A stretch of DNA of 64,000 nucleotides from Euzebyales bacterium (GTDB taxonomy: Bacteria > Actinomycetota > Nitriliruptoria > Euzebyales > JAHELV01). The stretch is taken from contig DASUUK010000074.1 in assembly GCA_036374135.1 (NCBI GenBank), positions 62,001 to 126,000 on the forward strand, written 5' to 3'. The position numbers were made by a program, and so were the translations under genes. Below, one piece after another: positions 1 to 64,000 of this stretch. Under the pieces are notes generated by a model. It was not told the origin of the DNA. It did no database searches and was given only the letters and a program-made list of their open reading frames with translations. Each line of letters starts with the position of its first letter. The first letter of the stretch is position 1.

Positions 1-193
1 GGTGAGCCTGGTTGTTGATGTCCGCTCCCTCTCCCCAGGCGGGATCGGGCGGACAGGAGGCCTTGTCAGGCCGCCAGGGCGTAGCTGTTGTCAGCGTCAC
101 CTAGTTGTCGCCTGGACAGATTTACGAGTTGACCAGACATACTCGGCTCGCTCTCCCGAGACCGATCGACACCTGTCGAAACCAGTCACCCCC
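1..193 (-). ncRNA. ssrA: tmRNA (transfer-messenger RNA), 5' part, cut by the window edge
   Basis: Read on the minus strand, positions 193-174 give GGGGGTGACTGGTTTCGACA, the typical 5' end of tmRNA. The mRNA-like part is visible: a short reading frame ending in TGA at 66-68 encodes ADNSYALAA (codons 95 to 69), a normal degradation tag with the ALAA end seen by ClpXP-type proteases. The resume codon is probably GCT at 93-95; GGT at 99-101 would give a slightly longer tag. The 3' half, including the rest of the tRNA-like domain, lies beyond position 1. Position directly downstream of smpB, its binding partner, is the usual arrangement. Confidence 0.9.
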
Positions 194-281
194 GGGACGA
201 ACATTCAGGCTATGCAGTTGTGAAGCACCACCCGGCCATCCTACCGGCACCGGAGTCGACCCGAGCAGGCGAGGGTCGGCG

Positions 282-743
282 TCAACGGCGCTGCAGGTCG
301 CGCAACGCGCGCTCGACCTGCCGGGCCGCGTCACGTTCCGCGATGGTCTTGCGCTTGTCGTGACGCGTCTTGCCCCGAGCGAGGCCCAGCAGCACCTTGG
401 CCCGCCCGTCCTTCCAGTACAGGCGCATGGGCACCAGCGTGCGCCCCTGTTCCTGGGTGAACTCGGCGAGCGCGTCGATCTCCCGGCGGTTCAGCAGCAG
501 CTTGCGCTGCCGTGTGGGATCGTGGTTGGCGCGGTTGCCGAAGGCGTACTCGGGGATGTGCGCCTGGACCAGCCACGCCTCACCACCGCTTATCGTCGCG
601 AACGCCTGCGCCAGCGATGCCTTGCCGTCACGTAGCGACTTGACCTCGGTGCCGGTCAGGACCAGCCCCGCCTCGACGGTGTCGACGATGTCGTAGTCGT
701 AGCGGGCCCGGCGGTTGACCGCGATCGTCGTGTCCTGGGCCAC
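282..743 (-). CDS. smpB: SsrA-binding protein SmpB
   Basis: A 153-residue protein of normal SmpB length that binds tmRNA and delivers it to stalled ribosomes. It starts with [13 protein letters not shown] and contains the conserved [14 protein letters not shown] strand and the basic C-terminal tail ([18 protein letters not shown]) that enters the decoding centre. The start is GTG at 741-743, because a GAGGGG ribosome-binding site lies just upstream and the upstream part of the open frame reads into the protease gene out of frame. It begins one base after the protease stop codon, so the two are probably translated together, and tmRNA follows 88 bases downstream. Confidence 0.93.
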
Positions 744-744
744 G

Positions 745-1962
745 CTAGCCCCTCGCGCCGACCAGTTGCTCGAGCTCGTCGATCGCCGCGCGCACCTGGG
801 GGTCGTCAGCCGGCTCGCTCGTGCGGTCCTCGGCGCTCGTGTCGGCCTCGACGTCGGGCTGGACGCCCACGCCCTCGATGGATTCACCCGACGGCGTGAA
901 GTAGCGGGCGGTCGTGAACTTCGCGCCCGAGCCGTCGGACAGCCGGGCGATGGTCTGCACGGTGCCCTTGCCGAACGTGGCCTCGCCGACGATCGGTCCG
1001 CGGTCGGTGTCCTGGACCGCGCCCGCCACGATCTCGCTCGCGCTGGCCGAGTGGCCGTCCACGAGCACCACCAGCGGCACCTGCTCGAACGCGTCGTCGA
1101 CGGCGTCGAACGACTCGCGCTCGCCACCCTGCTTCTCGACGGACACGATCTCGCCGTCCTCGATGAACACGCTGGCGACCGACACCGCTTCGTTCAGCAG
1201 GCCGCCCGGGTTCTCGCGGAGGTCGAGCACGATGCCGGACGCCCCGTCGTCGATCAGGCTGCGCACCTCGCGGCGCACCCGGCTCCCGGCGCCCTCGGCG
1301 AACTGCAGGAGCCGGACGTAGCCGACGTCGCCGTCGATCATCTCTCCGACCACCAGCGGCAGGTCGAACTCGGCGCGCACGATGTCCACCGTCCGGCGCC
1401 CCTGCGCTCCTCCCGCGAGTCCCAGTGAGACCGAGGTGCCCGCCTCGCCCTTGACCTTGGTGACGATCTGTTCGAGATCGTCGCCCGAGACGTCCTCGCC
1501 GTCGACCTCGACGATCCGTTCGCCCTCGTCGATCCCGGCGCGTTGCGCCGGGGTGCCCTCGAGCACACTGACGATCACGGGCCCGTCCGGTGAATCGGAC
1601 AGCAGCAGGCCGACGCCGGAGAAGGTGCCGTCCAGCGTGGCGTTGAACTCGGCGAACTCCTTGGCCTCGAAGAACCTGGCGTACTCGTCGTCGATCTCGT
1701 CGAGCATGGCGTCGATCGCAGCGTCCACCAGGGCGTCGCCGTCCGGCGTGTCCACAGCCGAGTCGGTCAATGCCTCGTAGAGCTCGATCACCGGCTCCAT
1801 GTCGGCGGTCGCTGACCCACTCGTGTCAGATGCGGCGGGATCCGCACGGCTGACCAGCACGTACGCGCCGACACCCGCGACCACCGCGAGCACGATGCCC
1901 ACGACGGTCGGGATCCACCCTGCGCGCCACCGCGGGCGGGGCGCCTCGAATTCACCAGCCAT
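745..1962 (-). CDS. C-terminal processing peptidase (S41 family, PDZ-containing)
   Basis: A 405-residue membrane-anchored serine protease. One transmembrane segment lies at about residues 15-36, followed by a helical region, a PDZ domain at about 110-200 ([38 protein letters not shown]) and the S41 catalytic domain. The Ser/Lys dyad is probably Ser307 in SASASE and Lys332 in FGKGTVQ, 25 residues apart as in this family. The ATG at 1960-1962 is used because it precedes the membrane anchor directly. It lies between the M23 hydrolase (65-base gap) and smpB, the same ftsEX/M23/CtpA/SmpB order found in many bacteria; a role in envelope protein turnover is inferred. Confidence 0.92.
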
Positions 1963-2027
1963 CGGTACCCAGCCTGCCACGTCCAGCGGCGCCGCAGTGG
2001 CAGCCCCCAGGCGCCGGCGACGATGTG

Positions 2028-3275
2028 CTACAGGTAGCGGACCGGGTCGGTGGTGACGCCGTCGACGCGCACCTCGAAGTGCAGGTGCGGTCCGGTCGAC
2101 ATGCCGGTCGACCCCACGTAGCCGATCACCTGTCCACGCGCGACGCGCGCGCCGGTGGAGACTGCCAGCCGTGACTGGTGGGCGTACAGTGTGGCGAGCC
2201 CGCCTCCGTGAGAGATCACGACGGCGTTGCCGTAGCCGCCCATCCAGCCTGCGGACACGACGGCGCCACCCGCGGCGGCCACGATCGGTGTGCCGGTCGA
2301 CGCGCCGAAGTCCGTGCCGGCGTGCAGCCGACTGTAACCGAGCACCGGGTGGGTGCGGTAGCCGTAGCCCGACGTGATCACGCCGTTGACCGGCCACTGC
2401 AACGCGGTGTCCGGGCGCCGCACACCGTCGGCGCGCTGACGGGCCGCGATGCGGGCGAGGCGCTTCTCGATCGCCCGACCCTCGGCCTCGAGATCGTCGA
2501 TCGCCGCGCGGTAGCGATCGGCACTGGCCTCGAGTCGGGCCAGCAGGGTCCGATGCTCGTGCTCGCGCGCCGCGAGCCGGGCCTCCACCTCACGTCTGCC
2601 GGCGACGAGCGCCGCGACATCGTCGCGCTGCTCGGCGCGCTCATGGCGGACCTCGTCGATGACCTGTTTGAGTTCGTCGAGCCGCGCGAGCAGTGCCTCG
2701 TACTCACGCTCGAGGGCGGCGATGTCCTCCACCCGGTCCTGCGACGCCGCCATGATCGTCTGCATGTACTGCAGCGAGACGCCGAGCTGGTTGACGGTGT
2801 CGATGTCGAGCACCGCCTCGGGGTAGGTGACACCACCGTGCATGTACGAGCGGCGCGTGCGTTGCCGCAGCAGGTCCTGACGCAACGCCAGGTCGCGTCC
2901 GGTGGTGTTCAGAGCCTCACGGGTGCGCGCGATCTCACCCTGCGCGCGGCGAAGCGCCGTCTCGGCCTCGACCAGGCGGTCCTCGGCCGTGTCCAGCCGG
3001 TCGTCGAGAGCAGCGAGCTCAGCGGCCAGCGCCGTCTGCTCGGCGTCGAGGCGGCGCAGCGTCGCGCGCGTGTGGCGCTGCTCGGCACGCGTCTCGGCGA
3101 GGCGGCTGCGCGTCGTTCGGAGCCGTTGCTCGATCTGCTCGCCGCGGCGCTCTGCCTGCTTCCTACGCTGGGTGTCACGATCCGGCGACGCGACCGCCGG
3201 TGCCTGCACGAGCAGGCACACGACGACCGACGCTGCGAGCACGCGGGGAAGGTTCGTGCGCACGACCCGGACCAT
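2028..3275 (-). CDS. Secreted coiled-coil M23 peptidoglycan hydrolase (EnvC/RipC-like)
   Basis: A 415-residue protein with a signal peptide (about 1-29, hydrophobic VLAASVVVCLLVQAPAVA), a long Arg/Glu-rich coiled coil (about 33-265) and a C-terminal LytM/M23 domain (about 290-415). The zinc-site motifs HAGTD and HLHFEV are both intact, so it should be an active endopeptidase. In bacteria, coiled-coil M23 proteins encoded beside FtsEX are activated by FtsX through the coiled coil during septal wall cleavage. Here the gene lies 63 bases downstream of ftsX, so that partnership is a firm inference. Confidence 0.92.
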   Translation of the reverse strand: MVRVVRTNLPRVLAASVVVCLLVQAPAVASPDRDTQRRKQAERRGEQIEQRLRTTRSRLAETRAEQRHTRATLRRLDAEQTALAAELAALDDRLDTAEDRLVEAETALRRAQGEIARTREALNTTGRDLALRQDLLRQRTRRSYMHGGVTYPEAVLDIDTVNQLGVSLQYMQTIMAASQDRVEDIAALEREYEALLARLDELKQVIDEVRHERAEQRDDVAALVAGRREVEARLAAREHEHRTLLARLEASADRYRAAIDDLEAEGRAIEKRLARIAARQRADGVRRPDTALQWPVNGVITSGYGYRTHPVLGYSRLHAGTDFGASTGTPIVAAAGGAVVSAGWMGGYGNAVVISHGGGLATLYAHQSRLAVSTGARVARGQVIGYVGSTGMSTGPHLHFEVRVDGVTTDPVRYL

Positions 3276-3338
3276 ACGGGATCCGCGCGCGCTGACAAAG
3301 CATCACCGACGCCGTGGCGACGTGGTGGCGTGGTGGCG

Positions 3339-4217
3339 TCAGACGTCCAGGAACCGCCGCAGCGACAGGAACGCCGCGATTGCCGCGATCCCGCCGCCGA
3401 TGAGCACGAGCCAGGGCATCACGGCCAGGACCTGTGGGACGCCGATGAACGGCACGAACTGGATCTGCTCGCGCATGCCCGACACCAGGGTCACCATGCC
3501 CACCAGCAGCAGCCCGCCGGCGAGCACCGCACCGGCGACACCGGCTGCGATGCCCTCCAGGATGAAGGGCATCCGGATGTACCAGTTGGTCGCACCGACC
3601 AGCTTCATGATGCCGGTCTGGTCACGACGCGCGAAGGCTGTGATGCGGATGGTGTTGGCGATCAGCGCGGCCGCCGCGATCAACTGGAAGATGGCGACCC
3701 AGATCGCGCCGCGCCGTACGAGGTTCATCAGCGTGAAGAACCGGTCGAGCGCGTCACGTTGATCGAGCACGCTGTCGACGCCCGGATACTCGACGTACTG
3801 CGAGCGCACGATGTCGAAGTTCTCGGGGTTGTTCAGCGACACGCGGAACGACGCCGGCAGATCCTCGGGCTGCAGCGTCTCGAGCAGCGCCTCCTCGCCC
3901 GCGAAGATCTGCTTCGCGCGTTCGTAGGCCTCCTGCTTCGACTCGTAGAGGACCGACTCGACCTCGGGGTTGTTGACCAGTTCCTGTTCGAAGTCGGCGC
4001 GCTGCTCCTCGGTGACGTTGTCCAGCAGGAAGATCGATACCTCGACCTCCTGATAGAGTAGCGAGCGGGCCAGGTCCACCTGGCTGCGGATCAGCATGCC
4101 GACGCCCAGCAGCGCCAGGCTGACCGTCACCGTGACCACGGTCGCCAGCGTCATCAGCAGGTTGCGCTTGAGGCCGAGGCCGACCTCGGCCAGCAGGTAC
4201 CGCCACCTAGGCGCCAT
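3339..4217 (-). CDS. ftsX: Cell-division ABC permease FtsX
   Basis: A 292-residue membrane protein. One transmembrane helix lies near residues 20-45, a large extracellular domain at about 50-165 carries the [13 protein letters not shown] region, and three more helices follow ([59 protein letters not shown]). This is the FtsX topology. ATG at 4215-4217 was chosen because [19 protein letters not shown] is the standard FtsX N terminus and it overlaps the end of ftsE by 11 bases, implying translational coupling. It forms the membrane half of FtsEX and couples ATP hydrolysis in the cytoplasm to the M23 hydrolase outside. Confidence 0.95.
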
Positions 4218-4893
4218 AGCCGTACACCCCTCGACTCTGGTCACGGACGACCTCACCGCGGTGCAGCTCAACCACGCGACGGCGCATCGAGTCGACGATG
4301 TGCTGGTCGTGGGTGGCCATCACGACGGTGGTGCCCGTCCGGTTGATGCGGTCCAGCAGCTTCATGATCCCGACGCTGGTGGTCGGGTCCAGGTTTCCCG
4401 TCGGCTCGTCGCACAGCAGGATCCGCGGGCGGTTGACGAAGGCCCGCGCAACCGACACACGCTGCTGCTCACCGCCCGACAGCTCATGGGGATAGGCGTC
4501 GAACTTGTGGCCCAGCCCGACCAGCTGCAGCACCTCCGGCACCGTGCGGTCGATGAGCGCCTTGGGCTTGCCGATGACCTCGAGTGCGAAGCTGACGTTC
4601 TCGAACACCGTCTTGTTGGGCAGCAGCTTGAAGTCCTGGAACACGCAGCCGAGCTCGCGCCGCAGAGACGGCACGCGCCAGTTGCGCAGGTTCCGCAGCC
4701 GCTTTCCGGCAACGATGATGTCACCGACGTCGGGCTCCTCATCTTTGATGAGCAGCTTGATGAAGGTGCTCTTCCCCGAGCCGGAGGCGCCGACGAGGAA
4801 GACGAACTCACCCTTGGTGATGTTGACCGAGACGTCACGCAGCGCGACGACATCGTTCTTGTACGTCTTGCTGACGTTGTCCAGACGGATCAT
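4207..4893 (-). CDS. ftsE: Cell-division ATP-binding protein FtsE
   Basis: A 228-residue ABC ATPase. The Walker A motif is GASGSGKST (about 36-44), the Q-loop lies in [18 protein letters not shown], the signature is [14 protein letters not shown] and Walker B is [12 protein letters not shown], a sequence typical of FtsE. It overlaps ftsX and must pair with it. Upstream, about 310 bases separate it from prfB, so the ftsE operon probably has its own promoter in that gap. Confidence 0.95.
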
Positions 4894-5206
4894 CAGTGCT
4901 CCACCGCCCTGATGTCGGAGAGAGAGGCCGCCACGCGGGACGTGTCGTGTGCAACGGCCGGGTCACCGCATGCTTCGGGGAGCCGGACCCCATGGAGCTC
5001 CTGTCCGGCGAAGCTGGTCCGCCGCGTGCTTCGCGGGACCATGCTCCGCGAAGGACGTGTCCGGCGATTCCGGAGATGCGGGCGCAACACAGCTTCGGAG
5101 AGTACCAACCGGGTGCGCCGACCGCCGCGACGGAGGGTCATGTCACAGGGACGGAAACCTGCCCGATCGACCACTGGTACGTCACGAAGCGTGCGGGTGG
5201 CCGCCG
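4894..5206. other. Intergenic gap between prfB and ftsE, holding a hairpin repeat
   Basis: No convincing gene is seen in these 313 bases. The right half of an open frame crossing it is simply prfB read out of frame. The gap contains copy A of the 55-bp hairpin repeat (5002-5055) and, just left of it at about 4965-5000, a more decayed inverted copy. The ftsE promoter should also lie here, but no clear -10 box was picked out. Confidence 0.5.
5002..5055 (+). repeat. 55-bp dispersed hairpin repeat, copy A
   Basis: It starts TGTCCGGCGAAGCTGGTCC and ends GGGACCATGCTCCGCGAAGG. The arms AGC-TGGTCC and GGACCATGCT pair to form a hairpin around CGCGTGCTTCGCG. It matches the copies at 8230, 8477, 23005 and 59565; changes in the arms here (GGTCC with GGACC, against GGTCC with GGAACC elsewhere) keep the pairing, which suggests the fold is maintained. 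Confidence 0.65.
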
Positions 5207-6338
5207 TCAGACGCGTGCCTGCGCCTCGGGCCGGTCCCGGCGCGCCCGCCACTGCAGGTAGGCGTCGATCGCGCCGTCGAGGTCGCCGTCGAGGACCGCC
5301 GAGGTGTTGCCTGTCTCGAAGTCGGTCCGGTGGTCCTTGACCATCTGGTAGGGGTGCAGGACGTACGACCGGATCTGACTTCCCCACGCCACGTCGCGCT
5401 GCTCGCCGCGCAGGGCGGCCAGCTCCTCCTCGCGCTTGGCACGTTCGAGCTCGGCCAGCTTGGCCTTGAGCAGCGTCATCGCCGTCGCACGGTTCTGCAG
5501 CTGGCTCCGCTCGTTCTGGCACGACACGACGATGCCGGTCGGCAGGTGCGTGACGCGCACGGCCGAGTCGGTGGTGTTCACGCCCTGGCCACCGGGGCCC
5601 GACGACCGGTACACGTCGATGCGCAGGTCGTCGTCACCGATCGGCACGTCCTCGTCGACTTCTTCCAGCACGGGCACGACGTCGACGCTCGCGAACGCCG
5701 TGTGACGGCGGTTCTGCGAGTCGAACGGGCTGATGCGCACCAGGCGGTGCACGCCGCGCTCGGCCTTGAGCAGGCCGTACGCGCGGGTGCCGTGGACCGT
5801 AAAGGTGGCGGAGCGGATGCCCGCCTCCTCACCCTCCTGCTCGTCGTGCAGGTCGGCCGTGAATCCCCGGCGCTCGACCCAGCGCAACAGCATCCGCTCG
5901 AGCATCTCGGCCCAGTCCTGGGAGTCGGTCCCGCCCGCGCCGGCATGAACGGTCACGATCGCGTCGCGCGCGTCGTGCTCGCCGCCGAGCAGCACGAGGA
6001 TCTCGAGCCGGGCGAGCTCCTCGCGGATAACGGCGAGGCCAGCGGCGACCTCGGCGGCCGTGCCGTCGTCATCCTCGTCTCGCGCCAGCTCGTTGAGGAC
6101 CTCGAGGTCCTCGAGCGCCTGGGCGAAGTCGTCGTACGAGCGCAGATCGGCCTCGACAGCCGACAGCTCGGCCATCACCTTCTGGCCGGTGGACGGATCG
6201 TCCCAGAGATCCGGTGCGGCTGCCTGCCTGCTCAGCTCCGCCAGCCGGACGCGCTTGCCAGCGATGTCAAAGATACTCCTTGACGTCGTTGAGCTTGGCG
6301 CGGTACTCGCGCAGCCGGTCACTGTGGTCGGTGGCCAC
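5207..6338 (-). CDS. prfB: Peptide chain release factor 2, with programmed +1 frameshift
   Basis: RF2 ends translation at UGA and UAA. The gene is in two frames. The first 23 codons run from GTG at 6336-6338 to CTT at 6270-6272 and meet an in-frame TGA at 6267-6269. The slip site reads AAG GAG TAT CTT TGA C, the classic autoregulatory RF2 site with an internal Shine-Dalgarno-like stretch. After a +1 shift the second frame continues with DIAGKRVRLAEL to the stop at 5207, giving about 376 residues. The stop-recognition tripeptide SPF and the catalytic GGQ (SSGPGGQGVNTT) are both present. The GTG start is the only plausible one in frame and is preceded by AAGGCGG. Confidence 0.95.
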
Positions 6339-6459
6339 GGGCAGATCCGCCTTCGTGTCGTGGGAGGTACCCCCGCATGCTAGCGGCGGTCGGCGATCAT
6401 GCCGACGACCGGCCACATGTCCGTCGCGTCGGACGGGCCGCCGGCGTTACGATCCGTCC

Positions 6460-7671
<1,212 letters not shown>

Positions 7672-7687
7672 CACGGGCTCGCTGAAC

Positions 7688-8323
7688 ATGGCGTCGCGCG
7701 GTGCCGACGATGTGTCCGGCGCGGCTGCGCGCGCCGCCGTCGTGGCACTGCGGCGCCAGGTCGCGGTGCTGTCCGGCGTCGACGCCCGGGAGCGGCGGTC
7801 GCGGGCGGCCTTCCTGGCGGCCCTCGACCGACTGGAACGCCCGCTCGACCAGTACGCCGACACCACCCACGTCACCGCGTCAGCCATCGTCGTCAGCTCC
7901 GCCGGTGTCCTGCTGCACCGCCACAAGCGCCTGGGCGTGTGGTTGCAGCCGGGGGGCCACATCGACCCCGGCGAGACGGTCGCGCAGGCGGCATGTCGCG
8001 AGGTCGCTGAGGAGACGGGACTGGTCGCGACCCACACCACCGACCCGCCCCGCATCGTCCACGTCGACGTGCACCCGGGCGGACGGGGACACACCCACCT
8101 CGACGTGCGGTACCTGCTGTCGGCGCCGCCGGACCCGCCCCGACCACCGCCCGGCGAGAGCCAGGACGTGGCGTGGTTCGACCTGTCCGAGGCGATCGCG
8201 CTGGCCGACGCGGGGTTGCGAGGGTTTCTTGTCCGGCGGAGCCGGTCCATCACGTGTCTCGTGAAACCAGGCCCCGCGGAGTTTGTGCGCCACGTCGACG
8301 GGCAGGGTCTGCGGGCCACATAG
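7688..8323 (+). CDS. NUDIX hydrolase
   Basis: A 211-residue protein with a complete Nudix box, [22 protein letters not shown], in the centre (the GX5EX7REUXEEXGU pattern). It therefore probably cleaves a nucleoside-diphosphate-linked substrate using Mg2+; the substrate cannot be told. The fold is preceded by about 60 helical residues. The last 30 or so residues after ADAGLRG are encoded by copy B of the 55-bp hairpin repeat (8230-8286) and look unlike normal family C termini. The insertion seems to have removed the native stop and extended the protein to the TAG at 8321. The start sits 16 bases after the malic enzyme stop. Confidence 0.85.
8230..8286 (+). repeat. 55-bp dispersed hairpin repeat, copy B (inside NUDIX 3' end)
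   Basis: It starts TGTCCGGCGGAGCCGGTCC and continues through GAAACCAGGCCCCGCGGA. It lies in the coding sequence of the NUDIX gene and is in inverted orientation to copy D at 8477-8525, with about 190 bases between them. Confidence 0.65.
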
Positions 8324-8545
8324 CAGCCCACTGCGCGCCGGTGCATGCTGGATACCGCAGCACAGCGACCACCCCGCAGGTCGGGATGGCGCGCACGGGC
8401 TCGGCGATCCGGCACCGCCGGACGTGAGACGTCGGGTACGCGTCAGGCGCAGCGGGGCGAGCCGGGACACACAACATCAGGGGCCTGGTTCCGTGAATGG
8501 TGGTGGACCGGCTCCGGCGGACAACAACACCGAGGGGAAACGCCG
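8324..8545. other. Gap between NUDIX and the osmoprotectant operon
   Basis: The gap holds no supported gene. Its right part is copy D of the hairpin repeat, inverted relative to copy B. The whole segment 8230-8525 could be a small non-mobile remnant or MITE-like unit bounded by inverted repeats. The promoter of the transporter operon must lie here or within the repeat. Confidence 0.4.
8477..8525 (-). repeat. 55-bp dispersed hairpin repeat, copy D
   Basis: On the minus strand it reads TGTCCGCCGGAGCCGGTCC, then GGAACCAGGCCCC, matching copies A, B and C. It ends about 20 bases before the start of the transporter ATPase gene and could influence that operon's promoter or act as a 5' hairpin. Confidence 0.6.
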
Positions 8546-9748
8546 GTGATCACCTTCGACGCCGTTCGCAAGCAGTACCCGGACGGCACCGTCGCCGTCG
8601 ACGACCTCGACCTGCAGGTCGAGGAGGGCGAGGTGGTGGTGCTCGTCGGCCCCTCGGGCTGCGGCAAGACGACCACCATGCGGATGGTCAACCGCATGAT
8701 CGAGCCGACCGAGGGCACGATCACGGTCGACGGCCACGACGTCATGGACACGGACCCGGTCAAGCTGCGCCGCGACATCGGCTACGTCATCCAGCAGATC
8801 GGCCTGTTCCCCCATCGCACGACCGCCGAGAACATCGCAACGGTGCCCCAACTGCTGGGTTGGAAGCGTGACCGCATCCGCGACCGCGTCTCCGAGCTGA
8901 TCGACACCGTGGGTCTGCCTGACGGTGTCGCCGACCGGTACCCGCACCAGTTGTCCGGTGGACAGCGCCAACGTGTCGGCGTCGCGCGCGCGCTCGCGAC
9001 CGATCCGCCGGTGATGCTGATGGACGAGCCCTTCGGAGCGGTCGACCCGATCGTGCGCGGCCGCCTCCAGGACGAGTTCCTGCGCCTGCAGGCCGACGTC
9101 CGCAAGACCATCGTGTTCGTCACCCACGACATCGACGAGGCGATCAAGATGGGCGATCGCATCGCGATCCTGTCCGACGGTGGGGTGCTCGAGCAGTACG
9201 AGACGCCGGCGAACACCCTGGCCCACCCCGCGAACGCCTTCGTCGAGGACTTCCTCGGCGACGAACGCGGGCTCAAGCGGCTGTCGCTCGTGCCGGTCAG
9301 GGAGGTCACCGCCGACGAGGGCCCTGTCGTGGCGGTGGGCGCCGAGGTCGCACGCGCCCGCGACATCGCGCGTGATGCGGGCACCGACTGGGTGGTCGTC
9401 GTCGACGAAGACCGGACGCTGCGCGGCTGGAACTGGCTGGACGACCTGGCCGATCCGGTCGACGGTGCCGTGGCCCGACCGTTCGTGACGCGGGTCGCGG
9501 CGACCGATTCGCTGCGGTTGGCGCTGGACGCGCTGGTCAGCTCGTGGACCGGTGTCGCGGTGCGGGTCGGCGACGGCGGTCGGTACGAGGGTCTGCTGAC
9601 CCGCGAGCTGCTGACCCGCGAGCTGCGCGACGGGCAGGCGGGCGACGGACAACCGGGGGCCGAAGCACCAGGTGCCGGGCCCGCGGGCGATGGCCGGCGA
9701 CATGACGGGCGGCCAGCCACCGAGCAAGGTGGTGAGGAGCCGGCATGA
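8546..9748 (+). CDS. Osmoprotectant (glycine betaine/choline-type) ABC transporter ATPase
   Basis: A 400-residue ABC ATPase of the OpuCA/ProV type. Walker A is GPSGCGKTT (35-43), the signature is LSGGQRQRVGVARAL, Walker B is VMLMDEPFGAVD and the switch histidine is in FVTHD. The C-terminal about 120 residues have the layout of the CBS pair of OpuCA, although weakly conserved. The GTG at 8546 follows a GAGGGGAAA ribosome-binding site; longer readings of the frame run into the hairpin repeat. Its stop overlaps the next gene by ATGA, and the four-gene order ATPase-permease-permease-binding protein is that of OpuC/Osm systems. Confidence 0.92.
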   Translation: MITFDAVRKQYPDGTVAVDDLDLQVEEGEVVVLVGPSGCGKTTTMRMVNRMIEPTEGTITVDGHDVMDTDPVKLRRDIGYVIQQIGLFPHRTTAENIATVPQLLGWKRDRIRDRVSELIDTVGLPDGVADRYPHQLSGGQRQRVGVARALATDPPVMLMDEPFGAVDPIVRGRLQDEFLRLQADVRKTIVFVTHDIDEAIKMGDRIAILSDGGVLEQYETPANTLAHPANAFVEDFLGDERGLKRLSLVPVREVTADEGPVVAVGAEVARARDIARDAGTDWVVVVDEDRTLRGWNWLDDLADPVDGAVARPFVTRVAATDSLRLALDALVSSWTGVAVRVGDGGRYEGLLTRELLTRELRDGQAGDGQPGAEAPGAGPAGDGRRHDGRPATEQGGEEPA

Positions 9749-10443
9749 CGCCGCTGCTCGCACAGAGCACCCGTCCGTTCCCCGACTGGACCTGGTTCGA
9801 CGCGCGCAACGTCGACCGGCTGCAGGAGTTGTTCGTCGAGCACGTCCAGCTGACCGCGCTCGCGTTGTTCTTCGGCCTGCTGATCGCACTTCCGCTGGCG
9901 GTCGTGGCCGTGCGCTGGCGCGCGCTGTACGCACCCCTCCTCAACTTCACGGGCGTGCTGTTCACGATCCCGTCGGCGGCGCTGATCATCGCTGTGTTCG
10001 CGTTCCTGCCCGTGGAGACGTTCGGCCTGAAGCCGCGCACCTCGGTGCTCGCGCTGACCATCTACACACTGCTCATCCTGTTCCGCAACACGGTCGCCGG
10101 ACTGGACTCGGTACCGCCTGACGTGACCGAGGCCGCGACGGCGATGGGGTACACCCCCGGCCGCCAGCTGTTGCGCGTCGAGTTCCCCCTGGCGCTGCCC
10201 GTCATCATCGCCGGCGTGCGCATCGCAGCCGTCACGACGCTCGGCCTGGTCACGGTGACCGCGTTCATCGGTCAGGGCGGTCTGGGCCAGCTGTTCATCA
10301 CGGGCTTCCAACGGCGCTACACGATGGAGGTCGCGGTCGGTGTCGTGGCGTCCTTCGCGCTGGCGATCCTGGTCGACCTGGCGCTGGTGGCACTCGAACG
10401 TGCGCTGACACCGTGGTCGCAGTCGCGCGGGGCGGCGACATGA
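9745..10443 (+). CDS. Osmoprotectant ABC transporter permease, first subunit
   Basis: A 232-residue inner-membrane protein with about five or six transmembrane segments and the conserved EAA-type loop (EAATAMGYTPGRQLLRVEFPLALP) that docks on the ATPase, followed by AFIGQGGLGQLFITG. It has OpuCB/ProW homology by these features. Start and stop overlap its neighbours by four bases on both sides, so the operon is translationally coupled. Confidence 0.92.
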   Translation: MTPLLAQSTRPFPDWTWFDARNVDRLQELFVEHVQLTALALFFGLLIALPLAVVAVRWRALYAPLLNFTGVLFTIPSAALIIAVFAFLPVETFGLKPRTSVLALTIYTLLILFRNTVAGLDSVPPDVTEAATAMGYTPGRQLLRVEFPLALPVIIAGVRIAAVTTLGLVTVTAFIGQGGLGQLFITGFQRRYTMEVAVGVVASFALAILVDLALVALERALTPWSQSRGAAT

Positions 10444-11225
10444 ACACCGAGCACATCATTCCCTGGCTGCTCGGTCAGGAGTATCCCAACACGGGCGTCG
10501 CGGGCGTCCCGACGCTGCTGGTCGAGCACCTGCTCTACGTGATCGTCCCGCTGCTGCTGGCGATCGCGATCGCCCTGCCGATCGGTCTGTGGGTCGGCCA
10601 CATCAACAAGGGGGGCAACCTGGCGATCAACATCGCCAACGGCGGGCGCGCGATCCCCTCGCTGGGCATCATCATCATCGCGTTCATCGCGTTCAGCGCG
10701 GGGTTCATCCCCGTCTACATCACGTTGACGGCGATGGCGATCCCTCCGATCCTCACCAACACCTACGTGGGCGTCCGCGAGGTGGACCCCGAGGTCCGGG
10801 ACGCGGCCGCGGGGATGGGCCTGTCGGGGTGGGAGATCCTCCGCCACGTCGAGGTGCCCATGGCGATGCCCGTCATCATGGCCGGCATCCGCACGTCGGC
10901 CGTCCAGGTGGTGGCCACCGCCACGCTCGCCGCCTACATCGGACTCGGCGGGCTGGGCCGGCCGATCTTCACGGGTCTGGCGATCGGCCCCCAGTTCAAC
11001 CCGGACGCCAAGACGCTGCTCGTCGTGGCGTGCATCCTGGTTGCGATCCTGGCCGTCGTGACGGAGCAGTTGCTCGGGCTCGTCGAGCGCGCCGTCGTGC
11101 CCACCGGTCTGCTGAACAAACGCCAGCAGGAGCAGGGCGGCGCTCCCCCGCGCCCCATGGCCGACGCCGACGCCGGCACCGACGCGGGGCGCGAGTCATC
11201 AGAGGAATCCGAGGTCGCCGTCTAG
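10440..11225 (+). CDS. Osmoprotectant ABC transporter permease, second subunit
   Basis: A 261-residue permease homologous to the preceding one. It has several transmembrane helices, the ATPase-docking loop DAAAGMGLSGWEILRHVEVPMAMP and the AAYIGLGGLGRPIFTG segment. The ATG at 10440 overlaps the previous stop as ATGA. The last 35 residues are a hydrophilic, acidic tail (ADADAGTDAGRESSEESEVAV), longer than usual. It pairs with the first permease to form the membrane channel. Confidence 0.92.
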   Translation: MNTEHIIPWLLGQEYPNTGVAGVPTLLVEHLLYVIVPLLLAIAIALPIGLWVGHINKGGNLAINIANGGRAIPSLGIIIIAFIAFSAGFIPVYITLTAMAIPPILTNTYVGVREVDPEVRDAAAGMGLSGWEILRHVEVPMAMPVIMAGIRTSAVQVVATATLAAYIGLGGLGRPIFTGLAIGPQFNPDAKTLLVVACILVAILAVVTEQLLGLVERAVVPTGLLNKRQQEQGGAPPRPMADADAGTDAGRESSEESEVAV

Positions 11226-11257
11226 GCTCACCGCATCCGTTCCCAGCCGGAAGGCAC

Positions 11258-12301
11258 ATGATCATGAACAGAACGAGAATCGGACGGCTGCTCCTCCTAC
11301 TGACGTCGTTGGTGCTGCTGCTCGCAGCCTGCGGCGGCGGTGGAGAGGGCGAGGGTCAGGGCGAGGAATCAGGCGCCTCGCCCGAGGCTGCCGGCGGGAG
11401 CAGCGAGGCGGCCGCCGAGGACGACGTCGAACGCGGCGAGGTGATCGTCGGCTCCACGAACTTCCCCGAGCAGGAGCTGGTCGCCGAGATGTACTCCCTC
11501 GTCCTCGAGGATGCCGGCTACTCGGTCGACAGGCGCTTCCAGCTGGGATCGCGCGAGGTCGTGTTCCCGGCGCTGCAGGGGGGCGAGATCCAGGTGCTGC
11601 CCGAGTACATCGGCACGCTGCTGGAGTTCATCAATGGCGGCGCCGGTGAGGCGACGAGCGACGTCGAGGAGACGCTGGGCCTGTTGACCGATCAGCTGCC
11701 GGACGGGGTCACCATGCTCGAACCCTCCGAGGCGCAGGACAAGAACGCGCTCGCCGTCACCAGCCAGACCGCTGACGACCTCGGCCTGGCGGCGGTGTCG
11801 GATCTCGAGGGTCAGGCCGGCGATCTGGTGCTCGGTGGCCCGCCGGAGTGCCCGCAGCGGCCGCTGTGCCTGCCCGGGTACGAGGAGATGTACGGGTTGG
11901 AGTTCGCCAACTTCCAGGCGCTGGACGCCGGCGGCCCGCTGACGACCGAGGCGTTGAACTCGGGTGAGGTCGACGTCGGCCTGGTCTTCTCGACGCAAGG
12001 CGCGATCGTCACGAACGACTGGGTGGTTCTCGAGGACGACCAGGGCCTGCAGCCCGCCGAGAACATCACACCGGCCGTGCGCGACGACATCCTCAACGGC
12101 GAGGTCGAGGAGCTGCTGAACAACGTGTCGGCCACGCTCACGACCGAGAACGTGACGGCGATGAACGCGCAGATGGAGCAGGGCGACGCGCCTGCCGACG
12201 TCGCGCGGGCGTTCCTCGCCGAGCAGGGGCTGCTGGAGGGCGGCGGAGCGACGTCCGACACGTCGGAGTCTGCCGCGGCACCTTCGGAGTCCAGCTCGTA
12301 G
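11258..12301 (+). CDS. Osmoprotectant-binding lipoprotein (OpuCC/OsmX-like)
   Basis: A 347-residue lipoprotein whose signal peptide ends in the lipobox LLAAC (Cys25). It is followed by a Gly/Glu/Ser-rich linker and the substrate-binding domain, whose first strand GSTNFPEQELVAEMYSLVLE and the LPEYIGTLLEF helix are typical of glycine betaine/choline/carnitine binding proteins. It ends in an acidic Ser/Ala tail. ATG at 11258 follows GCCGGAAGG; a second in-frame ATG two codons later is possible. It is the last gene of the operon and is followed by a strong hairpin. Confidence 0.92.
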   Translation: MIMNRTRIGRLLLLLTSLVLLLAACGGGGEGEGQGEESGASPEAAGGSSEAAAEDDVERGEVIVGSTNFPEQELVAEMYSLVLEDAGYSVDRRFQLGSREVVFPALQGGEIQVLPEYIGTLLEFINGGAGEATSDVEETLGLLTDQLPDGVTMLEPSEAQDKNALAVTSQTADDLGLAAVSDLEGQAGDLVLGGPPECPQRPLCLPGYEEMYGLEFANFQALDAGGPLTTEALNSGEVDVGLVFSTQGAIVTNDWVVLEDDQGLQPAENITPAVRDDILNGEVEELLNNVSATLTTENVTAMNAQMEQGDAPADVARAFLAEQGLLEGGGATSDTSESAAAPSESSS

Positions 12302-12318
12302 GCGGACGGCGGTGAGGC

Positions 12319-12345
12319 AGCGCGGCCGGTGTGACCGGCCGCGCT
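12319..12345 (+). terminator. Hairpin terminator after the osmoprotectant operon
   Basis: A perfect 12-base stem, AGCGCGGCCGGT pairing with ACCGGCCGCGCT around a GTG loop, starts 18 bases after the operon's stop codon. There is no T-run, as is common in high-GC actinobacteria. Confidence 0.7.
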
Positions 12346-12363
12346 GGGCGTTCGGAGGACACG

Positions 12364-13248
12364 ATGCGCGATGACGCGGTGTTGCTGCTCGACGGCGGCA
12401 TGGGACAGGAGCTGTTCCGACGTGGGGTGGCGGCGTCGGACCGGTTGTGGGGGGCACGCGCACTGCTGGACGCCCCCGAGGTGGTGCGCGAGATCCACAC
12501 CGCGTACCTCGAGGCCGGCGCCGACGTCATCACCACCAACACGTACTCAACGTCGCAGCCCGCCCTCGAACAGTCGGGTGTGGCGGAGAAGTTCGCTTCA
12601 CTGAACGAGACCGCCGGGCGCTTGGCGGTCGAGGCGCGCGACGCCCACGGCCGTGACGTACTGATCGCCGGGTCGCTGCCGCCCCTGGGCGGGAGCTACC
12701 GCCCCGACCAGGTCGGCGACGACCTGTGGATGGTCGACAACTACCGCCGCATGGCCGAGGCGCTGGCGCCGTTCGTCGACCTGCTGATCGCCGAGACGCT
12801 GTCGACGTCGGCGGAGGCGCGGGCGGCTGCGAGCGCGGCGGTCAGCGTCGCACGACCGATCTGGATCGGATGGACCGTCGACGCTGATGGCGTCCTTCTG
12901 GGAGGCGAGACCGTCACCGAGGCCGCGAACGGCATGAAGGTCCACGGTGTGCTCGCGAACTGCGCGCCCACGGAGGCGGTGAGCCACGCGATGCCCGAGG
13001 TGATCGCGACGGGCGCCGAGCGCGTCGGCGGCTACGCCAACGGCTTCACCGGCACGGCCGACGGGCTCGACATCGAGACGGTCGGCCTCGACGAGCTCGG
13101 CGAGCGCCCCGACCTCAGCCCGTCGTCCTACGCCGACGTGGTGCGCTCGTGGTTGGACCTGGGCGCCACACTGGTGGGCGGCTGCTGCGACATCGGTCCG
13201 GCGCACATCGCCGCGTTGCGCGACACCATCGACGACCCCGCCGCCTGA
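12364..13248 (+). CDS. Homocysteine S-methyltransferase (MmuM-like)
   Basis: A 294-residue protein of the zinc-dependent homocysteine methyltransferase family: LLLDGGMGQELFRRG at the N terminus, the first zinc cysteine in LANCAPTEA and the paired cysteines in GGCCDIGPAHI at the C terminus. It probably transfers a methyl group from S-methylmethionine or SAM to homocysteine to make methionine. ATG at 12364 follows CGGAGGAC. Downstream of a betaine/choline-type transporter it might instead use a methylated osmolyte; the sequence does not decide this. Confidence 0.88.
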   Translation: MRDDAVLLLDGGMGQELFRRGVAASDRLWGARALLDAPEVVREIHTAYLEAGADVITTNTYSTSQPALEQSGVAEKFASLNETAGRLAVEARDAHGRDVLIAGSLPPLGGSYRPDQVGDDLWMVDNYRRMAEALAPFVDLLIAETLSTSAEARAAASAAVSVARPIWIGWTVDADGVLLGGETVTEAANGMKVHGVLANCAPTEAVSHAMPEVIATGAERVGGYANGFTGTADGLDIETVGLDELGERPDLSPSSYADVVRSWLDLGATLVGGCCDIGPAHIAALRDTIDDPAA

Positions 13249-13258
13249 CCGCCACCCC

Positions 13259-13864
13259 TCACGCGCCCGGGTACAGCAACTCGCCCACGGGCACGGGAGC
13301 GTCCAACCCGTTGCCCGGTGGCGCGAGGGGGCAGCTCCAGCGTGGCGAGTAGTGGCACGACGGGTGATACGCGAAGTTGAAGTCGACGATCAGCCGCCCG
13401 TCGGCCGTCGATCCCAGGTCGGCTCCCTTGACCGTGTCCAACAGGTACCGTCCGCCGCCATACGTGGTCTCGCCCGCGGTCGCGTCGCGGAAGGGCAGGA
13501 ACACACCCCCGCCGTATGCGTCCAGCCAGAAGACGTCGAGCGTGCCGATCGGTAGCGTGATCCGGCCGAAGCGCACGAAGTCCATCTCGCCACCGCCGCT
13601 GGTGGCGACCGGGTAACGCTGGCGTTCGACGTCGGTGTCGACCGCGACGCTCCACGCGAACGAAGGGTCGTACGCGGCGTGGACCAGCGGCTGTGCGTGG
13701 GCCGGGTCGTCCAGCGGCGTCTCGGCGTGCGTCGAGAACAGCCGGTCGCGCGTCGTCGCCCAGTCATCGTGGGCCGCCAGCGGGTCGGTGTCGCGGTTGG
13801 CGCGGATCCGGGCATAAAGTTCGGCAACGCGACGACGCCAGTCCAGCAGCGCCAGCTCAGCCAT
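13259..13864 (-). CDS. DUF1684-family protein
   Basis: A 201-residue cytosolic protein with the pattern of the DUF1684 family: an N-terminal helical part (LLDWRRRVAELYARIR), then a beta-rich domain with FGRITLPIGTLDVFWLDAYGGGVFLPFRDATAGETTYGGGRYLLDT and DFNFAYHPSC. The biochemical function of the family is unknown to me. The gene ends 10 bases from the convergent methyltransferase gene and its ATG overlaps the end of the next upstream hydrolase gene by 8 bases, so it is co-transcribed with it. Confidence 0.85.
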   Translation of the reverse strand: MAELALLDWRRRVAELYARIRANRDTDPLAAHDDWATTRDRLFSTHAETPLDDPAHAQPLVHAAYDPSFAWSVAVDTDVERQRYPVATSGGGEMDFVRFGRITLPIGTLDVFWLDAYGGGVFLPFRDATAGETTYGGGRYLLDTVKGADLGSTADGRLIVDFNFAYHPSCHYSPRWSCPLAPPGNGLDAPVPVGELLYPGA

Positions 13865-14561
13865 GACGCTCCTCCTCGATCACGTCCAGAAGCCACCGGT
13901 CGACGACGCCGACCACCTCGGCGTCGACGTCGCTGCGACTGCGATCATCGCGCACCCGCACGTCGAAGCCGTGGTCGGCACCCGCGACGACGTGGGCGCG
14001 GTGCAGTCCATCGGGCAGGTGCCGGCGCCTCGCGTCGTCGAGCCGACCCGCCGGGCACAGCCGGTCGCGGTCGCCGTGGACGAAGAGCACGGGGACGCCG
14101 ATCTGCGGCCAGTGCCGGGTGCGCCGGGCGTCGGGCGGACCTCCCCGGGGACACAGCGGGTACCCGAGGGCGAGCATGCCGGCGCCGCGGCCCTCCGCCG
14201 CCAGCAGGCTGGCGACCCGCCCACCCATCGAGCGTCCCCCGAGCACGATCGGCGTGCCGTACCGTGCCGCCACGGCGTCGGCCACGTCGGCGAAGGCCCG
14301 TTGCAGCCGATCAACGCGGTCCGGCGGCCGCCGGCCGGCCTGCCGGTAGGAGAAGTTGAAGGTCGCCGACCGCACGCCGCGTGCCGCGAGCCCGTCCGCC
14401 AGCGCCACGAGCGTGCGCTCGCCGAGGTCGCTTCCGGCGCCGTGCGCCAGCAGGACGGCGACGTCGCGGGGCTGCGTCAGCGGCTCCCACACGTGCAGCC
14501 GCGTCGACCCGACCGCCTGCGGCGGGGTGATGGGGACCGTGAGCTCGATGGACCGTGGCAT
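13857..14561 (-). CDS. Alpha/beta hydrolase of the dienelactone hydrolase/KANL3-like type
   Basis: About 234 residues with an alpha/beta-hydrolase core: the oxyanion HGAG motif, the nucleophile elbow GGRSMGG (Ser), an acid strand VPVLFVHGDRD and the catalytic histidine in GADHGFD. Its substrate is unknown. ATG at 14559-14561 (MPRSIELTVP) is chosen because the upstream in-frame part overlaps the divergent gene and is low in conservation; a longer start at 14606 is possible. It overlaps the DUF1684 gene, suggesting a small two-gene unit. Confidence 0.8.
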   Translation of the reverse strand: MPRSIELTVPITPPQAVGSTRLHVWEPLTQPRDVAVLLAHGAGSDLGERTLVALADGLAARGVRSATFNFSYRQAGRRPPDRVDRLQRAFADVADAVAARYGTPIVLGGRSMGGRVASLLAAEGRGAGMLALGYPLCPRGGPPDARRTRHWPQIGVPVLFVHGDRDRLCPAGRLDDARRRHLPDGLHRAHVVAGADHGFDVRVRDDRSRSDVDAEVVGVVDRWLLDVIEEERHG

Positions 14562-14626
14562 CGTGTGTCGGCGTACCTCTCCCCTGTCCGTGGCCGCCAA
14601 CCGCATCCGTCCGACGGAGGATCGCG

Positions 14627-15340
14627 ATGACGGCCCATGGCCGTGCGGCCGATGCCGACGACGGCCGGGTGGCCGTGGTGCCGCGAGCGAAGGCGCGTCG
14701 CCCGGTTCACTCTGGGGTGATGCGCATCCGCAGGCTCCGCGTCGGCACGATGATCGTGCTGGGGGTCCTGCTGTACGTTGCGATCACCTTCGCCCAGGTC
14801 TGGGTGGCCGCACATCGCGACGAGGCGCAGCCCGCCGAGGCGATCGTCGTGCTGGGCGCCGCACAGTACAACGGCCGGCCATCGCCCGTCCTCGAGGGAC
14901 GCCTGCGGCACGTCGTGGACCTGTACGATCGTGGCGTCGCACCGCTGGTGGTCGTGACTGGCGGCGCAGGTGGGGACGACCGCTTCACCGAGGCGTCGGC
15001 GTCGGCGTCGTACCTGCACAGGCACGGCGTACCAGGGCCGGCGGTAGAGCGGGAGACGACCGGCGAGACGTCGTACGAGTCGCTGGCGTCGACCGCTCGC
15101 TTCCTGCGCGAGCGCAGCATCTCACGCGTGGTGCTGGTGTCGGATCCGTTCCATGCGTTCCGCATCGGTGAGATCGGCGACGAGGTCGGACTGGACGCCA
15201 CCGTCTCACCAACCCCGTACAGCGCCGTCAGCGGCGAGAGCCAGTGGCCGTTCCTGCTCCGCGAGACCGCCGGCGTCAGCGTCGGCCGGCTCATCGGCTA
15301 CCGCCGCCTCGACAACCTCCTGGACGGGAGCGGCCGGTGA
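14627..15340 (+). CDS. YdcF-like (DUF218) membrane-anchored protein
   Basis: A 237-residue protein with a single N-terminal transmembrane segment (TMIVLGVLLYVAITFAQVWVA) and a DUF218 domain (AEAIVVLGAAQYNGRPSPVLEGRL, VVTGGAG, SYESLASTARFLRE, VVLVSDPFHAFR). DUF218 proteins are implicated in envelope or vancomycin-tolerance functions, but the reaction is not established. ATG at 14627 follows a strong GGAGGATCGCG site; an ATG at 14717 just before the membrane segment is an alternative. Confidence 0.8.
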   Translation: MTAHGRAADADDGRVAVVPRAKARRPVHSGVMRIRRLRVGTMIVLGVLLYVAITFAQVWVAAHRDEAQPAEAIVVLGAAQYNGRPSPVLEGRLRHVVDLYDRGVAPLVVVTGGAGGDDRFTEASASASYLHRHGVPGPAVERETTGETSYESLASTARFLRERSISRVVLVSDPFHAFRIGEIGDEVGLDATVSPTPYSAVSGESQWPFLLRETAGVSVGRLIGYRRLDNLLDGSGR

Positions 15341-15474
15341 CACCGGGTGCCGCGTCCCAGCGGATCACCGCGCGTGCGATCGGCGTCGGACTGCTGCACG
15401 CGCTCGCCGTCGGGTCGGTGTTCGCTGTGTTGCCGGGCACCGGACGACTGGTGACGTCGTCGCGCGGATCCTGA
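15337..15474 (+). CDS. Short hypothetical hydrophobic ORF
   Basis: A 45-codon frame begins with GTG overlapping the stop of the YdcF-like gene (GTGA) and contains one hydrophobic stretch, VGLLHALAVGSVFAVLP. The tight overlap suggests coupled translation, but nothing identifies the product; it could also be the decayed start of a longer gene, since the following 170 bases hold no gene. Confidence 0.3.
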   Translation: MTPGAASQRITARAIGVGLLHALAVGSVFAVLPGTGRLVTSSRGS

Positions 15475-15646
15475 CCGCCAGCAACGTCACCGCGTTCGTC
15501 GTGACGGCGGCGCCGGCCTCCGCGCCGTCGTCCGGGGCGTCAGCCGCGCCGCTCCGACCCGCCGGGCGATCGCCGGGTACGCGGTCGGATCACGCGCTGC
15601 CGCGACCGCCGGGTCCGCCGGGCGGGACATCGCCTGGCGCGGTCGG

Positions 15647-15907
15647 TCAGCGGCCGATCGAGCGGCCGCTCTGCGAGTTGGCGATGAGATAGACCCCGGC
15701 CGCCGCCAACAGGATCTGGATGATCAGCGTCAGCACGCCGCCAAGGCTGAGCGCACCGGCGATCGCCGAGCCGATGAGCGCCGCCACGATGCCGACGACG
15801 ATCGTCAACCAGATCGCGATGTCCTGCTTGCCCGGGACGACCAGGCGCCCGAGGGCACCGACGACCAGACCGACAATGATCGCGCTGATGATTCCGCCGA
15901 TGCTCAT
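15647..15907 (-). CDS. GlsB/YeaQ/YmgE-family small membrane protein
   Basis: An 86-residue protein with three hydrophobic segments (IGGIISAIIVGLVVGALGRL, IAIWLTIVVGIVAALIGSAIAG, GVLTLIIQILLAAAGVYLI), the standard pattern of the transglycosylase-associated YeaQ/YmgE family. These are often stress-induced; no enzymatic role is proven. ATG at 15905-15907 follows GGGAGACATC, and the upstream in-frame residues have no similarity to the family. Confidence 0.88.
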   Translation of the reverse strand: MSIGGIISAIIVGLVVGALGRLVVPGKQDIAIWLTIVVGIVAALIGSAIAGALSLGGVLTLIIQILLAAAGVYLIANSQSGRSIGR

Positions 15908-16008
15908 GATGTCTCCCTGCTGATGGGCGTCTTCCACACGCGTGAAGCCGTGTGGGATGCATGCCCTGTCATGCCCATGAACGGTCGATACACCCGGCCG
16001 GGCCGGAC

Positions 16009-17640
16009 TCAACCGAGTCCGTCGGCCCGCCTGACGACGAGCAGCCAGGTCAGCAGGCCCGAGACGGCCACCAGGACGAGCGCCATGACGCTCGCATCGG
16101 TCCAGAACGCGTCCTCGGTCGCGCTCCAGATGCGCGTCGCCAGCGTGGCAAATCCTGCCGGCGCCAGCAGGAGCGTCGCCGGCAGCTCCTTCGCCACCGA
16201 CAGCAGCACCAGCCCGCCGCCGGCCATCACGGACGGGCGCACCAGGGGCAGTTCGATCGTCAGGAGCCGGCGCAGGCGCCGGGCGCCGAGCAGGCGCGCC
16301 GCGTCACTGAGGCTGTCGGGCAGGGCCGCGACACCGACGCTCACACTGCGCAGCGCCTGCGCCCCGAAGTGGATGACGTAGGCGACGATCAACAGTGGCG
16401 TGGTCTGGTACAGCGCCGCGAGCAGCCCTCCGCCGCCCAGAGCGATCGTCACCAGCGCCAGCGCGAGCACGAGGCCCGGCACCGCGAAGCCGAGCACCAC
16501 GACGGCGTTCACGGTCGCGGCAGCGACACCGCGGTACCGGGCCACCAGGAACGCCAACGGCAGCGCGACGAGCACCGCGACCGCCGCCGCCGACAGGCTG
16601 ACGACCGCCGTGTTCGCGGTCAGCTGGACCAGCTCACCGAGGTCGGGGCGCTCGGTCTGGGCCGTCAGGCCCCGCAGCACCCAGTAGGCGAGCACGAGCA
16701 GCGGCGCGACCAACCCGATGCCCACGACCGCGCCCGACGCCATCACCGCCGCTGCCCGCCATCGGCGCAAGGGCACCTGCAGCGGGACGACACCGTGCGC
16801 CGATGCCTGCGGATCCCGGCGGACGGCACGCTCGCCGACGACGACGATCAGCGCGAGCGCGCTGAGCTGCAACGCGGCCGGTAGCGCGATCTGCCGGTCG
16901 AGCTGGTTGGCGAAGATCACCCGCGTGAGCGTGTCGTAGCGCAGCAGTTGCACGGCGCCGAAATCGCTGAGCACGTAGAGGAACACCAACAATGAGCCCG
17001 CCGCGACGGCCGCGCCGACCTGGGGCAGCACCAGGCGTCGGAATGTGACGAGCGGGCCGGACCCCAGCAACCGCGCCGACTCCTCGTGGGACGGTGGCAT
17101 CCCACGCAGCCGTGCGGCGACGGGCAGGTACACGTACGGATAGGTCAACGCGGTCAGCACGGTGAAGGCGGCCCAGAACCCCTCGACGCGCGGGAACGTC
17201 ACGGTGGCGAGCGGCGACAGCGCCTGTGTCACCAGCCCGCCGGTCGCGAACGCGGCCTGCAGGCAGAAGGCACCGATGTAGGAGGGGATGGCCAGCGGCA
17301 GCGCGAACAGCACGGCCCACAGGCGCCGGGCCGGCAGGTCGCTGCGCACGGCGAGCCACGCGGCGGCCGTGCCGACGACCGCCGTGGCGGCCGCCACCGT
17401 CGACGCCAGCAGCAGGCTGCGGCCCGCCGGCGCCAGGCTGTCCGCGTCGAAGCGCAGCCCCACGTCGATGGCGCGTACGACGACCACGACCAACGGCAGC
17501 ACGAAGACCAGACTGATCGCCGCACAGGTCGCGACCAGTGGCCACGGCGGCCGCGTCGCACGTCGGGGAGGACGACCGTTCCCGACCTCGGACCCGTCGG
17601 TCGGTCCCAGCGCAGCGGTGGACGACCCCGGTGACGTCAT
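16009..17640 (-). CDS. Iron(III)-type ABC transporter permease, fused double domain (FbpB-like)
   Basis: A 543-residue inner-membrane protein with about twelve transmembrane helices made of two tandem permease halves, each with a docking loop (SHEESARLLGSGPLVTFRRLVLPQ and SLSDAARLLGARRLRRLLTIELPL). This is the FbpB/SfuB architecture for ferric iron import. It lies just downstream of its ATPase gene and near a DtxR-family regulator. No periplasmic-binding protein gene is adjacent, so the receptor must be elsewhere. Confidence 0.88.
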   Translation of the reverse strand: MTSPGSSTAALGPTDGSEVGNGRPPRRATRPPWPLVATCAAISLVFVLPLVVVVVRAIDVGLRFDADSLAPAGRSLLLASTVAAATAVVGTAAAWLAVRSDLPARRLWAVLFALPLAIPSYIGAFCLQAAFATGGLVTQALSPLATVTFPRVEGFWAAFTVLTALTYPYVYLPVAARLRGMPPSHEESARLLGSGPLVTFRRLVLPQVGAAVAAGSLLVFLYVLSDFGAVQLLRYDTLTRVIFANQLDRQIALPAALQLSALALIVVVGERAVRRDPQASAHGVVPLQVPLRRWRAAAVMASGAVVGIGLVAPLLVLAYWVLRGLTAQTERPDLGELVQLTANTAVVSLSAAAVAVLVALPLAFLVARYRGVAAATVNAVVVLGFAVPGLVLALALVTIALGGGGLLAALYQTTPLLIVAYVIHFGAQALRSVSVGVAALPDSLSDAARLLGARRLRRLLTIELPLVRPSVMAGGGLVLLSVAKELPATLLLAPAGFATLATRIWSATEDAFWTDASVMALVLVAVSGLLTWLLVVRRADGLG

Positions 17641-17658
17641 GGCCGCACGGGACCGCCG

Positions 17659-18741
17659 TCAGGCGGCGGGGTACGCGAGGGTCGGGCCACCGGTGTAGTG
17701 GACCGCCACGGGGTCACCGCGCGCGAACGTCGGACGCTCGAGGATCCGCACGCGCACGCGACCGCCGGCGTCATCGCCCAGCACGTACACGGCATCGTGG
17801 CCGTAGTACTCGACCCGCTCGACCGCGAGATCGTCACCGGCGCTGACGCGCAGCTGTTCCGGACGGACCAGCACCGCCACGTCACCGCGGTGGGACACAC
17901 GCAACGGGAGGTCGCCGATGATGGTCCGGGCCACCTGACCGTCCGCGGTGCCGGGCAACAGGTTCGCGTCACCGACGAAGTCCGCGACCTGGCGGTTGCC
18001 GGGCGACTCGTACAGGTCCGCCGGCGCGCCCTGCTGCTGGACGCGACCCTCGAGCATCAGCGCGACCTCGTCGCCCAGCAGGAACGCCTCCTCCTGATCG
18101 TGGGTGACGAACACGGTGGTCGTGCCGACGGCCCGCAGCAGATCGATCACCTCGCGGCGCAGCTGGGACCGCAGCGTCGCGTCGAGGTTCGAGAAGGGCT
18201 CGTCGAGCAACAGCACGCCAGGACGGGTCGCGAGTGCCCGTGCCAGCGCCACCCGCTGCTGCTGCCCACCCGACAATGTGGACGGCAGCCGGTCGGCGCA
18301 GTCGCGCAGTCCGACGAGCTCGAGCGCCCGCTCCACGTCGCCGGCACGACGCGCCGCGCGCGACAGGCCGAAGCCGACGTTGCGGGCGACGCTCAGGTGG
18401 GGGAACAGCGCCCAGTCCTGGAACACCATGCCGACGCGGCGGCGCTCCGGTGGGACGAAGGCACCGGGTCCGACCACCACGCGGTCACCCAGCGTGATCG
18501 TGCCCTCGGCTGGTTCGACCAGACCCGCGATGCTGCGCAGCAGCGTGGTCTTGCCGCAGCCGCTCGGCCCGAGCAGCGCCAGGACGGATCCTGCGGGCAC
18601 GTGCAGACCGACGCCGTCGAGCACCCGGTTCGACCCGTAACTGACACCGAGGTCCACCACGCGCACGTCCGTACCGGTCGAAGATGCGTCGGCGGTCGTG
18701 GCGCGCACAGGAGCGCTGCCAACTGAACTAAGGTGAACCAT
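17659..18741 (-). CDS. Iron(III)-type ABC transporter ATPase (FbpC-like)
   Basis: A 360-residue ATPase: Walker A GPSGCGKTT, signature LSGGQQQRVALARAL, Walker B LLLDEPFSNLD and H-loop VFVTHDQEEA, then a C-terminal regulatory TOBE-like domain (about 270-355). The ATG at 18739-18741 is 9 bases downstream of TAGTGT (18751-18756 on the minus strand), so transcription may begin almost at the start codon. A DtxR-box-like sequence covers the start codon. The gene is 18 bases from the permease gene, so one transcript is expected. Confidence 0.88.
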   Translation of the reverse strand: MVHLSSVGSAPVRATTADASSTGTDVRVVDLGVSYGSNRVLDGVGLHVPAGSVLALLGPSGCGKTTLLRSIAGLVEPAEGTITLGDRVVVGPGAFVPPERRRVGMVFQDWALFPHLSVARNVGFGLSRAARRAGDVERALELVGLRDCADRLPSTLSGGQQQRVALARALATRPGVLLLDEPFSNLDATLRSQLRREVIDLLRAVGTTTVFVTHDQEEAFLLGDEVALMLEGRVQQQGAPADLYESPGNRQVADFVGDANLLPGTADGQVARTIIGDLPLRVSHRGDVAVLVRPEQLRVSAGDDLAVERVEYYGHDAVYVLGDDAGGRVRVRILERPTFARGDPVAVHYTGGPTLAYPAA

Positions 18742-18742
18742 A
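18724..18742 (-). promoter_or_regulatory. Possible DtxR/IdeR box at the iron transporter start
   Basis: On the minus strand it reads TATGGTTCACCTTAGTTCA, matching about 12 of 19 positions of the DtxR/IdeR consensus. It lies over the ATG of the ATPase gene, and a DtxR-family gene is the next one upstream. Position and partner make it plausible; the match is imperfect. Confidence 0.45.
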
Positions 18743-18809
18743 CCTGGCCCACACTAGCGCGGACGGTGAACGCGCACCAGTCGCGATCCGGACCGCGGGC
18801 GGCCCCGCG

Positions 18810-19496
18810 TCACCTGGGCTCGGCGCTCGCGGCGACCTCGGGCCTGACGTAGACGAACCGTGCCGCATCCAGGCCCAGACGTACTGTCGCCTCCGCGGTC
18901 TCGACGACCACCGCGTCGCCGTCGGTGTGCGCCATGAGCCGCGTGCCAGGGAGCAGTCCCTGCTCGAACAAGCTTGCGATGGCCGTCACATCGGCCTGCA
19001 GGTGCTCGGAGATGCGATCGACCACGACGGGCGCGTCCTCGGCAGCGGCGTCCGCCAGGCTCAGCAGGTCCGATGGTTCGCTGGCCGGTCCCAGACCCGG
19101 GATCGGGTTGCCGTGCGCATCGTGGGTCGGTGCGTCGAGCACGGTCACCAGCCGCTGCTCCACCTCGTCGGAGATCACGTGCTCCCACCGACAGGCCTCC
19201 GCGTGCACCAGATCCCAGCGCAAACCGATCACGTCGACCAGCAGCCGCTCGGCCAGGCGGTGCTTGCGCATCACGCTGACGGCCCGCGCGCGGCCCTCGT
19301 CGGTCAGTTCAACGGTGCGGTCCTCGCGCAGATGCATCAGCCCCTCGTCGGTCAGCCGGGCGACCGTCTCGCTGACCGCCGGCGCCGACAGGTGCAGCCG
19401 CTCGACCAACCGCGCACGGATGGGCCGGATGCCCTCCTCCTCGAGCTCGTAGAGGGTCCGCAGGTACATCTCCGTCGCGTCGATCAGATCGCTCAT
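18810..19496 (-). CDS. DtxR/IdeR-family metal-dependent transcriptional regulator
   Basis: A 228-residue repressor with an N-terminal winged helix (MSDLIDATEMYLRTLYELEEEG), a metal-binding and dimerisation domain containing the conserved KHRLAERLL and HAEACRWEHVIS segments (His, Cys, Glu, His ligands) and a C-terminal FeoA/SH3-like domain. ATG at 19494-19496 follows GAAGGGATGC. It probably binds Fe2+ or Mn2+ and represses the adjacent iron transporter; the sequence cannot settle which metal. Confidence 0.9.
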   Translation of the reverse strand: MSDLIDATEMYLRTLYELEEEGIRPIRARLVERLHLSAPAVSETVARLTDEGLMHLREDRTVELTDEGRARAVSVMRKHRLAERLLVDVIGLRWDLVHAEACRWEHVISDEVEQRLVTVLDAPTHDAHGNPIPGLGPASEPSDLLSLADAAAEDAPVVVDRISEHLQADVTAIASLFEQGLLPGTRLMAHTDGDAVVVETAEATVRLGLDAARFVYVRPEVAASAEPR

Positions 19497-19599
19497 CGAT
19501 GCATCCCTTCGGCCCGTCGTCCGACCCACAGCAAGTATCGCATCGCCGTGCCCGGCGCACGGCGCCGCCGGAGTCGTCCGCCGCGCTAGGCTCGCCGCG

Positions 19600-20286
19600 A
19601 TGGCAGGCACGCTAGCGCTGGTGGGTGCGGCCGTCGCGTGGGCGTTCTCGGCGCGGCTGCTGCGCGACTACCGCGCACGTCGTCGGGCGCACGCGCTGGC
19701 CTGGGGCGCGTCACTGCTGCTGTACGCGATCGGGATGGTGGCACTGGCGGCGGGGCTGCTGATCGGCTGGTCCGCGACCGCGTACGGGATCTACTGGTTC
19801 ACCGGCGCGCTGGTCAACGTGCCGCTGCTCGCGGTGGGGGAACTGCACCTGCTCGTGCCTGCCCGCGCCCAGTGGTGGTGGGCGGTCGCGTCGGCGGTGG
19901 TGATGGTCGCCCTCGTCGCCGTGCTGGTCTCGCACTTCGATCCCTCGGCGCTGGGCGCGGCCACCGCCGACGGTGGCGTCCCGCTCGGCGCCGACGTCCT
20001 GGGCGGCCAGCCGGCGTACGCCGCCCTCACACCACTCACGCTGACCGGGACGCTGGTCGTGCTGGTCGGCACCGTCTGGTCGGCGGTGCGGCGACGGCGC
20101 CCCGCCGTCCTGCTCATCGCACTCGGCGTGGCCGTCGCGGCCTCGTCGTCGACCTTCGTGCGCAACGATCTCGATGCGTTGGTCCCGGTCGCACTGACCG
20201 CCGGGGTCGCCATCATGTACGCCGGCTTCCGCGCCACGGCCGCGCGCCGCGGCCCGCTCCCCACGGGGCGACGCTCCGCCCTCTGA
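19600..20286 (+). CDS. Hypothetical polytopic membrane protein
   Basis: A 228-residue protein with about seven predicted membrane helices (for example ALAWGASLLLYAIGMVALAA, WWWAVASAVVMVALVAVLV, LIALGVAVAASSSTFV). I do not recognise the family. The ATG lies 7 bases after TAGGCT (19587-19592), so it is probably leaderless. The stop codon is only two bases from the first hairpin of the DUF559 cassette, which could terminate its transcript. Confidence 0.75.
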   Translation: MAGTLALVGAAVAWAFSARLLRDYRARRRAHALAWGASLLLYAIGMVALAAGLLIGWSATAYGIYWFTGALVNVPLLAVGELHLLVPARAQWWWAVASAVVMVALVAVLVSHFDPSALGAATADGGVPLGADVLGGQPAYAALTPLTLTGTLVVLVGTVWSAVRRRRPAVLLIALGVAVAASSSTFVRNDLDALVPVALTAGVAIMYAGFRATAARRGPLPTGRRSAL

Positions 20287-20288
20287 TC

Positions 20289-20328
20289 TGGGGAGACCTG
20301 TCAACGCCCAGCGGCGATCGCCTCCCCG
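20289..20328 (+). repeat. 40-bp hairpin repeat R1 (outer left)
   Basis: Starts TGGGGAGACCTGTCAACGCC; the ends GGGGAG and CTCCCC pair. It shares the invariant core GTCAACGCC with R2, R3 and R4, and R2 follows exactly 62 bases later. Confidence 0.8.
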
Positions 20329-20350
20329 TTCCGACGCCGCGGCGCACCCA

Positions 20351-20390
20351 TGGGGAAACCTGTCAACGCCCAGCGGCGACCGTGTCCCCA
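20351..20390 (+). repeat. 40-bp hairpin repeat R2 (inner left)
   Basis: Starts TGGGGAAACCTGTCAACGCC and ends GTGTCCCCA; TGGGGA pairs with TCCCCA. It has the same orientation as R1 and a 22-base spacer. Confidence 0.8.
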
Positions 20391-20474
20391 CCCCAGGGTT
20401 CGACGACGTCGGGCGTCCACAGACGCATCGTGGGCGGCTGGCACGTCCGGTCACGTGGCGCCAATCATGCGGTC

Positions 20475-21395
20475 ATGCACTGGTCGGCCCGGCTCCATGA
20501 ACACGCGCGACGACACCGCAACGTCTTCGCGCTGCGTTGGGCTCCCCTGATCGGCACGACACCGGCGGCCGTCGACGCCAAAGCTGAGCGCGAAGGTTGG
20601 CGACGGCCCTACCCGGGTGTCGTCCTGTTGCCCGGCGCCCCGTGGGATCACCAAACCGACCTGGTCGCCGTCCAGACGGCGCTTCGGTGTGACGCGGCGG
20701 CCCGCGGCCCATCCGCGGCGTGGCTCTTTGGCCTCGAGTCGCGGCCACCCGCACGACCGCACCTGCTGCTCCCGCACGCTCAGCGGACGGTCGTTGAGGC
20801 AGGCTTCGTCCGAAGGTCGCGACACGTCACACCGGCTGACCGGATGACGATCGACGGCATCGTCACGCTCACCCCGTGCTTCTGGCTCATCTCCCATGCG
20901 GGCGACGTCGGCTTCGACGCGCTGCTGTCGCTGGCGCTCGATGCGCGCCAGTGCCGGCTGATCGACTTTGCGGATGTCGCTGATCGCCTGACGTCGATGC
21001 CGCGTGTGGCCGGCAGGAAGAGGATCGAGCGCGTACTCCGGCACGTCCAGCTCGACGGCAGCGACTCGATGTTCGAATCGCTCGTCCGTCAACGGCTTGC
21101 CGAGGCAGGCCTGGTGCCAAGCGCGGCACCCATGCCGGTGCATTTGCCGAACGGACGCACCGTCCATGTCGACATCGCGTTCCCAACCGAGCGCGTCGCG
21201 GTCGAGTGCATCGGATTCGTGGCACATGGCTCGAGGCGACAGCTCGACCGGGACGCGCGTCGCGAGAACGCCATCGCACTCGGCGGCGACTGGCTGGTGC
21301 TGAAGCTCACATGGGATCGGTTCCAGCACGATTGGGATGGATTCCTCAGAGAGCTCATGCAGGCGCTGTCTGCGCGGCGCGAACGCCTGGGCTGA
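20475..21395 (+). CDS. DUF559 (Vsr-like) endonuclease-domain protein with AbiEi-like N terminus
   Basis: A 306-residue protein. Residues about 15-90 resemble the AbiEi-type winged-helix antitoxin domain (GTTPAAVDAKAEREGWRRPYPGVVLLPG, then AAWLFGLE). Residues about 198-290 are a DUF559 PD-(D/E)xK-like nuclease domain with Glu201, Asp233 in VDIAFP, Glu244 in VECIG and His251. The usual E-x-D-G is E-C-I-G here, so activity is uncertain. Codons are less GC-biased than in neighbours (TTT, GAA and CGA are frequent), suggesting acquisition. ATG 20475 lacks a ribosome-binding site. It is flanked on both sides by inverted pairs of 40-bp hairpins. Confidence 0.8.
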   Translation: MHWSARLHEHARRHRNVFALRWAPLIGTTPAAVDAKAEREGWRRPYPGVVLLPGAPWDHQTDLVAVQTALRCDAAARGPSAAWLFGLESRPPARPHLLLPHAQRTVVEAGFVRRSRHVTPADRMTIDGIVTLTPCFWLISHAGDVGFDALLSLALDARQCRLIDFADVADRLTSMPRVAGRKRIERVLRHVQLDGSDSMFESLVRQRLAEAGLVPSAAPMPVHLPNGRTVHVDIAFPTERVAVECIGFVAHGSRRQLDRDARRENAIALGGDWLVLKLTWDRFQHDWDGFLRELMQALSARRERLG

Positions 21396-21465
21396 ACCGC
21401 CGGCGGACGGCGGGCCCGTAGGCGCCCTGACGAATCCGGTGCTGACCACCGGACGTGGTGCGCTG

Positions 21466-21505
21466 CGGGGACACCATTGCCGCCCGGCGTTGACAAGCCT
21501 CCCCA
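21466..21505 (-). repeat. 40-bp hairpin repeat R3 (inner right)
   Basis: On the minus strand starts TGGGGAGGCTTGTCAACGCC and ends GTGTCCCCG; TGGGGA pairs with the end. It is inverted relative to R1 and R2. Confidence 0.8.
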
Positions 21506-21527
21506 CCTTCGCCTCACCGCGCCGACG

Positions 21528-21567
21528 CGGGGCGATGTTCGCCGCCCGGCGTTGACGAGCCTCCCCA
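21528..21567 (-). repeat. 40-bp hairpin repeat R4 (outer right)
   Basis: On the minus strand starts TGGGGAGGCTCGTCAACGCC and ends CGCCCCG. It lies 62 bases from R3 and 9 bases past the stop of the aldehyde dehydrogenase gene, where it could also end that transcript. Confidence 0.8.
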
Positions 21568-21576
21568 ATGAGGGCC

Positions 21577-23070
21577 TCAGGGGTCGATGTCGACGTAGAC
21601 GTTCTTGAGTTCGGTGTAGGCGCGCAGCGACTCGACGCCCAACTCGCGGCCGTAGCCCGACTGCTTCCAGCCACCGAACGGGGCGCCCGTGTGGACGCTG
21701 GAGTTGCTGTTGACCGACACCACGCCGGCCTCGATGTCGCGGGCGATGCGGTGGGCGCGGCCGAGGTCGCGCGTCCACACCGACGCCGACAAGCCGTACG
21801 GCGTGTCGTTGGCCAGTGCGACCGCCTCGGCCTCGTCGCCGAACCTCAGCACCGTGACGACCGGACCGAAGATCTCCTCGCGCACCGCGGTCATGTCGGC
21901 CGTCGCGTCGACCACGACCGCGGGGCGCATGAAGAAGCCGGGGCGGTCGAGCACCTGGCCACCGCACGCGACCCGCGCGCCCTCGCTCCTGGCGGACGCC
22001 ACGTAGTCGAGCACCGTCGCGCGCCGGTCGTCGTTGATCAGCGGACCCATCTGCGTGTCGTCGTCGGCCGGGTCGCCGACGCGGATGGCCTCGGTCGCGG
22101 CGACGAGTGCCTCGACGAACTCGTCGTGGACCTCGTCGGCGACGATGACCCGGCTGCGCGCGCAGCAGTCCTGGCCGGCGTTGCCGAAGACCGCGGCGGC
22201 TCCGGCGGTCGCGGCGGCCTCGAGGTCGGCGTCGGCGAAGATGACGTTGGGCGACTTGCCACCGAGCTCGAGCGTCACGCGCTTCAGTGACGCGGCCGCG
22301 CGCTGCTGGATGCCGATCCCGACCTCGGTCGAACCAGTGAAGGCGATCTTGCGCACCCGTCCGTCCGACACGATCGACTCGCCCACGGTGCTCCCCCGGC
22401 CGGGGAGCACGTTGACGACTCCTGCGGGCACGCCGGCCTCGTGGAGGACGTCGGCGATCTCGAGCGCCGATGCGGGGGTCAGCAGCGCGGGCTTGAGCAC
22501 GACCGCGTTCCCGGCCGCCAGCGCCGGGGCGAGATTCCATGTGGCGATCAGTCCCGGAAAGTTCCACGGCGTGATCAGCCCGACGACGCCCATCGGCTGG
22601 CGCAGGGTGTAGTCGAACCCGCCCGCCGGGACGGACAGCGTCTCGCCGCCGAACCCGCGGATCACTCCGGCGTAGTAGTCGAAGACGTCGGCGACCGACG
22701 CCATCTCCGCCCGCGCGTCGGCGATCGGCTTGCCGACGTCGCGCGACTCGATCTGCGCGAGGTGCTCGTGGCGATCGCGTGCCAGCCCCGCCGCGTCCCG
22801 CAGGACCGCGGCGCGTTCCGATGCGGTCCGCCGCCCCCACCCGGGCGCGGCGTCGACCGCGGCGGCGATCGACCGATCGACGTCTTCGGGTCCGGCCAGC
22901 GCGACCTCGAGCCACGGCGTTCCCGTCGCGGGATCCTCGACGTGATGGGTGTCGCCGGAGGCGGCGGCGCGCCGCGACCCGTCGATGAACAGACCCAGTC
23001 TTCTCAGTCCAGCGGAGCCGGTCCTCCGCGTGCTTCGTGGAACCAGGCTCCGCGAATGCTCCATGACCAC
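21577..23070 (-). CDS. NAD(P)-dependent aldehyde dehydrogenase
   Basis: A 497-residue enzyme of the ALDH superfamily with the NAD-binding and catalytic motifs TPWNFPG, LKPALLTPASAL, FTGSTEVG, general base Glu in LELGGKSPN and nucleophile in GQDCCARSR. A second cysteine sits beside the expected one. The natural N terminus in this family would be close to LFIDGSRRAAASG, but no ATG or GTG is found there; the frame starts at ATG 23068 or 23062 and its first residues are encoded by hairpin repeat C. With the neighbouring glutamine synthetase-like, GntR, SDR and amidotransferase genes it probably oxidises an aminoaldehyde in polyamine or related catabolism. Confidence 0.88.
   Translation of the reverse strand: MVMEHSRSLVPRSTRRTGSAGLRRLGLFIDGSRRAAASGDTHHVEDPATGTPWLEVALAGPEDVDRSIAAAVDAAPGWGRRTASERAAVLRDAAGLARDRHEHLAQIESRDVGKPIADARAEMASVADVFDYYAGVIRGFGGETLSVPAGGFDYTLRQPMGVVGLITPWNFPGLIATWNLAPALAAGNAVVLKPALLTPASALEIADVLHEAGVPAGVVNVLPGRGSTVGESIVSDGRVRKIAFTGSTEVGIGIQQRAAASLKRVTLELGGKSPNVIFADADLEAAATAGAAAVFGNAGQDCCARSRVIVADEVHDEFVEALVAATEAIRVGDPADDDTQMGPLINDDRRATVLDYVASARSEGARVACGGQVLDRPGFFMRPAVVVDATADMTAVREEIFGPVVTVLRFGDEAEAVALANDTPYGLSASVWTRDLGRAHRIARDIEAGVVSVNSNSSVHTGAPFGGWKQSGYGRELGVESLRAYTELKNVYVDIDP
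23005..23062 (+). repeat. 55-bp dispersed hairpin repeat, copy C (inside ALDH 5' end)
   Basis: Contains AGTCCAGCGGAGCCGGTCC, CGCGTGCTTCGTGG and AACCAGGCTCCGCG. CGGAGCC pairs with GGCTCCG. It supplies the start region of the aldehyde dehydrogenase reading frame on the opposite strand. Confidence 0.65.
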
Positions 23071-23095
23071 CGTCCCGACCGAAGTTCCGTCGGCT

Positions 23096-24023
23096 CTACA
23101 TCCGCTCGAAGCCGCGGTAGCGCTCCCAGTCGGTCACCACGCGCCGGAACGCCGCGAGCTCGACGCCCGCCATGTTGCGGTAGTGCCCGACCACGTCTTT
23201 GCCGAACGCATCGTGTGCCAGGTCGCTGGAGGAGAACAGCTGCGCTGCGTCGCGCAGGTTGTCCGGCACCCGTTCGTTGTCGCTCTCGTAGGCGTTGCCC
23301 TCGAAGGCGTCTTCGAGCTCGAGCTCGTCATCGATGCCGCGCAGCCCTGCCGCGATCATGGCGGCGAATGCGAGGTACGGGTTGACGTCGCCACCGGGCA
23401 CGCGGTTCTCCACACGCATGCCCGCCCCGTGGCCAACGACGCGGAAGGCGCAGGTCCGGTTGTCGAAGCCCCACGCGGCGACGGTCGGCGCGAAGCTGCC
23501 CTCGATGTAGCGCTTGTGGCTGTTGATGTTGGGCGCGTAGAACAGCACCAGCTCACGCACCGCGGCGATCTGTCCGGCGACGAACTGCCGGAACATCTGC
23601 GACATGTCGTGCCCGTCGGCGAACACCGCCTCGCCATCGTCACCGCGGAGGCTGAAGTGCAGGTGGCACGAGTTGCCCTCGAGCTCGTTGAACTTCGCCA
23701 TGAACGTCAGCGACCGACCCTCCTGCGACGCGATCTCCTTCGCCGCGTTCTTGTAGACGGTGTGGTTGTCGGCCATCGTCAGCGCGTCGCTGTAGCGGAA
23801 GTTGATCTCGTTCTGGCCGTAGTTGCACTCGCCCTTGGCCGACTCGACGGGCATCCCCATGCCCTCCATCGCGTTGCGGATGCGCCGCAGCAGCGGCTCG
23901 ACCTTGGTCGTGCCCAGCATCGAGTAGTCGACGTACGGGTCCTGCGACCCTGCGCAACCTGCGTTCCGCAGCGCGGTCCTCGTTGTCGTCACGCTTCGTG
24001 GACTCGTTCGCGCGGTCGCTCAT
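23096..24023 (-). pseudogene. Glutamine synthetase-like (gamma-glutamyl-amine synthetase type) gene, truncated and frameshifted
   Basis: Positions 23992-23096 encode about 298 residues of a glutamine synthetase catalytic domain (GECNYGQNEINFRYSDAL, NSCHLHFSLRG, NSHKRYIEGSFAP, the catalytic region NRTCAFRVVGHG, RVENRVPGGDVNPYLA). A full enzyme has about 450 residues; the N-terminal beta-grasp domain is missing. A good start with AGGAACAAC before ATG lies at 24021-24023, but that frame (MSDRANESTKRDDNE...) is out of phase with the catalytic part; a shift near 23945-23965 would join them. It therefore carries both a deletion and a frameshift, or an assembly error. The rest of the locus is intact. 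Confidence 0.75.
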
Positions 24024-24209
24024 GACGTTGTTCCTACAAGGCGGATCGGCCGCCGGTCGGCGGCTGAACGTCCGTTGTCGTACCGTTGAACATCTCGCTC
24101 CGTGACGAACGCCGTCGACGCGGACCGTGATGACACGGCACTATGGCTGTGGCAGACGCCCCAACCAATGGTGCCAGCGCGAATGCCCGACAGCCATGAG
24201 CTGGCTCCG

Positions 24210-24229
24210 ATGGTCCATGGACGGACCAT
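24210..24229 (+). promoter_or_regulatory. Inverted repeat, possible operator of the GntR-type regulator
   Basis: ATGGTCC and GGACCAT form 7-base arms around a 6-base spacer. It sits in the divergent gap, and TACTGT (24229-24234), a possible -10 box of the regulator gene, overlaps its right edge. Position suggests autoregulation. Confidence 0.5.
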
Positions 24230-24267
24230 ACTGTTGAGGGCGATGGTCTGGATGTCAAGGGAATGCG

Positions 24268-25044
24268 ATGGCCAGCTCAGCAACCGAACGGTCGACGAAG
24301 CCGACGGCGAAGAAAGCAGCCGCCAGCACGGTATCACTGGACGCGGTGCTGCGACCGGTCCGCTCCGGCAACGCCTTCGAAGAAGCGATCCAGCGGATCA
24401 TGCAGGCCATCAAGCTCGGCGCCGTCACGACCGGAGAGCGGCTGCCGCCGGAACGCACGCTCGCCAAGCGGCTCGGCATCAGTCGGGTCACGCTGCGTGA
24501 AGCGCTCCGCGCACTGACCGACGCCGGCCTCGTGGAATCGCGGCGCGGTCGCAGTGGCGGGACCTTCATCACCTACCGCCCCGAGGACGCCCAACCACCG
24601 GCGGCACCGACCGACAAGACCGACATCCGCCTCGAGCTCGAGGACAGCCTGGTGCTGCGCTCGGTGCTGGAGCCCGGCGCGGCGGAGGCCGCCGCGCGGC
24701 GCGAGCAGGACGAGAACGCCCAGGCGATGCTGCACGACCGCGTCGAGGCGGTTGCCGCCACGACGACGCGCCAGAGCCATCGCCTGGCCGACGCGCGTCT
24801 GCACCTGGCCATCGCCGAGCTCAGCGGATCGGTCAGCCTGATCGCCGCCGTCGCCGACGTGCAGATGAGCATGACGGATCTGCTCGAGGCGATCCCGGTC
24901 GTGCCTCACAACATCGAGCGCTCCCACGAGCAGCACGCCGCCATCGCGAACGCGATCCTGACGAGCCGCCCCGAGGACGCTCGACGGTACATGCAGGAGC
25001 ACGTGAGCGGAACCGCCGCGCTGCTCCGCGGATTTCTTGCTTGA
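24268..25044 (+). CDS. GntR/FadR-family transcriptional regulator
   Basis: A 258-residue regulator with an N-terminal winged helix (FEEAIQRIMQAIKLGAVTTGERLPPERTLAKRLGISRVTLREALRAL) after a 30-residue basic tail, and a C-terminal all-helical FCD effector domain (ELEDSLVLRSVLEPGAAEAAARR, HEQHAAIANAILTSRPEDARRYMQEHV). ATG at 24268 follows AAGGGAATGCG. It lies between the divergent glutamine synthetase-like and SDR genes and probably controls this catabolic locus. Confidence 0.88.
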   Translation: MASSATERSTKPTAKKAAASTVSLDAVLRPVRSGNAFEEAIQRIMQAIKLGAVTTGERLPPERTLAKRLGISRVTLREALRALTDAGLVESRRGRSGGTFITYRPEDAQPPAAPTDKTDIRLELEDSLVLRSVLEPGAAEAAARREQDENAQAMLHDRVEAVAATTTRQSHRLADARLHLAIAELSGSVSLIAAVADVQMSMTDLLEAIPVVPHNIERSHEQHAAIANAILTSRPEDARRYMQEHVSGTAALLRGFLA

Positions 25045-25081
25045 CTCATGCCCAGGACCGCGCACAATGGACCGTTCCCAT
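25041..25081 (+). promoter_or_regulatory. Promoter and candidate operator upstream of the SDR gene
   Basis: TTGACT (25041-25046) and CACAAT (25063-25068), 16 bases apart, form a plausible promoter. An imperfect palindrome, ATGGACCGTTCCCAT (25067-25081), sits at its right edge and shares the ATGG...CCAT ends with the inverted repeat at 24210. Confidence 0.45.
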
Positions 25082-25122
25082 AGCATTTCGGCCATCAGCC
25101 GAATGACGGCGAGGAACGGGAC

Positions 25123-25896
25123 ATGCGCCTGCAGGGCCGAGTAGCGTCCATCACAGGGTCGGGCAGCGGGATCGGCCGGGCTGCGGCGCTGCTCTTCGCG
25201 GCGGAGGGCGCTCGCATCCTCGTGTCGGACGTCGACGTCGAGGCCGGCAAGGCGACGGTCGCCGCGATCAGCGACCGCGGGGGCGAGGCGCACTTCGTCG
25301 CCGCTGACGTCAGCCGCGCGGACGACGTGGAGGCGCTGTACACCGAAGGCGAGAAGCTGTTCGGCAAGGTGGACGTCCTGTTCAACAACGCCGGCATCTT
25401 CGACGGTGCGGACGGGTCGGTGACCGACACGGCGGAGGGCGTCTGGGATCGCGTCGTCGACGTCGACCTCAAGGGCGTGTTCCTCTGCTGCAAGTACGGC
25501 GTGCCGGCGCTCCAGCGCGCCGGCGGCGGCGTCATCGTCAATGTGGCGTCGTTCGTGTCGTGGATGGGGGCCGCCACCCCGCAGATCGCCTACACCGCCG
25601 CGAAGGGTGGGGTGCTCTCGATGACGCGCGAGATCGCCGTGGAGTTCGCACGGTCCGGCATCCGCGCCAACGCGCTGTGTCCCGGGCCGGTCACGACACC
25701 GCTGCTGTCCGAACTGCTCGCCGACGAGGACCGCCGTCAGCGGCGCCTGATCCACATCCCCATGGGCCGGTTCGGCAGGGCGGAGGAGATGGCGAAGGCG
25801 GCACTGTTCCTCGCCAGCGACGAGTCCTCGTTCATGACCGGCGCCTCGCTGCTGATCGACGGCGGCATCACCGCCGCGTACATCACGCCGGAGTGA
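25123..25896 (+). CDS. Short-chain dehydrogenase/reductase
   Basis: A 257-residue SDR with the nucleotide-binding TGSGSGIGRAAALLF, NNAG, the catalytic YTAAK (Tyr and Lys) and a serine in NVASFVSW. Its C terminus FMTGASLLIDGGIT is typical. The substrate is unknown; placement with ALDH and glutamine synthetase-like genes suggests an alcohol or aldehyde in amine catabolism. A possible GntR operator overlaps the promoter. Confidence 0.88.
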   Translation: MRLQGRVASITGSGSGIGRAAALLFAAEGARILVSDVDVEAGKATVAAISDRGGEAHFVAADVSRADDVEALYTEGEKLFGKVDVLFNNAGIFDGADGSVTDTAEGVWDRVVDVDLKGVFLCCKYGVPALQRAGGGVIVNVASFVSWMGAATPQIAYTAAKGGVLSMTREIAVEFARSGIRANALCPGPVTTPLLSELLADEDRRQRRLIHIPMGRFGRAEEMAKAALFLASDESSFMTGASLLIDGGITAAYITPE

Positions 25897-25991
25897 CCGT
25901 GCCGGCGCTCGGCACCGCGCACGACTGGACCGGCCGGGCGTCGGACCTCGGCGGCCTCGGCACCGTGCTCCGTCGCGGACGTTGACGCACC

Positions 25992-26669
25992 GTGCGCGCG
26001 CTGTTCATCGCACACGAGGCCGAGGCGCCACCCGGTCACCTCGGCGACGCGGCCGCCCGGCGTGGGATGGACGTCGAGGTGTGCGACGTGTGGGACGGCG
26101 CCACACTGCCCGCACCAGACGTGCACGATCTGATCGTGCCCCTGGGGTCCGCCGACGCCGCGTACGACGACGCGGTTCCGTGGCTGGCGGCCGAGCTCGA
26201 CCTGCTCCGCGAAGCCGAACAGGTCGGCACGCCGGTCTTCGGCGTCTGCTTCGGCGCGCAGGCGCTCGCGCGTGCACTCGGCGGTCAGGTGTTCCGGGCG
26301 GACGAGCCGGAGGTGGGCTGGCGGACCATCGACACGAGCGCACCCGGGCTGATCGCGGCCGGGCCCTGGCTGGAGTGGCACTTCGACGCGCTGCGACCGC
26401 CCGACGGCGCGAGCGTGCTCGCCCGATCGCGGTCCGGCGTGCAGGCGTGGCTGCGGGGTCGGGCGCTGGGTGTGCAGTTCCATCCCGAGGTGACCCCCGG
26501 GATCATCGACGGCTGGATCGCGTCGGGCGCCGACAAGCTCCGGGCGACAGGGGTCGACGCTGACCGCCTGTCCGACGAGACGCGCCGCAACGCCGACCGG
26601 GCCCGCGTTGCGGCCCACGATCTGTTCGACCGCGTGCTCGACGCGCTGGCCGTGGATCCGCCGCGGTGA
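25992..26669 (+). CDS. Class I glutamine amidotransferase
   Basis: A 225-residue protein with the catalytic triad motifs GVCFGAQAL (Cys) and FHPEVTP (His, Glu) of the class I amidotransferase fold. Start is GTG at 25992 (RALFIAHEAEAPPG). It is not a PuuD-type hydrolase by its motifs but resembles stand-alone GATase1 proteins found near gamma-glutamylation genes; it may hydrolyse a gamma-glutamyl product. It lies 95 bases after the SDR gene. Confidence 0.82.
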   Translation: MRALFIAHEAEAPPGHLGDAAARRGMDVEVCDVWDGATLPAPDVHDLIVPLGSADAAYDDAVPWLAAELDLLREAEQVGTPVFGVCFGAQALARALGGQVFRADEPEVGWRTIDTSAPGLIAAGPWLEWHFDALRPPDGASVLARSRSGVQAWLRGRALGVQFHPEVTPGIIDGWIASGADKLRATGVDADRLSDETRRNADRARVAAHDLFDRVLDALAVDPPR

Positions 26670-26742
26670 CCGTCGCGGTCGTGTCGGCGAGTGCGCCAGC
26701 GACTCGTTGATGCGCCGGGAACCGCGTGGGAGGATCGCGCCC

Positions 26743-27549
26743 GTGAGCGATCTCGAGCGTGACACGCGCACCGCCTACGAGCAGGCTGCCGCGGCGTGGG
26801 CGGCCGGACCGCACCGGGTGTACAGGCGCCTGGCAGCTGCGCTGCTCGACCGGTGTCCGGTGCCGTTGGCCGGCGCGACCGTGCTGGACGTCGGCGCCGG
26901 CACCGGCGTGCTGGGGGCCGAGGCCCGCGCCCGCGGTGCGGGGTGCATAGACGCCGACGTGGCGGTCCGGATGCTCGCGCGCGACGGCCACGACGGCCGC
27001 AGGGGCCGACACGCGGTCGGCGCCGACGGCCGCGCACTGCCGTTCCGCGACGGCACCTTCGACGTCGTGGCCGGCAACTGCTCGCTGTCCCACGTCACCG
27101 ACCCGGGCCGGATGCTGACCGACGCCGTGCGCGTCACCCGTGACGGCGGGGCGATCGTCTTCAGCTCGTTTCCCGGTGCGGCCTCCTCGCACGACGCGTG
27201 GCATGCAGTCGAACAGGTGCTGAGCGAGCACGGGTACGAGCGGCCCGGGTGGTACGCGCATCTGAAGGCCACGACGGAGCCCCGGGTCGGTACGCCCGAG
27301 GCACTGCTGCGGCTGGCCGCGGTCGCCGGCATCGGTGCCCCCGACGTCGTCGACGTGCGGGTCGACACCGGCCTCGACGATCCGCGGGCGCTGGCGGACT
27401 GGCGGTTGGGGATGGCGCAGCACGCTGCGTTCCTGTCGGGCCTGGGCGATGTCGAGCGCCGGGCGATCCGGGACGCGGCCGTGGCGCGGATCGGCGACGA
27501 CCCGGCGCCACTTGGCGTCGACATGCTCGTGCTCACCGGACGCGGCTGA
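26743..27549 (+). CDS. SAM-dependent class I methyltransferase
   Basis: About 268 residues with SAM-binding motif I LDVGAGTGVLGAEA, a following acidic loop (DADVAVRMLARD) and PFRDGTFDVVAGNCSLSHV (motifs II and III) of a UbiE-like methyltransferase. The substrate cannot be told. GTG at 26743 follows GGGAGGATCGCG. It is 73 bases after the amidotransferase gene and may be co-transcribed. Confidence 0.85.
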   Translation: MSDLERDTRTAYEQAAAAWAAGPHRVYRRLAAALLDRCPVPLAGATVLDVGAGTGVLGAEARARGAGCIDADVAVRMLARDGHDGRRGRHAVGADGRALPFRDGTFDVVAGNCSLSHVTDPGRMLTDAVRVTRDGGAIVFSSFPGAASSHDAWHAVEQVLSEHGYERPGWYAHLKATTEPRVGTPEALLRLAAVAGIGAPDVVDVRVDTGLDDPRALADWRLGMAQHAAFLSGLGDVERRAIRDAAVARIGDDPAPLGVDMLVLTGRG

Positions 27550-27650
27550 GGACCGGCCACGCCGGCCGGCCGACCGCGACCACCGAGGACCACATCCGCC
27601 GGCCGGCCCCGGCCGCTGAGCGTCGGCGGTGGCGACCTACACTCGCGGGC

Positions 27651-28787
27651 ATGCCAACAGCGACGATCCCATCCCACGTCGACGATCCCGTCAACGCCCG
27701 CATCCTGGCGGTGTCCGAGGACCGGATCACCGGCTTCCGACGCTATCCGATGCGCGCGATCGCCGACGCCTCCGGGATCGCGGTCGACACGGTCGTCGAA
27801 CGCGTGCGCGCGATGCTCGAGGCCGGCACGATCCGGCGCGTCCGACAGACGCTGCTGTCGACGAGCCTGGCGCCCGGCGCGCTGGTCGCGTGGAGCGTGC
27901 CGACCGACCGGCTGCGCGCTGCGTTCGACTTCATGTTCACCCACGACCCGTTCTCCGGCCACGTCGTGCTGCGCACGACCGATCGTGAGACGCCGGGCAG
28001 CCGGTACCGGTTGTGGACGACGCTCAAGGTTCCACGGCCGTACAGCATGCAGGCCCACTGCCGGTACCTGGTGGACCAGGTCGGGGCAGATGCCTTCAAG
28101 CTGCTGCCGGCACGCAGGCTGTTCGCGCTGGGCGTCGGCCACGTCCGGCGTCGCACCATCGAGCCTGGCGACCGCACGCCCGAGCCCGGCCGGGTGCTCG
28201 ACACGAAGATCGTCGACCTGACCGATCGCGAGTGGCGTGTGCTGATGGCACTCAAGCGCGAGTTCGAGCCCCATGAGCTGCGCGACGACATCTGGGTTCC
28301 CCGCGCCGCAGAGGCGGGCGAGACCATCGAGGATTTCTGCACCGTCGCCGACAGCCTGAACGAGCGCCGGGTGATCGGCCGGTTCTCGACGTTCCTCGAG
28401 CACTACAAGCAGCACCGCGACGGCACGCGCGTCACCCGCTACAACGCGCTGTTCCACTGGCGGGTGCCCGAGGGCATGGAGCTCGACGCCGGCCGCGAGG
28501 TGGGGCGCCACCACTGCATGACCCACGCCTACTGGCGGGAGGGCGGTTCCGAGTTCGGTGACGTCAACATCATGGGCGTGTCGCACGGGACCGACAAGGA
28601 CCAGGTCATGGCACACAAGGCCGCGATCGACGATCACCTGACCGAGGCGGGCATTCCGGTGCTCTACACCAACGTGTTCTGGGGCGGGCGGAGCGAGATC
28701 AAGCCGAGTGAGATCTCACCCATCGCCTACCGCGAGTGGTGCGAACGGGTCGGCCTGGACCCGGTGCGCATGCGCGACGACGTCTGA
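27651..28787 (+). CDS. Fused siroheme decarboxylase-like (AhbA-AhbB/NirDL type) Lrp/AsnC-fold protein
   Basis: A 378-residue protein made of two modules, each a winged helix plus an AsnC-type ligand domain. The first (about 1-165) has GFRRYPMRAIADASGIAVDTV, RVRQTLL and YRLWTTLKVP. The second (about 195-378) has VIGRFSTFLEHYK, YNALFHWRVPEG, HHCMTHAYWREG and VNIMGVSHG. These match the pattern of siroheme decarboxylases AhbA and AhbB or fused NirDL, which act in alternative heme or heme d1 synthesis. It might instead be a regulator of this family. The ATG lies 7 bases after TACACT (27638-27643), so the mRNA is probably leaderless. Confidence 0.68.
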   Translation: MPTATIPSHVDDPVNARILAVSEDRITGFRRYPMRAIADASGIAVDTVVERVRAMLEAGTIRRVRQTLLSTSLAPGALVAWSVPTDRLRAAFDFMFTHDPFSGHVVLRTTDRETPGSRYRLWTTLKVPRPYSMQAHCRYLVDQVGADAFKLLPARRLFALGVGHVRRRTIEPGDRTPEPGRVLDTKIVDLTDREWRVLMALKREFEPHELRDDIWVPRAAEAGETIEDFCTVADSLNERRVIGRFSTFLEHYKQHRDGTRVTRYNALFHWRVPEGMELDAGREVGRHHCMTHAYWREGGSEFGDVNIMGVSHGTDKDQVMAHKAAIDDHLTEAGIPVLYTNVFWGGRSEIKPSEISPIAYREWCERVGLDPVRMRDDV

Positions 28788-28881
28788 TCCCACCATCCCG
28801 CGGACGGGGAGCCGCCATGTCCGGGCCGGCGCGCTCCCCGGCGGCGCGTGGCCGTGGTGCCTGCGACGGCTGTGCGTGCGA

Positions 28882-28906
28882 AAGGCCCCGCCATTGGCGG
28901 GGCCTT
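28882..28906 (-). terminator. Hairpin terminator after tRNA-fMet
   Basis: An 11-base perfect stem, AAGGCCCCGCC pairing with GGCGGGGCCTT around a 3-base loop, directly downstream of the tRNA on the minus strand. It can also act on the opposite strand after the AhbA-AhbB-like gene. Confidence 0.75.
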
Positions 28907-28912
28907 CGAACG

Positions 28913-28989
28913 TGGTTGCGAGGGCAGGATTTGAACCTGCGACCTCCGGGTTATGAGCCCGGCGAGCTACCGAACTGCTCCACCTCGCG
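28913..28989 (-). tRNA. Initiator tRNA-Met (CAT)
   Basis: A complete 77-nucleotide tRNA with encoded CCA. The anticodon CAT sits in a stem-loop with the GGG/CCC pairs that mark initiator tRNA, and the first acceptor position is a C opposite A72, the mismatch required for formylation. D and T arms (GGTTCAAATCC) are normal. Confidence 0.96.
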
Positions 28990-29060
28990 GCCAGAAACCT
29001 AGCAGCGTCGGAGGTCTCCCGCAACGCGACGCGCGTCCGGCGTCAGCGCGGCGGACCCCG

Positions 29061-32045
29061 TCAGGGTTCGGTGGACGTCTCGGCGGGTTCGTCGCTGAGG
29101 TTCCCGGTCGCCGCTGACTGGCCGAGCAGGCTCTCGACCTCACGCAGCGCCTCCTCGGCGAGGCGGGTCTGCTCCTGGTACTCGCCCAGGTCTCCCTCCG
29201 CCAACGCCCGGTCCGCCGCGTCGAACGCGTCGAGCGCGCGCTCCAGCGCCGCGGCGACCGCCGGATCGCTCACGTCGCCCGGGCCCGGCGTCGCCGGCTG
29301 CTCCTCGCCGCCGGTGTCGCCCGTGTCACCGGCGTCGCCGGCCACAGGCTGCTCGGCGCCCTCCGGCAGCTCCACGCCGGGCGCCGCCGAGCCGAACAGC
29401 GCCTCGAGCGCCGCCTGCAGCGTGTCCTCCATCACGACCTGGTCGCCGAAGACCAGCACGGTGCGGCGCAGTTCCGGGATCTCCGACCGATCGGCCCGCA
29501 GGAACAGCGGCTGCGCGTACAACAGCGAGTCCTCGACCGGGATCACCAGCAGGTTGCCGTACCGCACCCGCGAGCCGGACTCGTTCCACAAGGTGATCTG
29601 CTGGCTGATCGCATCGTCCTGGTTGATGCGGGCCTGGATCTGCTCGGGCCCGAACACCGTCTTGGTCGGTGGCATGCGGTAGGCCTTGAGCTGGCCGTAC
29701 GCCTCGCCGTCGCTCCGGCCGGCCAGCCACCCGATCAGGTTGTCGCGCTGCTCGGGCGCGAACGGCTGGATCAGCGCGAACTCCTCGGTCTCCTCCCCCG
29801 GCAGGCGCATCAGCAGGTAGTACGGTCGCATCGCCCGCGGAGTGGTCGCCTCGGGCTGGTTCGCCTGGAACTGCGCGTCGGCCGGGATCTCCCAGGCGTC
29901 GTCCTTGTTGTAGAAGGCGTCGGGCCCGCGGATGTGGTACGTCTCGAACATCGTCGACTGGACGCGGAACATGTCCTCCGGGTAGCGGAAGTGTGACACC
30001 AGCTCCTCGGGGGCCTCGGCGGCGTCGGTGAAGCTGTCGGGGAACACCTTGCGCCACGCCTGGATGATGGGGTCCTCGGCGTCGACGATGTAGAGCTTCA
30101 CGGTGCCGTCGTACGCGTCGACCACCGCCTTGACGGGGTTGCGGATGTAGTTGGCCGTGCCGGTCAGGCCCGGCGTCGGCACGGACTGCTCCTCGAACGT
30201 CACCTGGCCGTTCTCGTCGGTCACGGCGGCCAACTGCTGCTGCTCGGCGATGGTCGCCTCTGCCAGGTTCGTGCGCTCCGAGTACGGCAGCCACTCGGTG
30301 GTCGTGTACGCGTCGACGATCCACTTGACACGCCCGTCGACCGCCACCGGATACGGGTCGTGGTCGAGCTTGAGGTAGGGCACGACGTCCTGCACCCGCT
30401 CGCGCAGCTGCCGCCTGTACATGATCCTCGACTCGTCGGTGATCAGGCTGGACAGCAGGATGTTCGGCTCGGCGAAGCGCAGTGCGAACGCGAGGCGACG
30501 CAGGGGCGATCCGACCTCGACGCCATCCGCGCCGTCGTAGCGGAAGCGCTCCACCGGCTGGCCCTGCCCGAGGTCGAAGTCCAGCTCGTCCTCGGCGGCT
30601 CCCACGATCGAGTACGCAGGCGGGTTCTCGCCGATGTACACCCGCGGGTTGTCGAGCTCGAGCTCGGGCACGCCCGTCGGTGGGATGTCCTTGACGAAGA
30701 AGACCGGTTGTCCGTCGCGCCGGCGGGTGCTGACGGCGCTCGACACCACGCCGTAGCCGTGCGTGTAGACGAGTGCCTCGTTCTGCCATGTGCGGGCCTG
30801 CGCCGGCAGGTCGCTGGTGGCGACCTCCCGCACGCTGAGCATCACCTGCTGCTGCTCACCGTCGAAGACGTAGCGGTCGACGTCGACGTCGCGGAAGTCG
30901 TAGTAGGTGCGCAGCTCCTGCAGCTGCTGGTAGGTGTTCTGCAGCGTGGCAGGGTCCCACAGCCGGATCGACTGCAGGGTCGTCCGGTTGTCGGCGATCG
31001 CCTGGTCCGACAGCACATCGTTCGCCGCAAAGTCCTCGAAGTCGACATCGTCGAGCTCGATGCCGAACCCGAAGCGGGTGAGCTCGAGGTTGCGCTCGAT
31101 GTACTGCCGCTCGCGCGGCAGCTCCTGGGGGTCGACCTGCAGGCGCTGGACGATCGCCGGATAGATGCCGGCCAGCACGACCGCGGCCACGACGAGGATC
31201 CCGACCCCCGCGGCGGGCAGCAGCCAGCCGCGGAAGCGGACGTTGACCAGGAACAGCACCACGCAGACGGCGGCGATGATGGTCAGCAGCTGCAGCGCCA
31301 GCAGCTGCGCGTTGACGTCGGTGTAGGACAGGCCGGTGACCTGACCCCGCTCCGAGTAGCTGAGCATGTAGCGGTCGAGCCAGAACCCCCACGCACGCAC
31401 GGCGACGAGGGCCGCCAGCAGCACCGACAGGTGCACGTTGACCTGCGGGGTGAGCCGCTGCCCCTGCGCCTGCGGTCGGATGCCGCCGAACACGTAGTGC
31501 GCGACGACCGTCATGAGGACGGTGATGACCAGCGCCGTGAACAGCCACGAGTTGACCAGCGTGTGGAAGGGCAGCACGAACACGAAGTAGCCGAGGTCCA
31601 GCCCGAACTGCGGATCGGTCTGGCCGAACTCGGTCGCGTTCGCCCACAGGACGTAGCGCGGCCACTGCGGTGCCACGTTGAGGCCCGACAGCACGCCCAC
31701 GACGACGGCGACCACGAGCAGCAGCGGTCGAGCGATCGGCTCGACGAGCGCCCGGTAGCGCTCGACGCTCTCCTCCGCCGGCGTCGGGATGCGGTAGCGG
31801 GGGGCGAGACGTCGCGCCAGCAGCAGGTTGCCGGCCAGCAGCAGCGTCATGAACACGGCGGCCACCAGCCCGAGCCCGAACTGCGTCGTCAGCAGCGTCA
31901 CGAACACGCGCACGAAGCCGATGCTGCGGAACCACAGCACGTCGGTGTAGAAGGTCGCGAGACGCGTGGAGAGCGCGATGGCAAGGATCAGGAGGATCCC
32001 CACGACGAGCCACCATCGCTGTCGTAGGGCCTGCAACAGTTCCAT
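29061..32045 (-). CDS. UPF0182-family large membrane protein
   Basis: A 994-residue protein with about seven N-terminal membrane helices (residues roughly 10-300, for example WWLVVGILLILAIALS, LLLVVAVVVGVLSGL), a large extracytoplasmic region with ARTWQNEALVYTHGYGVV, PPTKTVFGPEQIQARINQD and a C-terminal Ala/Glu-rich acidic tail with a coiled-coil end. This is the architecture of UPF0182 (DUF2029-unrelated; Rv0064-like) proteins of unknown function. ATG 32043-32045 shares bases with the upstream stop codon (TGATG), so the two genes are coupled. Confidence 0.9.
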   Translation of the reverse strand: MELLQALRQRWWLVVGILLILAIALSTRLATFYTDVLWFRSIGFVRVFVTLLTTQFGLGLVAAVFMTLLLAGNLLLARRLAPRYRIPTPAEESVERYRALVEPIARPLLLVVAVVVGVLSGLNVAPQWPRYVLWANATEFGQTDPQFGLDLGYFVFVLPFHTLVNSWLFTALVITVLMTVVAHYVFGGIRPQAQGQRLTPQVNVHLSVLLAALVAVRAWGFWLDRYMLSYSERGQVTGLSYTDVNAQLLALQLLTIIAAVCVVLFLVNVRFRGWLLPAAGVGILVVAAVVLAGIYPAIVQRLQVDPQELPRERQYIERNLELTRFGFGIELDDVDFEDFAANDVLSDQAIADNRTTLQSIRLWDPATLQNTYQQLQELRTYYDFRDVDVDRYVFDGEQQQVMLSVREVATSDLPAQARTWQNEALVYTHGYGVVSSAVSTRRRDGQPVFFVKDIPPTGVPELELDNPRVYIGENPPAYSIVGAAEDELDFDLGQGQPVERFRYDGADGVEVGSPLRRLAFALRFAEPNILLSSLITDESRIMYRRQLRERVQDVVPYLKLDHDPYPVAVDGRVKWIVDAYTTTEWLPYSERTNLAEATIAEQQQLAAVTDENGQVTFEEQSVPTPGLTGTANYIRNPVKAVVDAYDGTVKLYIVDAEDPIIQAWRKVFPDSFTDAAEAPEELVSHFRYPEDMFRVQSTMFETYHIRGPDAFYNKDDAWEIPADAQFQANQPEATTPRAMRPYYLLMRLPGEETEEFALIQPFAPEQRDNLIGWLAGRSDGEAYGQLKAYRMPPTKTVFGPEQIQARINQDDAISQQITLWNESGSRVRYGNLLVIPVEDSLLYAQPLFLRADRSEIPELRRTVLVFGDQVVMEDTLQAALEALFGSAAPGVELPEGAEQPVAGDAGDTGDTGGEEQPATPGPGDVSDPAVAAALERALDAFDAADRALAEGDLGEYQEQTRLAEEALREVESLLGQSAATGNLSDEPAETSTEP

Positions 32046-33364
32046 CAGGGGTCGCTCTCCTCGTCGGCGACGACCGTCGTGCACGTGCATCCGTCGTGGC
32101 GGGGCGGTGTGCGCTCGCCCGACGGGAAGGCGTGGGCGATGGCGACGGCGCCGGCCTCAGCGTTCTTCCGGCAGGTCTCGTCAGATCCGTGACCTCGGGG
32201 CTCCACCACCCAGCGGCGGGCCGCGATGTCGCCGTTCGTCCACGTGGCCAGCTTGCCGCGCTCGTACGCTCTCGACAGCTCGATCCCGGCCACCTGTGAC
32301 ACCATAGCCGCGGCGGCGTCGGACACGATGCCGTCGATCCGTTCGACCAGGACCCACGGCGGGTCGTCCATGCGGTCGCCGTCGGTCATCAGCCGCCGGA
32401 TCGGTCCGCCGATCCGCTCGTCCAGCACCCGCGCCAGCGGCTCGGCGACATCGCCACGCACCGTCGCGGGCTCGGGCACAACGGCGTCGCGGGTGGCGGC
32501 ACGGGCGCCGAGCTCGTACGCGCGGCGCAGCTGTGACGCACCCGCCGCCGCGACGACGTCGGCGTCGAACGCGTTCCAGTGCTCGCGGTCGGCACCCGGA
32601 TCGTTCCCGGCACGCAGTCGCTCACGCATGCGGTCCCGCGCGGCGGCCAGCTCGCCGTTCAGGCGGTCGACCAGGATCGGATGCAACGCGGCGAGGTTGC
32701 GACGGACGGACGTGGGATCGCTCTCGCCGCCCGCCTCGCCGTCGGCCCGCCGATCGTGCCGCGACGGCAGCGGGCGGGGCGCCGGCCGGGACCTGTCGCC
32801 GCCTGGGACGACCCGCAGCCCGGTGCCGGCGGCGGAGGCCGGCGGCGGCGCCTGGTCGGTGCCGGTGAGCGCGCGTGGGGGGCCACCGGTGGCCGACCTC
32901 GCGTCCCGGCCCGTCGACCTGGTGCGGTCGAGGGCCGTCCGCAGCTGTTCGATCTCTGTGGTGGCATCGTGCAGCTGGCGGATCAGCCGCGACCGTGCCT
33001 TGTCGAGCTGTCGCAGCTCCGCGGCCATTTCGTCGCGCGCGCGGTAGCCGTCACCCACGATCTGCGCGCGCTCGCGCCGCGCCATCGTCAGCTCGTTCTC
33101 GGCCCGCTCGCGCGCCTCCGTGACCATCCGTTCGCCCGCGTCCCGGGCGGCCTGCAGGATGCGCTGCGTCTCCCTCGCGACGTTCTCGAACGCCTGATCG
33201 GCAGTGATGGGTTTGGCGCGTCGCATCTCCTCGAGCTGCACCTCGAGCTCGTCGTTGCGCGCGCGAAGCCGCTCGACGAGATCCTCGAGGTCGTCGCAGA
33301 ACGTGGCGACGCGCGCTCTGTCGTAGCCGATGAACGCGGTCGGGAAGTCCCGCGTCCCACTCAC
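32045..33364 (-). CDS. DivIVA-like coiled-coil protein with a phage-head-like C-terminal domain
   Basis: A 439-residue protein. Residues 5-45 resemble the DivIVA membrane-targeting motif (FPTAFIGYDRARVATFCDDLEDLV), 50-148 form a long coiled coil and 150-225 are a Pro/Arg-rich linker. The C-terminal part (about 230-439) is helical and ends with CRKNAEAG (Cys398), then PPRHDGCTC (His423, Cys426, Cys428), the motif that ends phage Mu F / SPP1 gp7 head-morphogenesis proteins. There are no other phage genes nearby. GTG at 33362-33364 follows GGCGGAGGTT. It is coupled to UPF0182. Confidence 0.72.
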   Translation of the reverse strand: MSGTRDFPTAFIGYDRARVATFCDDLEDLVERLRARNDELEVQLEEMRRAKPITADQAFENVARETQRILQAARDAGERMVTEARERAENELTMARRERAQIVGDGYRARDEMAAELRQLDKARSRLIRQLHDATTEIEQLRTALDRTRSTGRDARSATGGPPRALTGTDQAPPPASAAGTGLRVVPGGDRSRPAPRPLPSRHDRRADGEAGGESDPTSVRRNLAALHPILVDRLNGELAAARDRMRERLRAGNDPGADREHWNAFDADVVAAAGASQLRRAYELGARAATRDAVVPEPATVRGDVAEPLARVLDERIGGPIRRLMTDGDRMDDPPWVLVERIDGIVSDAAAAMVSQVAGIELSRAYERGKLATWTNGDIAARRWVVEPRGHGSDETCRKNAEAGAVAIAHAFPSGERTPPRHDGCTCTTVVADEESDP

Positions 33365-33593
33365 GGTCCAACCTCCGCCGGTGCGCCCTCGCTGTGGTGC
33401 GGCGCCGCCCTGTGCGTTGGCGTCCGCGTCGTGCCCGCGCGCAGTCGACGATCGTCCGCAGGCTCCGGGGTCGCAAGTCTAGAGGCACGCGGGGCGGCGA
33501 CCCGCGGAGACGTCGACATCGCCCCGCGTCGCGGCCGTCGCGCGGCAGGACGACGAACGCCCCTCGTCGGCATCGGTCGCGGCACCACCCGGC

Positions 33594-34022
33594 TCAGTCG
33601 GTGCCCGGCCAGTGCGCTCCCCCGTCGGCCCAGTGCTCCTGCTTCCAGATGGGCACGGTCTTCTTGAGCGTGTCGATGCCGTGCCGCGCTGCGGCGAACG
33701 CGGCGTCGCGGTGATCAGCGGAGACGCCGACGACGACCGACGGTTCGCCGATCGCGAGCGCGCCCAGGCGGTGGACCATCCAGATCGCGCGGACCGACGG
33801 CCAGCGGTCGGCCAGGTCGGCGGCGAGCTCCGCCAGCCGCACGGCCGCATGCTCCTCGAACGCCTCGTAGGTCAGCCCGGACACCGCACGGCCCTCCGCG
33901 TGGTTGCGCACGGTTCCCGAAAACACGACCTCGGCTCCGGCCCGCGGATCGGCCACGAAGGTCAGGGCGGCGTCGGCCGAGAGCGGATCGCGCGTGATCG
34001 TCGTGTGGATCCTGGCCGTCAT
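33594..34022 (-). CDS. moaE: Molybdopterin synthase catalytic subunit MoaE
   Basis: A 142-residue protein that transfers sulfur from MoaD thiocarboxylate to precursor Z. The conserved core GTVRNHAEGRAVSGLTYEAF, the helix VRAIWMVHRLGALAIGEPSVVVGVSA and the active-site lysine region LKKTVPIWKQEHWADG are present. The ATG at 34020-34022 is used because the upstream residues do not fit. MoaD and other molybdenum cofactor genes are not in the window. Confidence 0.92.
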   Translation of the reverse strand: MTARIHTTITRDPLSADAALTFVADPRAGAEVVFSGTVRNHAEGRAVSGLTYEAFEEHAAVRLAELAADLADRWPSVRAIWMVHRLGALAIGEPSVVVGVSADHRDAAFAAARHGIDTLKKTVPIWKQEHWADGGAHWPGTD

Positions 34023-34158
34023 CGACCGGCCCCCGTGTCGGTCCGACAGCACCCGCACCAGGGGCGATCCGGTGCGATCGCCCGCGGTCGGCTGTTCGAC
34101 GTGGCCTGTCGTCTGTGGACGTGCATCGCCCCACGGTACCGAACGTGCGCCCGTGGGA

Positions 34159-35259
34159 TCACGCGTCCCGCCGACCGGCGCTCCACCGACGCCACACCAG
34201 CCATGACGCGCCGCTCACGACCACGCTCCATCCGATCGCGATGCCGGCGATCAGGCGGTTGGTGCGCACACGCAGCCGGCCGACGCTGAGCCATCGCCGG
34301 TGCTCGGTGACGAACTGGTGCAGCATCGCGCGCTGCGAGACCGTCGGAGTCCATCCCAGGGCGTGCAGGCGGGAGGTGTCCACGACCCACGGGTGCATCA
34401 GGTAGTCCAGTGCCGACGGCGGGACCGCCAGCAGTCCCGCCCGGTGCAGCGCCGTCGCCACCGCCACCGCCGTCTCGCGTGGCAACCGCAGCACCGGTCG
34501 CGCGACGATCCGCCGCACGTCGCTGCTGGTCAGCCAGCCGTCGGCCGCGACGTTGTAGATCCCGCGAGCCCGTTCGTCGCGCACGACCAGGTGCACGGCG
34601 GTGGCCAGGTCGTCGACCGCGATGAACTGCACTGGCGGATCGAAGCCGCGCACCATCGGCAGGAACGGGCTCTCCAGGTGACGCGTCACCGCCGAATCGA
34701 CGTCGGGCACGATGGCCGGCACGGGGCGCAGCACCACGACCCGACGGTGTGGATGCTCGCCGGCGTAGGCGCGGACCGCCTCCTCGGCGTGCAGCGCCTC
34801 CTGGACCGCCGCGAAGCGGGCGGCGGCGCGCAACGGCTCCTGCTCGGTGAGCGGCACGCGATTGCGCTCGGCGGCGCCGTAGACCATCGCCGACGACACG
34901 TGCACCAGGGCCCCGACCCCAGCGGCGTCGGCCGCATCCAGCACGCGACGCGTGCTCTGGACCGACGTCGCCAGCAGGTCACGACGGAAGCGTGTCACGT
35001 CGTCGGCCAGGACGGCGTTGACGACCACGTCGACATCTGCGAAGAGCCGGGAGAGCAGCGCATCGCGCAGATCGGCGCGCACGAACTGCACACCGGCCGG
35101 CAGGCGGGCGGGGCGTTCGCGGTCGACCACGACGACCCGACCGAGGTCGGGGTCCGCGGCCAGGCGGGCCAGCAGCGCGTCCGCCGTCGCGCCGCGCACA
35201 CCCGTGACGGCCACACGCACGCCCGTACGGGCGTCGTGGTCCGCAGATGCCACGTTCAT
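34159..35259 (-). CDS. NAD-dependent epimerase/dehydratase family protein
   Basis: A 366-residue extended SDR: N-terminal VAVTGVRGATADALLARL (a changed glycine motif), VVNAVLADD, VHVSSAMVYGAAERN, then the substrate region. The typical YxxxK is not clear (the sequence is RFAAVQEALHAEEAV), so catalysis may be lost or altered. A single transmembrane helix, AGIAIGWSVVVSGASWLVW, lies at the C terminus, followed by Arg residues. Substrate unknown. It diverges from the DUF2342-like gene. Confidence 0.78.
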   Translation of the reverse strand: MNVASADHDARTGVRVAVTGVRGATADALLARLAADPDLGRVVVVDRERPARLPAGVQFVRADLRDALLSRLFADVDVVVNAVLADDVTRFRRDLLATSVQSTRRVLDAADAAGVGALVHVSSAMVYGAAERNRVPLTEQEPLRAAARFAAVQEALHAEEAVRAYAGEHPHRRVVVLRPVPAIVPDVDSAVTRHLESPFLPMVRGFDPPVQFIAVDDLATAVHLVVRDERARGIYNVAADGWLTSSDVRRIVARPVLRLPRETAVAVATALHRAGLLAVPPSALDYLMHPWVVDTSRLHALGWTPTVSQRAMLHQFVTEHRRWLSVGRLRVRTNRLIAGIAIGWSVVVSGASWLVWRRWSAGRRDA

Positions 35260-35349
35260 GGGTCGTACACCTGTCACTCGTCGTCTTCCAGCGCGGAGGG
35301 CCGACGCGAACGGCCCACCACACCACCGATCGCGGTCTACCATGACCGT

Positions 35350-36576
35350 ATGAGCGATCCATTCGGCGGCAACTTCGATCCGCGGATGTTCGAGCAGGTA
35401 CCACTGTTCCGTGAGCTCGCCAAGGTCATGTCGTGGACCGGTGGTCCCGTCAACTGGGATCTCGCGCTGCAGACCGCCTCGTCCGTCACCGCCTCCGGCG
35501 CGCCGCGAACCGACCGGGACGAGCGCGAGTTCGCCGACGCGGTGCACGTGGCCGAACTGTGGCTCGACGAGGCCACCGGGCTGCGTGCCGTCGCAGGCGC
35601 GGTACGCGCCTTGTCGCCACGCGAGTGGGTGACGGCCGCGGCCACCGACACCGGTCTCGGCCTGCTCGTCGAACCGCTCGCGGCCGGCATGGGCCACGCG
35701 CTGCACCAGAGCATGCCCGAGCAGCTGCGCGGGATGGAGGGTCAGCCGGGGTTCGCCGACGCGATCCGGCAATCGTTCGGCGCGATGGGCGCGATGATGT
35801 ACGGCGTCCAGATCGGCACGATCGCGGGCAACCTGTCCGGCCAGCTGCTGGGCGCCTACGACCTCGGTGTGCCCGTGATCGACGCGCGCACGGTCGCGAC
35901 CGTGGGTGACCACCACGAGTCGTTCGCCGCCGACTACGACGTCGAGCCGGCCGAGATGCGCTACTGGCTGGCCCTGCGCGAGGCGATGTTCAGACGCATG
36001 TGGGCCGGCGTCGCGTGGCTCCAGCCGCACCTCTCAGGACTGATCAGCGAGTTCGCCACGGCGGCCGAGTTCAATCCCGAGCGCCTGATGGACCAGCTCG
36101 GCGCCGGCGGTCTCGACCCGTCCAACCTGGAGTCGCTGTCCGACGCGCTGGGCGGCTCGGACTTCGTCGTCGAGCCGACGGCGGACCAGCAGCGGGTGCT
36201 CGGCCATCTGCAGGCACTGGTGGCGTTCGTGGAGGCCTACGCCGAGCTCGCGGTCCGGACGGCGGCCGGAACCCGCCTCGGTGCACTCACCCGCATCGAA
36301 GAGGCAATGCGCCGCCGGCGCGCGGCACAGGGACCCGGCGAGCAGACGCTGCACCAGCTGATCGGGCTCGACCTCGTGCCACGACAGATCCGCGACGCAC
36401 GCAGCTTCTGCGACGCCGTCATCGCCGCGCGGGGCCAGGTGGGCCTGGACCGCGTGTGGGACGACGCCACCCACCTGCCCACGACCGATGACTTCTCGGA
36501 TCCGAGCCGGTGGCTCGTGCGCATGGCGGCGGTCGAGCTGGAGGATCCGCGCGAGGACCCGCCGAGCACGGACTGA
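35350..36576 (+). CDS. DUF2342-type zinc metalloprotease-like protein without the metal site
   Basis: A 408-residue protein resembling the actinobacterial DUF2342 family (GPVNWDLALQTA, DEREFADAVHVAELWLDEATGL, FGAMGAMMYGVQIGTIAGNLSGQLLGAYDLGVP, ISEFATAAEFNPERLMDQL). The position where catalytic relatives carry HExxH reads LREAMFRRMW, so zinc-binding histidines are missing and protease activity is unlikely. ATG lies 6 bases after TACCAT (35338-35343), a leaderless layout. Confidence 0.75.
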   Translation: MSDPFGGNFDPRMFEQVPLFRELAKVMSWTGGPVNWDLALQTASSVTASGAPRTDRDEREFADAVHVAELWLDEATGLRAVAGAVRALSPREWVTAAATDTGLGLLVEPLAAGMGHALHQSMPEQLRGMEGQPGFADAIRQSFGAMGAMMYGVQIGTIAGNLSGQLLGAYDLGVPVIDARTVATVGDHHESFAADYDVEPAEMRYWLALREAMFRRMWAGVAWLQPHLSGLISEFATAAEFNPERLMDQLGAGGLDPSNLESLSDALGGSDFVVEPTADQQRVLGHLQALVAFVEAYAELAVRTAAGTRLGALTRIEEAMRRRRAAQGPGEQTLHQLIGLDLVPRQIRDARSFCDAVIAARGQVGLDRVWDDATHLPTTDDFSDPSRWLVRMAAVELEDPREDPPSTD

Positions 36577-37086
36577 CCGGCACCGGGCGCGGCGACCGCG
36601 ACCCACGCGTGCTCGCTTGTGTGCAACGTGCGCCGACCATCGACGCAGATCCCCGCCCACCCGCTCGCTCCGCTCGCCCCCGCCCCGGCAGGGTGCGGTC
36701 GCACCGGATGGCGGGCGCACGCCGTCACCAGCCGTGCGTACGGCGTTCACGCTGCGGTGTTCGATCCGGTCACCCGTCGGCCATTTCCGAAGTTTTTCGC
36801 GGCGGCGTCCAGGTGTCGGCGTTTTCGCTGCTCAGCACGGTTAACGGGTGTCGAACAACGAGACATCCACAGGTTGTCCACAGAAGTTGTCCCCAGCCCG
36901 CTGACGGTTTGCCCAGCGCCTCGAATCGAACATCCACAACCTGTGGACTGGCCTGTGGATAACCAGGTTGACGAACCGCGCATCCGCGCCGTACTGTCGT
37001 TGCCGTTCCATTCGGCCCTCGTGATGATCGGTCCGCAGCCCAAGGGGAAGGGGTTGCGAGCCAGTCTCACAGGGCCGTTTGGCATC
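36577..37086. other. 510-base gap with a DnaA-box cluster
   Basis: No gene is supported. The two flanking genes converge, so the gap needs no promoter. At 36863-36962 it holds six DnaA-box-like 9-mers in 100 bases, with a slightly more AT-rich stretch just before (about 36780-36800, with a run of T). A long plus-strand frame across the region is antisense to the sensor kinase and is not real. Confidence 0.55.
36863..36962. other. Cluster of six DnaA boxes, possible replication-origin region
   Basis: Boxes: ACATCCACA 36863-36871, TTGTCCACA 36874-36882 (perfect), TTGTCCCCA 36887-36895, ACATCCACA 36930-36938, TGTGGACTG 36942-36950 (minus) and TGTGGATAA 36954-36962 (perfect, minus). The first four point one way, the last two the other. 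This density is far above chance. No dnaA or dnaN gene lies nearby, so it may be oriC separated from dnaA or a DnaA-titrating locus. Confidence 0.55.
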
Positions 37087-38529
37087 TCACGTCGCGGCGT
37101 CGTCCACAGCTTCGGCACCGCCGTCATCCACAGCCGGGACGACGAGGCACACGCGGTTGCCCCGCCCCTCATGCAGCGAAGCGGTAGGGGGAACGTCATG
37201 ACCCCCGTCGAGCACGAGCCGGCCCCCCTCTGCCTCGATCAGTGCCCGTGCCAGCGGCAGCCCGCGGCCACCCCCGTCGGCGAGGTCGTCCACGGTCGGT
37301 CCCGGCCCCTCGTCGCCGACGCACAACCGCACCCACGTCCGTTCGCCCCGCCGGACGGGTTCGAGCCAGACGGTCACGTCGCCACGACCATGAGTGAGCG
37401 CGTTGTCGAGCAGGACCTGCAACGCCTGCCCGACCGCGGCCGGTCGCACGCGCACCAGCGGGACAGCGGTGCGGGTCACGCGCACCGCACGTCCGGCGGC
37501 ATCAGCGATCGTGCGCCACGCGTCGAGCCGCTCCATCGTCAGCGCCCGCAGGTCGACGACCGAGGCACGGACGCCAGCGTCGGCCAGCGCCAGCAACTCG
37601 TCGAGTGTGGCCTCGAGCCGGTCGACCTCGGCGTCCGCCGCAGCCAGGGAGGCGCTCGGGGTACCGAGCTCGGCCGCCAGCGCTTCGAGGTTGAGCCGCA
37701 GCGCAGTCAACGGTGTCCGCAGCTGGTGCGACGCGTCGGCCGACAGCGACGCGCTGCGCTCGAGCGCGCTCCGCAGCCGGGCCGCCGTCGCGTCGAGCGA
37801 CGCGGCGATGCGGTCGATCTCGGCGATGTCGCTACGCGCCGCGTGGCCCCCGAAGTCGCCCTCGCCCAGCCGGCGGGCGGAGTCGGCGACGGCCTCCAGG
37901 GGCCTGGCCAGCTGGCGTGCCCGCCACGATGCCAGCGCAGCACCCACGGTCAACGCCGTGCCGCCCAGCACGACGATCACCAGCCAGGCACTGCTCACGC
38001 GCGCCGCCGCCGCATCGGCCGGGGCGGCCACGCGGACGATCACCGGCGTGGCGTTGACCCGCGCGACGACAGCGACGACCAGGGCGTTGCCGATGCGCTC
38101 ACCCGCCGGCGAGCCGGGCCGTGTCGCACGGACCGGACGGTCGTCGAACACGGTGCCCGGCGCGACGCCGCTGGAGTCACGCACGGCCCGACCACCCAGA
38201 TCGAGGACGGTGACGCGGGCGTCGAGCACGCGGGCGACCATTCCGACGCGGCCCGTCAGCTCCGCCGGATCGTCGGCGACGTCGAGCACGTCGGCGAGCT
38301 GCTCGGCGCGCTGTGCCAGCGCCGTGATCTCCTGGCTGTAGACCCACTGGCGGGCGACCACCGCCAGTGGCAGTCCGAGCAGGAGCACCGCGACGCCCAC
38401 GGCGACGAGCATCAACCGGACGAGCCGGTCGCGGATGCCGCTGGCCTCACGTGCCGCGGTCGACGACGAACGCGAGGCCCGGACCCGATCGGGGGCCGCG
38501 TCGTCGCGCGGCGCGACGGCGCCCGTCAC
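37087..38529 (-). CDS. Sensor histidine kinase
   Basis: A 480-residue kinase with transmembrane helices near residues 39-60 (MLVAVGVAVLLLGLPLAVVA) and about 170-195, an extracytoplasmic domain between them, a HAMP linker, the phosphoacceptor motif SADASHQLRTPLTALRLNLE, an N box (LLDNALTHGRG) and a short G box (VGDEGPGPTV, GGRGLPLARALIEAEGG). GTG at 38529 overlaps the regulator's stop as GTGA. It pairs with the OmpR-type regulator; the trigger is unknown. Confidence 0.9.
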   Translation of the reverse strand: MTGAVAPRDDAAPDRVRASRSSSTAAREASGIRDRLVRLMLVAVGVAVLLLGLPLAVVARQWVYSQEITALAQRAEQLADVLDVADDPAELTGRVGMVARVLDARVTVLDLGGRAVRDSSGVAPGTVFDDRPVRATRPGSPAGERIGNALVVAVVARVNATPVIVRVAAPADAAAARVSSAWLVIVVLGGTALTVGAALASWRARQLARPLEAVADSARRLGEGDFGGHAARSDIAEIDRIAASLDATAARLRSALERSASLSADASHQLRTPLTALRLNLEALAAELGTPSASLAAADAEVDRLEATLDELLALADAGVRASVVDLRALTMERLDAWRTIADAAGRAVRVTRTAVPLVRVRPAAVGQALQVLLDNALTHGRGDVTVWLEPVRRGERTWVRLCVGDEGPGPTVDDLADGGGRGLPLARALIEAEGGRLVLDGGHDVPPTASLHEGRGNRVCLVVPAVDDGGAEAVDDAAT

Positions 38530-39260
38530 GCGACGGGTTCCGACTGCGGGGGATCGTCTGCGTCGTTCTCGAAGCGGAACCCGATGCCGCGCACGGTCGT
38601 GATGTAGCGCGGCGCACTGGCCGCGTCGCCGAGCTTGCGGCGCAGCCATGACAGGTGCATGTCGACGGTCTTCGACGAGCCACCCCAGGTCGTCTCCCAC
38701 ACGTCGCGCAGCAACTGCTCGCGGGACACGACCCGTCCCGCGTGCTCGACCAGCAGCCGCAGCACGTCGAACTCCTTGGGGGTCAGCTCCAGCTCGTCGT
38801 CGGCGCGCCACGCCCGGCGGGCGGCGGGATCGACCCGGACGTCCTGCGCGACGAGCATCGAGCGCTCGGCGGGCATCGCCTCGGCCCCGCGGCGGAGCAG
38901 CGCCCGCAGCCGCGCCAGCAGCTCGGCGAGGCGGAACGGCTTGGTCACGTAGTCGTCGGCGCCGGCGTCGAGACCGACCACGACGTCGGCCTCGGTGGTG
39001 CGGGCGGTGAGCATCAGCACCCGCGCCTGCGGCGCCCGGCGACGGAGCCTGCGGCACACCTCGACGCCGTCGAGGTCGGGCAGCCCGAGATCGAGGACCA
39101 CGGCGTCCACGCCGGCCGCGTTGGCCAGCGCCTGTTGGCCGGAGCTCACCCGCGTCACGTCGTACCCGCTGCCGCGCAGCGCCGCAACAAGCGGTCGGGC
39201 GATGCCATCGTCGTCCTCGACCAACAGAATGGACGGTGCCCGTCCAGTTCCTCGATCCAT
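38526..39260 (-). CDS. OmpR-family response regulator
   Basis: A 244-residue regulator with receiver domain (EDDDGIARPLVAAL, phosphoacceptor Asp in VVLDLGLPDLDG, Lys in YVTKPF) and a winged-helix output domain (LTPKEFDVLRLLVEHAGRVVSREQLLRDVWE, TVDMHLSWLRRKLG). It lies ahead of the kinase gene, and the HtrA protease gene is divergent across 165 bases. This arrangement resembles the MprAB-PepD locus of mycobacteria, so envelope stress control of the protease is a reasonable inference. Confidence 0.92.
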   Translation of the reverse strand: MDRGTGRAPSILLVEDDDGIARPLVAALRGSGYDVTRVSSGQQALANAAGVDAVVLDLGLPDLDGVEVCRRLRRRAPQARVLMLTARTTEADVVVGLDAGADDYVTKPFRLAELLARLRALLRRGAEAMPAERSMLVAQDVRVDPAARRAWRADDELELTPKEFDVLRLLVEHAGRVVSREQLLRDVWETTWGGSSKTVDMHLSWLRRKLGDAASAPRYITTVRGIGFRFENDADDPPQSEPVA

Positions 39261-39425
39261 GTTCGCCAGTCCCTGCGCCGCGCGCGTCGGCCCGACCGGA
39301 TCTCCCGGTCGACTTTACCGGATCTTTGCGACTCCACACTACGGCGTTGGGACTGCCCTCCTAGCGTTGGACCTGTACCTCTGGAGCGCCACCTGTCACG
39401 ACAGCCCGCGAGGAGCCGCATAGCT

Positions 39426-40600
<1,175 letters not shown>

Positions 40601-40604
<4 letters not shown>

Positions 40605-41083
40605 CGGGCGGATCCGGTCACCCGCACACCGACGACCGCGCCGCCGCCACTGCCCCCTGGCGGCGGCGCGGTCACATCCGCTGCCTGTCGTGTCTCGACC
40701 AGCTCGACGCCGGCCCACGCCAACCCGCTGCGCAGCAACGACCGCAGGTCGTCGTCGCTCGCCGCGACCGCCTGCGCCGCCGCCTCGTCCCACGCGACGA
40801 TCAACAGGTTCAGGTCACGGCTCGACATCTGCGGGAAGGCGTCGAGCATGCGCAGGTCGAGCGTGCGGTCGGCGCTGCTGTGTGACGGCGCAGTGCTGCG
40901 TACGACGTTGGCGACGAGACATCCGCCGTCGTCGTCACTCCACGACCCGGCGACCAGGGCGAGGTCGGTCCGCTCCGCGACCTCCGCGAGCGCACGTTGC
41001 ACCGAGACCGGCAGTGACGCGATCGCGGTGCCCAGCCGTGCGGCGGGACCCACCGTGGAGAACAGTCGCACCGTCTTTCGCAT
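40601..41083 (-). CDS. Hypothetical protein, unrecognised family
   Basis: A 160-residue, soluble protein without a signal peptide. It contains VAGSWSDDDGGCLVANVV, LRMLDAFPQMSSRDLNLLIVAWDEAAAQA and a C-terminal Gly-rich end. I do not recognise the family. Its stop codon overlaps the HtrA stop on the other strand. The ATG lies 6 bases after TACGCT (41090-41095 on the minus strand), a leaderless layout. Confidence 0.7.
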
Positions 41084-41158
41084 GCCCCCAGCGTAGACGC
41101 GCGGCCAGGCGCGCCGTGAACTGGCATGCTTGGGCACCGCACCAGGCGAAAGAGCACC

Positions 41159-41491
41159 ATGGTTGATCACGACGACGCGAAGCTCGCGGTCCGGGTCACT
41201 GGCGACCGCATCATGTGCGCGCTGCCCGACGCCGACGACCGGCGGTCGAAGGCGGGGATCATCATCCCGGCCACGGCCAAGACCGCCGATCGGCGCGGAC
41301 TGTGGGGCACCGTGACCGAGGTGGGACCGCTGGTGCGCAGCATCGGCGTCGACGACATGGTGCTGTTCCTGCCCGACAGCGCGATCGAGGTCGACGTCCG
41401 CGGCGACGTGTTCCTGATCGTCCGCGAACGCGACGTGCATGCCGTCGCGTCCAGCGAGCGCGACGTGGGACCGACCGGCCTGTACCTGTAG
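41159..41491 (+). CDS. GroES/Cpn10-like protein
   Basis: A 110-residue protein with Cpn10 features: RVTGDRIMCALP, the mobile-loop region RRSKAGIIIPATAKTADRRGLWGTVTEVGP, and the barrel end DDMVLFLPDSAIEVDVRGDVFLIVRERDVHAV. It is an isolated copy with no groEL next to it, so it may be a specialised paralogue. Ribosome-binding site is weak (AAAGAG). It could contribute to a chaperonin or act alone. Confidence 0.8.
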   Translation: MVDHDDAKLAVRVTGDRIMCALPDADDRRSKAGIIIPATAKTADRRGLWGTVTEVGPLVRSIGVDDMVLFLPDSAIEVDVRGDVFLIVRERDVHAVASSERDVGPTGLYL

Positions 41492-41552
41492 CCCACCCCG
41501 CTCGCGATCGCACAGCGGGTCGATCGGGTCGCGATTCGCTACAGTGCCCGCG

Positions 41553-42317
41553 ATGGGACTGCCCGCCGTGCATCGCCGCAACGTGATCACCACCGCTTCG
41601 GGCCGACGGATCCGACTGCCCGACGTGCCGGGCGTGACGCATGAACGTCGCTGGTGGCAGCACGGCGACCTTGTCGCTGGCGTCGACGAGGTGGGACGCG
41701 GGGCCTGGGCGGGACCGGTCACGTTCGCCGCGGTCGTCCTGCCCAGCGACAGGCGGATGTACAAGCTGCGCGACTCCAAGATGCTCGACCCCGCCCGGCG
41801 TGAGGAGCTCGCCGACCGGTTGGGCTCGTTCGCCGTGGCGATCGGCATCGGGCATGCGAGCAACGACGAGATCGACGCGATGGGCATGAGCGATGCCATG
41901 CGGCTCGCGGCGTCGCGTGCCGTGGCGAAGCTGCCGGTGCGTCCGGCGGCATTCCTGGTCGACGGCAACTGGAACATGCTCGCGGACGTCGCGCGGCCGG
42001 TGGAGCTGATCGTGCACGGCGACGCCCGGTCGGCGTCGATCGCGGCCGCGTCGATCGTGGCGAAGGTCACGCGTGACGCCCTCATGCGCGCCGTCTGTCC
42101 GACGTATCCCCGCTACGTCTTCTCCTCGAACAAGGGCTACCCGTCACCGCCGCACGTGGCGGCGCTGGACCGTCACGGTCCGTGCCGCCTGCACCGCCAC
42201 AGCTGGGCACCGATCAGGGCCCGGACGACACCGCGGCTCGACCTGCCCCTGGATCGGATCGGGCCGCCGGAGGCGCCCCTCGGCGCGGACCCGATCGACG
42301 CTCCGGGCGGCGGGTGA
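41553..42317 (+). CDS. rnhB: Ribonuclease HII
   Basis: A 254-residue enzyme that cuts RNA in RNA-DNA hybrids and misincorporated ribonucleotides. Catalytic residues are visible in GVDEVGRGAWAGPV (Asp, Glu), FLVDGNW (Asp) and the ASIVAKVTRD segment (Asp). The C terminus has a 40-residue extension beyond the usual end. ATG at 41553 lies 7 bases after TACAGT (41540-41545), so leaderless. It is followed at 44 bases by MshC. Confidence 0.93.
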   Translation: MGLPAVHRRNVITTASGRRIRLPDVPGVTHERRWWQHGDLVAGVDEVGRGAWAGPVTFAAVVLPSDRRMYKLRDSKMLDPARREELADRLGSFAVAIGIGHASNDEIDAMGMSDAMRLAASRAVAKLPVRPAAFLVDGNWNMLADVARPVELIVHGDARSASIAAASIVAKVTRDALMRAVCPTYPRYVFSSNKGYPSPPHVAALDRHGPCRLHRHSWAPIRARTTPRLDLPLDRIGPPEAPLGADPIDAPGGG

Positions 42318-42361
42318 ACACCGACGGCGACCGTCCGCGTTCGAACCTAGGCTCGTGGACG

Positions 42362-43522
42362 ATGAAGCTGTTCGACACGCGCAGCGGCCGGCCACGCACG
42401 CTGATCGCCGGCCACACCATCCGCCTGTACGTCTGCGGCATCACGCCGTACGACGCGGCACACCTCGGGCACGCGGCGACGTACGTCGCGTTCGACGTGC
42501 TGATCCGGGCACTCGAGCACCGGGGTCACGTGGTGCGCTACGTCCGCAACGTCACCGACGTCGACGACGACATCCTGCGGACGGCCCGCGAGCGCGACGT
42601 CGACTTCCTCGAGCTCGCCGAGTCCGAGGTGGCGCGCTTCGACGCCGATCTCCGGGCACTGGGCTGCCGCGAACCCGACGTGGCGCCCCGCGCCACCGAT
42701 ACGGTGCCCGCGATCGTGACCGCCGTATCCGGCCTGGTCGAGCGCGGCGCCGCGTACGTGCTCGACGACGGTCGCGTCTACTTCGACATCGCGATCGCCG
42801 AGCAGTTCGGCGCACTGTCCCGGCTCGATCGCGAGCGCATGCTGGCCGAGTTCGCGGAGAAGGGCGGCGATCCCGACGCGCCCGGCAAGCGCGACGCACT
42901 CGACTTCCTGCTGTGGCAGCCCGGCCGGGACGGCGAACCGACGTGGGAGAGCCCGTGGGGACCGGGCCGGCCCGGCTGGCACATCGAGTGCTCGGTGATG
43001 GCGATGGAGCACCTCGGCGGCGTCATCGACATCCACGGGGGCGGCAACGACCTGGTCTTCCCCCACCACGAGGCCGAGATCGTGCAGTCCGAGCACCTGA
43101 CCGGGCAGGGCCCGTTCGCGCGGTTCTGGCTGCACACGGGCATGGTCGGGCTCGACGATGTCAAGATGAGCAAGTCACTGGGCAACCTCGTGTTCGCCCA
43201 CGACCTGCTCGGCCGCTTCCCCGGCCCGGCGATCCGCACCTACCTGTTGGCCAACCACTACCGGGCGACCTGGAGCTACGACGAGGAACTGATGGTGGCA
43301 TCGACCGGCCGGCTCGCCCGCTGGCGGACGGCGGCCGCCACGAGTGGCCGGGACCTGACCGATGAGCAGGCGGTCGTTGCCGCGCTCGACGACGATCTGG
43401 ACACCCCCGCGGCGCTCGACGTGCTGGACCGCATGGCGAACGCCGGGCACGGTGCGTCGCTGTGCGCATCCGCCGCGCTGCTCGGCATCGACCTGGACGA
43501 CCAGCCGACACCCACGGCGTGA
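42362..43522 (+). CDS. mshC: MshC-like cysteine ligase (mycothiol biosynthesis)
   Basis: A 386-residue class I aminoacyl-tRNA synthetase fold with HIGH-type HLGHAATY and KMSKS. It lacks the anticodon-binding domain expected of a full CysRS (about 460 residues), and its conserved text (CGITPYDAAHLGHAATY, FAEKGGDPDAPGKRDALDFLLWQPG, GRPGWHIEC, SLGNLV) matches MshC, which ligates cysteine to GlcN-Ins. A true CysRS should be elsewhere. ATG lies 8 bases after TAGGCT (42348-42353). The Mca gene 6 kb away supports mycothiol use. Confidence 0.82.
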   Translation: MKLFDTRSGRPRTLIAGHTIRLYVCGITPYDAAHLGHAATYVAFDVLIRALEHRGHVVRYVRNVTDVDDDILRTARERDVDFLELAESEVARFDADLRALGCREPDVAPRATDTVPAIVTAVSGLVERGAAYVLDDGRVYFDIAIAEQFGALSRLDRERMLAEFAEKGGDPDAPGKRDALDFLLWQPGRDGEPTWESPWGPGRPGWHIECSVMAMEHLGGVIDIHGGGNDLVFPHHEAEIVQSEHLTGQGPFARFWLHTGMVGLDDVKMSKSLGNLVFAHDLLGRFPGPAIRTYLLANHYRATWSYDEELMVASTGRLARWRTAAATSGRDLTDEQAVVAALDDDLDTPAALDVLDRMANAGHGASLCASAALLGIDLDDQPTPTA

Positions 43523-43545
43523 TCCGACAACGCTAGGTTTGGCCC

Positions 43546-45270
43546 ATGCCAGGTCTCACGCAGCAGTTGGAGGAGCGGCTGGCGCCGGCGTTCGCCGCCG
43601 TCGCCGGCACCGACGTCGATCCGGTGATCCGCCGTTCGCGTCACACCGACTTCCAGGCCGACGGAGCGCTCGGCCTGGCGCGCCGCCTGCGGGAGAACCC
43701 ACGCGCGATCGCCGAGCGGATCGTCGAGCGGGCCGACCTGGACGACCTGTGCTCTGAGGTCGCGGTGTCGGGTCCGGGCTTCATCAACCTGACCCTGTCG
43801 GCGGGCGCCCTGGGTCGGATGCTGGCCGCCATCAGCCACGACGAGCGCCTGGGCGTGCCGGTCACCGACCACCCGGAGACGGTGGTCATCGACTACTCCG
43901 CGCCGAACGCGGCGAAGGAGATGCACGTCGGTCACCTGCGGTCGACGATCATCGGCGACGCCGCGGTGCGCCTGCTCGAATGGGTCGGTCACACGGTGGT
44001 CCGCGAGAACCACATCGGCGACTGGGGCACGCCCTTCGGGATGCTGATCGAGCACCTGCTCGACATCGGCGAGGCCGAGGCGGCGCACAAGTTGTCGGTC
44101 GGCGACCTCAACGGCTTCTACCGGGCGGCACGGCGGAAGTTCGAGGCCGACCAGGTCTTCCAGGAGCGGTCGAGGCAGCGGGTCGTGCTGCTCCAGCGCG
44201 GCGATCCTGCGACCTTGCGGCTGTGGCACACGCTGGTCGAGGAGTCGCAGGCCTACTTCCTGGCCGTCTATGACCGGCTCGGTGTGCGGCTGACCGCCGA
44301 TGACTTCGTCGGTGAGAGCGTCTACAACGATCAGCTGCAGGCGATCGTCGACGAGCTCGACAAGCTCGACCTGCTGCGGGTCAACGACGCGGCGCGGTGC
44401 GTGTTCCCCGGCGGGTTCCACAACCGCAACGGCGAACCGCTGCCGCTCATCGTGCAGAAGCGCGACGGGGGGTTCGGGTACGCGGCGACCGACCTGGCCA
44501 CCATCCGCGAGCGCATCTACGACCAGGGCGCCACGCGCCTGCTGTACGTTGTCGGACTGCCCCAGCGCCAGCACCTCGAGATGGTCTTCGCCACTGCGCG
44601 CGACGCCGGGTGGCTGACGCCGCCGGCCCGCGCGGAGCACGTCGGGCACGGCGCGATCCTCGGTTCGGACGGCAAGATCCTGCGGACGCGCGCCGGCGCG
44701 TCGATCAAGCTGATCGACCTCCTCGACGAGGCCGTCGCCCGCGCCGCCGACGTCGTGGCCGCCAAGAACCCCGACATGGACGATGCGACCCGGGCGACCG
44801 TCGCGGAGGCGACCGGCGTCGGCGCGGTCAAGTACGCCGACCTGTCGACCGACCGGGTGAAGGACTATGTCTTCGACTACGACCGGATGCTGGCGTTCGA
44901 GGGCAACACCGCGCCCTACCTCCAGTACGCCAACGCCCGCATCCGGTCGATCTTCCGGAAGCTGGGCCGGCCGGCGTCCACCGATGTGGCCGAGGTCGTG
45001 GTCGCGGCGCCTGAGGAACGGGCGCTCGCGATCGAGCTGCTGTCGCTGCCGGGCGTCATCGACGAGGTCGTCGAGACGATGGAGTTCCACCGGCTCGCGA
45101 CCTACCTGTACGGCCTCGCGACGGCGTTCACCGGCTTCTACGAGAACTGCGCGGTATTGCGGTCCGAGGGGCGGGTGCGAGACAGCCGCCTGGTCCTTTG
45201 CGACCTGACGGCGCGGACGCTTGCGCTGGGCCTGGGGCTGCTGGGCATCACCGCGCCCGAGCAGATGTGA
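43546..45270 (+). CDS. argS: Arginyl-tRNA synthetase
   Basis: A 574-residue class I synthetase with N-terminal add-1 domain, HVGH signature in SAPNAAKEMHVGHLRST, the ATP site, LKTRAG-like LRTRAGASIKL replacing KMSKS, and the C-terminal anticodon domain (NTAPYLQYANARIRSIFRKL, FYENCAVL). The ATG lies 6 bases after TAGGTT (43534-43539), a leaderless layout. It ends before a strong bidirectional hairpin. Confidence 0.95.
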   Translation: MPGLTQQLEERLAPAFAAVAGTDVDPVIRRSRHTDFQADGALGLARRLRENPRAIAERIVERADLDDLCSEVAVSGPGFINLTLSAGALGRMLAAISHDERLGVPVTDHPETVVIDYSAPNAAKEMHVGHLRSTIIGDAAVRLLEWVGHTVVRENHIGDWGTPFGMLIEHLLDIGEAEAAHKLSVGDLNGFYRAARRKFEADQVFQERSRQRVVLLQRGDPATLRLWHTLVEESQAYFLAVYDRLGVRLTADDFVGESVYNDQLQAIVDELDKLDLLRVNDAARCVFPGGFHNRNGEPLPLIVQKRDGGFGYAATDLATIRERIYDQGATRLLYVVGLPQRQHLEMVFATARDAGWLTPPARAEHVGHGAILGSDGKILRTRAGASIKLIDLLDEAVARAADVVAAKNPDMDDATRATVAEATGVGAVKYADLSTDRVKDYVFDYDRMLAFEGNTAPYLQYANARIRSIFRKLGRPASTDVAEVVVAAPEERALAIELLSLPGVIDEVVETMEFHRLATYLYGLATAFTGFYENCAVLRSEGRVRDSRLVLCDLTARTLALGLGLLGITAPEQM

Positions 45271-45330
45271 CACGGCGGAGCCACGCCGGCGGCGGGATGA
45301 CGTCGGCGACGGCGCGACCACGACCGACCT

Positions 45331-45377
45331 GATCCGGACAGCACGGCCACCGTCGCCGGTGGCGTCGTGTCCGGATC
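45331..45377. terminator. Bidirectional terminator between argS and ettA
   Basis: Outer arms GATCCGGACA and TGTCCGGATC (10 bases) enclose an inner stem GCCACCG/CGGTGGC. It lies between two convergent genes and can end both transcripts. Confidence 0.8.
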
Positions 45378-45408
45378 GGCTCGCTCAGGCGGCGGAGGCC
45401 CGCGGGGT

Positions 45409-47085
<1,677 letters not shown>

Positions 47086-47225
47086 GGCTGCACCTCGTCA
47101 CGACGTGGAAGGCATGGAGGAACGGTCACAGGGGGTGCCGTGCGGAGGATGCTAGCGCCGACGCCGGCCGCCGCTACCCGCACCCGGCCGGCTCAGCCCC
47201 GGCGTACGCGCGCGTCAGCGGGACC

Positions 47226-48101
47226 TCACAGCGTGCTCAGCAGCGCGATCGCCAGCGTGAGTCCCAGGCTCGCGACGGCCGAGCGACGTGACTCCTGCAG
47301 CGCCGCGATGATCAGGCCGACGCCCGCGTACGCCGCCGCACGGCTCACGGTCAGCGCCACCTCACCGAGGCTGAAGGACAGCTGGAACGGCCCGAGCGCG
47401 AGCAGCACCACCGGCGTGAGCATGGTCGCCCGGCTGGTCGCCGACGGGCCGCGCAGGGTCTGGGTCACCATCACCACGGCGAGCGCGACACCGACCGGCA
47501 GCAGCACGATGACGGCGAACAGCTGGGCGAAGTCGAGCCCCGCCGCACCCGGCCGGGTGAACAGCAGCGCGACCGACACGGCGCCGGCGGCGACCATGCC
47601 CAGGATGCGTCCGAGTGAGATCGTCACTTCGCGGACCGTGCGGTAGTCGCTGCGGAACGCGTCCCGCGCCTTGACCGTGACGTACACGGCCAGGAAGCCG
47701 ACGCCGATCCAGCTCAGCAGCCGGACCGCCAGCGCCAGGGGCGCGCCGAACAGCACGGCCGACACCCCCAGGCCCGCCAGCGGGTCACCGGCGACGACCA
47801 CACCGGTGATGACGCTGGCGATCACGATGGGCAGCGCCAGCAGCAGCCCGACGCCGAAGTTCGGCGGCAGTCCGGCCCCGTAGCCGTACTGGCCGAACGT
47901 CTCTCTGCGGTAGCGCATCAGCAGGACCGGCACGAGCACGGTCGTGGCGACCGGGACGACGAGCTCGAGCACCGGCGTGACACCCGGGATCAGATCGATC
48001 CGCAGCAGGCCGCGAACGATCTGCAGCACCTCGTCGCCGAGCACATACACGGCGGCGGACAGGAACAGATCGGATCGCGCATCCTCGGCGCTGGTGTACA
48101 T
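47226..48101 (-). CDS. Hypothetical polytopic membrane protein
   Basis: A 291-residue protein with about eight membrane helices (VLELVVPVATTVLVPVLLM, GVGLLLALPIVIASVITGVVV, AVIVLLPVGVALAVVMVT and others). I do not recognise the family. It is divergent from the CinA-like gene, and neither neighbour suggests a role. Confidence 0.75.
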   Translation of the reverse strand: MYTSAEDARSDLFLSAAVYVLGDEVLQIVRGLLRIDLIPGVTPVLELVVPVATTVLVPVLLMRYRRETFGQYGYGAGLPPNFGVGLLLALPIVIASVITGVVVAGDPLAGLGVSAVLFGAPLALAVRLLSWIGVGFLAVYVTVKARDAFRSDYRTVREVTISLGRILGMVAAGAVSVALLFTRPGAAGLDFAQLFAVIVLLPVGVALAVVMVTQTLRGPSATSRATMLTPVVLLALGPFQLSFSLGEVALTVSRAAAYAGVGLIIAALQESRRSAVASLGLTLAIALLSTL

Positions 48102-48163
48102 CGGATCTCGGTGCCTCGGCTCGGGTGCTGGACGATGGTGGGCATCGTAGTGGTCGACGCCGC

Positions 48164-48169
48164 TATCCT
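48164..48169 (+). promoter_or_regulatory. -10-like TATCCT before a leaderless leader ORF
   Basis: TATCCT lies 6 bases before ATG 48176, so the transcript probably begins at or near this ATG. Confidence 0.5.
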
Positions 48170-48175
48170 CGCGTC

Positions 48176-48238
48176 ATGGCAGGCGATCCTCCGAGGCGCC
48201 CTCAGGGAGCGCGAGCCACCGGGCGCCCGACGCGGTGA
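48176..48238 (+). CDS. 20-residue leader ORF upstream of the CinA-like gene
   Basis: A 20-codon frame (MAGDPPRRPQGARATGRPTR) starts 6 bases after a TATCCT box and its TGA overlaps the GTG of the next gene as GTGA. The peptide is Arg/Pro rich. It may serve only to load ribosomes onto the downstream start, which has no ribosome-binding site of its own. It is a prediction from position, not from homology. Confidence 0.45.
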   Translation: MAGDPPRRPQGARATGRPTR

Positions 48239-49095
48239 GCGCGACGCTGCGCGCCTCGATCATCGTGATCGGCGACGAGATCCTCGACGGCTTCGTACGC
48301 GACGCCAACGCGGGGTGGCTGGCCGGTCGGCTGCACACCCTGGGCGTCCCGCTCGACCGCATCTCGGTCGTCCCCGACGAGCGGGACGCGATCGACGAGG
48401 CGCTGACCGCCGAGCTGGGTCGGACACGTCCGCGGGTCGTGTTCACCTCCGGCGGTGTCGGCACGACACCCGACGACCGGACGATGGCGTCGATCGCAGA
48501 CCACCTCGCGGTCGACCTGGTCGAGGACCCGGCGTTGCGGGCGATGGTCGATCGCATCATCCGGCGGCTGCGCGACGCCGGCGACGAGGTCGACGAGGTG
48601 CAGCGCGCGACGCTGGCCAAGCTCGCGCGCATCCCGCGCGGGGCGCGACCGGTGGTCGAACCAGGCCCACCGTCGGCGCGCATCGATCTCGACGGTGGAC
48701 CCGGCGACGGTGGCGTCGCCCTGATCGCCCTGCCTGGCGTGCCGGGTCAGTTCCGCGAGCTCATAGGGCGCCTGGAGGAGACACTGCTCGCGGCGTTCGG
48801 GTCGCCGGTGCACACGGTCGAGCTGACCCACCCCTATCCCGAGTCCGTGCTCACGCCGCTGCTCGACGCCCTGGAGCGCCGCCGACCGGACGTCAGGATC
48901 GGCTCGTACCCGGGCCGCGAGTGCGTGTTGCGCGTGCAGGGCGCGCGCGCCGACGTCGTAGCCGTCGTGGCGGAACTGCGTGCCGCGATCGCTGCGCTGG
49001 CCGACGATCCGGCCATGGCCCGCCGGGCCGACCGCTGGCGTGAGAGCTGGAGCAACGCCGCCGAGCGGTGGGCCGCGACCGAGCAGCCGGACTGA
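48235..49095 (+). CDS. CinA-like molybdopterin-binding-domain protein
   Basis: A 286-residue protein with a MoCF_biosynth domain at the N terminus (SIIVIGDEILDGFVRDANAGWLAGRL, FTSGGVGTTPDDRT, ALPGVPGQF). It lacks the C-terminal amidohydrolase domain of full CinA. Such proteins may act in NAD-linked pyrophosphatase or molybdopterin-related reactions; the substrate is not clear. GTG at 48235 is overlapped by the stop of the leader ORF. Confidence 0.82.
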   Translation: MSATLRASIIVIGDEILDGFVRDANAGWLAGRLHTLGVPLDRISVVPDERDAIDEALTAELGRTRPRVVFTSGGVGTTPDDRTMASIADHLAVDLVEDPALRAMVDRIIRRLRDAGDEVDEVQRATLAKLARIPRGARPVVEPGPPSARIDLDGGPGDGGVALIALPGVPGQFRELIGRLEETLLAAFGSPVHTVELTHPYPESVLTPLLDALERRRPDVRIGSYPGRECVLRVQGARADVVAVVAELRAAIAALADDPAMARRADRWRESWSNAAERWAATEQPD

Positions 49096-49142
49096 CGGGG
49101 GCGACGCCGGCCCGTCAGGCGGGAGTCGTCTAGGGTTGCCGC

Positions 49143-50009
49143 ATGCGCCAGATGCACGCGATGTTCGTCCACGCACACCCCGATGACGAGTCCTCCAAGG
49201 GTGCCGCCACGATGGCCCGGTACGCCAAGGAGGGTCACCGCGTCTCGGTCGTCACGCTGACCGACGGAGGCGCCGGGGACATCCTCAACCCGGCGATGGA
49301 CAAGCCTGGGGTCAAGGAGCGGATGATCGACATCCGCCGCGAGGAACTGGCCCGCGCGCTGGAGATCATCGGCGTCACCGACCACTGGTCGTTCGACTAC
49401 CGCGACTCCGGCTACGTCGAGGACTTCGATGGCGACGGAAGCCGGTTGGCCGACGACGCCTTCTTCAACGTCGACGTCGACGAGGTGGTCGCTCGCCTGG
49501 TCGCGCTCGTCCGCGCCGAACGGCCCGACGTCCTGGTGACGTACCCCGATGGCGGCGGCTATCCGCACCCCGACCACATCCGCTGCCACGACGTGGCGGT
49601 GGCGGCGTACGAGGCGGCCGCGGACGGCGACCGGTTCCCGGACGCCGGGTCACCACACGAGGTGTCCAAGCTCTACTACACGGGGGTGTTCACCAAGCGG
49701 CGGCTGGTCGCGTTGCACGAGGCGTGCCTGGCGCACCACATCGAGTCGCCGTTCGGTGAGTGGCTGTCGCGGTGGGACCCCGACCACGTCGACCGCACGA
49801 CGACCCGCATCGATGTCGGCGATCACATGGCGACGGCCAAGCAGGCGCTGCTGGCGCATGCCACGCAGATCGATCCGCAGGGCCGTTGGTTCGCGCTGCC
49901 CGACGGGATCATGCGCGGCACCTATCCCTGGGACGAGTTCGAGCTCGCCGACACGCGCGTGGACAGCCCCATACCCGAGGAGTCGCTGTTCGCCGGCGTC
50001 GAACGCTGA
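49143..50009 (+). CDS. mca: Mycothiol S-conjugate amidase
   Basis: A 288-residue zinc amidase of the LmbE/PIG-L fold. The metal motif HAHPDDE and the second histidine set GYPHPDHIRCHD are present, along with the Mca-characteristic TDGGAGDILNPAMD. It cleaves mycothiol conjugates for detoxification. MshB is a close relative, but the C-terminal region and the WDPDHVDRTTTRIDVGD block point to Mca. ATG lies 6 bases after TAGGGT (49131-49136). Confidence 0.86.
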   Translation: MRQMHAMFVHAHPDDESSKGAATMARYAKEGHRVSVVTLTDGGAGDILNPAMDKPGVKERMIDIRREELARALEIIGVTDHWSFDYRDSGYVEDFDGDGSRLADDAFFNVDVDEVVARLVALVRAERPDVLVTYPDGGGYPHPDHIRCHDVAVAAYEAAADGDRFPDAGSPHEVSKLYYTGVFTKRRLVALHEACLAHHIESPFGEWLSRWDPDHVDRTTTRIDVGDHMATAKQALLAHATQIDPQGRWFALPDGIMRGTYPWDEFELADTRVDSPIPEESLFAGVER

Positions 50010-50060
50010 GCTCCGGACACTGACGGCAACCGGGCGCCCATTCGCCCGACCGGACGTGGG

Positions 50061-51542
50061 TTACGGCAGCGACCAGGTGTGGACCGGCAAGCCCGCGAAC
50101 GAACGCGAATGGTAGTGGCTGACGAGCTCGCGGAACGCCTGGTGATCGTCCAGCCCACCTTCACGCAGCCGGCGCCATGCGGCGATCTGCCACGTCGCGC
50201 CGTTCTGGCCCGACAGCACGCGCTCCTCGATGATGCCGAGGTAGTAGTCGATGTCGCTGTCGTTGACCTGCCACTCCCGCAGGCCGTCCTCCGCGATGCT
50301 CAACAGGTGCCGGACGATCAGCTCGGTCACGGGCACGTGGGCACCGGCCCCCGGCCAGTACAGCTCCGCGGTCAGACCGTCGCGGGCGGCGGCGAAGAAG
50401 TTGTCGCGCGCCGCGTCGAAGCTCATCCGCGTCCAGATCCTGTGGTCCTGCGACGCCAACCCGTGCAGCAGCCCGTAGTAGAACGCGGCGTTGGCCACGA
50501 TGTCGGGCACGCTCGGACCGGCGGGCAGCACACGATTCTCCACGCGCATGTGCGGGCGGCCGCGTTTGACCTCGTAGACCGGTCGGTTCCACCGCCAGAT
50601 CGTGCCGTTGTGCAGGGTCAGTTCGGGCAGGTGAGGAGCCTTGCCGTCCGCGATCATCTGGTGCGGGTCCTCGGCGTCGCACAGCGGCAGCAGCGAGGGG
50701 AAGTACCGCACGTTCTCGTCGAACAGCTCGAACAGGCCCTCGTTGAGCCAGCGCTCACCGAACCACACGCGCGGACGCACGCCCTGCTGTGCGAGCTCCT
50801 CCGTCCTGGTGTCGATCGCCTGCTCGAACAACGCGATGCGCGTCTCGTGGTGCAACTGCTTGCCGAGCAGGAACGGCGAGTTGGCACCGACGGCGACGAG
50901 TGGTCCCGAGAGTGCCTGTGCCGTGTTCCAGTACAGCGCGAAGTCCTTCGGGTCGACCTGCAGGTGCAGCTGCACCGAGGTGCACGCCGCCTCGAACAGG
51001 ATAGAGTCGGTCATCGTCTCGAAGGTGTCGTCACCCTCGATCCGGATGTGGATGTCCTCGCCACGTTGGGCCAGGATCATGTCGTTGAGCGCCTTGTACC
51101 GCGGGTTCGCCGACAGGTTCTGCTCGGTGATGTCGAAGTCGGTCAGCGTCGGCAGGATGCCGATGATGACCACCCGCGCATCGAGGTGCTCGGCCATGGC
51201 GTGCGCGTGGTTGAGGCTGCGACGCAGCTCGACCTCCATCGTGTGGAACACGTGGTCGGTCAGTCGCCGCGGCTGGTTGCCGAACTCGATGTTGAACTGC
51301 GCCAGCTCGGTCTGGAACTCGTCCGACGCCAGCTTCTCGAGCAGCTTGGCGTTGATCGCCGCGGGGTCCCCCCGCTGATCGGTGATGTACACCTCACACT
51401 CGACGCCGCACAGCCGTCTGCCCGTCTCGAACCGCCCCTCGCGCACGAGCTGCTCGAGTGCGGCGAGGTTCGACTTGACCTTGTTGCGGTACCGGATCCG
51501 GTCCTCCCGGCTGAACTCGGTCTTGTCGATGTCGCGTCCCAT
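50061..51542 (-). CDS. GCS2-family glutamate-cysteine ligase-like protein
   Basis: A 493-residue carboxylate-amine ligase: acidic metal site GVECEVYITD, FNIEFGNQPR, IRIEGDDTFETMTDSILFEAACTSVQLHLQV, ANSPFLLGKQLHHETRIALFEQ and RVENRVLPAGPSVPDIVANAAFYYGL. It probably condenses glutamate with an amine or cysteine; the exact acceptor is not proven. In a mycothiol producer it might make a different gamma-glutamyl compound (for example an ergothioneine precursor). ATG at 51540 follows GGGAGAGAGACG. Confidence 0.82.
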   Translation of the reverse strand: MGRDIDKTEFSREDRIRYRNKVKSNLAALEQLVREGRFETGRRLCGVECEVYITDQRGDPAAINAKLLEKLASDEFQTELAQFNIEFGNQPRRLTDHVFHTMEVELRRSLNHAHAMAEHLDARVVIIGILPTLTDFDITEQNLSANPRYKALNDMILAQRGEDIHIRIEGDDTFETMTDSILFEAACTSVQLHLQVDPKDFALYWNTAQALSGPLVAVGANSPFLLGKQLHHETRIALFEQAIDTRTEELAQQGVRPRVWFGERWLNEGLFELFDENVRYFPSLLPLCDAEDPHQMIADGKAPHLPELTLHNGTIWRWNRPVYEVKRGRPHMRVENRVLPAGPSVPDIVANAAFYYGLLHGLASQDHRIWTRMSFDAARDNFFAAARDGLTAELYWPGAGAHVPVTELIVRHLLSIAEDGLREWQVNDSDIDYYLGIIEERVLSGQNGATWQIAAWRRLREGGLDDHQAFRELVSHYHSRSFAGLPVHTWSLP

Positions 51543-51726
51543 GCACGTCTCTCTCCCGGCGATGACGCAATCCGACCAGCAGCCTGCCCAGCGCTGGGAC
51601 AGGGCAACCGGATCAGACGCGCCTGATTGTCTACCAGCTGTCGCCCCGCGATCACGCACAGCACGCCCACGCCGCGTGGATGCCGGATCGGACGTCGCAC
51701 GCAGGCTGCTGCCACGGTGGTCCGCT

Positions 51727-53244
51727 TCACAGCAGGAGCAGCTGCTGTGCCGCGTGCGCGCGCACGACGTCGTCGGTCCGGCCCGCCGATCCGCCACGCT
51801 CGCCCCGCGCGTCCCCCGCACCGGCGTCGCGCGTGGCGCGTGGATGTGGCCGACCGTACCGTCGCCAGGCCGCGTCACGGCGCGCGCGGACGAACGCACC
51901 GACCTCGTCCCGGTAGTTCGCGGCCGCGGTGCCGCTGCGGTACAGCGCCTCGTACCGGTCGACCAGCTCGGGCCGCGTGCGTCGCAGCCAGGGCATGAAC
52001 AGCTCCCGGACCCCGGTGCGCAGATGGAGGACGATCGGCGTGATGTGCGTCGCACCGGCCGCGGCTGCCGCATCGCAGATCTCCGCGAGCTGCTCGGCGT
52101 CGTCGTTGATGCCCGGCATGATCGGCGCCAGCATCACACCGGTCGGGACGCCGGCCGCGTTGAGCGCCGCGACCGCCTCCAGGCGCGCCCGCGGGTGCGG
52201 CGTGCCCGGCTCCGTCTCGCGCCACGCCGCCTCGTCCAGCATGCCGACGGTCAGCGCGGCCGTCACTTCCACCCGTTCCACCGCGGCAGCGAGCTGCGCG
52301 ATGTCGCGCGTGATCAGCGTTCCCTTCGTCAGGATCGACAGGGGCGTCGCCGTCTCGGCCAGGGCCATGATGATGCCGGGCATCAGACGGTACCGGCCCT
52401 CGCACCGCTGGTAGGGATCGGTGTTGGTACCCAGGGCGACCTGCTCACCACGCCAGCCGGCACGTGCCAGCTCGGACCGGAGCACGTCGACGACGTTGGT
52501 CTTGACGACGATCGTGCGCTCGAAGTCGATCCCCGGTGACAGGTTGAGATAGCGGTGGGTCGGGCGGGCGAAGCAGTTGTGGTGGACCACGCCCCCGGCC
52601 ACGAAGTCACCGGTGTCGGTCGTCATGTCGTACAGCTCGAGGTCTCCGCCGAGCGGCTCGACGCGCGCGACCCGCGTGGCCAGCTCGAGCGGGAGGCCGT
52701 CGCGGACGGCGCCGCGCGGACCTGTCAGCCAGTCGGCGACCACGAGCTGGGGACGCCAGTGCCCGCCGTGGGGTGAGGCCGCCACGTGCCGCCATCCCCG
52801 GTGGGTGAGCAGGCGGTGGTCGGCGCTCGTGACGAGTGCCGACCCGTCCGCGAGCCATACGCGGTGGGCGGCCCTGACCACCGACCAGTGGTCGCGCACG
52901 ACCGTCGGCACGAAGCGGCGGATCCGCCCCTCGCGGCGGGTGCCCCATAGACGGTCGCCGACCCGCAGGTCCCGTATCGGCGTGGTCGTGCCGTCGATCC
53001 GCAGGACGGGCGTGTCGCCCGCCACGCAGTACGTGCATGCGTGTGAGCAGCCCCGGTAGGGGTTGATGCTCCACTTGAACGGCATGCCGCGCACGGCGTT
53101 GAGAGCGGACCGTGCCTCGACCTCCAGGAACGTGATGCCCGCGAACTCGGGCGTGGTCACCCGCCGGGCGTCGCGGAGTGCCAGCGGCAGCTGCGTGTGC
53201 GTCCCGGTGTCCGGCCGCTGCAGATCCGCGAGTGTCCGCCTCAT
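51727..53244 (-). CDS. Radical SAM protein (Rv2578c/SplB-like) interrupted by a mini-intein
   Basis: A 505-residue precursor. The radical SAM cluster motif CxxxCxxC spans Cys66, Cys70 and Cys73, and Cys73 is also the first residue of an inserted intein (73-223), which ends ...VVHHN before Cys224. After splicing the motif is restored as CSHACTYC by Cys224. The mature part (354 residues) has the SPL-like radical SAM barrel (ALGTNTDPYQ, PLSILTKGTLITRD, MLAPIMPGIND). Family members are linked to DNA repair; the exact substrate is open. A perfect LexA box lies directly upstream, overlapping the likely promoter. Confidence 0.9.
   Translation of the reverse strand: MRRTLADLQRPDTGTHTQLPLALRDARRVTTPEFAGITFLEVEARSALNAVRGMPFKWSINPYRGCSHACTYCVAGDTPVLRIDGTTTPIRDLRVGDRLWGTRREGRIRRFVPTVVRDHWSVVRAAHRVWLADGSALVTSADHRLLTHRGWRHVAASPHGGHWRPQLVVADWLTGPRGAVRDGLPLELATRVARVEPLGGDLELYDMTTDTGDFVAGGVVHHNCFARPTHRYLNLSPGIDFERTIVVKTNVVDVLRSELARAGWRGEQVALGTNTDPYQRCEGRYRLMPGIIMALAETATPLSILTKGTLITRDIAQLAAAVERVEVTAALTVGMLDEAAWRETEPGTPHPRARLEAVAALNAAGVPTGVMLAPIMPGINDDAEQLAEICDAAAAAGATHITPIVLHLRTGVRELFMPWLRRTRPELVDRYEALYRSGTAAANYRDEVGAFVRARRDAAWRRYGRPHPRATRDAGAGDARGERGGSAGRTDDVVRAHAAQQLLLL
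52576..53028 (-). other. Mini-intein (151 residues) within the radical SAM gene
   Basis: Block A CVAGDTPVLRIDG, block B with ALVTSADHRLLTHRGW, and the C-terminal ELYDMTTDTGDFVAGGVVHHN, followed by Cys, are visible, so all splicing residues are present. No homing-endonuclease motif (LAGLIDADG) is found and the length is typical of a mini-intein. Confidence 0.9.
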
Positions 53245-53255
53245 CGCCGCCAGTA

Positions 53256-53271
53256 TCGAACATGTGTTCGA
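53256..53271. promoter_or_regulatory. LexA/SOS box
   Basis: TCGAACATGTGTTCGA is a perfect 16-base palindrome fitting the actinobacterial/Gram-positive LexA site (CGAAC-N4-GTTCG). It starts 11 bases before the ATG of the intein-containing radical SAM gene. On the minus strand GATACT, a -10-like box, overlaps its edge, 7 bases before the ATG. Confidence 0.85.
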
Positions 53272-53383
53272 TCCACGCAACGCTCGACCTGAGGTGGAGG
53301 CCCATACCCGGGACCGCCGGTCACGCCGAGGGCGGTCGCTCGACCGTCGGCGCACGATGCGGTCGCACCCCTAGCATGGCCTC

Positions 53384-53953
53384 ATGAGCGGCAACGGCGA
53401 CAGGGCGGGCTCGCCCACGGCGAGAGCGACTGTCGCCGTGCGCGTTCCGGCCGGGGCCGCCCATCCCGACGCGCTGTGGAGGCTGCTGTCGACACCGGAG
53501 CTGTGGCCGGCGTGGGCGCCGCACATCCGTCGTGCGGAGCCGGAGCTCCGCCCGGAGGGGGACCCCGGCGGCACCGGGCGCGGAGCCGGGTCCAGGGCCG
53601 ACGTCACCCAAGGTGGATCCGCGCTGCGCACCGGCGACCGGGTGCGCATCGACGGGCACGGGCCCGCCACGGTCACTGCGCTGATCACGCTGGTGGACCC
53701 ACCACGACGCTGGGACTTCCTCGTCCACCTCCCGCTGGGCCACCAGATGATCGCGACGCATGAACTGGTCGACGACGCTGCCGGCGTGCGCGTCCGGATG
53801 GCCGTTCACGGTCCGCTGCCTGCCTCCGTCGGCACCGTGCTGCTGCGGGCGTACCGACCGCTCGCCGATGTGGCCCTGCGCCGTCTGGTCGCGCTGACCA
53901 CGGATCCGGATGCACTGCCGCGGGCGACCGACACGGAGCGCACCGAGCGATGA
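53384..53953 (+). CDS. SRPBCC (polyketide cyclase/START-like) family protein
   Basis: A 189-residue protein with an SRPBCC lipid-binding-type fold ([69 protein letters not shown]). The ligand is unknown. ATG lies 6 bases after TAGCAT (53372-53377). It overlaps the next gene by ATGA and so is co-translated with the DUF255 protein. Confidence 0.8.
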
Positions 53954-56010
53954 ACCGCCTCGCAGACGCCGCGAGCCCGTACCTGCGTCAGCACGCGGAC
54001 AACCCCGTCGACTGGTACGAGTGGGGCGAGGAGGCCTTCGCCCGCGCCCGGGCCGAGGACCGGCCGGTCTTCCTGTCGGTCGGCTACTCGGCGTGCCACT
54101 GGTGCCACGTGATGGCGCACGAGTCCTTCGAGGACCCGCAGGTCGCCGGCATCCTCAACCGGACCTTCGTCTCGATCAAGGTCGACCGCGAGGAGCGGCC
54201 CGACATCGATGCGGTGTACATGAACGCCGTGCAGGCCCTCACCGGGCGCGGCGGCTGGCCGATGAGCGTGTTCCTGACGCCCGACGGCCGCCCGTTCTTC
54301 GGCGGCACCTACTGGCCGCGCGACGACCGGGGTGGCGTGCCGGGGTTCATTCGGGTGCTGACGTCCATCGCCGAGCTGTGGCGTGACCAGCGCGATCGTG
54401 TGGACGTCCACGGGCACGAGCTGAGCGAGCGGCTCCGTGCGGTGTCGGCGAGCCCTGCCGTCGCGGGCGGCGTGGAGGACGGAACGACCCGCGCTGCGGC
54501 GGAGGCGATCGTCGGGTCGTGGGACCGCCACGAGGGTGGGTTCGGACCCGCGCCGAAGTTCCCGCACGCGATGGTGCTCGACTTCCTGCTCGCACACGGG
54601 CAGCGAACGGGCCACGCCCCGTCGCTGGAGGCCGCGACGCACACGCTCGACGCCATGGCGCGCGGTGGCATCTACGACCACGTCGGCGGCGGGTTCGCCC
54701 GGTACGCCACCGACCGCCGGTGGCGCATCCCGCACTTCGAGAAGATGCTGTACGACAACGCGCTGCTGTTGCGGACCTACACCCACGCCGCGCAGGTCTC
54801 CGGCGACGCCCGCCATGGCCGCGTCGTCGAGGAGACCATCGGCTGGCTGCTCGACGACATGGCCCATCCGGCAGGGGGATTCGCGTGCGCGTTCGACGCG
54901 GACTCGGAGGGCCAGGAGGGCAAGTACTACGTCTGGAGCCACGACGCGTTCACCGCGGCGCTCGGGGAGGCCGGGGTCGACGCGGAGGCGTGGGCGGCAC
55001 GCTGGGGCGTGACGCCGCGGGGCAACATCAACGACCCGCACGGCCACATCCCCGATGGCACGTCCGTGATCCACGAGGCGCCCGGTGTCACCGCCGACGT
55101 CGACCCCGGCGACCGCCGGCAGGTCCTGGACCGGCTCCTCGCGGTGCGCCGTGACAGGGTCGCGCCCGCGCGTGACGACAAGGTGCTGGCCAGCTGGAAC
55201 GGACTCACGTTCGGTGCACTCGCGATGGCGGGTGCCGTGTTCGGCCGCCCAGAGTGGATCGCGGCGGCCGAACGGACGGCACGCTTCGTGACGTCGCGGA
55301 TGGTCGACGACGAGCGACGGTTGTGGCACCGGTGGACGCCCGACCACGGGGCGGGAATCGCCGGATTCGCCGAGGACACGACCTACGTGGCCGCGGCCAT
55401 GCTCGACCTGTACGAGGCGTCGCACGATCCGGGCTGGCTGGAATGGGCGCAGCGCCTGGCCGCCGACGCCGACGAGCGGTTCCGCGACGCCGATGGCACG
55501 TACTTCACGACACCGGTCGACGGCGAGGAACTGGTCGCCCGGCCCCGGGAGCTGCTCGACAACGCCACTCCGGCCGCCAGCAGCGTCATGGCCGACGTGC
55601 ACCTGCGCCTCGCGGGGCTCACCGGGGATCCGGCGCATCTGGACGCCGCGGACGACACCCTGCGGACGCTCGCCGGCGCCGCGACCCGGATGCCGCTGGC
55701 GTTCGGCGCGCTGCTCGGCGCGATGGAACGCCGCCTGGCGGGTTCGACCGAGGTCGCCGTGGTCGGCCCTCCGTCGTCACGGCGCGACGCGCTCGTCGCG
55801 GTGTACCGGCGGCGCTGGCACCCCGGCGCCGTGCTCGCCGTCGGTGAGCGAGGATCGTCATCTCCCGCTGTCCTCGCCCATCGGGACCTGCGCGACGGTG
55901 TGGCCACCGCGTACGTCTGCCACCACTTCGCCTGCGACCGGCCGGTGACCAGTCCGGACGCGCTGGATGCACAGCTCGAGCGCGCCGGAAGCGGCGACCC
56001 GACAGTCTGA
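53950..56010 (+). CDS. DUF255 thioredoxin-domain protein (YyaL-like)
   Basis: A 686-residue protein: N-terminal thioredoxin-like domain with CHWC ([48 protein letters not shown]), then an alpha/alpha-barrel glycoside-hydrolase-like region ([50 protein letters not shown]). The family is conserved but its function is not known. It begins by overlapping the SRPBCC gene. Confidence 0.9.
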
Positions 56011-56030
56011 ACCTCTAGGCTGCGCAGGAC

Positions 56031-58082
56031 ATGCCTGCCATCGACGACCACCATGCATCCGCACGGTCCGACGACGATCCGGCGGCCGGTCTGTCACCTG
56101 ACCAGGCGACGGCCGTCTCCGCGACACGGGGCGCCGTGTGCATCATCGCGGGCGCCGGATCCGGCAAGACGCGCACGATCACGCATCGGATCGCCAACCA
56201 GATCCACAGTGGCGTCGCGCGCCCGGACCAGGTGCTCGCACTGACGTTCACGGAGCGTGCCGCCGGCGAGCTGAAGGCCCGTCTTCGGAGCCTGGGGATC
56301 GCCGGGCACGTGCGCGCGACGACCTTCCACGCCGCGGCGTACGCCCAGATCCGCTACTTCTGGTCACGGGTCCACGACCGCACCCTCCCCCAGGTCCTCG
56401 ACCGCAAGGTCGGGCTGCTCCTGCCGTTCGCACGATCGGCGAACGTCGAGGCCTCGGACCTCGCCGCCGAGATCGAGTGGGCCAAGGCGCGGTTGATCAC
56501 CCCCGAGGGCTACGAGCAGGCCGCCCGCACCCGCGACGCCCCGCTGCCCGCGTCGCAGATGGCGGCGGTCTACGCGCGCTACGAGGCGCTCAAGGACGAC
56601 CGCGACCTGATCGACTTCGACGACATGCTGTCGGTCGCCGCCGACCTCATGGACGACCACGCGATCGCCTCCGAGGTCCGCAACCGCTACCGGTTCTTCA
56701 CGGTCGACGAGTTCCAGGACGTCAACCCGGCACAGTGGCGCCTGCTGCGTCTGTGGCTGGGCGACCGCGACGACCTGTGCGTCGTGGGCGATCCCGATCA
56801 GACGATCTACAGCTTCTCGGGCGCGACGTCCGAGTACCTCGTGGACTTCCGGGCGTCGTTCCCGGACGCGACCGTGATCACCCTGACCGACAACTACCGC
56901 TCGACCGCCCAGGTGCTCGACGCCGCCAACCGGCTGCTGCGCGCCGATCGACCGGACGCCAAGCAGCTGCGGGCGCAGATCGATGACGGGCCCGGCCCGG
57001 CGCTGATGGCGTTCGACGACGACACCGCCGAACGGGCGCGCACGCTCGACTGGATCCGCGATCGCATCGACGAGGGCGTGTCGCACGACGAGATCGCGGT
57101 GTGCGTCCGTACGAACAGTCAGACCCAGGCGTGGGAGGAGGCGTTCGAGCGGGCCGGCGTGCCGGCCCGTGTGCACGGCGACCGCAGCTTCTTCGACCGT
57201 CCCGAGATCCGCCAGGCCGTCCAGGCCTTCCGCGCGGCGGTCGACCGTCCGCCCGCCACCGGCGCGGCCGGCCCGCCACCGGGGAACTCCCGTCCGGCGC
57301 GTGACCGCCGACCGGAGCGGGTGGTCGAACAGGTCCTCCGCGAACGGTTCAGCTGGCACCCGCGACGGGAACCGAGCGGCCAGGCGGCCCGCCAACGGTG
57401 GCGCAACATGTCCGCGCTCCACGAGCTGGTGACCCGCATCGTCGACGAACGGCCGGACATCGACCTGGCGGGCGTCGTCGTCGAGCTCGGGCAGCGGGCG
57501 CGGGCGTCCGGTGGTGCGCACCCCACGAAACCGGCGATCACCCTGCTGACGCTGCACAAGGCGAAGGGCAGCGAGTTCGATGCGGTCTGTCTGGTGGGGC
57601 TCGAGGAGGGCATGGTGCCGATCTCGTACGCGGTCACCGACGCGGACATCGCCGAGGAACGCCGCCTGCTGTACGTCGGCATGACCCGCGCGCGACGGCA
57701 CCTGTGGCTGTCGTGGGCGCAGCAGCGTCCCGGCTGGTCGGGCAAGCTCGTCAAGCGACGGCCCTCGCGGTTCCTCGCCGACATCGGGCAGCGGCGGCGC
57801 GCGGGCCGGCGGCAGCGCGTGTCGTCGGCCGCCGACGATCGCCTCGTCGGGGCGCTGCGCGCGTGGCGCCTGGAGCGTGCACGGCGCGACGCCGTACCGC
57901 CCTACGTGGTGTTCAACGACCGGACGTTGACCGAGCTGGCGGCCACGCGTCCGACCTCGGCCGCCGAGCTGCTCTCGGTCCACGGGCTGGGCTCCACCAA
58001 GGTGCGGCGGTACGGCAGCGAACTGCTCGGACTGCTGGCGCCCGCCGCCGCTGGCGACGCCGACGACGGTGCGGCGACGTGA
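56031..58082 (+). CDS. uvrD2: UvrD2-like SF1 DNA helicase with HRDC-like C-terminal region
   Basis: A 683-residue 3'-5' helicase with the SF1A motifs: I AGAGSGKT, Ia TFTERAAGEL, II VDEFQDVNP, III VVGDPDQTIYSF, IV DNYRST, V LTLHKAKGSEFDAV, VI EERRLLYVGMTRAR. A C-terminal region (about 610-675) contains RTLTELAATRPTSAAELLSVHGLGSTKVRRYGSE, an HRDC-like fold. This arrangement matches mycobacterial UvrD2. ATG lies 9 bases after TAGGCT (56016-56021). Its stop overlaps the next gene (GTGA). Confidence 0.9.
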   Translation: MPAIDDHHASARSDDDPAAGLSPDQATAVSATRGAVCIIAGAGSGKTRTITHRIANQIHSGVARPDQVLALTFTERAAGELKARLRSLGIAGHVRATTFHAAAYAQIRYFWSRVHDRTLPQVLDRKVGLLLPFARSANVEASDLAAEIEWAKARLITPEGYEQAARTRDAPLPASQMAAVYARYEALKDDRDLIDFDDMLSVAADLMDDHAIASEVRNRYRFFTVDEFQDVNPAQWRLLRLWLGDRDDLCVVGDPDQTIYSFSGATSEYLVDFRASFPDATVITLTDNYRSTAQVLDAANRLLRADRPDAKQLRAQIDDGPGPALMAFDDDTAERARTLDWIRDRIDEGVSHDEIAVCVRTNSQTQAWEEAFERAGVPARVHGDRSFFDRPEIRQAVQAFRAAVDRPPATGAAGPPPGNSRPARDRRPERVVEQVLRERFSWHPRREPSGQAARQRWRNMSALHELVTRIVDERPDIDLAGVVVELGQRARASGGAHPTKPAITLLTLHKAKGSEFDAVCLVGLEEGMVPISYAVTDADIAEERRLLYVGMTRARRHLWLSWAQQRPGWSGKLVKRRPSRFLADIGQRRRAGRRQRVSSAADDRLVGALRAWRLERARRDAVPPYVVFNDRTLTELAATRPTSAAELLSVHGLGSTKVRRYGSELLGLLAPAAAGDADDGAAT

Positions 58083-59416
58083 ACGCGCCCCACGACGCCG
58101 GCGCGGCTGGCGGCAGTGCGCTGTTCACCGACTTCTACGAGCTGACGATGATGGCCGGCTACGTCGATGCCGGCATAGCGGACGCGACCGCAACCTTCGA
58201 CCTGTTCTTCCGCCACCCACCCGGGGGGATCGACCAGGTCGTGCTCGCCGGCTGCGAACAGGTCATCGACGAGCTCGACGGCCTCGCGTTCGACGACGAC
58301 CAGCTGGCCTACCTGGAGGGCCTCGGGCAGCTGCCGGCCGCGTTCCTGAACCGTCTCCGTGGCGAGCGCTTCGCCTGCGACGTGCTGGCCATCCGCGAAG
58401 GCACGCCGGTGTTCGGCAACGAGCCGCTGCTGCGCGTGACCGGTCCGCTGCTGCAGGCCCAGTGGGTCGAAACCCTGCTGATCAACCGCGTGGCCTACGC
58501 GTCACTGGTCGCAAGCCACGCGCTGGCGGTCGTGCGCGCGGCGCGCGGCAAGCCCGTGCTGGAGTTCGGGGCGCGCCGCGCCCACGGACCCGACGGCGCG
58601 CTGACCGCCAGTCGGGCCGCGATCGTCGGAGGCTGCACCGGCACGTCCAACGTCGCGGCCGCGCGACGGTACGAACTGCAGGTCTCGGGCACGCAGGCCC
58701 ACTCGTGGATCATGTCGTTCACCAACGAGCTCGACGCGTTCCGCGCCTACGCCCAGACGTTCCCCTCCCAGTGTGTGCTGCTCGTCGACACCTACGACAC
58801 CCTCGCACTGGGTGTACCCAACGCGATCACGGTCGCCGAGGAACTCGCCGAGCGTGGTCACCCGCTGCGCGGCATCCGGTTGGACTCCGGCGATCTCGAC
58901 GAGCTGTCGCGGGGTGCGCGCGCACAACTCGACGACGCGGGGTTCCACGACGTCGACATCATCGCGTCGGGGGACCTGGACGCCCCGGCGATCGCCGAGC
59001 TCGAAGCGGCGGGTGCGCCGATCGATGCCTACGGCGTCGGCACCGCGATGGTCACGGCGCGCTCGGACCCGTCGTTCTCCGGCGTTTACAAGGTTGCGGA
59101 GGTCGATGGCCGGCCGACCCTGAAGCTGTCGGGTTCACCCGCCAAGACCTCCGATCCGGGGCGCAAGCAGGTCTGGCGCACGCGGACCGGCGACATCGTC
59201 GGTCTCGACCACGAGGACCACGACGGGCGGGTGCTGCTCGAGCCGGTGCTCCGTCGTGGCGAACGCTGCCGTGAGCGGGAGTCGATCGCGCAGATCGCCC
59301 GGCGGTGCCGCGACGGGGTGGCCGACCTGGGACAGGACGGCCACCGGCGGGAGGTCCGCCGCAGCGACGAGCTGTCCGCCCTGCGCGCGCGGCTGATCGA
59401 CGCGTTGCGCCCGTAA
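58079..59416 (+). CDS. pncB: Nicotinate phosphoribosyltransferase
   Basis: A 445-residue enzyme of NAD salvage that makes NaMN from nicotinate and PRPP. Diagnostic features are TDFYELTMMAGY, the catalytic-loop region EFGARRAHGPDGA, GGCTGTSNV, SGTQAHSW, DTYDTLALG and RLDSGDL. GTG at 58079 overlaps the helicase stop (GTGA), so it is translated with uvrD2. Confidence 0.93.
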   Translation: MNAPHDAGAAGGSALFTDFYELTMMAGYVDAGIADATATFDLFFRHPPGGIDQVVLAGCEQVIDELDGLAFDDDQLAYLEGLGQLPAAFLNRLRGERFACDVLAIREGTPVFGNEPLLRVTGPLLQAQWVETLLINRVAYASLVASHALAVVRAARGKPVLEFGARRAHGPDGALTASRAAIVGGCTGTSNVAAARRYELQVSGTQAHSWIMSFTNELDAFRAYAQTFPSQCVLLVDTYDTLALGVPNAITVAEELAERGHPLRGIRLDSGDLDELSRGARAQLDDAGFHDVDIIASGDLDAPAIAELEAAGAPIDAYGVGTAMVTARSDPSFSGVYKVAEVDGRPTLKLSGSPAKTSDPGRKQVWRTRTGDIVGLDHEDHDGRVLLEPVLRRGERCRERESIAQIARRCRDGVADLGQDGHRREVRRSDELSALRARLIDALRP

Positions 59417-59470
59417 CCACGTCGCCACGCCCGTCCGGATCGTCGGCAGGCAACCAATTCGACGTCGCGG

Positions 59471-59550
59471 GGGGGCGACACGGTGTCGCCCCCGCTCGCG
59501 TCGGTGCGTTCCCAGGGATGGGACAAGCCCCCGCCGTTTCGGCCGGGGGC
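59471..59550 (+). terminator. Two tandem hairpins after pncB
   Basis: First hairpin 59471-59493: GGGGGCGACA pairs with TGTCGCCCCC around CGG. Second 59527-59550: GCCCCCG and CGGGGGC enclose CCG/CGG, followed by CTGTTCT. Both lie between convergent genes and could terminate either. Confidence 0.7.
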
Positions 59551-59564
59551 CTGTTCTGACTTGC

Positions 59565-59612
59565 CGTCGAGCGGAGCCATCACGCCGATCATGCGGCGTC
59601 CGGCTCCACCGG
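59565..59612 (-). repeat. 55-bp dispersed hairpin repeat, copy E (diverged)
   Basis: On the minus strand it contains CGTCCGGTGGAGCCGG and GATGGCTCCGC, matching the two arms of the family with a short deletion in between. It lies downstream of the micro-lipoprotein gene. Confidence 0.4.
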
Positions 59613-59656
59613 ACGAAACCTTATGCTCCGCGATGCGGAGCGTGTGCCGGTACGGG

Positions 59657-59794
59657 CTAGCTCGCCGCCTCCGAAGAAGCCGCTTCGCTCTCGCCGCCCT
59701 CGCCGCCACCGTCGTCCGACGCGCAGGCGGTACCGAACAGGGCGAGCATGCCAACGAGGGCGATGGCTGCCGCGTGCTTACGAAGCTTGGTCAC
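59657..59794 (-). CDS. 45-residue micro-lipoprotein
   Basis: A tiny protein with a signal peptide (KLRKHAAAIALVGMLALFGTAC) ending in a lipobox-like GTAC, followed by only about 20 acidic and Gly/Ser residues (SDDGGGEGGESEAASSEAAS). GTG at 59792-59794 follows a strong GAGGAGAGC site, and a good promoter with two operator-like repeats lies upstream. It could be a real small lipoprotein or the surviving start of a larger substrate-binding lipoprotein; the tail resembles the linker of the one at 11258. Confidence 0.6.
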   Translation of the reverse strand: MTKLRKHAAAIALVGMLALFGTACASDDGGGEGGESEAASSEAAS

Positions 59795-59855
59795 GATTGC
59801 TCTCCTCTTGAGGGCTCTGACGCCTGGCCACGGAGCCCTACCCCGTGTACCGGCT

Positions 59856-59901
59856 CCTATCACGATCGTAGATTATCGCCTATCACGATCGGAGCTTGCA
59901 A
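59856..59901 (-). promoter_or_regulatory. Promoter of the micro-lipoprotein with two direct operator-like repeats
   Basis: On the minus strand, TTGCAA (59896-59901) and GATAAT (59872-59877) are 18 bases apart. The 16-base repeat CCTATCACGATCGKAG (plus-strand reading) occurs at 59856-59871 and 59879-59894, 23 bases apart. One lies between the -35 and -10 boxes, the other just downstream of the -10, as expected for repressor sites on one face of the helix. Confidence 0.7.
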
Positions 59902-61128
59902 CTACGGCGGGATAATGCCACTAGTTCGGGTGGGATCCCCTGCCCCATCGGACACGTCGCGCGCCGCTCGCACATACCTGAGTCCGTGTGTGCCCGGGTC
60001 GCGGGAGAGCAAACCTGCCCAGCACAGCAGGTTGGCCTGGACCAGCGCGTCGTCACGGTCCATGTCAGTGGACGCGGCCAACTCGAGGACCGTCATCGTG
60101 TCACCCGGATCGAGGGCGCGGCACACGCTCACCGCGCGCGCGTCCGGCGCCGGTGGCGCCAGGGCACGATCGCGGGCCGCGCGCTCGAGGCTGACCACGA
60201 CCGCTTCGCCGGTCCACTCGTTCCACGGCCGCAGATCGCTGCCACGTCGGATGGTCGCCGCGACCTCCGTCGCGTAGCGGAGTTGATCGGCGAGGTAGCG
60301 ATCCTCGGGCACGGCCAGGCCCCAGGGGTCGCCGCCGCTCGCCCGGAGCGCCAGGCGCGAGGCCAGCCGCGCAACGCGTCCGTTGCCCGCCTCGAAGGGT
60401 CGCCAGTGCAGCAGACGTCCGTGCACCACCCCGGCCAGCGCGAGCGGTGGCACGGACCGCCCCTCGGTCCGCACCCAGGTGTCGAGGTCGGCGAGCAGGT
60501 CGCGCAGGCGCTCGGGCGGCGGTGCCTGGAAGATCACGCGTCCCTGCGCGCCATCGTGCACCGCGCGACTGGTGAGACGCAACGCGCCGACGCGGTCCGG
60601 GTCGACCAGGCCACCGGTCACCACCCGCGCCGCCTGCACCAGCGTGTGGACCGGCGCCTCCAGGAACGTCTCCGCCATCGTCGCTTCAGCTACCTGCGCC
60701 GCGAGCATCCCGCGGTACTCGACGGCCGCGATGTCCTGCGTGGGCACGCCGTCGAGGCGCAGTGCGGCCGCCCAGCCGGCACCGCCACGTCGTGCTCCGA
60801 AGGTCTGGCCGCCGCGCGGTCCCCGGTGCCGCGCATCCGACGCCGTGCCACTGATCGGCGCGTCGGCGCGCGGCCTCGATGTCGCCTGCGACAGCCCACG
60901 GGACGCCGGCCCCGACGCATCCGCCGCCGGGTGGCCGGACGCGTCGACGGCGTCCGCCGTGTCGTCGGTCAGCGGACTCGCGTCCAGGCGCACCGACATC
61001 CGGGCGCTTCGGCGTCGCGCCGCGGCGATGTCGTCGGTCGTGACCACCGGTGCGAGCGCAGCGACCAGCGCGGCGCGCTGCGCGTCGAGGACGTGCAGGT
61101 ACGGCGATGAGACCGCCAGATCAACCAC
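59902..61128 (-). CDS. Fic-like protein with altered active site
   Basis: A 408-residue protein. The core region has LHWRPFEAGNGRVARLASRL, which fits the Fic motif HxFx(D/E)GNGRxxR except that the residue before PF is Arg instead of the catalytic His, and a His lies three residues before it. AMP transfer may therefore be lost or changed. It has a long low-complexity Ala/Asp/Arg-rich N-terminal linker. GTG at 61126-61128 overlaps the stop of the HAD gene, so the two are coupled. Confidence 0.72.
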   Translation of the reverse strand: MVDLAVSSPYLHVLDAQRAALVAALAPVVTTDDIAAARRRSARMSVRLDASPLTDDTADAVDASGHPAADASGPASRGLSQATSRPRADAPISGTASDARHRGPRGGQTFGARRGGAGWAAALRLDGVPTQDIAAVEYRGMLAAQVAEATMAETFLEAPVHTLVQAARVVTGGLVDPDRVGALRLTSRAVHDGAQGRVIFQAPPPERLRDLLADLDTWVRTEGRSVPPLALAGVVHGRLLHWRPFEAGNGRVARLASRLALRASGGDPWGLAVPEDRYLADQLRYATEVAATIRRGSDLRPWNEWTGEAVVVSLERAARDRALAPPAPDARAVSVCRALDPGDTMTVLELAASTDMDRDDALVQANLLCWAGLLSRDPGTHGLRYVRAARDVSDGAGDPTRTSGIIPP

Positions 61129-61936
61129 GCCGACGCCATCTGTGGGTCGTGGTCTCGTCGAGCAGGCGGCGGACCTGCCGCTCGGTGGCCAACCGGCCCG
61201 CCATGTATCCCGCGGCACCTGCGATCACCCCGAGGCCACCCGACAGCGCTGTCCGACGGCGACGCCTGCTGGTGACGTTGAACTCGACGACCGGCCAGCC
61301 GCGGCGGTGCGCGACCGCCTGCAGCGCGCGGTCGGGGTTGACGGCGACGGGGTTGCCGACCAGTTGCATCATCGGCAGGTCGCTGCCCGAGTCGCTGTAC
61401 GCGTAGCAGGCCTGCAGGTCGTATCCGCGCTGCTCGGCCAGCTCACGGATCTTGATCGCCTTGCCCTCGCCGTAGAGGAAGGGACCGTCGAGGCGGCCGG
61501 AGTAGACGCCGTCGGCGATCTCGCTGACCGTCCCCAGGCCGCCCTCGATGCCCAGGGACCGGGCCAGCTCGCCGACGATCTCGACGGGGCTGGCGGACAC
61601 GATGTACACGTCGCGTCCCGCGGCTTCGTGCATGTCCAGCAGGGCCTGCGCCTCGGGGCGGATCAGTGGGAGGATCTCCTCGATGACGCCGGGCGCCATG
61701 CGGTGCAGATCGGCCGCATCCTTGCCCGCGACGCTCTCGAGGATCGCGTCGCGGACGGCCCCGGACTTCTCGTCGGACGCGCCGAACGCCCGGAAGATCA
61801 GCGTGCTGGTCGCGTCGGACAGCAGCCGGTGCCACGGCCGCAGGCCCTCGCGGTACGCGGCCTTGCCGACGTAGTACGCACTGCTTCCCGACATCAGTGT
61901 GCGGTCGAGGTCGAAGAATGCTGCGGAGGTTGTCAT
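61121..61936 (-). CDS. HAD-IB family hydrolase (SerB-like)
   Basis: A 271-residue phosphatase-like protein with DxDxT in FFDLDRTLMSGSS, motif II Ser in VYIVSASPVEIV, the lysine in GEGKAIKIREL and DSGSDLPMM. The C terminus carries a hydrophobic segment (GGLGVIAGAAGYMAGRLA) and ends in RRRG. HAD-IB proteins of this kind in actinobacteria are thought to act on phosphorylated metabolites; the substrate is unknown. Confidence 0.86.
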   Translation of the reverse strand: MTTSAAFFDLDRTLMSGSSAYYVGKAAYREGLRPWHRLLSDATSTLIFRAFGASDEKSGAVRDAILESVAGKDAADLHRMAPGVIEEILPLIRPEAQALLDMHEAAGRDVYIVSASPVEIVGELARSLGIEGGLGTVSEIADGVYSGRLDGPFLYGEGKAIKIRELAEQRGYDLQACYAYSDSGSDLPMMQLVGNPVAVNPDRALQAVAHRRGWPVVEFNVTSRRRRRTALSGGLGVIAGAAGYMAGRLATERQVRRLLDETTTHRWRRRG

Positions 61937-62177
61937 CTGTGGTCCAGAGCTGGGTGGGCGTGGATGTGATCGTGTGCCGCCACCGGGTCGTGGTCACCGG
62001 GGAATCGGGCAGGCCAGCCCTCCACGGAAGGGAGCCGACGCCCGGCCCTGCCCGCGCGCGGCGCCGGGCCGACACAGCGGCGTGTGCGCCACCGTACCGT
62101 CAACGGACGGTCGCGAGGTCGGCGGTGGTGACCGGGTGCGAGGCACGGATCACCTGCGCCGCGAGGCCCCCCGTGCC
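61937..62177. other. Gap between HAD and FxsA genes
   Basis: About 240 bases in which I see no gene, repeat or clear regulatory element. The HAD gene's promoter should lie in its left half. Confidence 0.4.
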
Positions 62178-62714
62178 TCAGGTCGAGCCGTCGTCCCTGC
62201 GGATGTCGCCGTTGCGCCCGGGCTGGCGCGAACCGTCGGACGTGCGTTCGATGTTGACGACCTCGACGTCGACGACATCGTCACCGCGCTGCGGTGCCCC
62301 GTACGGTCGCTGCGTGGGAGGGCGCCGCTGGCTGCCGAGCGAGGTGACCGTGAACCGCGCACCGAGCTGGCGTCTGAGCGTCGCCGTAGCCAGCGCGCGG
62401 ACCGGCGGGACCATGAGCAGCAGCCCCACCGTGTCGGTCGCGAAGCCGGGGGTCAGCAGCAGCGCTCCGCCGAACAGCACGAGCGCACCCTCGAGCACCT
62501 CGTCCGCCGGCACCCGGCCCTCCACCAACGCCGTGCGGAACCGCGTCCACGCCCGCAGCCCTTCGCGGCGCACCAGCCAGGCACCGGCCAGGGACACCGC
62601 CAGCAGGAGCAGGATGGTCCATGCCGCGCCGATCAGCTCTCCGACCTGGATGATGATCGCGAGCTCCACGAGCGGGACGACGATGAAGACGATGACCAGG
62701 AGCAGGCGCGTCAC
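62178..62714 (-). CDS. FxsA-family membrane protein
   Basis: A 178-residue protein with four hydrophobic segments and the FxsA signature (VIVFIVVPLVELAIIIQVGELIGAAWTILLLL, GALLLTPGFATDTVGLLLMVPP). The cytoplasmic tail is Arg/Gln-rich and ends with RRDDGST. The function of FxsA is linked to phage exclusion in E. coli, but a general role is unknown. The start is GTG at 62712-62714. It lies 66 bases after Ku. Confidence 0.88.
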   Translation of the reverse strand: MTRLLLVIVFIVVPLVELAIIIQVGELIGAAWTILLLLAVSLAGAWLVRREGLRAWTRFRTALVEGRVPADEVLEGALVLFGGALLLTPGFATDTVGLLLMVPPVRALATATLRRQLGARFTVTSLGSQRRPPTQRPYGAPQRGDDVVDVEVVNIERTSDGSRQPGRNGDIRRDDGST

Positions 62715-62780
62715 GACCGCACCCTCCCGCAGACGCTGCCCGCGGGCGTCACAGCGACCTCACGCCGACGCCACCCGCGG

Positions 62781-63656
62781 TCATGACGCCTCCTGGCGCC
62801 GGCGCTCCTCGGCACGCTCGACCGACTGGCGCAACGCCGCCATCAGGTCGACCACCGGCGCCTCCTCCTCGGCCTCCTCGGTCACGGTGACCTCCTGACC
62901 GTCGACCTTCGCCTCGACCGCCTCGAGCACCCGATCCCGGTAGGTGTCGCGGTACTGGGAGGCGTCGAAGTCCTCGGTCAGGCTCGCGATGAGCTGCCGG
63001 GCCATCTCGACCTCCTTGTCGCGGGGCTCGGGCATCTCGTCGATGTCGACGTCGGACAGGTCGAACGCGCGGATCTCGTCGGGCCAGTGCATGGTCTCAA
63101 GCACGAAGAGCGGGCCGGGGGTCGCCTGCTCCTCGTCGGGCTGCCCGTCGGCGTCGCCATCGCCGTCGCCGTGCGCACCGGGACGACCCGGCAACAGGCG
63201 CAGCGTCGCCAGGTACTCCTTGTCGCGCAGCGTGATGCGACAGACCGCGACGCTGCCGCCATCGGTCATCGCCTCCGCCAACAGCGCGTAGGCCTTCGCG
63301 CCCGACGCCTCGGGGGCCAGGTAGTAGGTGCGGTCGAAGTAGATGGGATCGATCTGCTCGAGCGGCACGAACTGCTCGATCTCGATCGACCGGCTCGACG
63401 CCGGACGCAGGCTGTCGAGCTCGTCCTTGGTGAAGACGACGTAGTGGTCGCGCGCGTACTCGTAGCCCTTGACGATGTCGTCGTAGGCGACCTCTTCGCC
63501 GTCGGCCTTCGCCACGCGATTGTAGGAGATCCGGCTGTGGTCCGAGGAGCGCAGCTGGTTGAAGCTGGGCGTCCGGTTCTCGGTGGCGCTGAACAGCTGG
63601 ACCGGGATCGTGACGAGACCGAATGACAGCGTGCCCTTCCACAGGCTTCTCGGCAT
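62781..63656 (-). CDS. ku: Ku protein, non-homologous end joining
   Basis: A 291-residue DNA-end-binding protein with the bacterial Ku core (MPRSLWKGTLSFGLVTIPVQLFSATENRTPSFNQL, YEYARDHYVVFTKDELDSLRP, FDRTYYLAPE, MARQLIASLTEDFDASQYRDTYRDRVLEAVEAKVDG). The C terminus is acidic with a basic end. It recruits LigD to join double-strand breaks; the start of that gene is divergent on the right. Confidence 0.94.
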   Translation of the reverse strand: MPRSLWKGTLSFGLVTIPVQLFSATENRTPSFNQLRSSDHSRISYNRVAKADGEEVAYDDIVKGYEYARDHYVVFTKDELDSLRPASSRSIEIEQFVPLEQIDPIYFDRTYYLAPEASGAKAYALLAEAMTDGGSVAVCRITLRDKEYLATLRLLPGRPGAHGDGDGDADGQPDEEQATPGPLFVLETMHWPDEIRAFDLSDVDIDEMPEPRDKEVEMARQLIASLTEDFDASQYRDTYRDRVLEAVEAKVDGQEVTVTEEAEEEAPVVDLMAALRQSVERAEERRRQEAS

Positions 63657-63755
63657 GTCTGGCCCCTTCGCCGCGGCTCGCCGGTACCGCTGAGCATACG
63701 TCCGATGCCGCGAGGTGGCACCGGTGCGCCCCGTCCGCACCGCGCGTCACAATGC

Positions 63756-64000
63756 ATGTGTGCGATCGAAATCTCCATCCGGGTGCCGCCGGTAGTGGCC
63801 GGGATCTTCGCCCTGCCATGGGAGGGGGTGCCGTCGATCGAGCGGCACCGTGACGCCTGGTCGGTCGAGCTCGATGGACACACGGTGCGCCTGACGAACC
63901 TCGACAAGATCTTCTGGCCCCGGGAGGGGTACACCAAGGGCGACGTGGTCGCGTACTACCTGACCGTCGCCGACGATGTGCTGCCGTATGTGAGACAGCG
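63756..64000 (+). CDS. ligD: ATP-dependent DNA ligase D, polymerase domain, 5' part
   Basis: Partial gene, cut by the window end. The reading frame contains WSVELDGHTVRLTNLDKIFWPREGYTKGDVVAYYL, the standard start of LigD-type polymerase (PolDom) domains. The start is uncertain: ATG at 63756 gives 24 extra residues, GTG at 63828 fits homologues better. It is divergent from Ku, its usual partner. Confidence 0.75.
   Translation, partial: MCAIEISIRVPPVVAGIFALPWEGVPSIERHRDAWSVELDGHTVRLTNLDKIFWPREGYTKGDVVAYYLTVADDVLPYVRQ

Follow-up and report, generated by a model that had tools for sequence, protein, structure and literature searches.

A nuclease gene between two tandem pairs of palindromes

The window, by which we mean the whole stretch of 64,000 nucleotides analyzed here, contains a cassette at positions 20289–21567 in which palindromic repeat units stand on both sides of a nuclease gene. 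Its features are as follows.

20289..20327, + strand: palindromic repeat unit 1 of the left array
20351..20389, + strand: repeat unit 2 of the left array, starting 62 bp past the start of unit 1
20475..21395, + strand: nuclease gene (306 aa), with an AbiEi-like N-terminal part and a Vsr-like REase_MTES_1575 domain (residues 200–298)
21465..21505, − strand: repeat unit of the right array, whose orientation is opposite to that of the left array
21527..21567, − strand: repeat unit of the right array, 62 bp from the neighboring unit

The four units are 39–41 nt long, share the core GTCAACGCC and form two tandem pairs around the gene. As the preliminary description had reported, the pairs are mutually inverted and the start-to-start distance is 62 bp in both; the positions and the spacing were confirmed. 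Its remark that the cassette leaves no excess DNA between the flanking genes also held. The left pair begins 3 nt past the stop of the gene at 19600–20286, and the right pair ends 10 nt short of the stop of the aldehyde dehydrogenase gene at 21577–23070; the cassette neighbors are thus this enzyme and a 228 aa protein without a Pfam match. Within the window, the core GTCAACGCC has 8 occurrences where 1.06 would be expected by chance, and the only exact matches to TGGGGA-NNCNN-GTCAACGCC within the window were the four cassette units.

The units had been described as hairpins. We observed that the palindromes are real, but their pairing is imperfect: each has a GGGGA/TCCCC stem and a core that is conserved and largely unpaired, and the RNA folding z-scores ranged from −0.25 to −1.96, little better than those of shuffles. 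A search of Rfam gave no match for the repeat element with E up to 1, so the element was not assigned to a known structured RNA class.

Domains and distribution of the nuclease

Next, we analyzed the protein encoded in the cassette. The AbiEi model of PADLOC matched it with E 3.1e-11 and matched all 17 homologues as well, which bears out the AbiEi-like N terminus proposed earlier and places in the protein a winged-helix domain of the kind found in type IV AbiE; Pfam AbiEi_1 gave E 0.0019 only. PF18741 (REase_MTES_1575) matched the window protein with E 1.7e-5, which is below the curated cut-off, and was found in 17 of the 17 aligned homologues (best E 2e-11). The putative catalytic residues S198, D233, H251 and D260 were invariant across these homologues, a pattern expected of a working nuclease, whose activity is predicted. 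Profile match and conserved residues together agree with a Vsr-like REase_MTES_1575 (DUF559) nuclease. The profile of 3r3p (I-Bth0305I) matched weakly (E 0.2). Foldseek with an AlphaFold model (pLDDT 76, built from a three-sequence alignment) returned weak matches to AbiEi, AbaSI, XisH and Vsr, none with E < 0.001.

The family occurred in 161 of 297 sampled Actinomycetota genomes, where its members are common orphans. No homologue was found on plasmids, and a profile scan of GTDB contigs gave three loci only.

Dispersal of the repeat in the genome of the window

The repeats are not confined to the cassette, as had been supposed. The genome of the window (G000) contained 52 units in 22 arrays over many contigs, which adds about 20 places to the cassette. 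Twenty of the arrays carry 2–4 units each, mostly spaced by 60–63 bp and in a few cases by 72–73 bp. The length from GGGG to CCCC was identical in 50 of the 52 units; all 52 start with [TC]GGGG and have no GTAG tag, and stem position 5 varies on both sides (A-T in 36 units, C-G in 6). With gene calls taken from the ORF picks made in this analysis, the arrays lay mostly at gene 3′ ends, 13 of them in sense no more than 50 nt past a stop codon; about five were antisense only. Two single units of the family, at L038 4892 and L040 4543, lay inside predicted ORFs and may represent intragenic copies or wrong gene calls.

In each of the four genomes tested (G000, G001, G032 and G113), the cassette repeat was dispersed essentially only in its own genome. 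Matches to the core with up to one mismatch numbered 44 in G000 and one each in three sister species, and scanning GTDB for the tandem core gave no occurrence elsewhere. The cassette repeat of G001, CTGGGGACGNATCTCACCG, had 21 copies (up to two mismatches) in that genome compared to 0–5 in its sisters; that of G032 had 31 copies compared to 1–5 in three relatives; and that of G113 had 22 copies, mostly in pairs exactly 72 bp apart, compared to none in four other genomes. The Y1 tyrosine transposase domain (PF01797) had no match in these four genomes, that is, no RAYT-type transposase was found there, and the data fit poorly with a RAYT encoded elsewhere in the genome.

Concerted change between sister species

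The locus was then compared with the genomes G001, G002 and G003. In the sister species G001, the same two genes enclose a syntenic nuclease gene, 62% identical and interrupted by one in-frame stop, which is accompanied by the same double arrays with another core. This difference was genome-wide, the core being TCTCACCG in G001 and TGTCAACG in G000, with equal unit length. Core position 11 was G in 44 of 50 G000 units and C in all 24 G001 units, and position 15 was A in 49 of 50 and C in 23 of 24, respectively; because the units of each set were retrieved with a pattern derived from the respective core, these counts favor the consensus, but the core difference is directly visible at the shared sites. 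At least five other G001 arrays stood at intergenic sites shared with G000; in every case the two species carried their respective versions, and one of the sites was occupied in G002 as well. As the G001 arrays are at the same sites but carry their own genome-wide core, the arrays and the nuclease locus change together. The sites are therefore partly old, and their sequence changes in concert. Furthermore, as several array sites are common to the species, not all of them call for ongoing spread.

One G001 array (L193, between two genes) had no counterpart in the window, where the aligned position is near 45.4 kb. At that site, 43496–45409, the window has other sequence of about 1.9 kb that includes a 574 aa ORF but no array.

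A second nuclease cassette beside tRNA-Met was present in G001 and truncated in G002, where several units remained. A single feature was observed at this site in the window.

28806..28839, + strand: solo hairpin GGGGAGCC...GCTCCCC, adjoining tRNA-Met at the site of the second cassette in G001

We infer that this hairpin is a relic of the second cassette. In G001, the tRNA region beside the second cassette (L112 15800–16794) is partial and is followed by a relaxase-like ORF, as if a mobile element had integrated. Both close nuclease homologues of G001 (L112 4214–5119 and 14795–15640) have one in-frame stop, through decay or assembly error; with such a stop in the closest orthologue, an active nuclease is not assured in G001. 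A clean empty site for the window cassette was not seen in these comparisons, as G003 lacked a larger interval, matching window 20253–26727, with a partial core at the junction.

Association of flanking repeats with the nuclease family

For each nuclease homologue, the left flank was compared with the right one in either orientation, against shuffles and neighboring control genes. As a result, the same repeat was found on both flanks at 50 of 74 nuclease loci across Actinomycetota, compared to 3 of 169 control genes (4 of 182 in an earlier control set); the 50 are an upper estimate of the true brackets, as a few positives may be low-complexity sequence instead of hairpins. By sample, two-sided repeats were present at 9 of 10 loci in the genus, 15 of 24 in the class and 26 of 40 in the phylum sample, and about one-third of the nuclease homologues had no flanking repeat. 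When only inverted matches were counted, 20 of 40 loci and 1 of 92 controls were positive. The flanks matched better in inverted orientation at 19 loci and in direct orientation at 13. The inverted arrangement, which the preliminary description had noted, was therefore dropped as a general rule. The bracketed loci included tandem (16) and divergent (2) layouts of the neighboring genes.

Flank similarity between loci exceeded the background only for fairly close proteins, indicating that every locus carries a repeat of its own. Similar sequence on both flanks was also found for the other two nuclease homologues in G000; together with the survey across the phylum, this indicates that the bracket goes with the gene family and is not peculiar to the site in the window. 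Repeats occurring everywhere without relation to DUF559 genes had been named beforehand as an observation that would speak against a partnership; dispersal was indeed found, which a REP-like system would predict, but the lack of relation was contradicted by the survey. The suggested likeness to REP sequences and RAYT, with a Vsr-like protein as the partner, is thus well supported by the flank survey, the genome-specific dispersal in four genomes and the absence of Y1 transposase matches there.

Tandem spacing

Across the phylum, the tandem distances near nuclease genes clustered at 60–64, 72, 81–82 and 93 bp. A Rayleigh test at 10.4 bp gave R 0.64 and p ~2e-4 for 21 distances, a result that is dominated by the 60–64 bp cluster, followed the trial of several periods and includes some related loci and few independent families. 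The spacings are thus suggestive of helical phasing, which would place bound proteins on a single face of the DNA duplex. Proteins of the AbiEi family bind inverted repeats that come in pairs, and AbiEi antitoxins autoregulate by such binding (PMC7319586). The operator of the AbiEi relative Rv2827c consists of two tandem pairs of 23 bp repeats, with 13 bp within a pair and 4 bp between the pairs (PMC7319586); from these lengths, we calculated a pair period of 63 bp.

Relation to known systems

The nuclease and its repeats work like a REPtron (RAYT/TnpAREP with REP; PMC8266576, PMC3733652). In both, a gene is bracketed by short palindromes, and these recur across the same genome, often as dimers, at intergenic sites and gene 3′ ends; their sequence is specific to the cognate enzyme. 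However, the enzyme type and the GTAG tag place the present system outside the REPtrons. The REPtron enzyme is an HUH Y1 tyrosine transposase, whereas here it is an AbiEi/Vsr-like nuclease (PF18741 and AbiEi matches), and REPtron palindromes have GTAG at the foot, which G000 units do not. In addition, the units here stand in phased tandem, mostly at 61–62 or 72 bp. The CGTC-tagged REPs (PMC3733652) are likewise palindromes scattered over genomes that have no dedicated RAYT partner, but they were reported without any dedicated transposase, whereas the repeat here brackets a candidate partner gene.

The N-terminal part resembles in sequence the winged helix of AbiEi antitoxins of type IV AbiE, for which tandem inverted-repeat binding is known (PMC7319586). 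In contrast to that system, the domain is fused here to a nuclease and the sites are genome-wide, not at one promoter; no adjacent AbiEii (DUF1814) nucleotidyltransferase toxin was found among the window neighbors, which sets the locus apart from AbiE. With Vsr-fold nucleases and EDxHD homing endonucleases, such as I-Bth0305I, the protein shares a Vsr-like nuclease domain by a weak profile match. Unlike these, it has no intron or intein host and, in place of one homing site, is associated with numerous dispersed repeats; its cleavage is predicted.

MTES_1575 has been named as a Vsr-family REase in a survey of HEPN toxins, without any link to repeats (PMC3710099). In the open-licence literature, which leaves out most subscription papers, we found no report tying these nucleases to dispersed palindromes and no role given to the proteins. 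Within that literature, the partnership is apparently undescribed and new in kind; an enzyme with its own dispersed palindromes is known as a general idea. The association supplies these orphan nucleases with a candidate DNA target that is readable from sequence. For palindromes scattered through RAYT-less genomes, the association also provides a dedicated partner enzyme; the want of such a partner was remarked for other repeats by Di Nocera 2013 (PMC3733652).

Proposed mechanism and alternative explanations

Starting from the observed repeats, their dispersal and spacing, their association with the nuclease family and their species-specific concerted change, we favor, with some reserve, a two-part system in which a protein composed of an AbiEi-type reader and a Vsr-like nuclease acts at tandem palindromes and spreads or homogenizes the arrays. 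The winged-helix domain, joined to the nuclease in one protein, would read recognition sites made of tandem palindromic units about six helical turns apart (about seven, eight or nine in other families), so that the bound proteins would sit on one face of double-stranded DNA. One pair of arrays brackets the gene, and the others occupy intergenic sites, mostly gene 3′ ends. The nuclease would nick or cut the DNA in or close to the arrays, and the array type would be copied from site to site when another array serves as the template for repair. Arrays would consequently spread, expand in tandem and stay alike genome-wide while the specificity of the protein drifts. That the protein binds the arrays is probable; that it cuts there and drives the copying may or may not be so, with about equal weight on each side. 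We are likewise evenly divided over the broader proposal that this is a widespread selfish or domesticated element of Actinomycetota, an independent counterpart of RAYT/REP, in which an AbiEi-Vsr nuclease reads helically phased palindromes, set in tandem in double-stranded DNA, and drives their spread and genome-wide homogenization. Should the nuclease indeed drive the concerted change of ~20 sites, the system would give bacteria a case of molecular drive that can be tested directly.

The strongest alternative is a pure regulator that co-evolves with its sites. The arrays would then be operators of the AbiEi-like protein in a self-regulatory or host role (autorepression, gene-end insulation and chromosome organization were considered), the nuclease would move none of them, and sites and protein would co-evolve through selection and drift. 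Autoregulation through inverted repeats by AbiEi antitoxins (PMC7319586), the array just upstream of the nuclease gene, the conservation of several array sites between species and a phased spacing suited to cooperative binding all agree with this. Nevertheless, we consider it unlikely, as a second array lies downstream of the gene, some 20 more lie by gene 3′ ends and not at promoters, and array presence differs among species at some sites. Moreover, selection would have to track every change of specificity at ~20 sites simultaneously, and the conserved nuclease domain would be left without a role.

A defence or toxin-antitoxin function, in which the repeats mark self DNA or serve as decoys and their dispersal is secondary, would suit the AbiEi-type similarity of the protein to defence-system models and the weak matches of 4 of the 17 homologues to an NCBIfam anti-phage model. 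It is highly improbable in view of the neighbors in the window (an unassigned protein and the aldehyde dehydrogenase), neither of which is a nucleotidyltransferase toxin, and of the concentration of arrays at gene 3′ ends, where self-marks would be evenly spread. The least probable of the three is that the arrays are ordinary terminators or 3′-end elements of the neighbors, with the nuclease gene merely lying between two convergent genes. Most arrays are indeed close behind a stop codon, often in sense. However, the bracket follows the nuclease family phylum-wide, tandem and divergent layouts included, the repeat sequence is family-specific with fixed tandem spacing, RNA folding barely exceeds that of shuffles, and some arrays are antisense only. 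An interim view of the arrays as sense-strand 3′-end elements or terminators was abandoned once the flank survey and the comparison with the sister species had been made.

Other repeats in the genome of the window

A further nuclease homologue in G000 (L052 1495–2355, on C33) has flanks that share ATCACGAGGTGGTTGTC-type repeats. These seemingly form a second repeat family in this genome, and by eye they resemble those at L120 in G002 and L119 in G003. At L183 (C39:15166 and 15225 in G000), two G001-like cores were observed 59 bp apart, perhaps the remnant of another or older repeat family.

Follow-up and report, generated by a model that had tools for sequence, protein, structure and literature searches.

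The cluster of DnaA boxes in the gap between two convergent genes of this Euzebyales genome is probably the DnaA-binding control region of a promoter for an undescribed structured small RNA of about 76-85 nt, as judged from comparative sequence analysis. Comparative data support the array of boxes, the promoter, the structure of the RNA and the occurrence of one exact box triad both here and in the dnaA leader. Boxes, promoter and RNA recur together, on the 3' side of one and the same metalloprotease gene, throughout the class Nitriliruptoria, of which 66 genomes were compared (among them G012, Euzebya pacifica, the second contig of which corresponds to NZ_CP031166.1, with 100% identity over the 8 kb compared). 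If this interpretation is correct, a small RNA would be a means by which DnaA acts, and the coupling of gene expression and replication in actinobacteria could be tested in a compact system. The features of the element, in the coordinates of the window (the whole 64-kb stretch that was analysed), are as follows.

35344-36576, + strand: gene with a Zincin_2 domain (PF10103), the syntenic anchor 5' of the element
36863, + strand: box ACATCCACA, two mismatches
36874, + strand: box TTGTCCACA, no mismatch
36887, + strand: box TTGTCCCCA, one mismatch
36863-36895, + strand: upstream group formed by these three direct boxes, spacing 11 and 13
36930, + strand: box ACATCCACA, two mismatches
36942, - strand: box CAGTCCACA, two mismatches
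36954, - strand: box TTATCCACA, no mismatch
36930-36962: promoter-proximal triad formed by the boxes at 36930 (+), 36942 (-) and 36954 (-), TCCACA-N3-TGTGGA-N6-TGTGGA
36968-36973, + strand: -35 element TTGACG (TTGAC or TCGAC in most of 41 class loci)
36992-36997, + strand: -10 element TACTGT, spacer 18 (best fit: TAnnnT and a spacer of 17-19 in all 41 loci)
37008-37083, + strand: structured small RNA of about 76 nt with an outer helix P1, an inner hairpin P2 and the loop GGGGAAGGG, supported by the covariance models R1 and R2, covariation and fold z score
37087-38523, - strand: convergent histidine kinase gene, its 3' end 4 bases past the RNA
37100-37132, + strand: two additional boxes, at 37100 (TCGTCCACA) and 37124 (TCATCCACA), within the 3'-terminal part of the kinase gene

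The gap that holds the boxes thus extends from the end of the Zincin_2 gene (+ strand, 36576) to that of the kinase gene (- strand, 3' end at 37087), and it is convergent, as the first-pass annotation had stated. The further claim that promoter function is not needed in such a gap proved to be wrong, because the boxes are followed directly by a promoter and an RNA, both of them conserved; box clusters in convergent gaps can therefore conceal the promoters of RNA genes. The promoter, TTGACG-N18-TACTGT (36968-36997), starts five bases past the last box, and transcription would start near 37003-37006. It should be noted that the promoter assignment is based on the alignment and best fit of the 41 loci and not on a consensus scan: the scan of the element for consensus promoters and terminators yielded none, and the promoter was missed because its -10 element fits the E. 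coli consensus poorly. A U-rich terminator was not found at the element either. As is characteristic of DnaA-regulated promoters, the boxes are located at a fixed distance from the promoter, and the likeness to such promoters, for example the autoregulated dnaA promoter, extends to the pairing of boxes with gaps of 2-3 bp and to their location upstream of a sigma70-type promoter; what differs is the product, here a structured small RNA.

The evidence for the RNA comes from compensatory base changes in its helices. The covariation score was 0.409 for 24 order-level sequences, compared with 0.230 (sd 0.016) after shuffling and 0.09-0.14 with slid partners, and 0.529 for 42 class sequences, compared with 0.260 (sd 0.013) after shuffling. 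Double changes were observed in 9 of 17 helix pairs in the 24 order-level relatives (10 of 18 in another count) and in 16 of 19 helix pairs in the 42 class sequences. The helix variation passes through G-U pairs and thus places the RNA on the + strand. Folding of the window RNA (37003-37085) gave -46.7 kcal/mol and a z score of -4.9 (opposite strand, -39.3 kcal/mol and -4.8), and the z scores of the seven RNA-strand sequences folded ranged from -3.6 to -7.4. The sequences were picked by their GGGGAAGGG loop, so that the invariance of the loop is partly due to construction; sequences of group f4 also needed a P2 stem of at least five pairs beside the loop, while no stem criterion was applied to P1, nor to any of the 24 order-level sequences. 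Searches of Rfam 15 on either strand, with the window stretch and nine relatives, returned chance-level matches alone (E values of 2.2 and 1.3).

The RNA was found in 54 of the 66 Nitriliruptoria genomes, counting model matches and structure-checked matches in the neighbourhoods, and G004 is a weak 55th case; it was not found in G008, G020, G025, G029, G031, G040, G041, G056, G059, G063 and G064, several of which are incomplete. One copy per genome was found in the searches, mirror-strand echoes apart, and in the second large family of the class, too, the RNA was detected with a covariance model, again 3' of the metalloprotease gene. Elsewhere in the phylum it was detected with model R2 in none of 357 genomes (396 genomes searched, 39 of them of the class), an absence that applies to the sensitivity of R2 at E<=1e-4, which missed 9 of the 39 class genomes, several of them with the RNA. 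The gene 3' of the RNA varies, being the convergent kinase here and other genes on the same strand in groups f3 and f4; because the downstream gene differs among groups, the RNA behaves, on this comparison, as a separate RNA gene rather than a fixed leader. A PADLOC scan of the metalloprotease gene gave no match. Two genomes depart from the common arrangement: in G008 (L032) boxes and promoter are kept with no recognisable RNA, and G004 (L125, 5032-5121) has a weak RNA-like element without boxes.

The six boxes in 100 bases announced by the first-pass annotation, two perfect and four close, are all present when scored against TT(A/G)TCCACA, and two are indeed perfect; "close" has to be qualified, as one of the others has a single mismatch and three have two. 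The two perfect boxes, at 36874 and 36954, are the only ones in the 64-kb window, and the densest other 120-base stretch of the window contains three boxes with up to two mismatches, compared with six here. In the whole genome of 3.98 Mb the perfect TTRTCCACA motif occurs 18 times, exactly as often as a reversed control pattern, and thus single boxes are at chance level and the clustering alone is noteworthy. The lack of a genome-wide enrichment of perfect boxes would fit a chance cluster or functionless leftover sequence, but this explanation is refuted by the fact that position, geometry, promoter and RNA structure are conserved throughout the class, and we consider it practically dismissed.

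All 25 order-level loci listed, among them that of the window, have TCCACA boxes in the corresponding position 3' of the PF10103 gene; this count is without L013, truncated at the end of its contig, and without the box-free L034 from the low-GC genome G004. The class-wide comparison comprised 41 loci, each represented by a stretch of 210 bases. Together they contain 205 boxes, with 0.066 boxes expected per stretch (about 75 times background), and the box positions are rigid relative to the RNA. Left out of the 41 loci were L013 (contig end), L032 of G008 (no loop), L034 and L125 of G004 (no boxes), L033 and L124 of group f5 (none found), L117 (contig end, the RNA of its genome being on another contig), L035 and L036 (the first f4 loci, the genome of L036 being counted through L119) and the f4 genomes known from the model search alone; L031, in which part of the upstream stretch consists of N, was kept. 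Spacings of 11 and 12 bp, which correspond to gaps of 2-3 bp, are the commonest and account for 62 of the 164 adjacent pairs, and the same gap of 2-3 bp has been described as the preference of E. coli DnaA (PMC11317965).

Outside the gap, the two additional boxes in the coding sequence of the kinase gene (37100 and 37124) are conserved, at an unchanged distance, in all three of the genus's other genomes. Between and upstream of the boxes of L011-L030 there is a second motif, roughly CGTTTCCGCAGGTCAGCG, with two copies in many loci of f2 and f3; it is a possible binding site of another regulator.

The promoter-proximal triad has a defined geometry. Three boxes in the arrangement -> 12 <- 11/12 <- (a few with 13) were found in 34 of the 41 loci, allowing up to one mismatch per core, versus 0 of 820 shuffles, and in 19 loci all cores are exact. 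The spacing is 12/12 in f1 and most f3 loci and 12/11 in f4; the triad is absent from the three Euzebya-genus loci scored and from L107, L018, L021 and L031. Its end adjoins the -35 element in f1 and f3 (about five bases upstream, a distance measured in the window), and in f4 a single box keeps the place next to the -35 element, with the triad more than 100 bases further upstream.

In the source genome the exact triad is present at this site only, and a search of the 66 whole class genomes yielded 35 occurrences, spread over 34 genomes, and none of the reversed control. This signature is restricted almost exclusively to the RNA and to dnaA, as 27 occurrences lie at most 300 bases upstream of the RNA, seven in the dnaA leader and one elsewhere (G022:C262:5012-5037, L301, near a contig end). 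Five of the seven dnaA-leader triads immediately precede a dnaA match (G007, G010, G011, G013 and G026), and two lie upstream of a dnaA gene cut by a contig end (G045 and G029), where the start of DnaA or yidC/rnpA/yidD-like neighbours were read by eye and the family search for domain III of DnaA gave no match (dnaA-leader loci L282, L284-L286, L300 and L302). In three genomes with a plain start, the triad is located about 70-116 nt before the dnaA start. That one triad is common to the RNA promoter and to dnaA itself points to DnaA control.

It has to be considered that another TCCACA-recognising regulator might bind the boxes and have the RNA as its target. The f3 and f4 loci keep the TCCACA core, and their positions 1-2 are mostly not TT, which would fit such a protein. 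Taken together, however, the 205 N3TCCACA boxes of the 41 loci mostly have a pyrimidine at positions 1-2 and a purine at position 3, and lie between the dnaA-flanking boxes and the background; bases 1-3 lean towards the dnaA/oriC pattern, with a mean log-ratio of +0.37 compared with -0.77 for the background (p = 2e-17, a nominal value because related loci are not independent). The enrichment of pyrimidine or T at position 2 and the purine at position 3, as in dnaA-flanking boxes, the identical triad at the dnaA leader, the spacing of 11-12 bp and the occurrence of perfect boxes in f1 and f2 all argue against a different regulator, which is therefore improbable.

The first-pass annotation had also raised the possibility of a chromosomal origin separate from dnaA-dnaN, and was correct in that no dnaA gene is nearby: dnaA is absent from the window and is located on contig C35, whereas the element is on contig C74. 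The dnaA gene of the source genome has boxes of its own on both sides, and dnaA-flanking box clusters are present in the same genomes as the element, at distances between dnaA and the element of 0.65-1.5 Mb in G005, G012, G032 and G039. The source genome is a draft of 115 contigs, and therefore the skew was sampled in the relatives G005, G032 and G012. In G005 the sampled GC-skew minimum (2.16-2.40 Mb) coincides with dnaA (2.325 Mb), with the element at 0.998 Mb, and in G032 the minimum of the coding-strand bias is at dnaA (0.34 Mb), with the element at 0.99 Mb. Apart from the presence of a box cluster, the point in favour of a separate origin is E. pacifica, where the sampled GC skew has a dip around 1.1-1.25 Mb, at a distance of about 0.3 Mb from the element, but the coding-strand bias of this genome starts at dnaA, and after denser sampling its GC skew was found to run against the coding strand and to be confounded by C-rich coding strands. 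An AT-rich unwinding element was not evident between 36601 and 37325, A+T being at most 48% in any 50-base step, so that neither adjacency to dnaA/dnaN, nor a minimum of skew or strand bias, nor an unwinding element was found at the site. In the near-complete genomes that permit a test, the mapping of dnaA and the sampling of skew and strand bias place the origin at dnaA; the origin reading was thus rejected as very unlikely.

More serious is the possibility of a DARS- or datA-like site, in which the array would change the nucleotide state of DnaA or titrate DnaA, and the RNA gene would merely supply transcription that opens or resets the site; a datA-like titration site was the second suggestion of the first-pass annotation. 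DARS sites stimulate the release of ADP from DnaA, and DARS2 of E. coli also needs IHF and Fis sites; at datA, boxes 2 and 3 together with an IHF site promote the hydrolysis of ATP-DnaA. The topology of three boxes -> <- <-, common to DARS1 and DARS2 of E. coli, was found in 34 of the 41 loci, and in the window it is formed by the boxes at 36930, 36942 and 36954. The opposing boxes I and II are a hallmark of DARS in the literature (PMC8682772), and a role of read-through from a tRNA gene has been described for datA (PMC10950094). However, the cores of DARS1 (bioD-uvrB) and DARS2, as measured here, are spaced -> 14 <- 12 <-, whereas the spacing of the triad is 12/11-12, its inverted pair being 12 bp apart and thus 2 bp closer. 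In addition, unlike in DARS1 and DARS2, the triad is located upstream of a promoter, the array has a fixed place relative to this promoter, and the other main site of the exact triad is the dnaA leader, which is a promoter region. Such a site is therefore the less likely explanation. By analogy with the topology, a DARS-like effect of the triad on the nucleotide state of DnaA, in addition to or in place of promoter control, is conceivable.

For the preferred reading of DnaA control of an RNA promoter, the following mechanism can be proposed. DnaA would bind to the paired boxes, 11-12 bp apart, and by way of the triad directly upstream of the -35 element it would regulate the transcription of the RNA, the output of which would follow the level or the nucleotide state of DnaA and would thereby be coupled to the replication cycle. 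Activation is slightly favoured as the presumed direction of control because the boxes precede the -35 element without overlapping it; the triad of f1 and f3, about five bases upstream, would be in the right place for an activator that contacts RNA polymerase. Repression by looping with the upstream boxes is a possible alternative. The GGGGAAGGG loop is probably the working part of the RNA, which would act in trans via this loop on targets that would carry CCUUCCCC.

Several observations count against DnaA control of the RNA promoter. Many f3 and f4 boxes are without T at positions 1-2, which would be compatible with another TCCACA-binding protein; the exceptional genomes G008 and G004 separate boxes and RNA; and the triad is missing from seven of the 41 loci and displaced upstream in f4. 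Furthermore, the search for targets of the RNA in the dnaA loci and the window revealed CTTCCCC/CCTTCCC sites near dnaA without a consistent position in the leader, and thus no consistent target site. A more far-reaching version is put forward tentatively, as a conceivable scenario with the odds somewhat against it: the RNA would be a DnaA-gated, class-wide regulator, its synthesis would be activated or repressed by the initiator, it would in turn influence the cell cycle via the GGGGAAGGG loop, and the triad would perhaps be a DARS-like recharging site as well.

The element adds to the inventory of actinobacterial RNAs a conserved structured RNA without an Rfam family that is tied to the replication initiator by a sequence signature. 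The 6C RNA and other small RNAs of actinobacteria have a short stem-loop with a homopurine or homopyrimidine loop, a feature shared by the RNA described here, which, unlike them, has no match on either strand among the families of Rfam 15. Relative to this database the RNA is a new family; DnaA-controlled promoters are already known. The titles and the beginnings of abstracts of open-licence papers on DnaA and small RNAs, on actinobacterial DARS, on box clusters and on structured RNAs of the group contain no description of such an RNA, and in the main text of a review on DnaA as a transcription factor (PMC8203912) terms for small or noncoding RNAs do not appear.

A second DnaA-box cluster of the source genome is located just 3' of crgA (G000:C35:57859-57985, corresponding to L037 7859-7985), about 12 kb from dnaA, and also has paired boxes with a spacing of 11-12 bp. 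Since Rv0011c of Mycobacterium tuberculosis is presumably crgA, this cluster apparently corresponds to the M. tuberculosis DnaA site between Rv0010c and Rv0011c. Binding of DnaA to the latter has been shown (PMC7738170), and DnaA-box clusters near oriC have been reported for Streptomyces coelicolor and B. subtilis (PMC4585315); like the array described here, these are box clusters outside oriC, two of them actinobacterial, but by crgA synteny the counterpart of the M. tuberculosis site in the source genome is the different cluster on C35. Among the class and phylum loci compared (L250-L276), boxes 3' of crgA were observed in most of the class genomes tested, and also in several genomes of other actinobacteria (G072, G080, G087 and G094).

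Follow-up and report, generated by a model that had tools for sequence, protein, structure and literature searches.

A mini-intein before the third cluster cysteine of an Rv2578c-like radical SAM protein

The interrupted gene and its host family

The window, the 64,000-nucleotide stretch of Euzebyales bacterium DNA that was analysed, encodes on its minus strand (51727-53244) a 505-aa precursor in which an Rv2578c-type radical SAM protein is interrupted by an intein. The reading frame begins MRRTLADL... at an ATG (53242-53244; other starts are possible). All parts of the precursor lie on this strand. The N-extein (53029-53244, residues 1-72) ends in RGC(66)SHAC(70)TY and is followed by a class 1 mini-intein of 151 aa without an endonuclease (52576-53028; CVAGDTP...VVHHN) and then by the C-extein, CFARPTHRYL..., which contains the radical SAM barrel (51727-52575, stop included). 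Read through the junctions, the precursor runs RGC66SHAC70TYC73, a further 150 intein residues and then C224FARPTHRYL. The unspliced protein has a complete CxxxCxxC motif in Cys66-xxx-Cys70-xx-Cys73, the last of these being intein Cys1 (codon 53026-53028) at the position of the third cluster cysteine; once the intein is removed, the motif reads as rebuilt with Cys224, the Cys+1 residue (codon 52573-52575). Cys66, Cys70 and Cys224 are invariant across 59 aligned homologues. An earlier, sequence-only reading had proposed an insert of exactly these coordinates, length and residue numbers, lying before the third cluster cysteine, with Cys1 holding the ligand position that Cys224 takes later, and each of these points is borne out. 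Close to the intein gene, on the opposite strand (53950-56007, plus), lies a gene for a DUF255 thioredoxin-like protein with a CHWC motif (PF03190, E 4.5e-78).

By far the best families for the precursor and for the extein are NCBIfam NF038136 and NF038135, respectively. The precursor matches NF038136 ('intein-containing Rv2578c family radical SAM protein') at 600.3 bits (E 4.5e-180), short of the curated cut-off of 700 bits, and the joined extein without the intein scores 411.8 against NF038135, under the cut-off of 430. The missed NF038136 cut-off is most likely due to the absence of the endonuclease; the window intein aligns to profile positions 76-176 and then from 300 on. Scores that fall below the cut-offs in what is nevertheless the best family point to a divergent member of the Rv2578c family or a close sister. 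Both the CxxxCxxC motif and the radical SAM barrel of that family are present, the exteins match Pfam Radical_SAM (PF04055, E 3.1e-10), and L073, a homologue without an intein, has a model that most closely resembles spore photoproduct lyase (4FHC, E 1.1e-8). That inteins are known in the host family had also been claimed, correctly. NF038136 shares its host family and insertion point with the window gene, which differs from the profile in lacking the endonuclease.

The intein has the full set of class 1 residues, namely Cys1, block B His71, block F Asp134 and His150-Asn151, followed by Cys+1, and the five intein residues are invariant across 23 aligned inteins. Cys1 is its sole cysteine; related inteins have 0 to 7 extra cysteines, counted as possible further cluster ligands. 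AlphaFold2 (AF2) modelled the precursor with a mean pLDDT of 82.5, and the intein domain adopts a predicted Hint fold that matches intein crystal structures with E values down to 3e-10. These include the Ssp DnaB, Npu DnaB, Mtu RecA and Ssp DnaE inteins, as well as 3NZM, an intein redox-trapped with its own N-extein.

Distribution and probable decay of inteins at the Rv2578c site

Homologues were collected by a class search (66 genomes), a phylum search (396 genomes) and a scan of GTDB contigs. At least 46 distinct intein alleles were found, every one before the third cysteine, with Cys1 and Cys+1, and terminating in HN wherever the C-terminal end was available. The intein is at this site by no chance occurrence, because at least 46 distinct alleles occupy the identical position. 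About 50 distinct empty alleles retain CxxxCxxC without an insert, and the extein junctions match exactly. Minis of 137-165 aa account for 10 of 42 inteins. The remainder measure 286-355 aa, most of them carry an I-DmoI-like LAGLIDADG endonuclease, and some seem to have been partly deleted; the endonuclease of full-length relatives matches I-DmoI with an E value of 7.4e-9.

On the extein tree, intein presence and absence requires at least 10-16 changes and the mini form 4-5. Occupation is patchy even between sister species, and an occupied and an empty allele adjoin each other on the tree (L076 and L083). A homing element that passes through gain, decay and loss leaves such a pattern, and this patchiness argues against a regulatory role on which the family depends. 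Each of the four genomes from the window's genus carries the 151-aa mini.

The orthologue in genome G027, from the same genus (L067, L004), has SHC, not TYC, ahead of the junction, and its C-extein is split over two frames by a frameshift or an assembly error.

Within the genus, dN/dS is 0.11-0.42 for the intein and 0.08-0.38 for the exteins, as rough Nei-Gojobori values with synonymous sites near saturation. The intein is therefore under purifying selection, and it probably splices. Terminal decay, with an intein that no longer splices in a gene heading for loss, could account for the missing endonuclease and for the two-frame C-extein at L067 in G027. It is nonetheless highly unlikely, because the splicing residues are all intact, the window reading frame is open throughout and dN/dS lies well under 1 for intein and exteins alike.

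We consider it likely that the window holds a class 1 cis-splicing mini-intein, descended from a full-length I-DmoI-like LAGLIDADG form at conserved third-cysteine codons, whose endonuclease was lost in the genus while the splicing domain was kept. The element would target the conserved codons round the third radical SAM cysteine (its putative target), where precise loss would be difficult and a Cys+1 nucleophile guaranteed; in the genus of the window the endonuclease would then have disappeared and the splicing domain been left behind. As a counterpoint, inteins without the endonuclease have been retained under purifying selection in several lineages, which could mean usefulness, not inertia. 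From known intein chemistry, we infer that the precursor would fold, that Cys1 would form a thioester with Tyr72, and that Cys224 would attack before Asn151 cyclises. The ligated enzyme, with Cys66-xxx-Cys70-xx-Cys, would then be able to bind a [4Fe-4S] cluster. Cluster loading is likely to come after standard four-step splicing, and the unspliced precursor is probably inactive.

Related inteins at the third cysteine of other families

When the Rv2578c intein profile was searched against the 396 phylum genomes, the only end-to-end matches outside the family were in DUF5131 and QueE. Counting also a protein on viral contigs, four radical SAM-type families (Rv2578c, DUF5131, QueE and the viral protein) have homologous inteins at the third cysteine, and the four inteins align end to end with E values of 1e-13 to 1e-61. 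The DUF5131 protein (PF07505, with a three-cysteine motif; L122:1501-2535, G258:C135, minus) has a Cys1 intein that reads GCDN/CLAP...ATHN/CYAM, slashes marking the splice junctions. The radical SAM-like viral protein (L168:1501-2538, plus; also L169) likewise has a Cys1 intein, VGCSNQCNY/CVAP...VAHN/CYLR; no family name for this host protein came from Pfam, NCBIfam or PHROGs.

The QueE case differs at the first residue. In this 7-carboxy-7-deazaguanine synthase (L157:998-1990, G155:C4:84297-85289, minus; TIGR03365 E 6.2e-69), the intein lies before the third CxxxCxxC cysteine, splitting CDYRCSW/CDSKF, and begins with serine (SVTCNTPI...ILSRN/CDSKF). The Rv2578c inteins are its homologues. Because an intein at the equivalent cysteine starts with Ser, completion of the ligand motif is no general requirement of the third-cysteine site. 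The Ser1 form is a single allele in which Arg replaces His before the final Asn, and it may be a weak splicer.

Although the window intein is itself a further example of a known intein type, the occupation of the third cluster cysteine across families is unexpected. The alignments may reflect one intein lineage that passes from the cluster-motif codons of one gene to the analogous codons of another, unrelated gene; alternatively, sites of this kind may have been selected repeatedly. The Cys1 and Ser1 forms make a natural comparison set for asking whether Cys1 in the ligand position alters splicing.

Ligand register and possible control of splicing

The sequence-only reading took the register of Cys1 as its point of interest, and here the analysis departs from it. 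Residue 1 of every intein occupies the place of the +1 residue, so any Cys1 intein here would show this register, which carries no information by itself. A Cys1 intein with Cys+1 rebuilds the motif at whichever cysteine it interrupts; the insertion site and a Cys1 intein together make the register inevitable, with no additional coincidence, and it is no evidence for iron control of splicing. Cys1 was present in all 30 control inteins sampled from the class, which were the best TIGR01445 matches, a choice that favours Cys1, and it is therefore taken as the default first residue. Among the at least 46 alleles at the Rv2578c site none lacked Cys1, which is weak evidence, Cys1 being the default. 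Cysteine at -3 was found in 0 of the 30 controls and is kept by the empty alleles; Cys-3 therefore stems from the host motif.

The earlier reading had also suggested that the precursor could bind a cluster and that splicing would thereby be blocked or delayed. Such iron-sulfur sensing would place a cluster on Cys66, Cys70 and intein Cys1 and so block the first splicing step. The three thiols do stand in exact ligand register, and metal on a catalytic intein cysteine blocks splicing elsewhere, as zinc does in Mycobacterium smegmatis DnaBi1 (PMC7360933). However, that register is automatic at this site, the related QueE intein at the equivalent cysteine has Ser1, and Cys224, in the same intein active site, is an alternative ligand. 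AF2 gives low confidence to the precursor's cluster loop and to its two junctions (residues 69-71 and 223-229 below pLDDT 50), whereas the equivalent loop of the intein-less homologue (61-80) is well defined, at a pLDDT of about 90. The low loop confidence fits a precursor without a preformed cluster site, although AF2 confidence cannot decide cluster binding and the junction coincides with an alignment gap. In the literature searched, we found no precedent for cluster binding by a precursor or for iron-linked control of splicing, and no paper on Rv2578c inteins or on inteins at this radical SAM/4Fe-4S site. With the patchy presence of the intein added to these points, delay of splicing by a precursor-bound cluster is unsupported, and we regard iron-sulfur sensing as quite improbable. 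The broader proposal that the third-cysteine intein lineage serves several enzyme families as an iron-sulfur checkpoint, with a [4Fe-4S] or smaller cluster on two host cysteines and Cys1 pausing splicing, is very unlikely.

The claimed link between splicing and iron-sulfur or redox state fares differently in its two halves: iron control is speculative and weakened by the QueE Ser1, whereas redox control is plausible and has a precedent in MoaA, a radical SAM enzyme. According to PMC10663303 and PMC3922620, which describe the work of Callahan et al. 2011, splicing of the Pyrococcus abyssi MoaA intein is blocked under oxidation, when a disulfide joins Cys-3 of the N-extein to the catalytic Cys1. 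As described there, that intein, like the one in the window, interrupts an oxygen-sensitive oxidoreductase and pairs Cys-3 with a catalytic Cys1; it differs in belonging to another host family and to an archaeal hyperthermophile, and its register is known from reviews. Oxidation also blocks splicing of DnaBi1 (PMC6195587, PMC7360933), but, unlike the window intein, this intein is of class 3 and sits in a helicase P-loop, in a host without a metal site. The Mycobacterium tuberculosis SufB intein, which is sensitive to oxidative and nitrosative stress according to PMC8891592 and references there, shares with the window intein a host related to iron-sulfur clusters, although SufB is a cluster scaffold protein and not a radical SAM enzyme.

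The window precursor has the same pair of cysteines, Cys70 at -3 and Cys73 as Cys1. Because Cys-3 adjoins Cys1, as reported for MoaA, a Cys70-Cys73 disulfide redox trap is plausible by analogy: oxidation could join Cys70 to Cys1 and pause splicing. Such a trap would be a by-product of the site, which the cell may or may not use. A gate maintained by selection, in which the oxidized Cys70-Cys1 disulfide keeps an oxygen-sensitive enzyme inactive until conditions become reducing, is possible but doubtful. Cys-3 is invariant in all intein alleles at the site yet absent from every control, and the MoaA pair, as the reviews present it, occurs in an oxygen-sensitive oxidoreductase (PMC10663303, PMC3922620). 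However, the host cluster motif fixes Cys-3 in the empty alleles too, which makes its conservation uninformative about the intein, and the intein itself occurs patchily among close relatives. If splicing does answer to cluster or redox state, the intein would give an oxygen-sensitive enzyme a post-translational switch.

Other inteins were noticed during the searches. RecA of the source genome has two, after the P-loop SGK and after VMFG, both with Cys1 (L160, G000:C103:17500-21500). The same genome has a nucleotide-sugar epimerase/decarboxylase-like gene with an intein that starts with Ser1 and is followed by Thr+1 (IARIFN/SILADEQ...VMAHN/TYGP; L161, G000:C106:1200-5000). An NrdD-like anaerobic ribonucleotide reductase (L158, G308:C36) carries an intein that ends in SHN/CGGHS and is weakly related in its endonuclease half.
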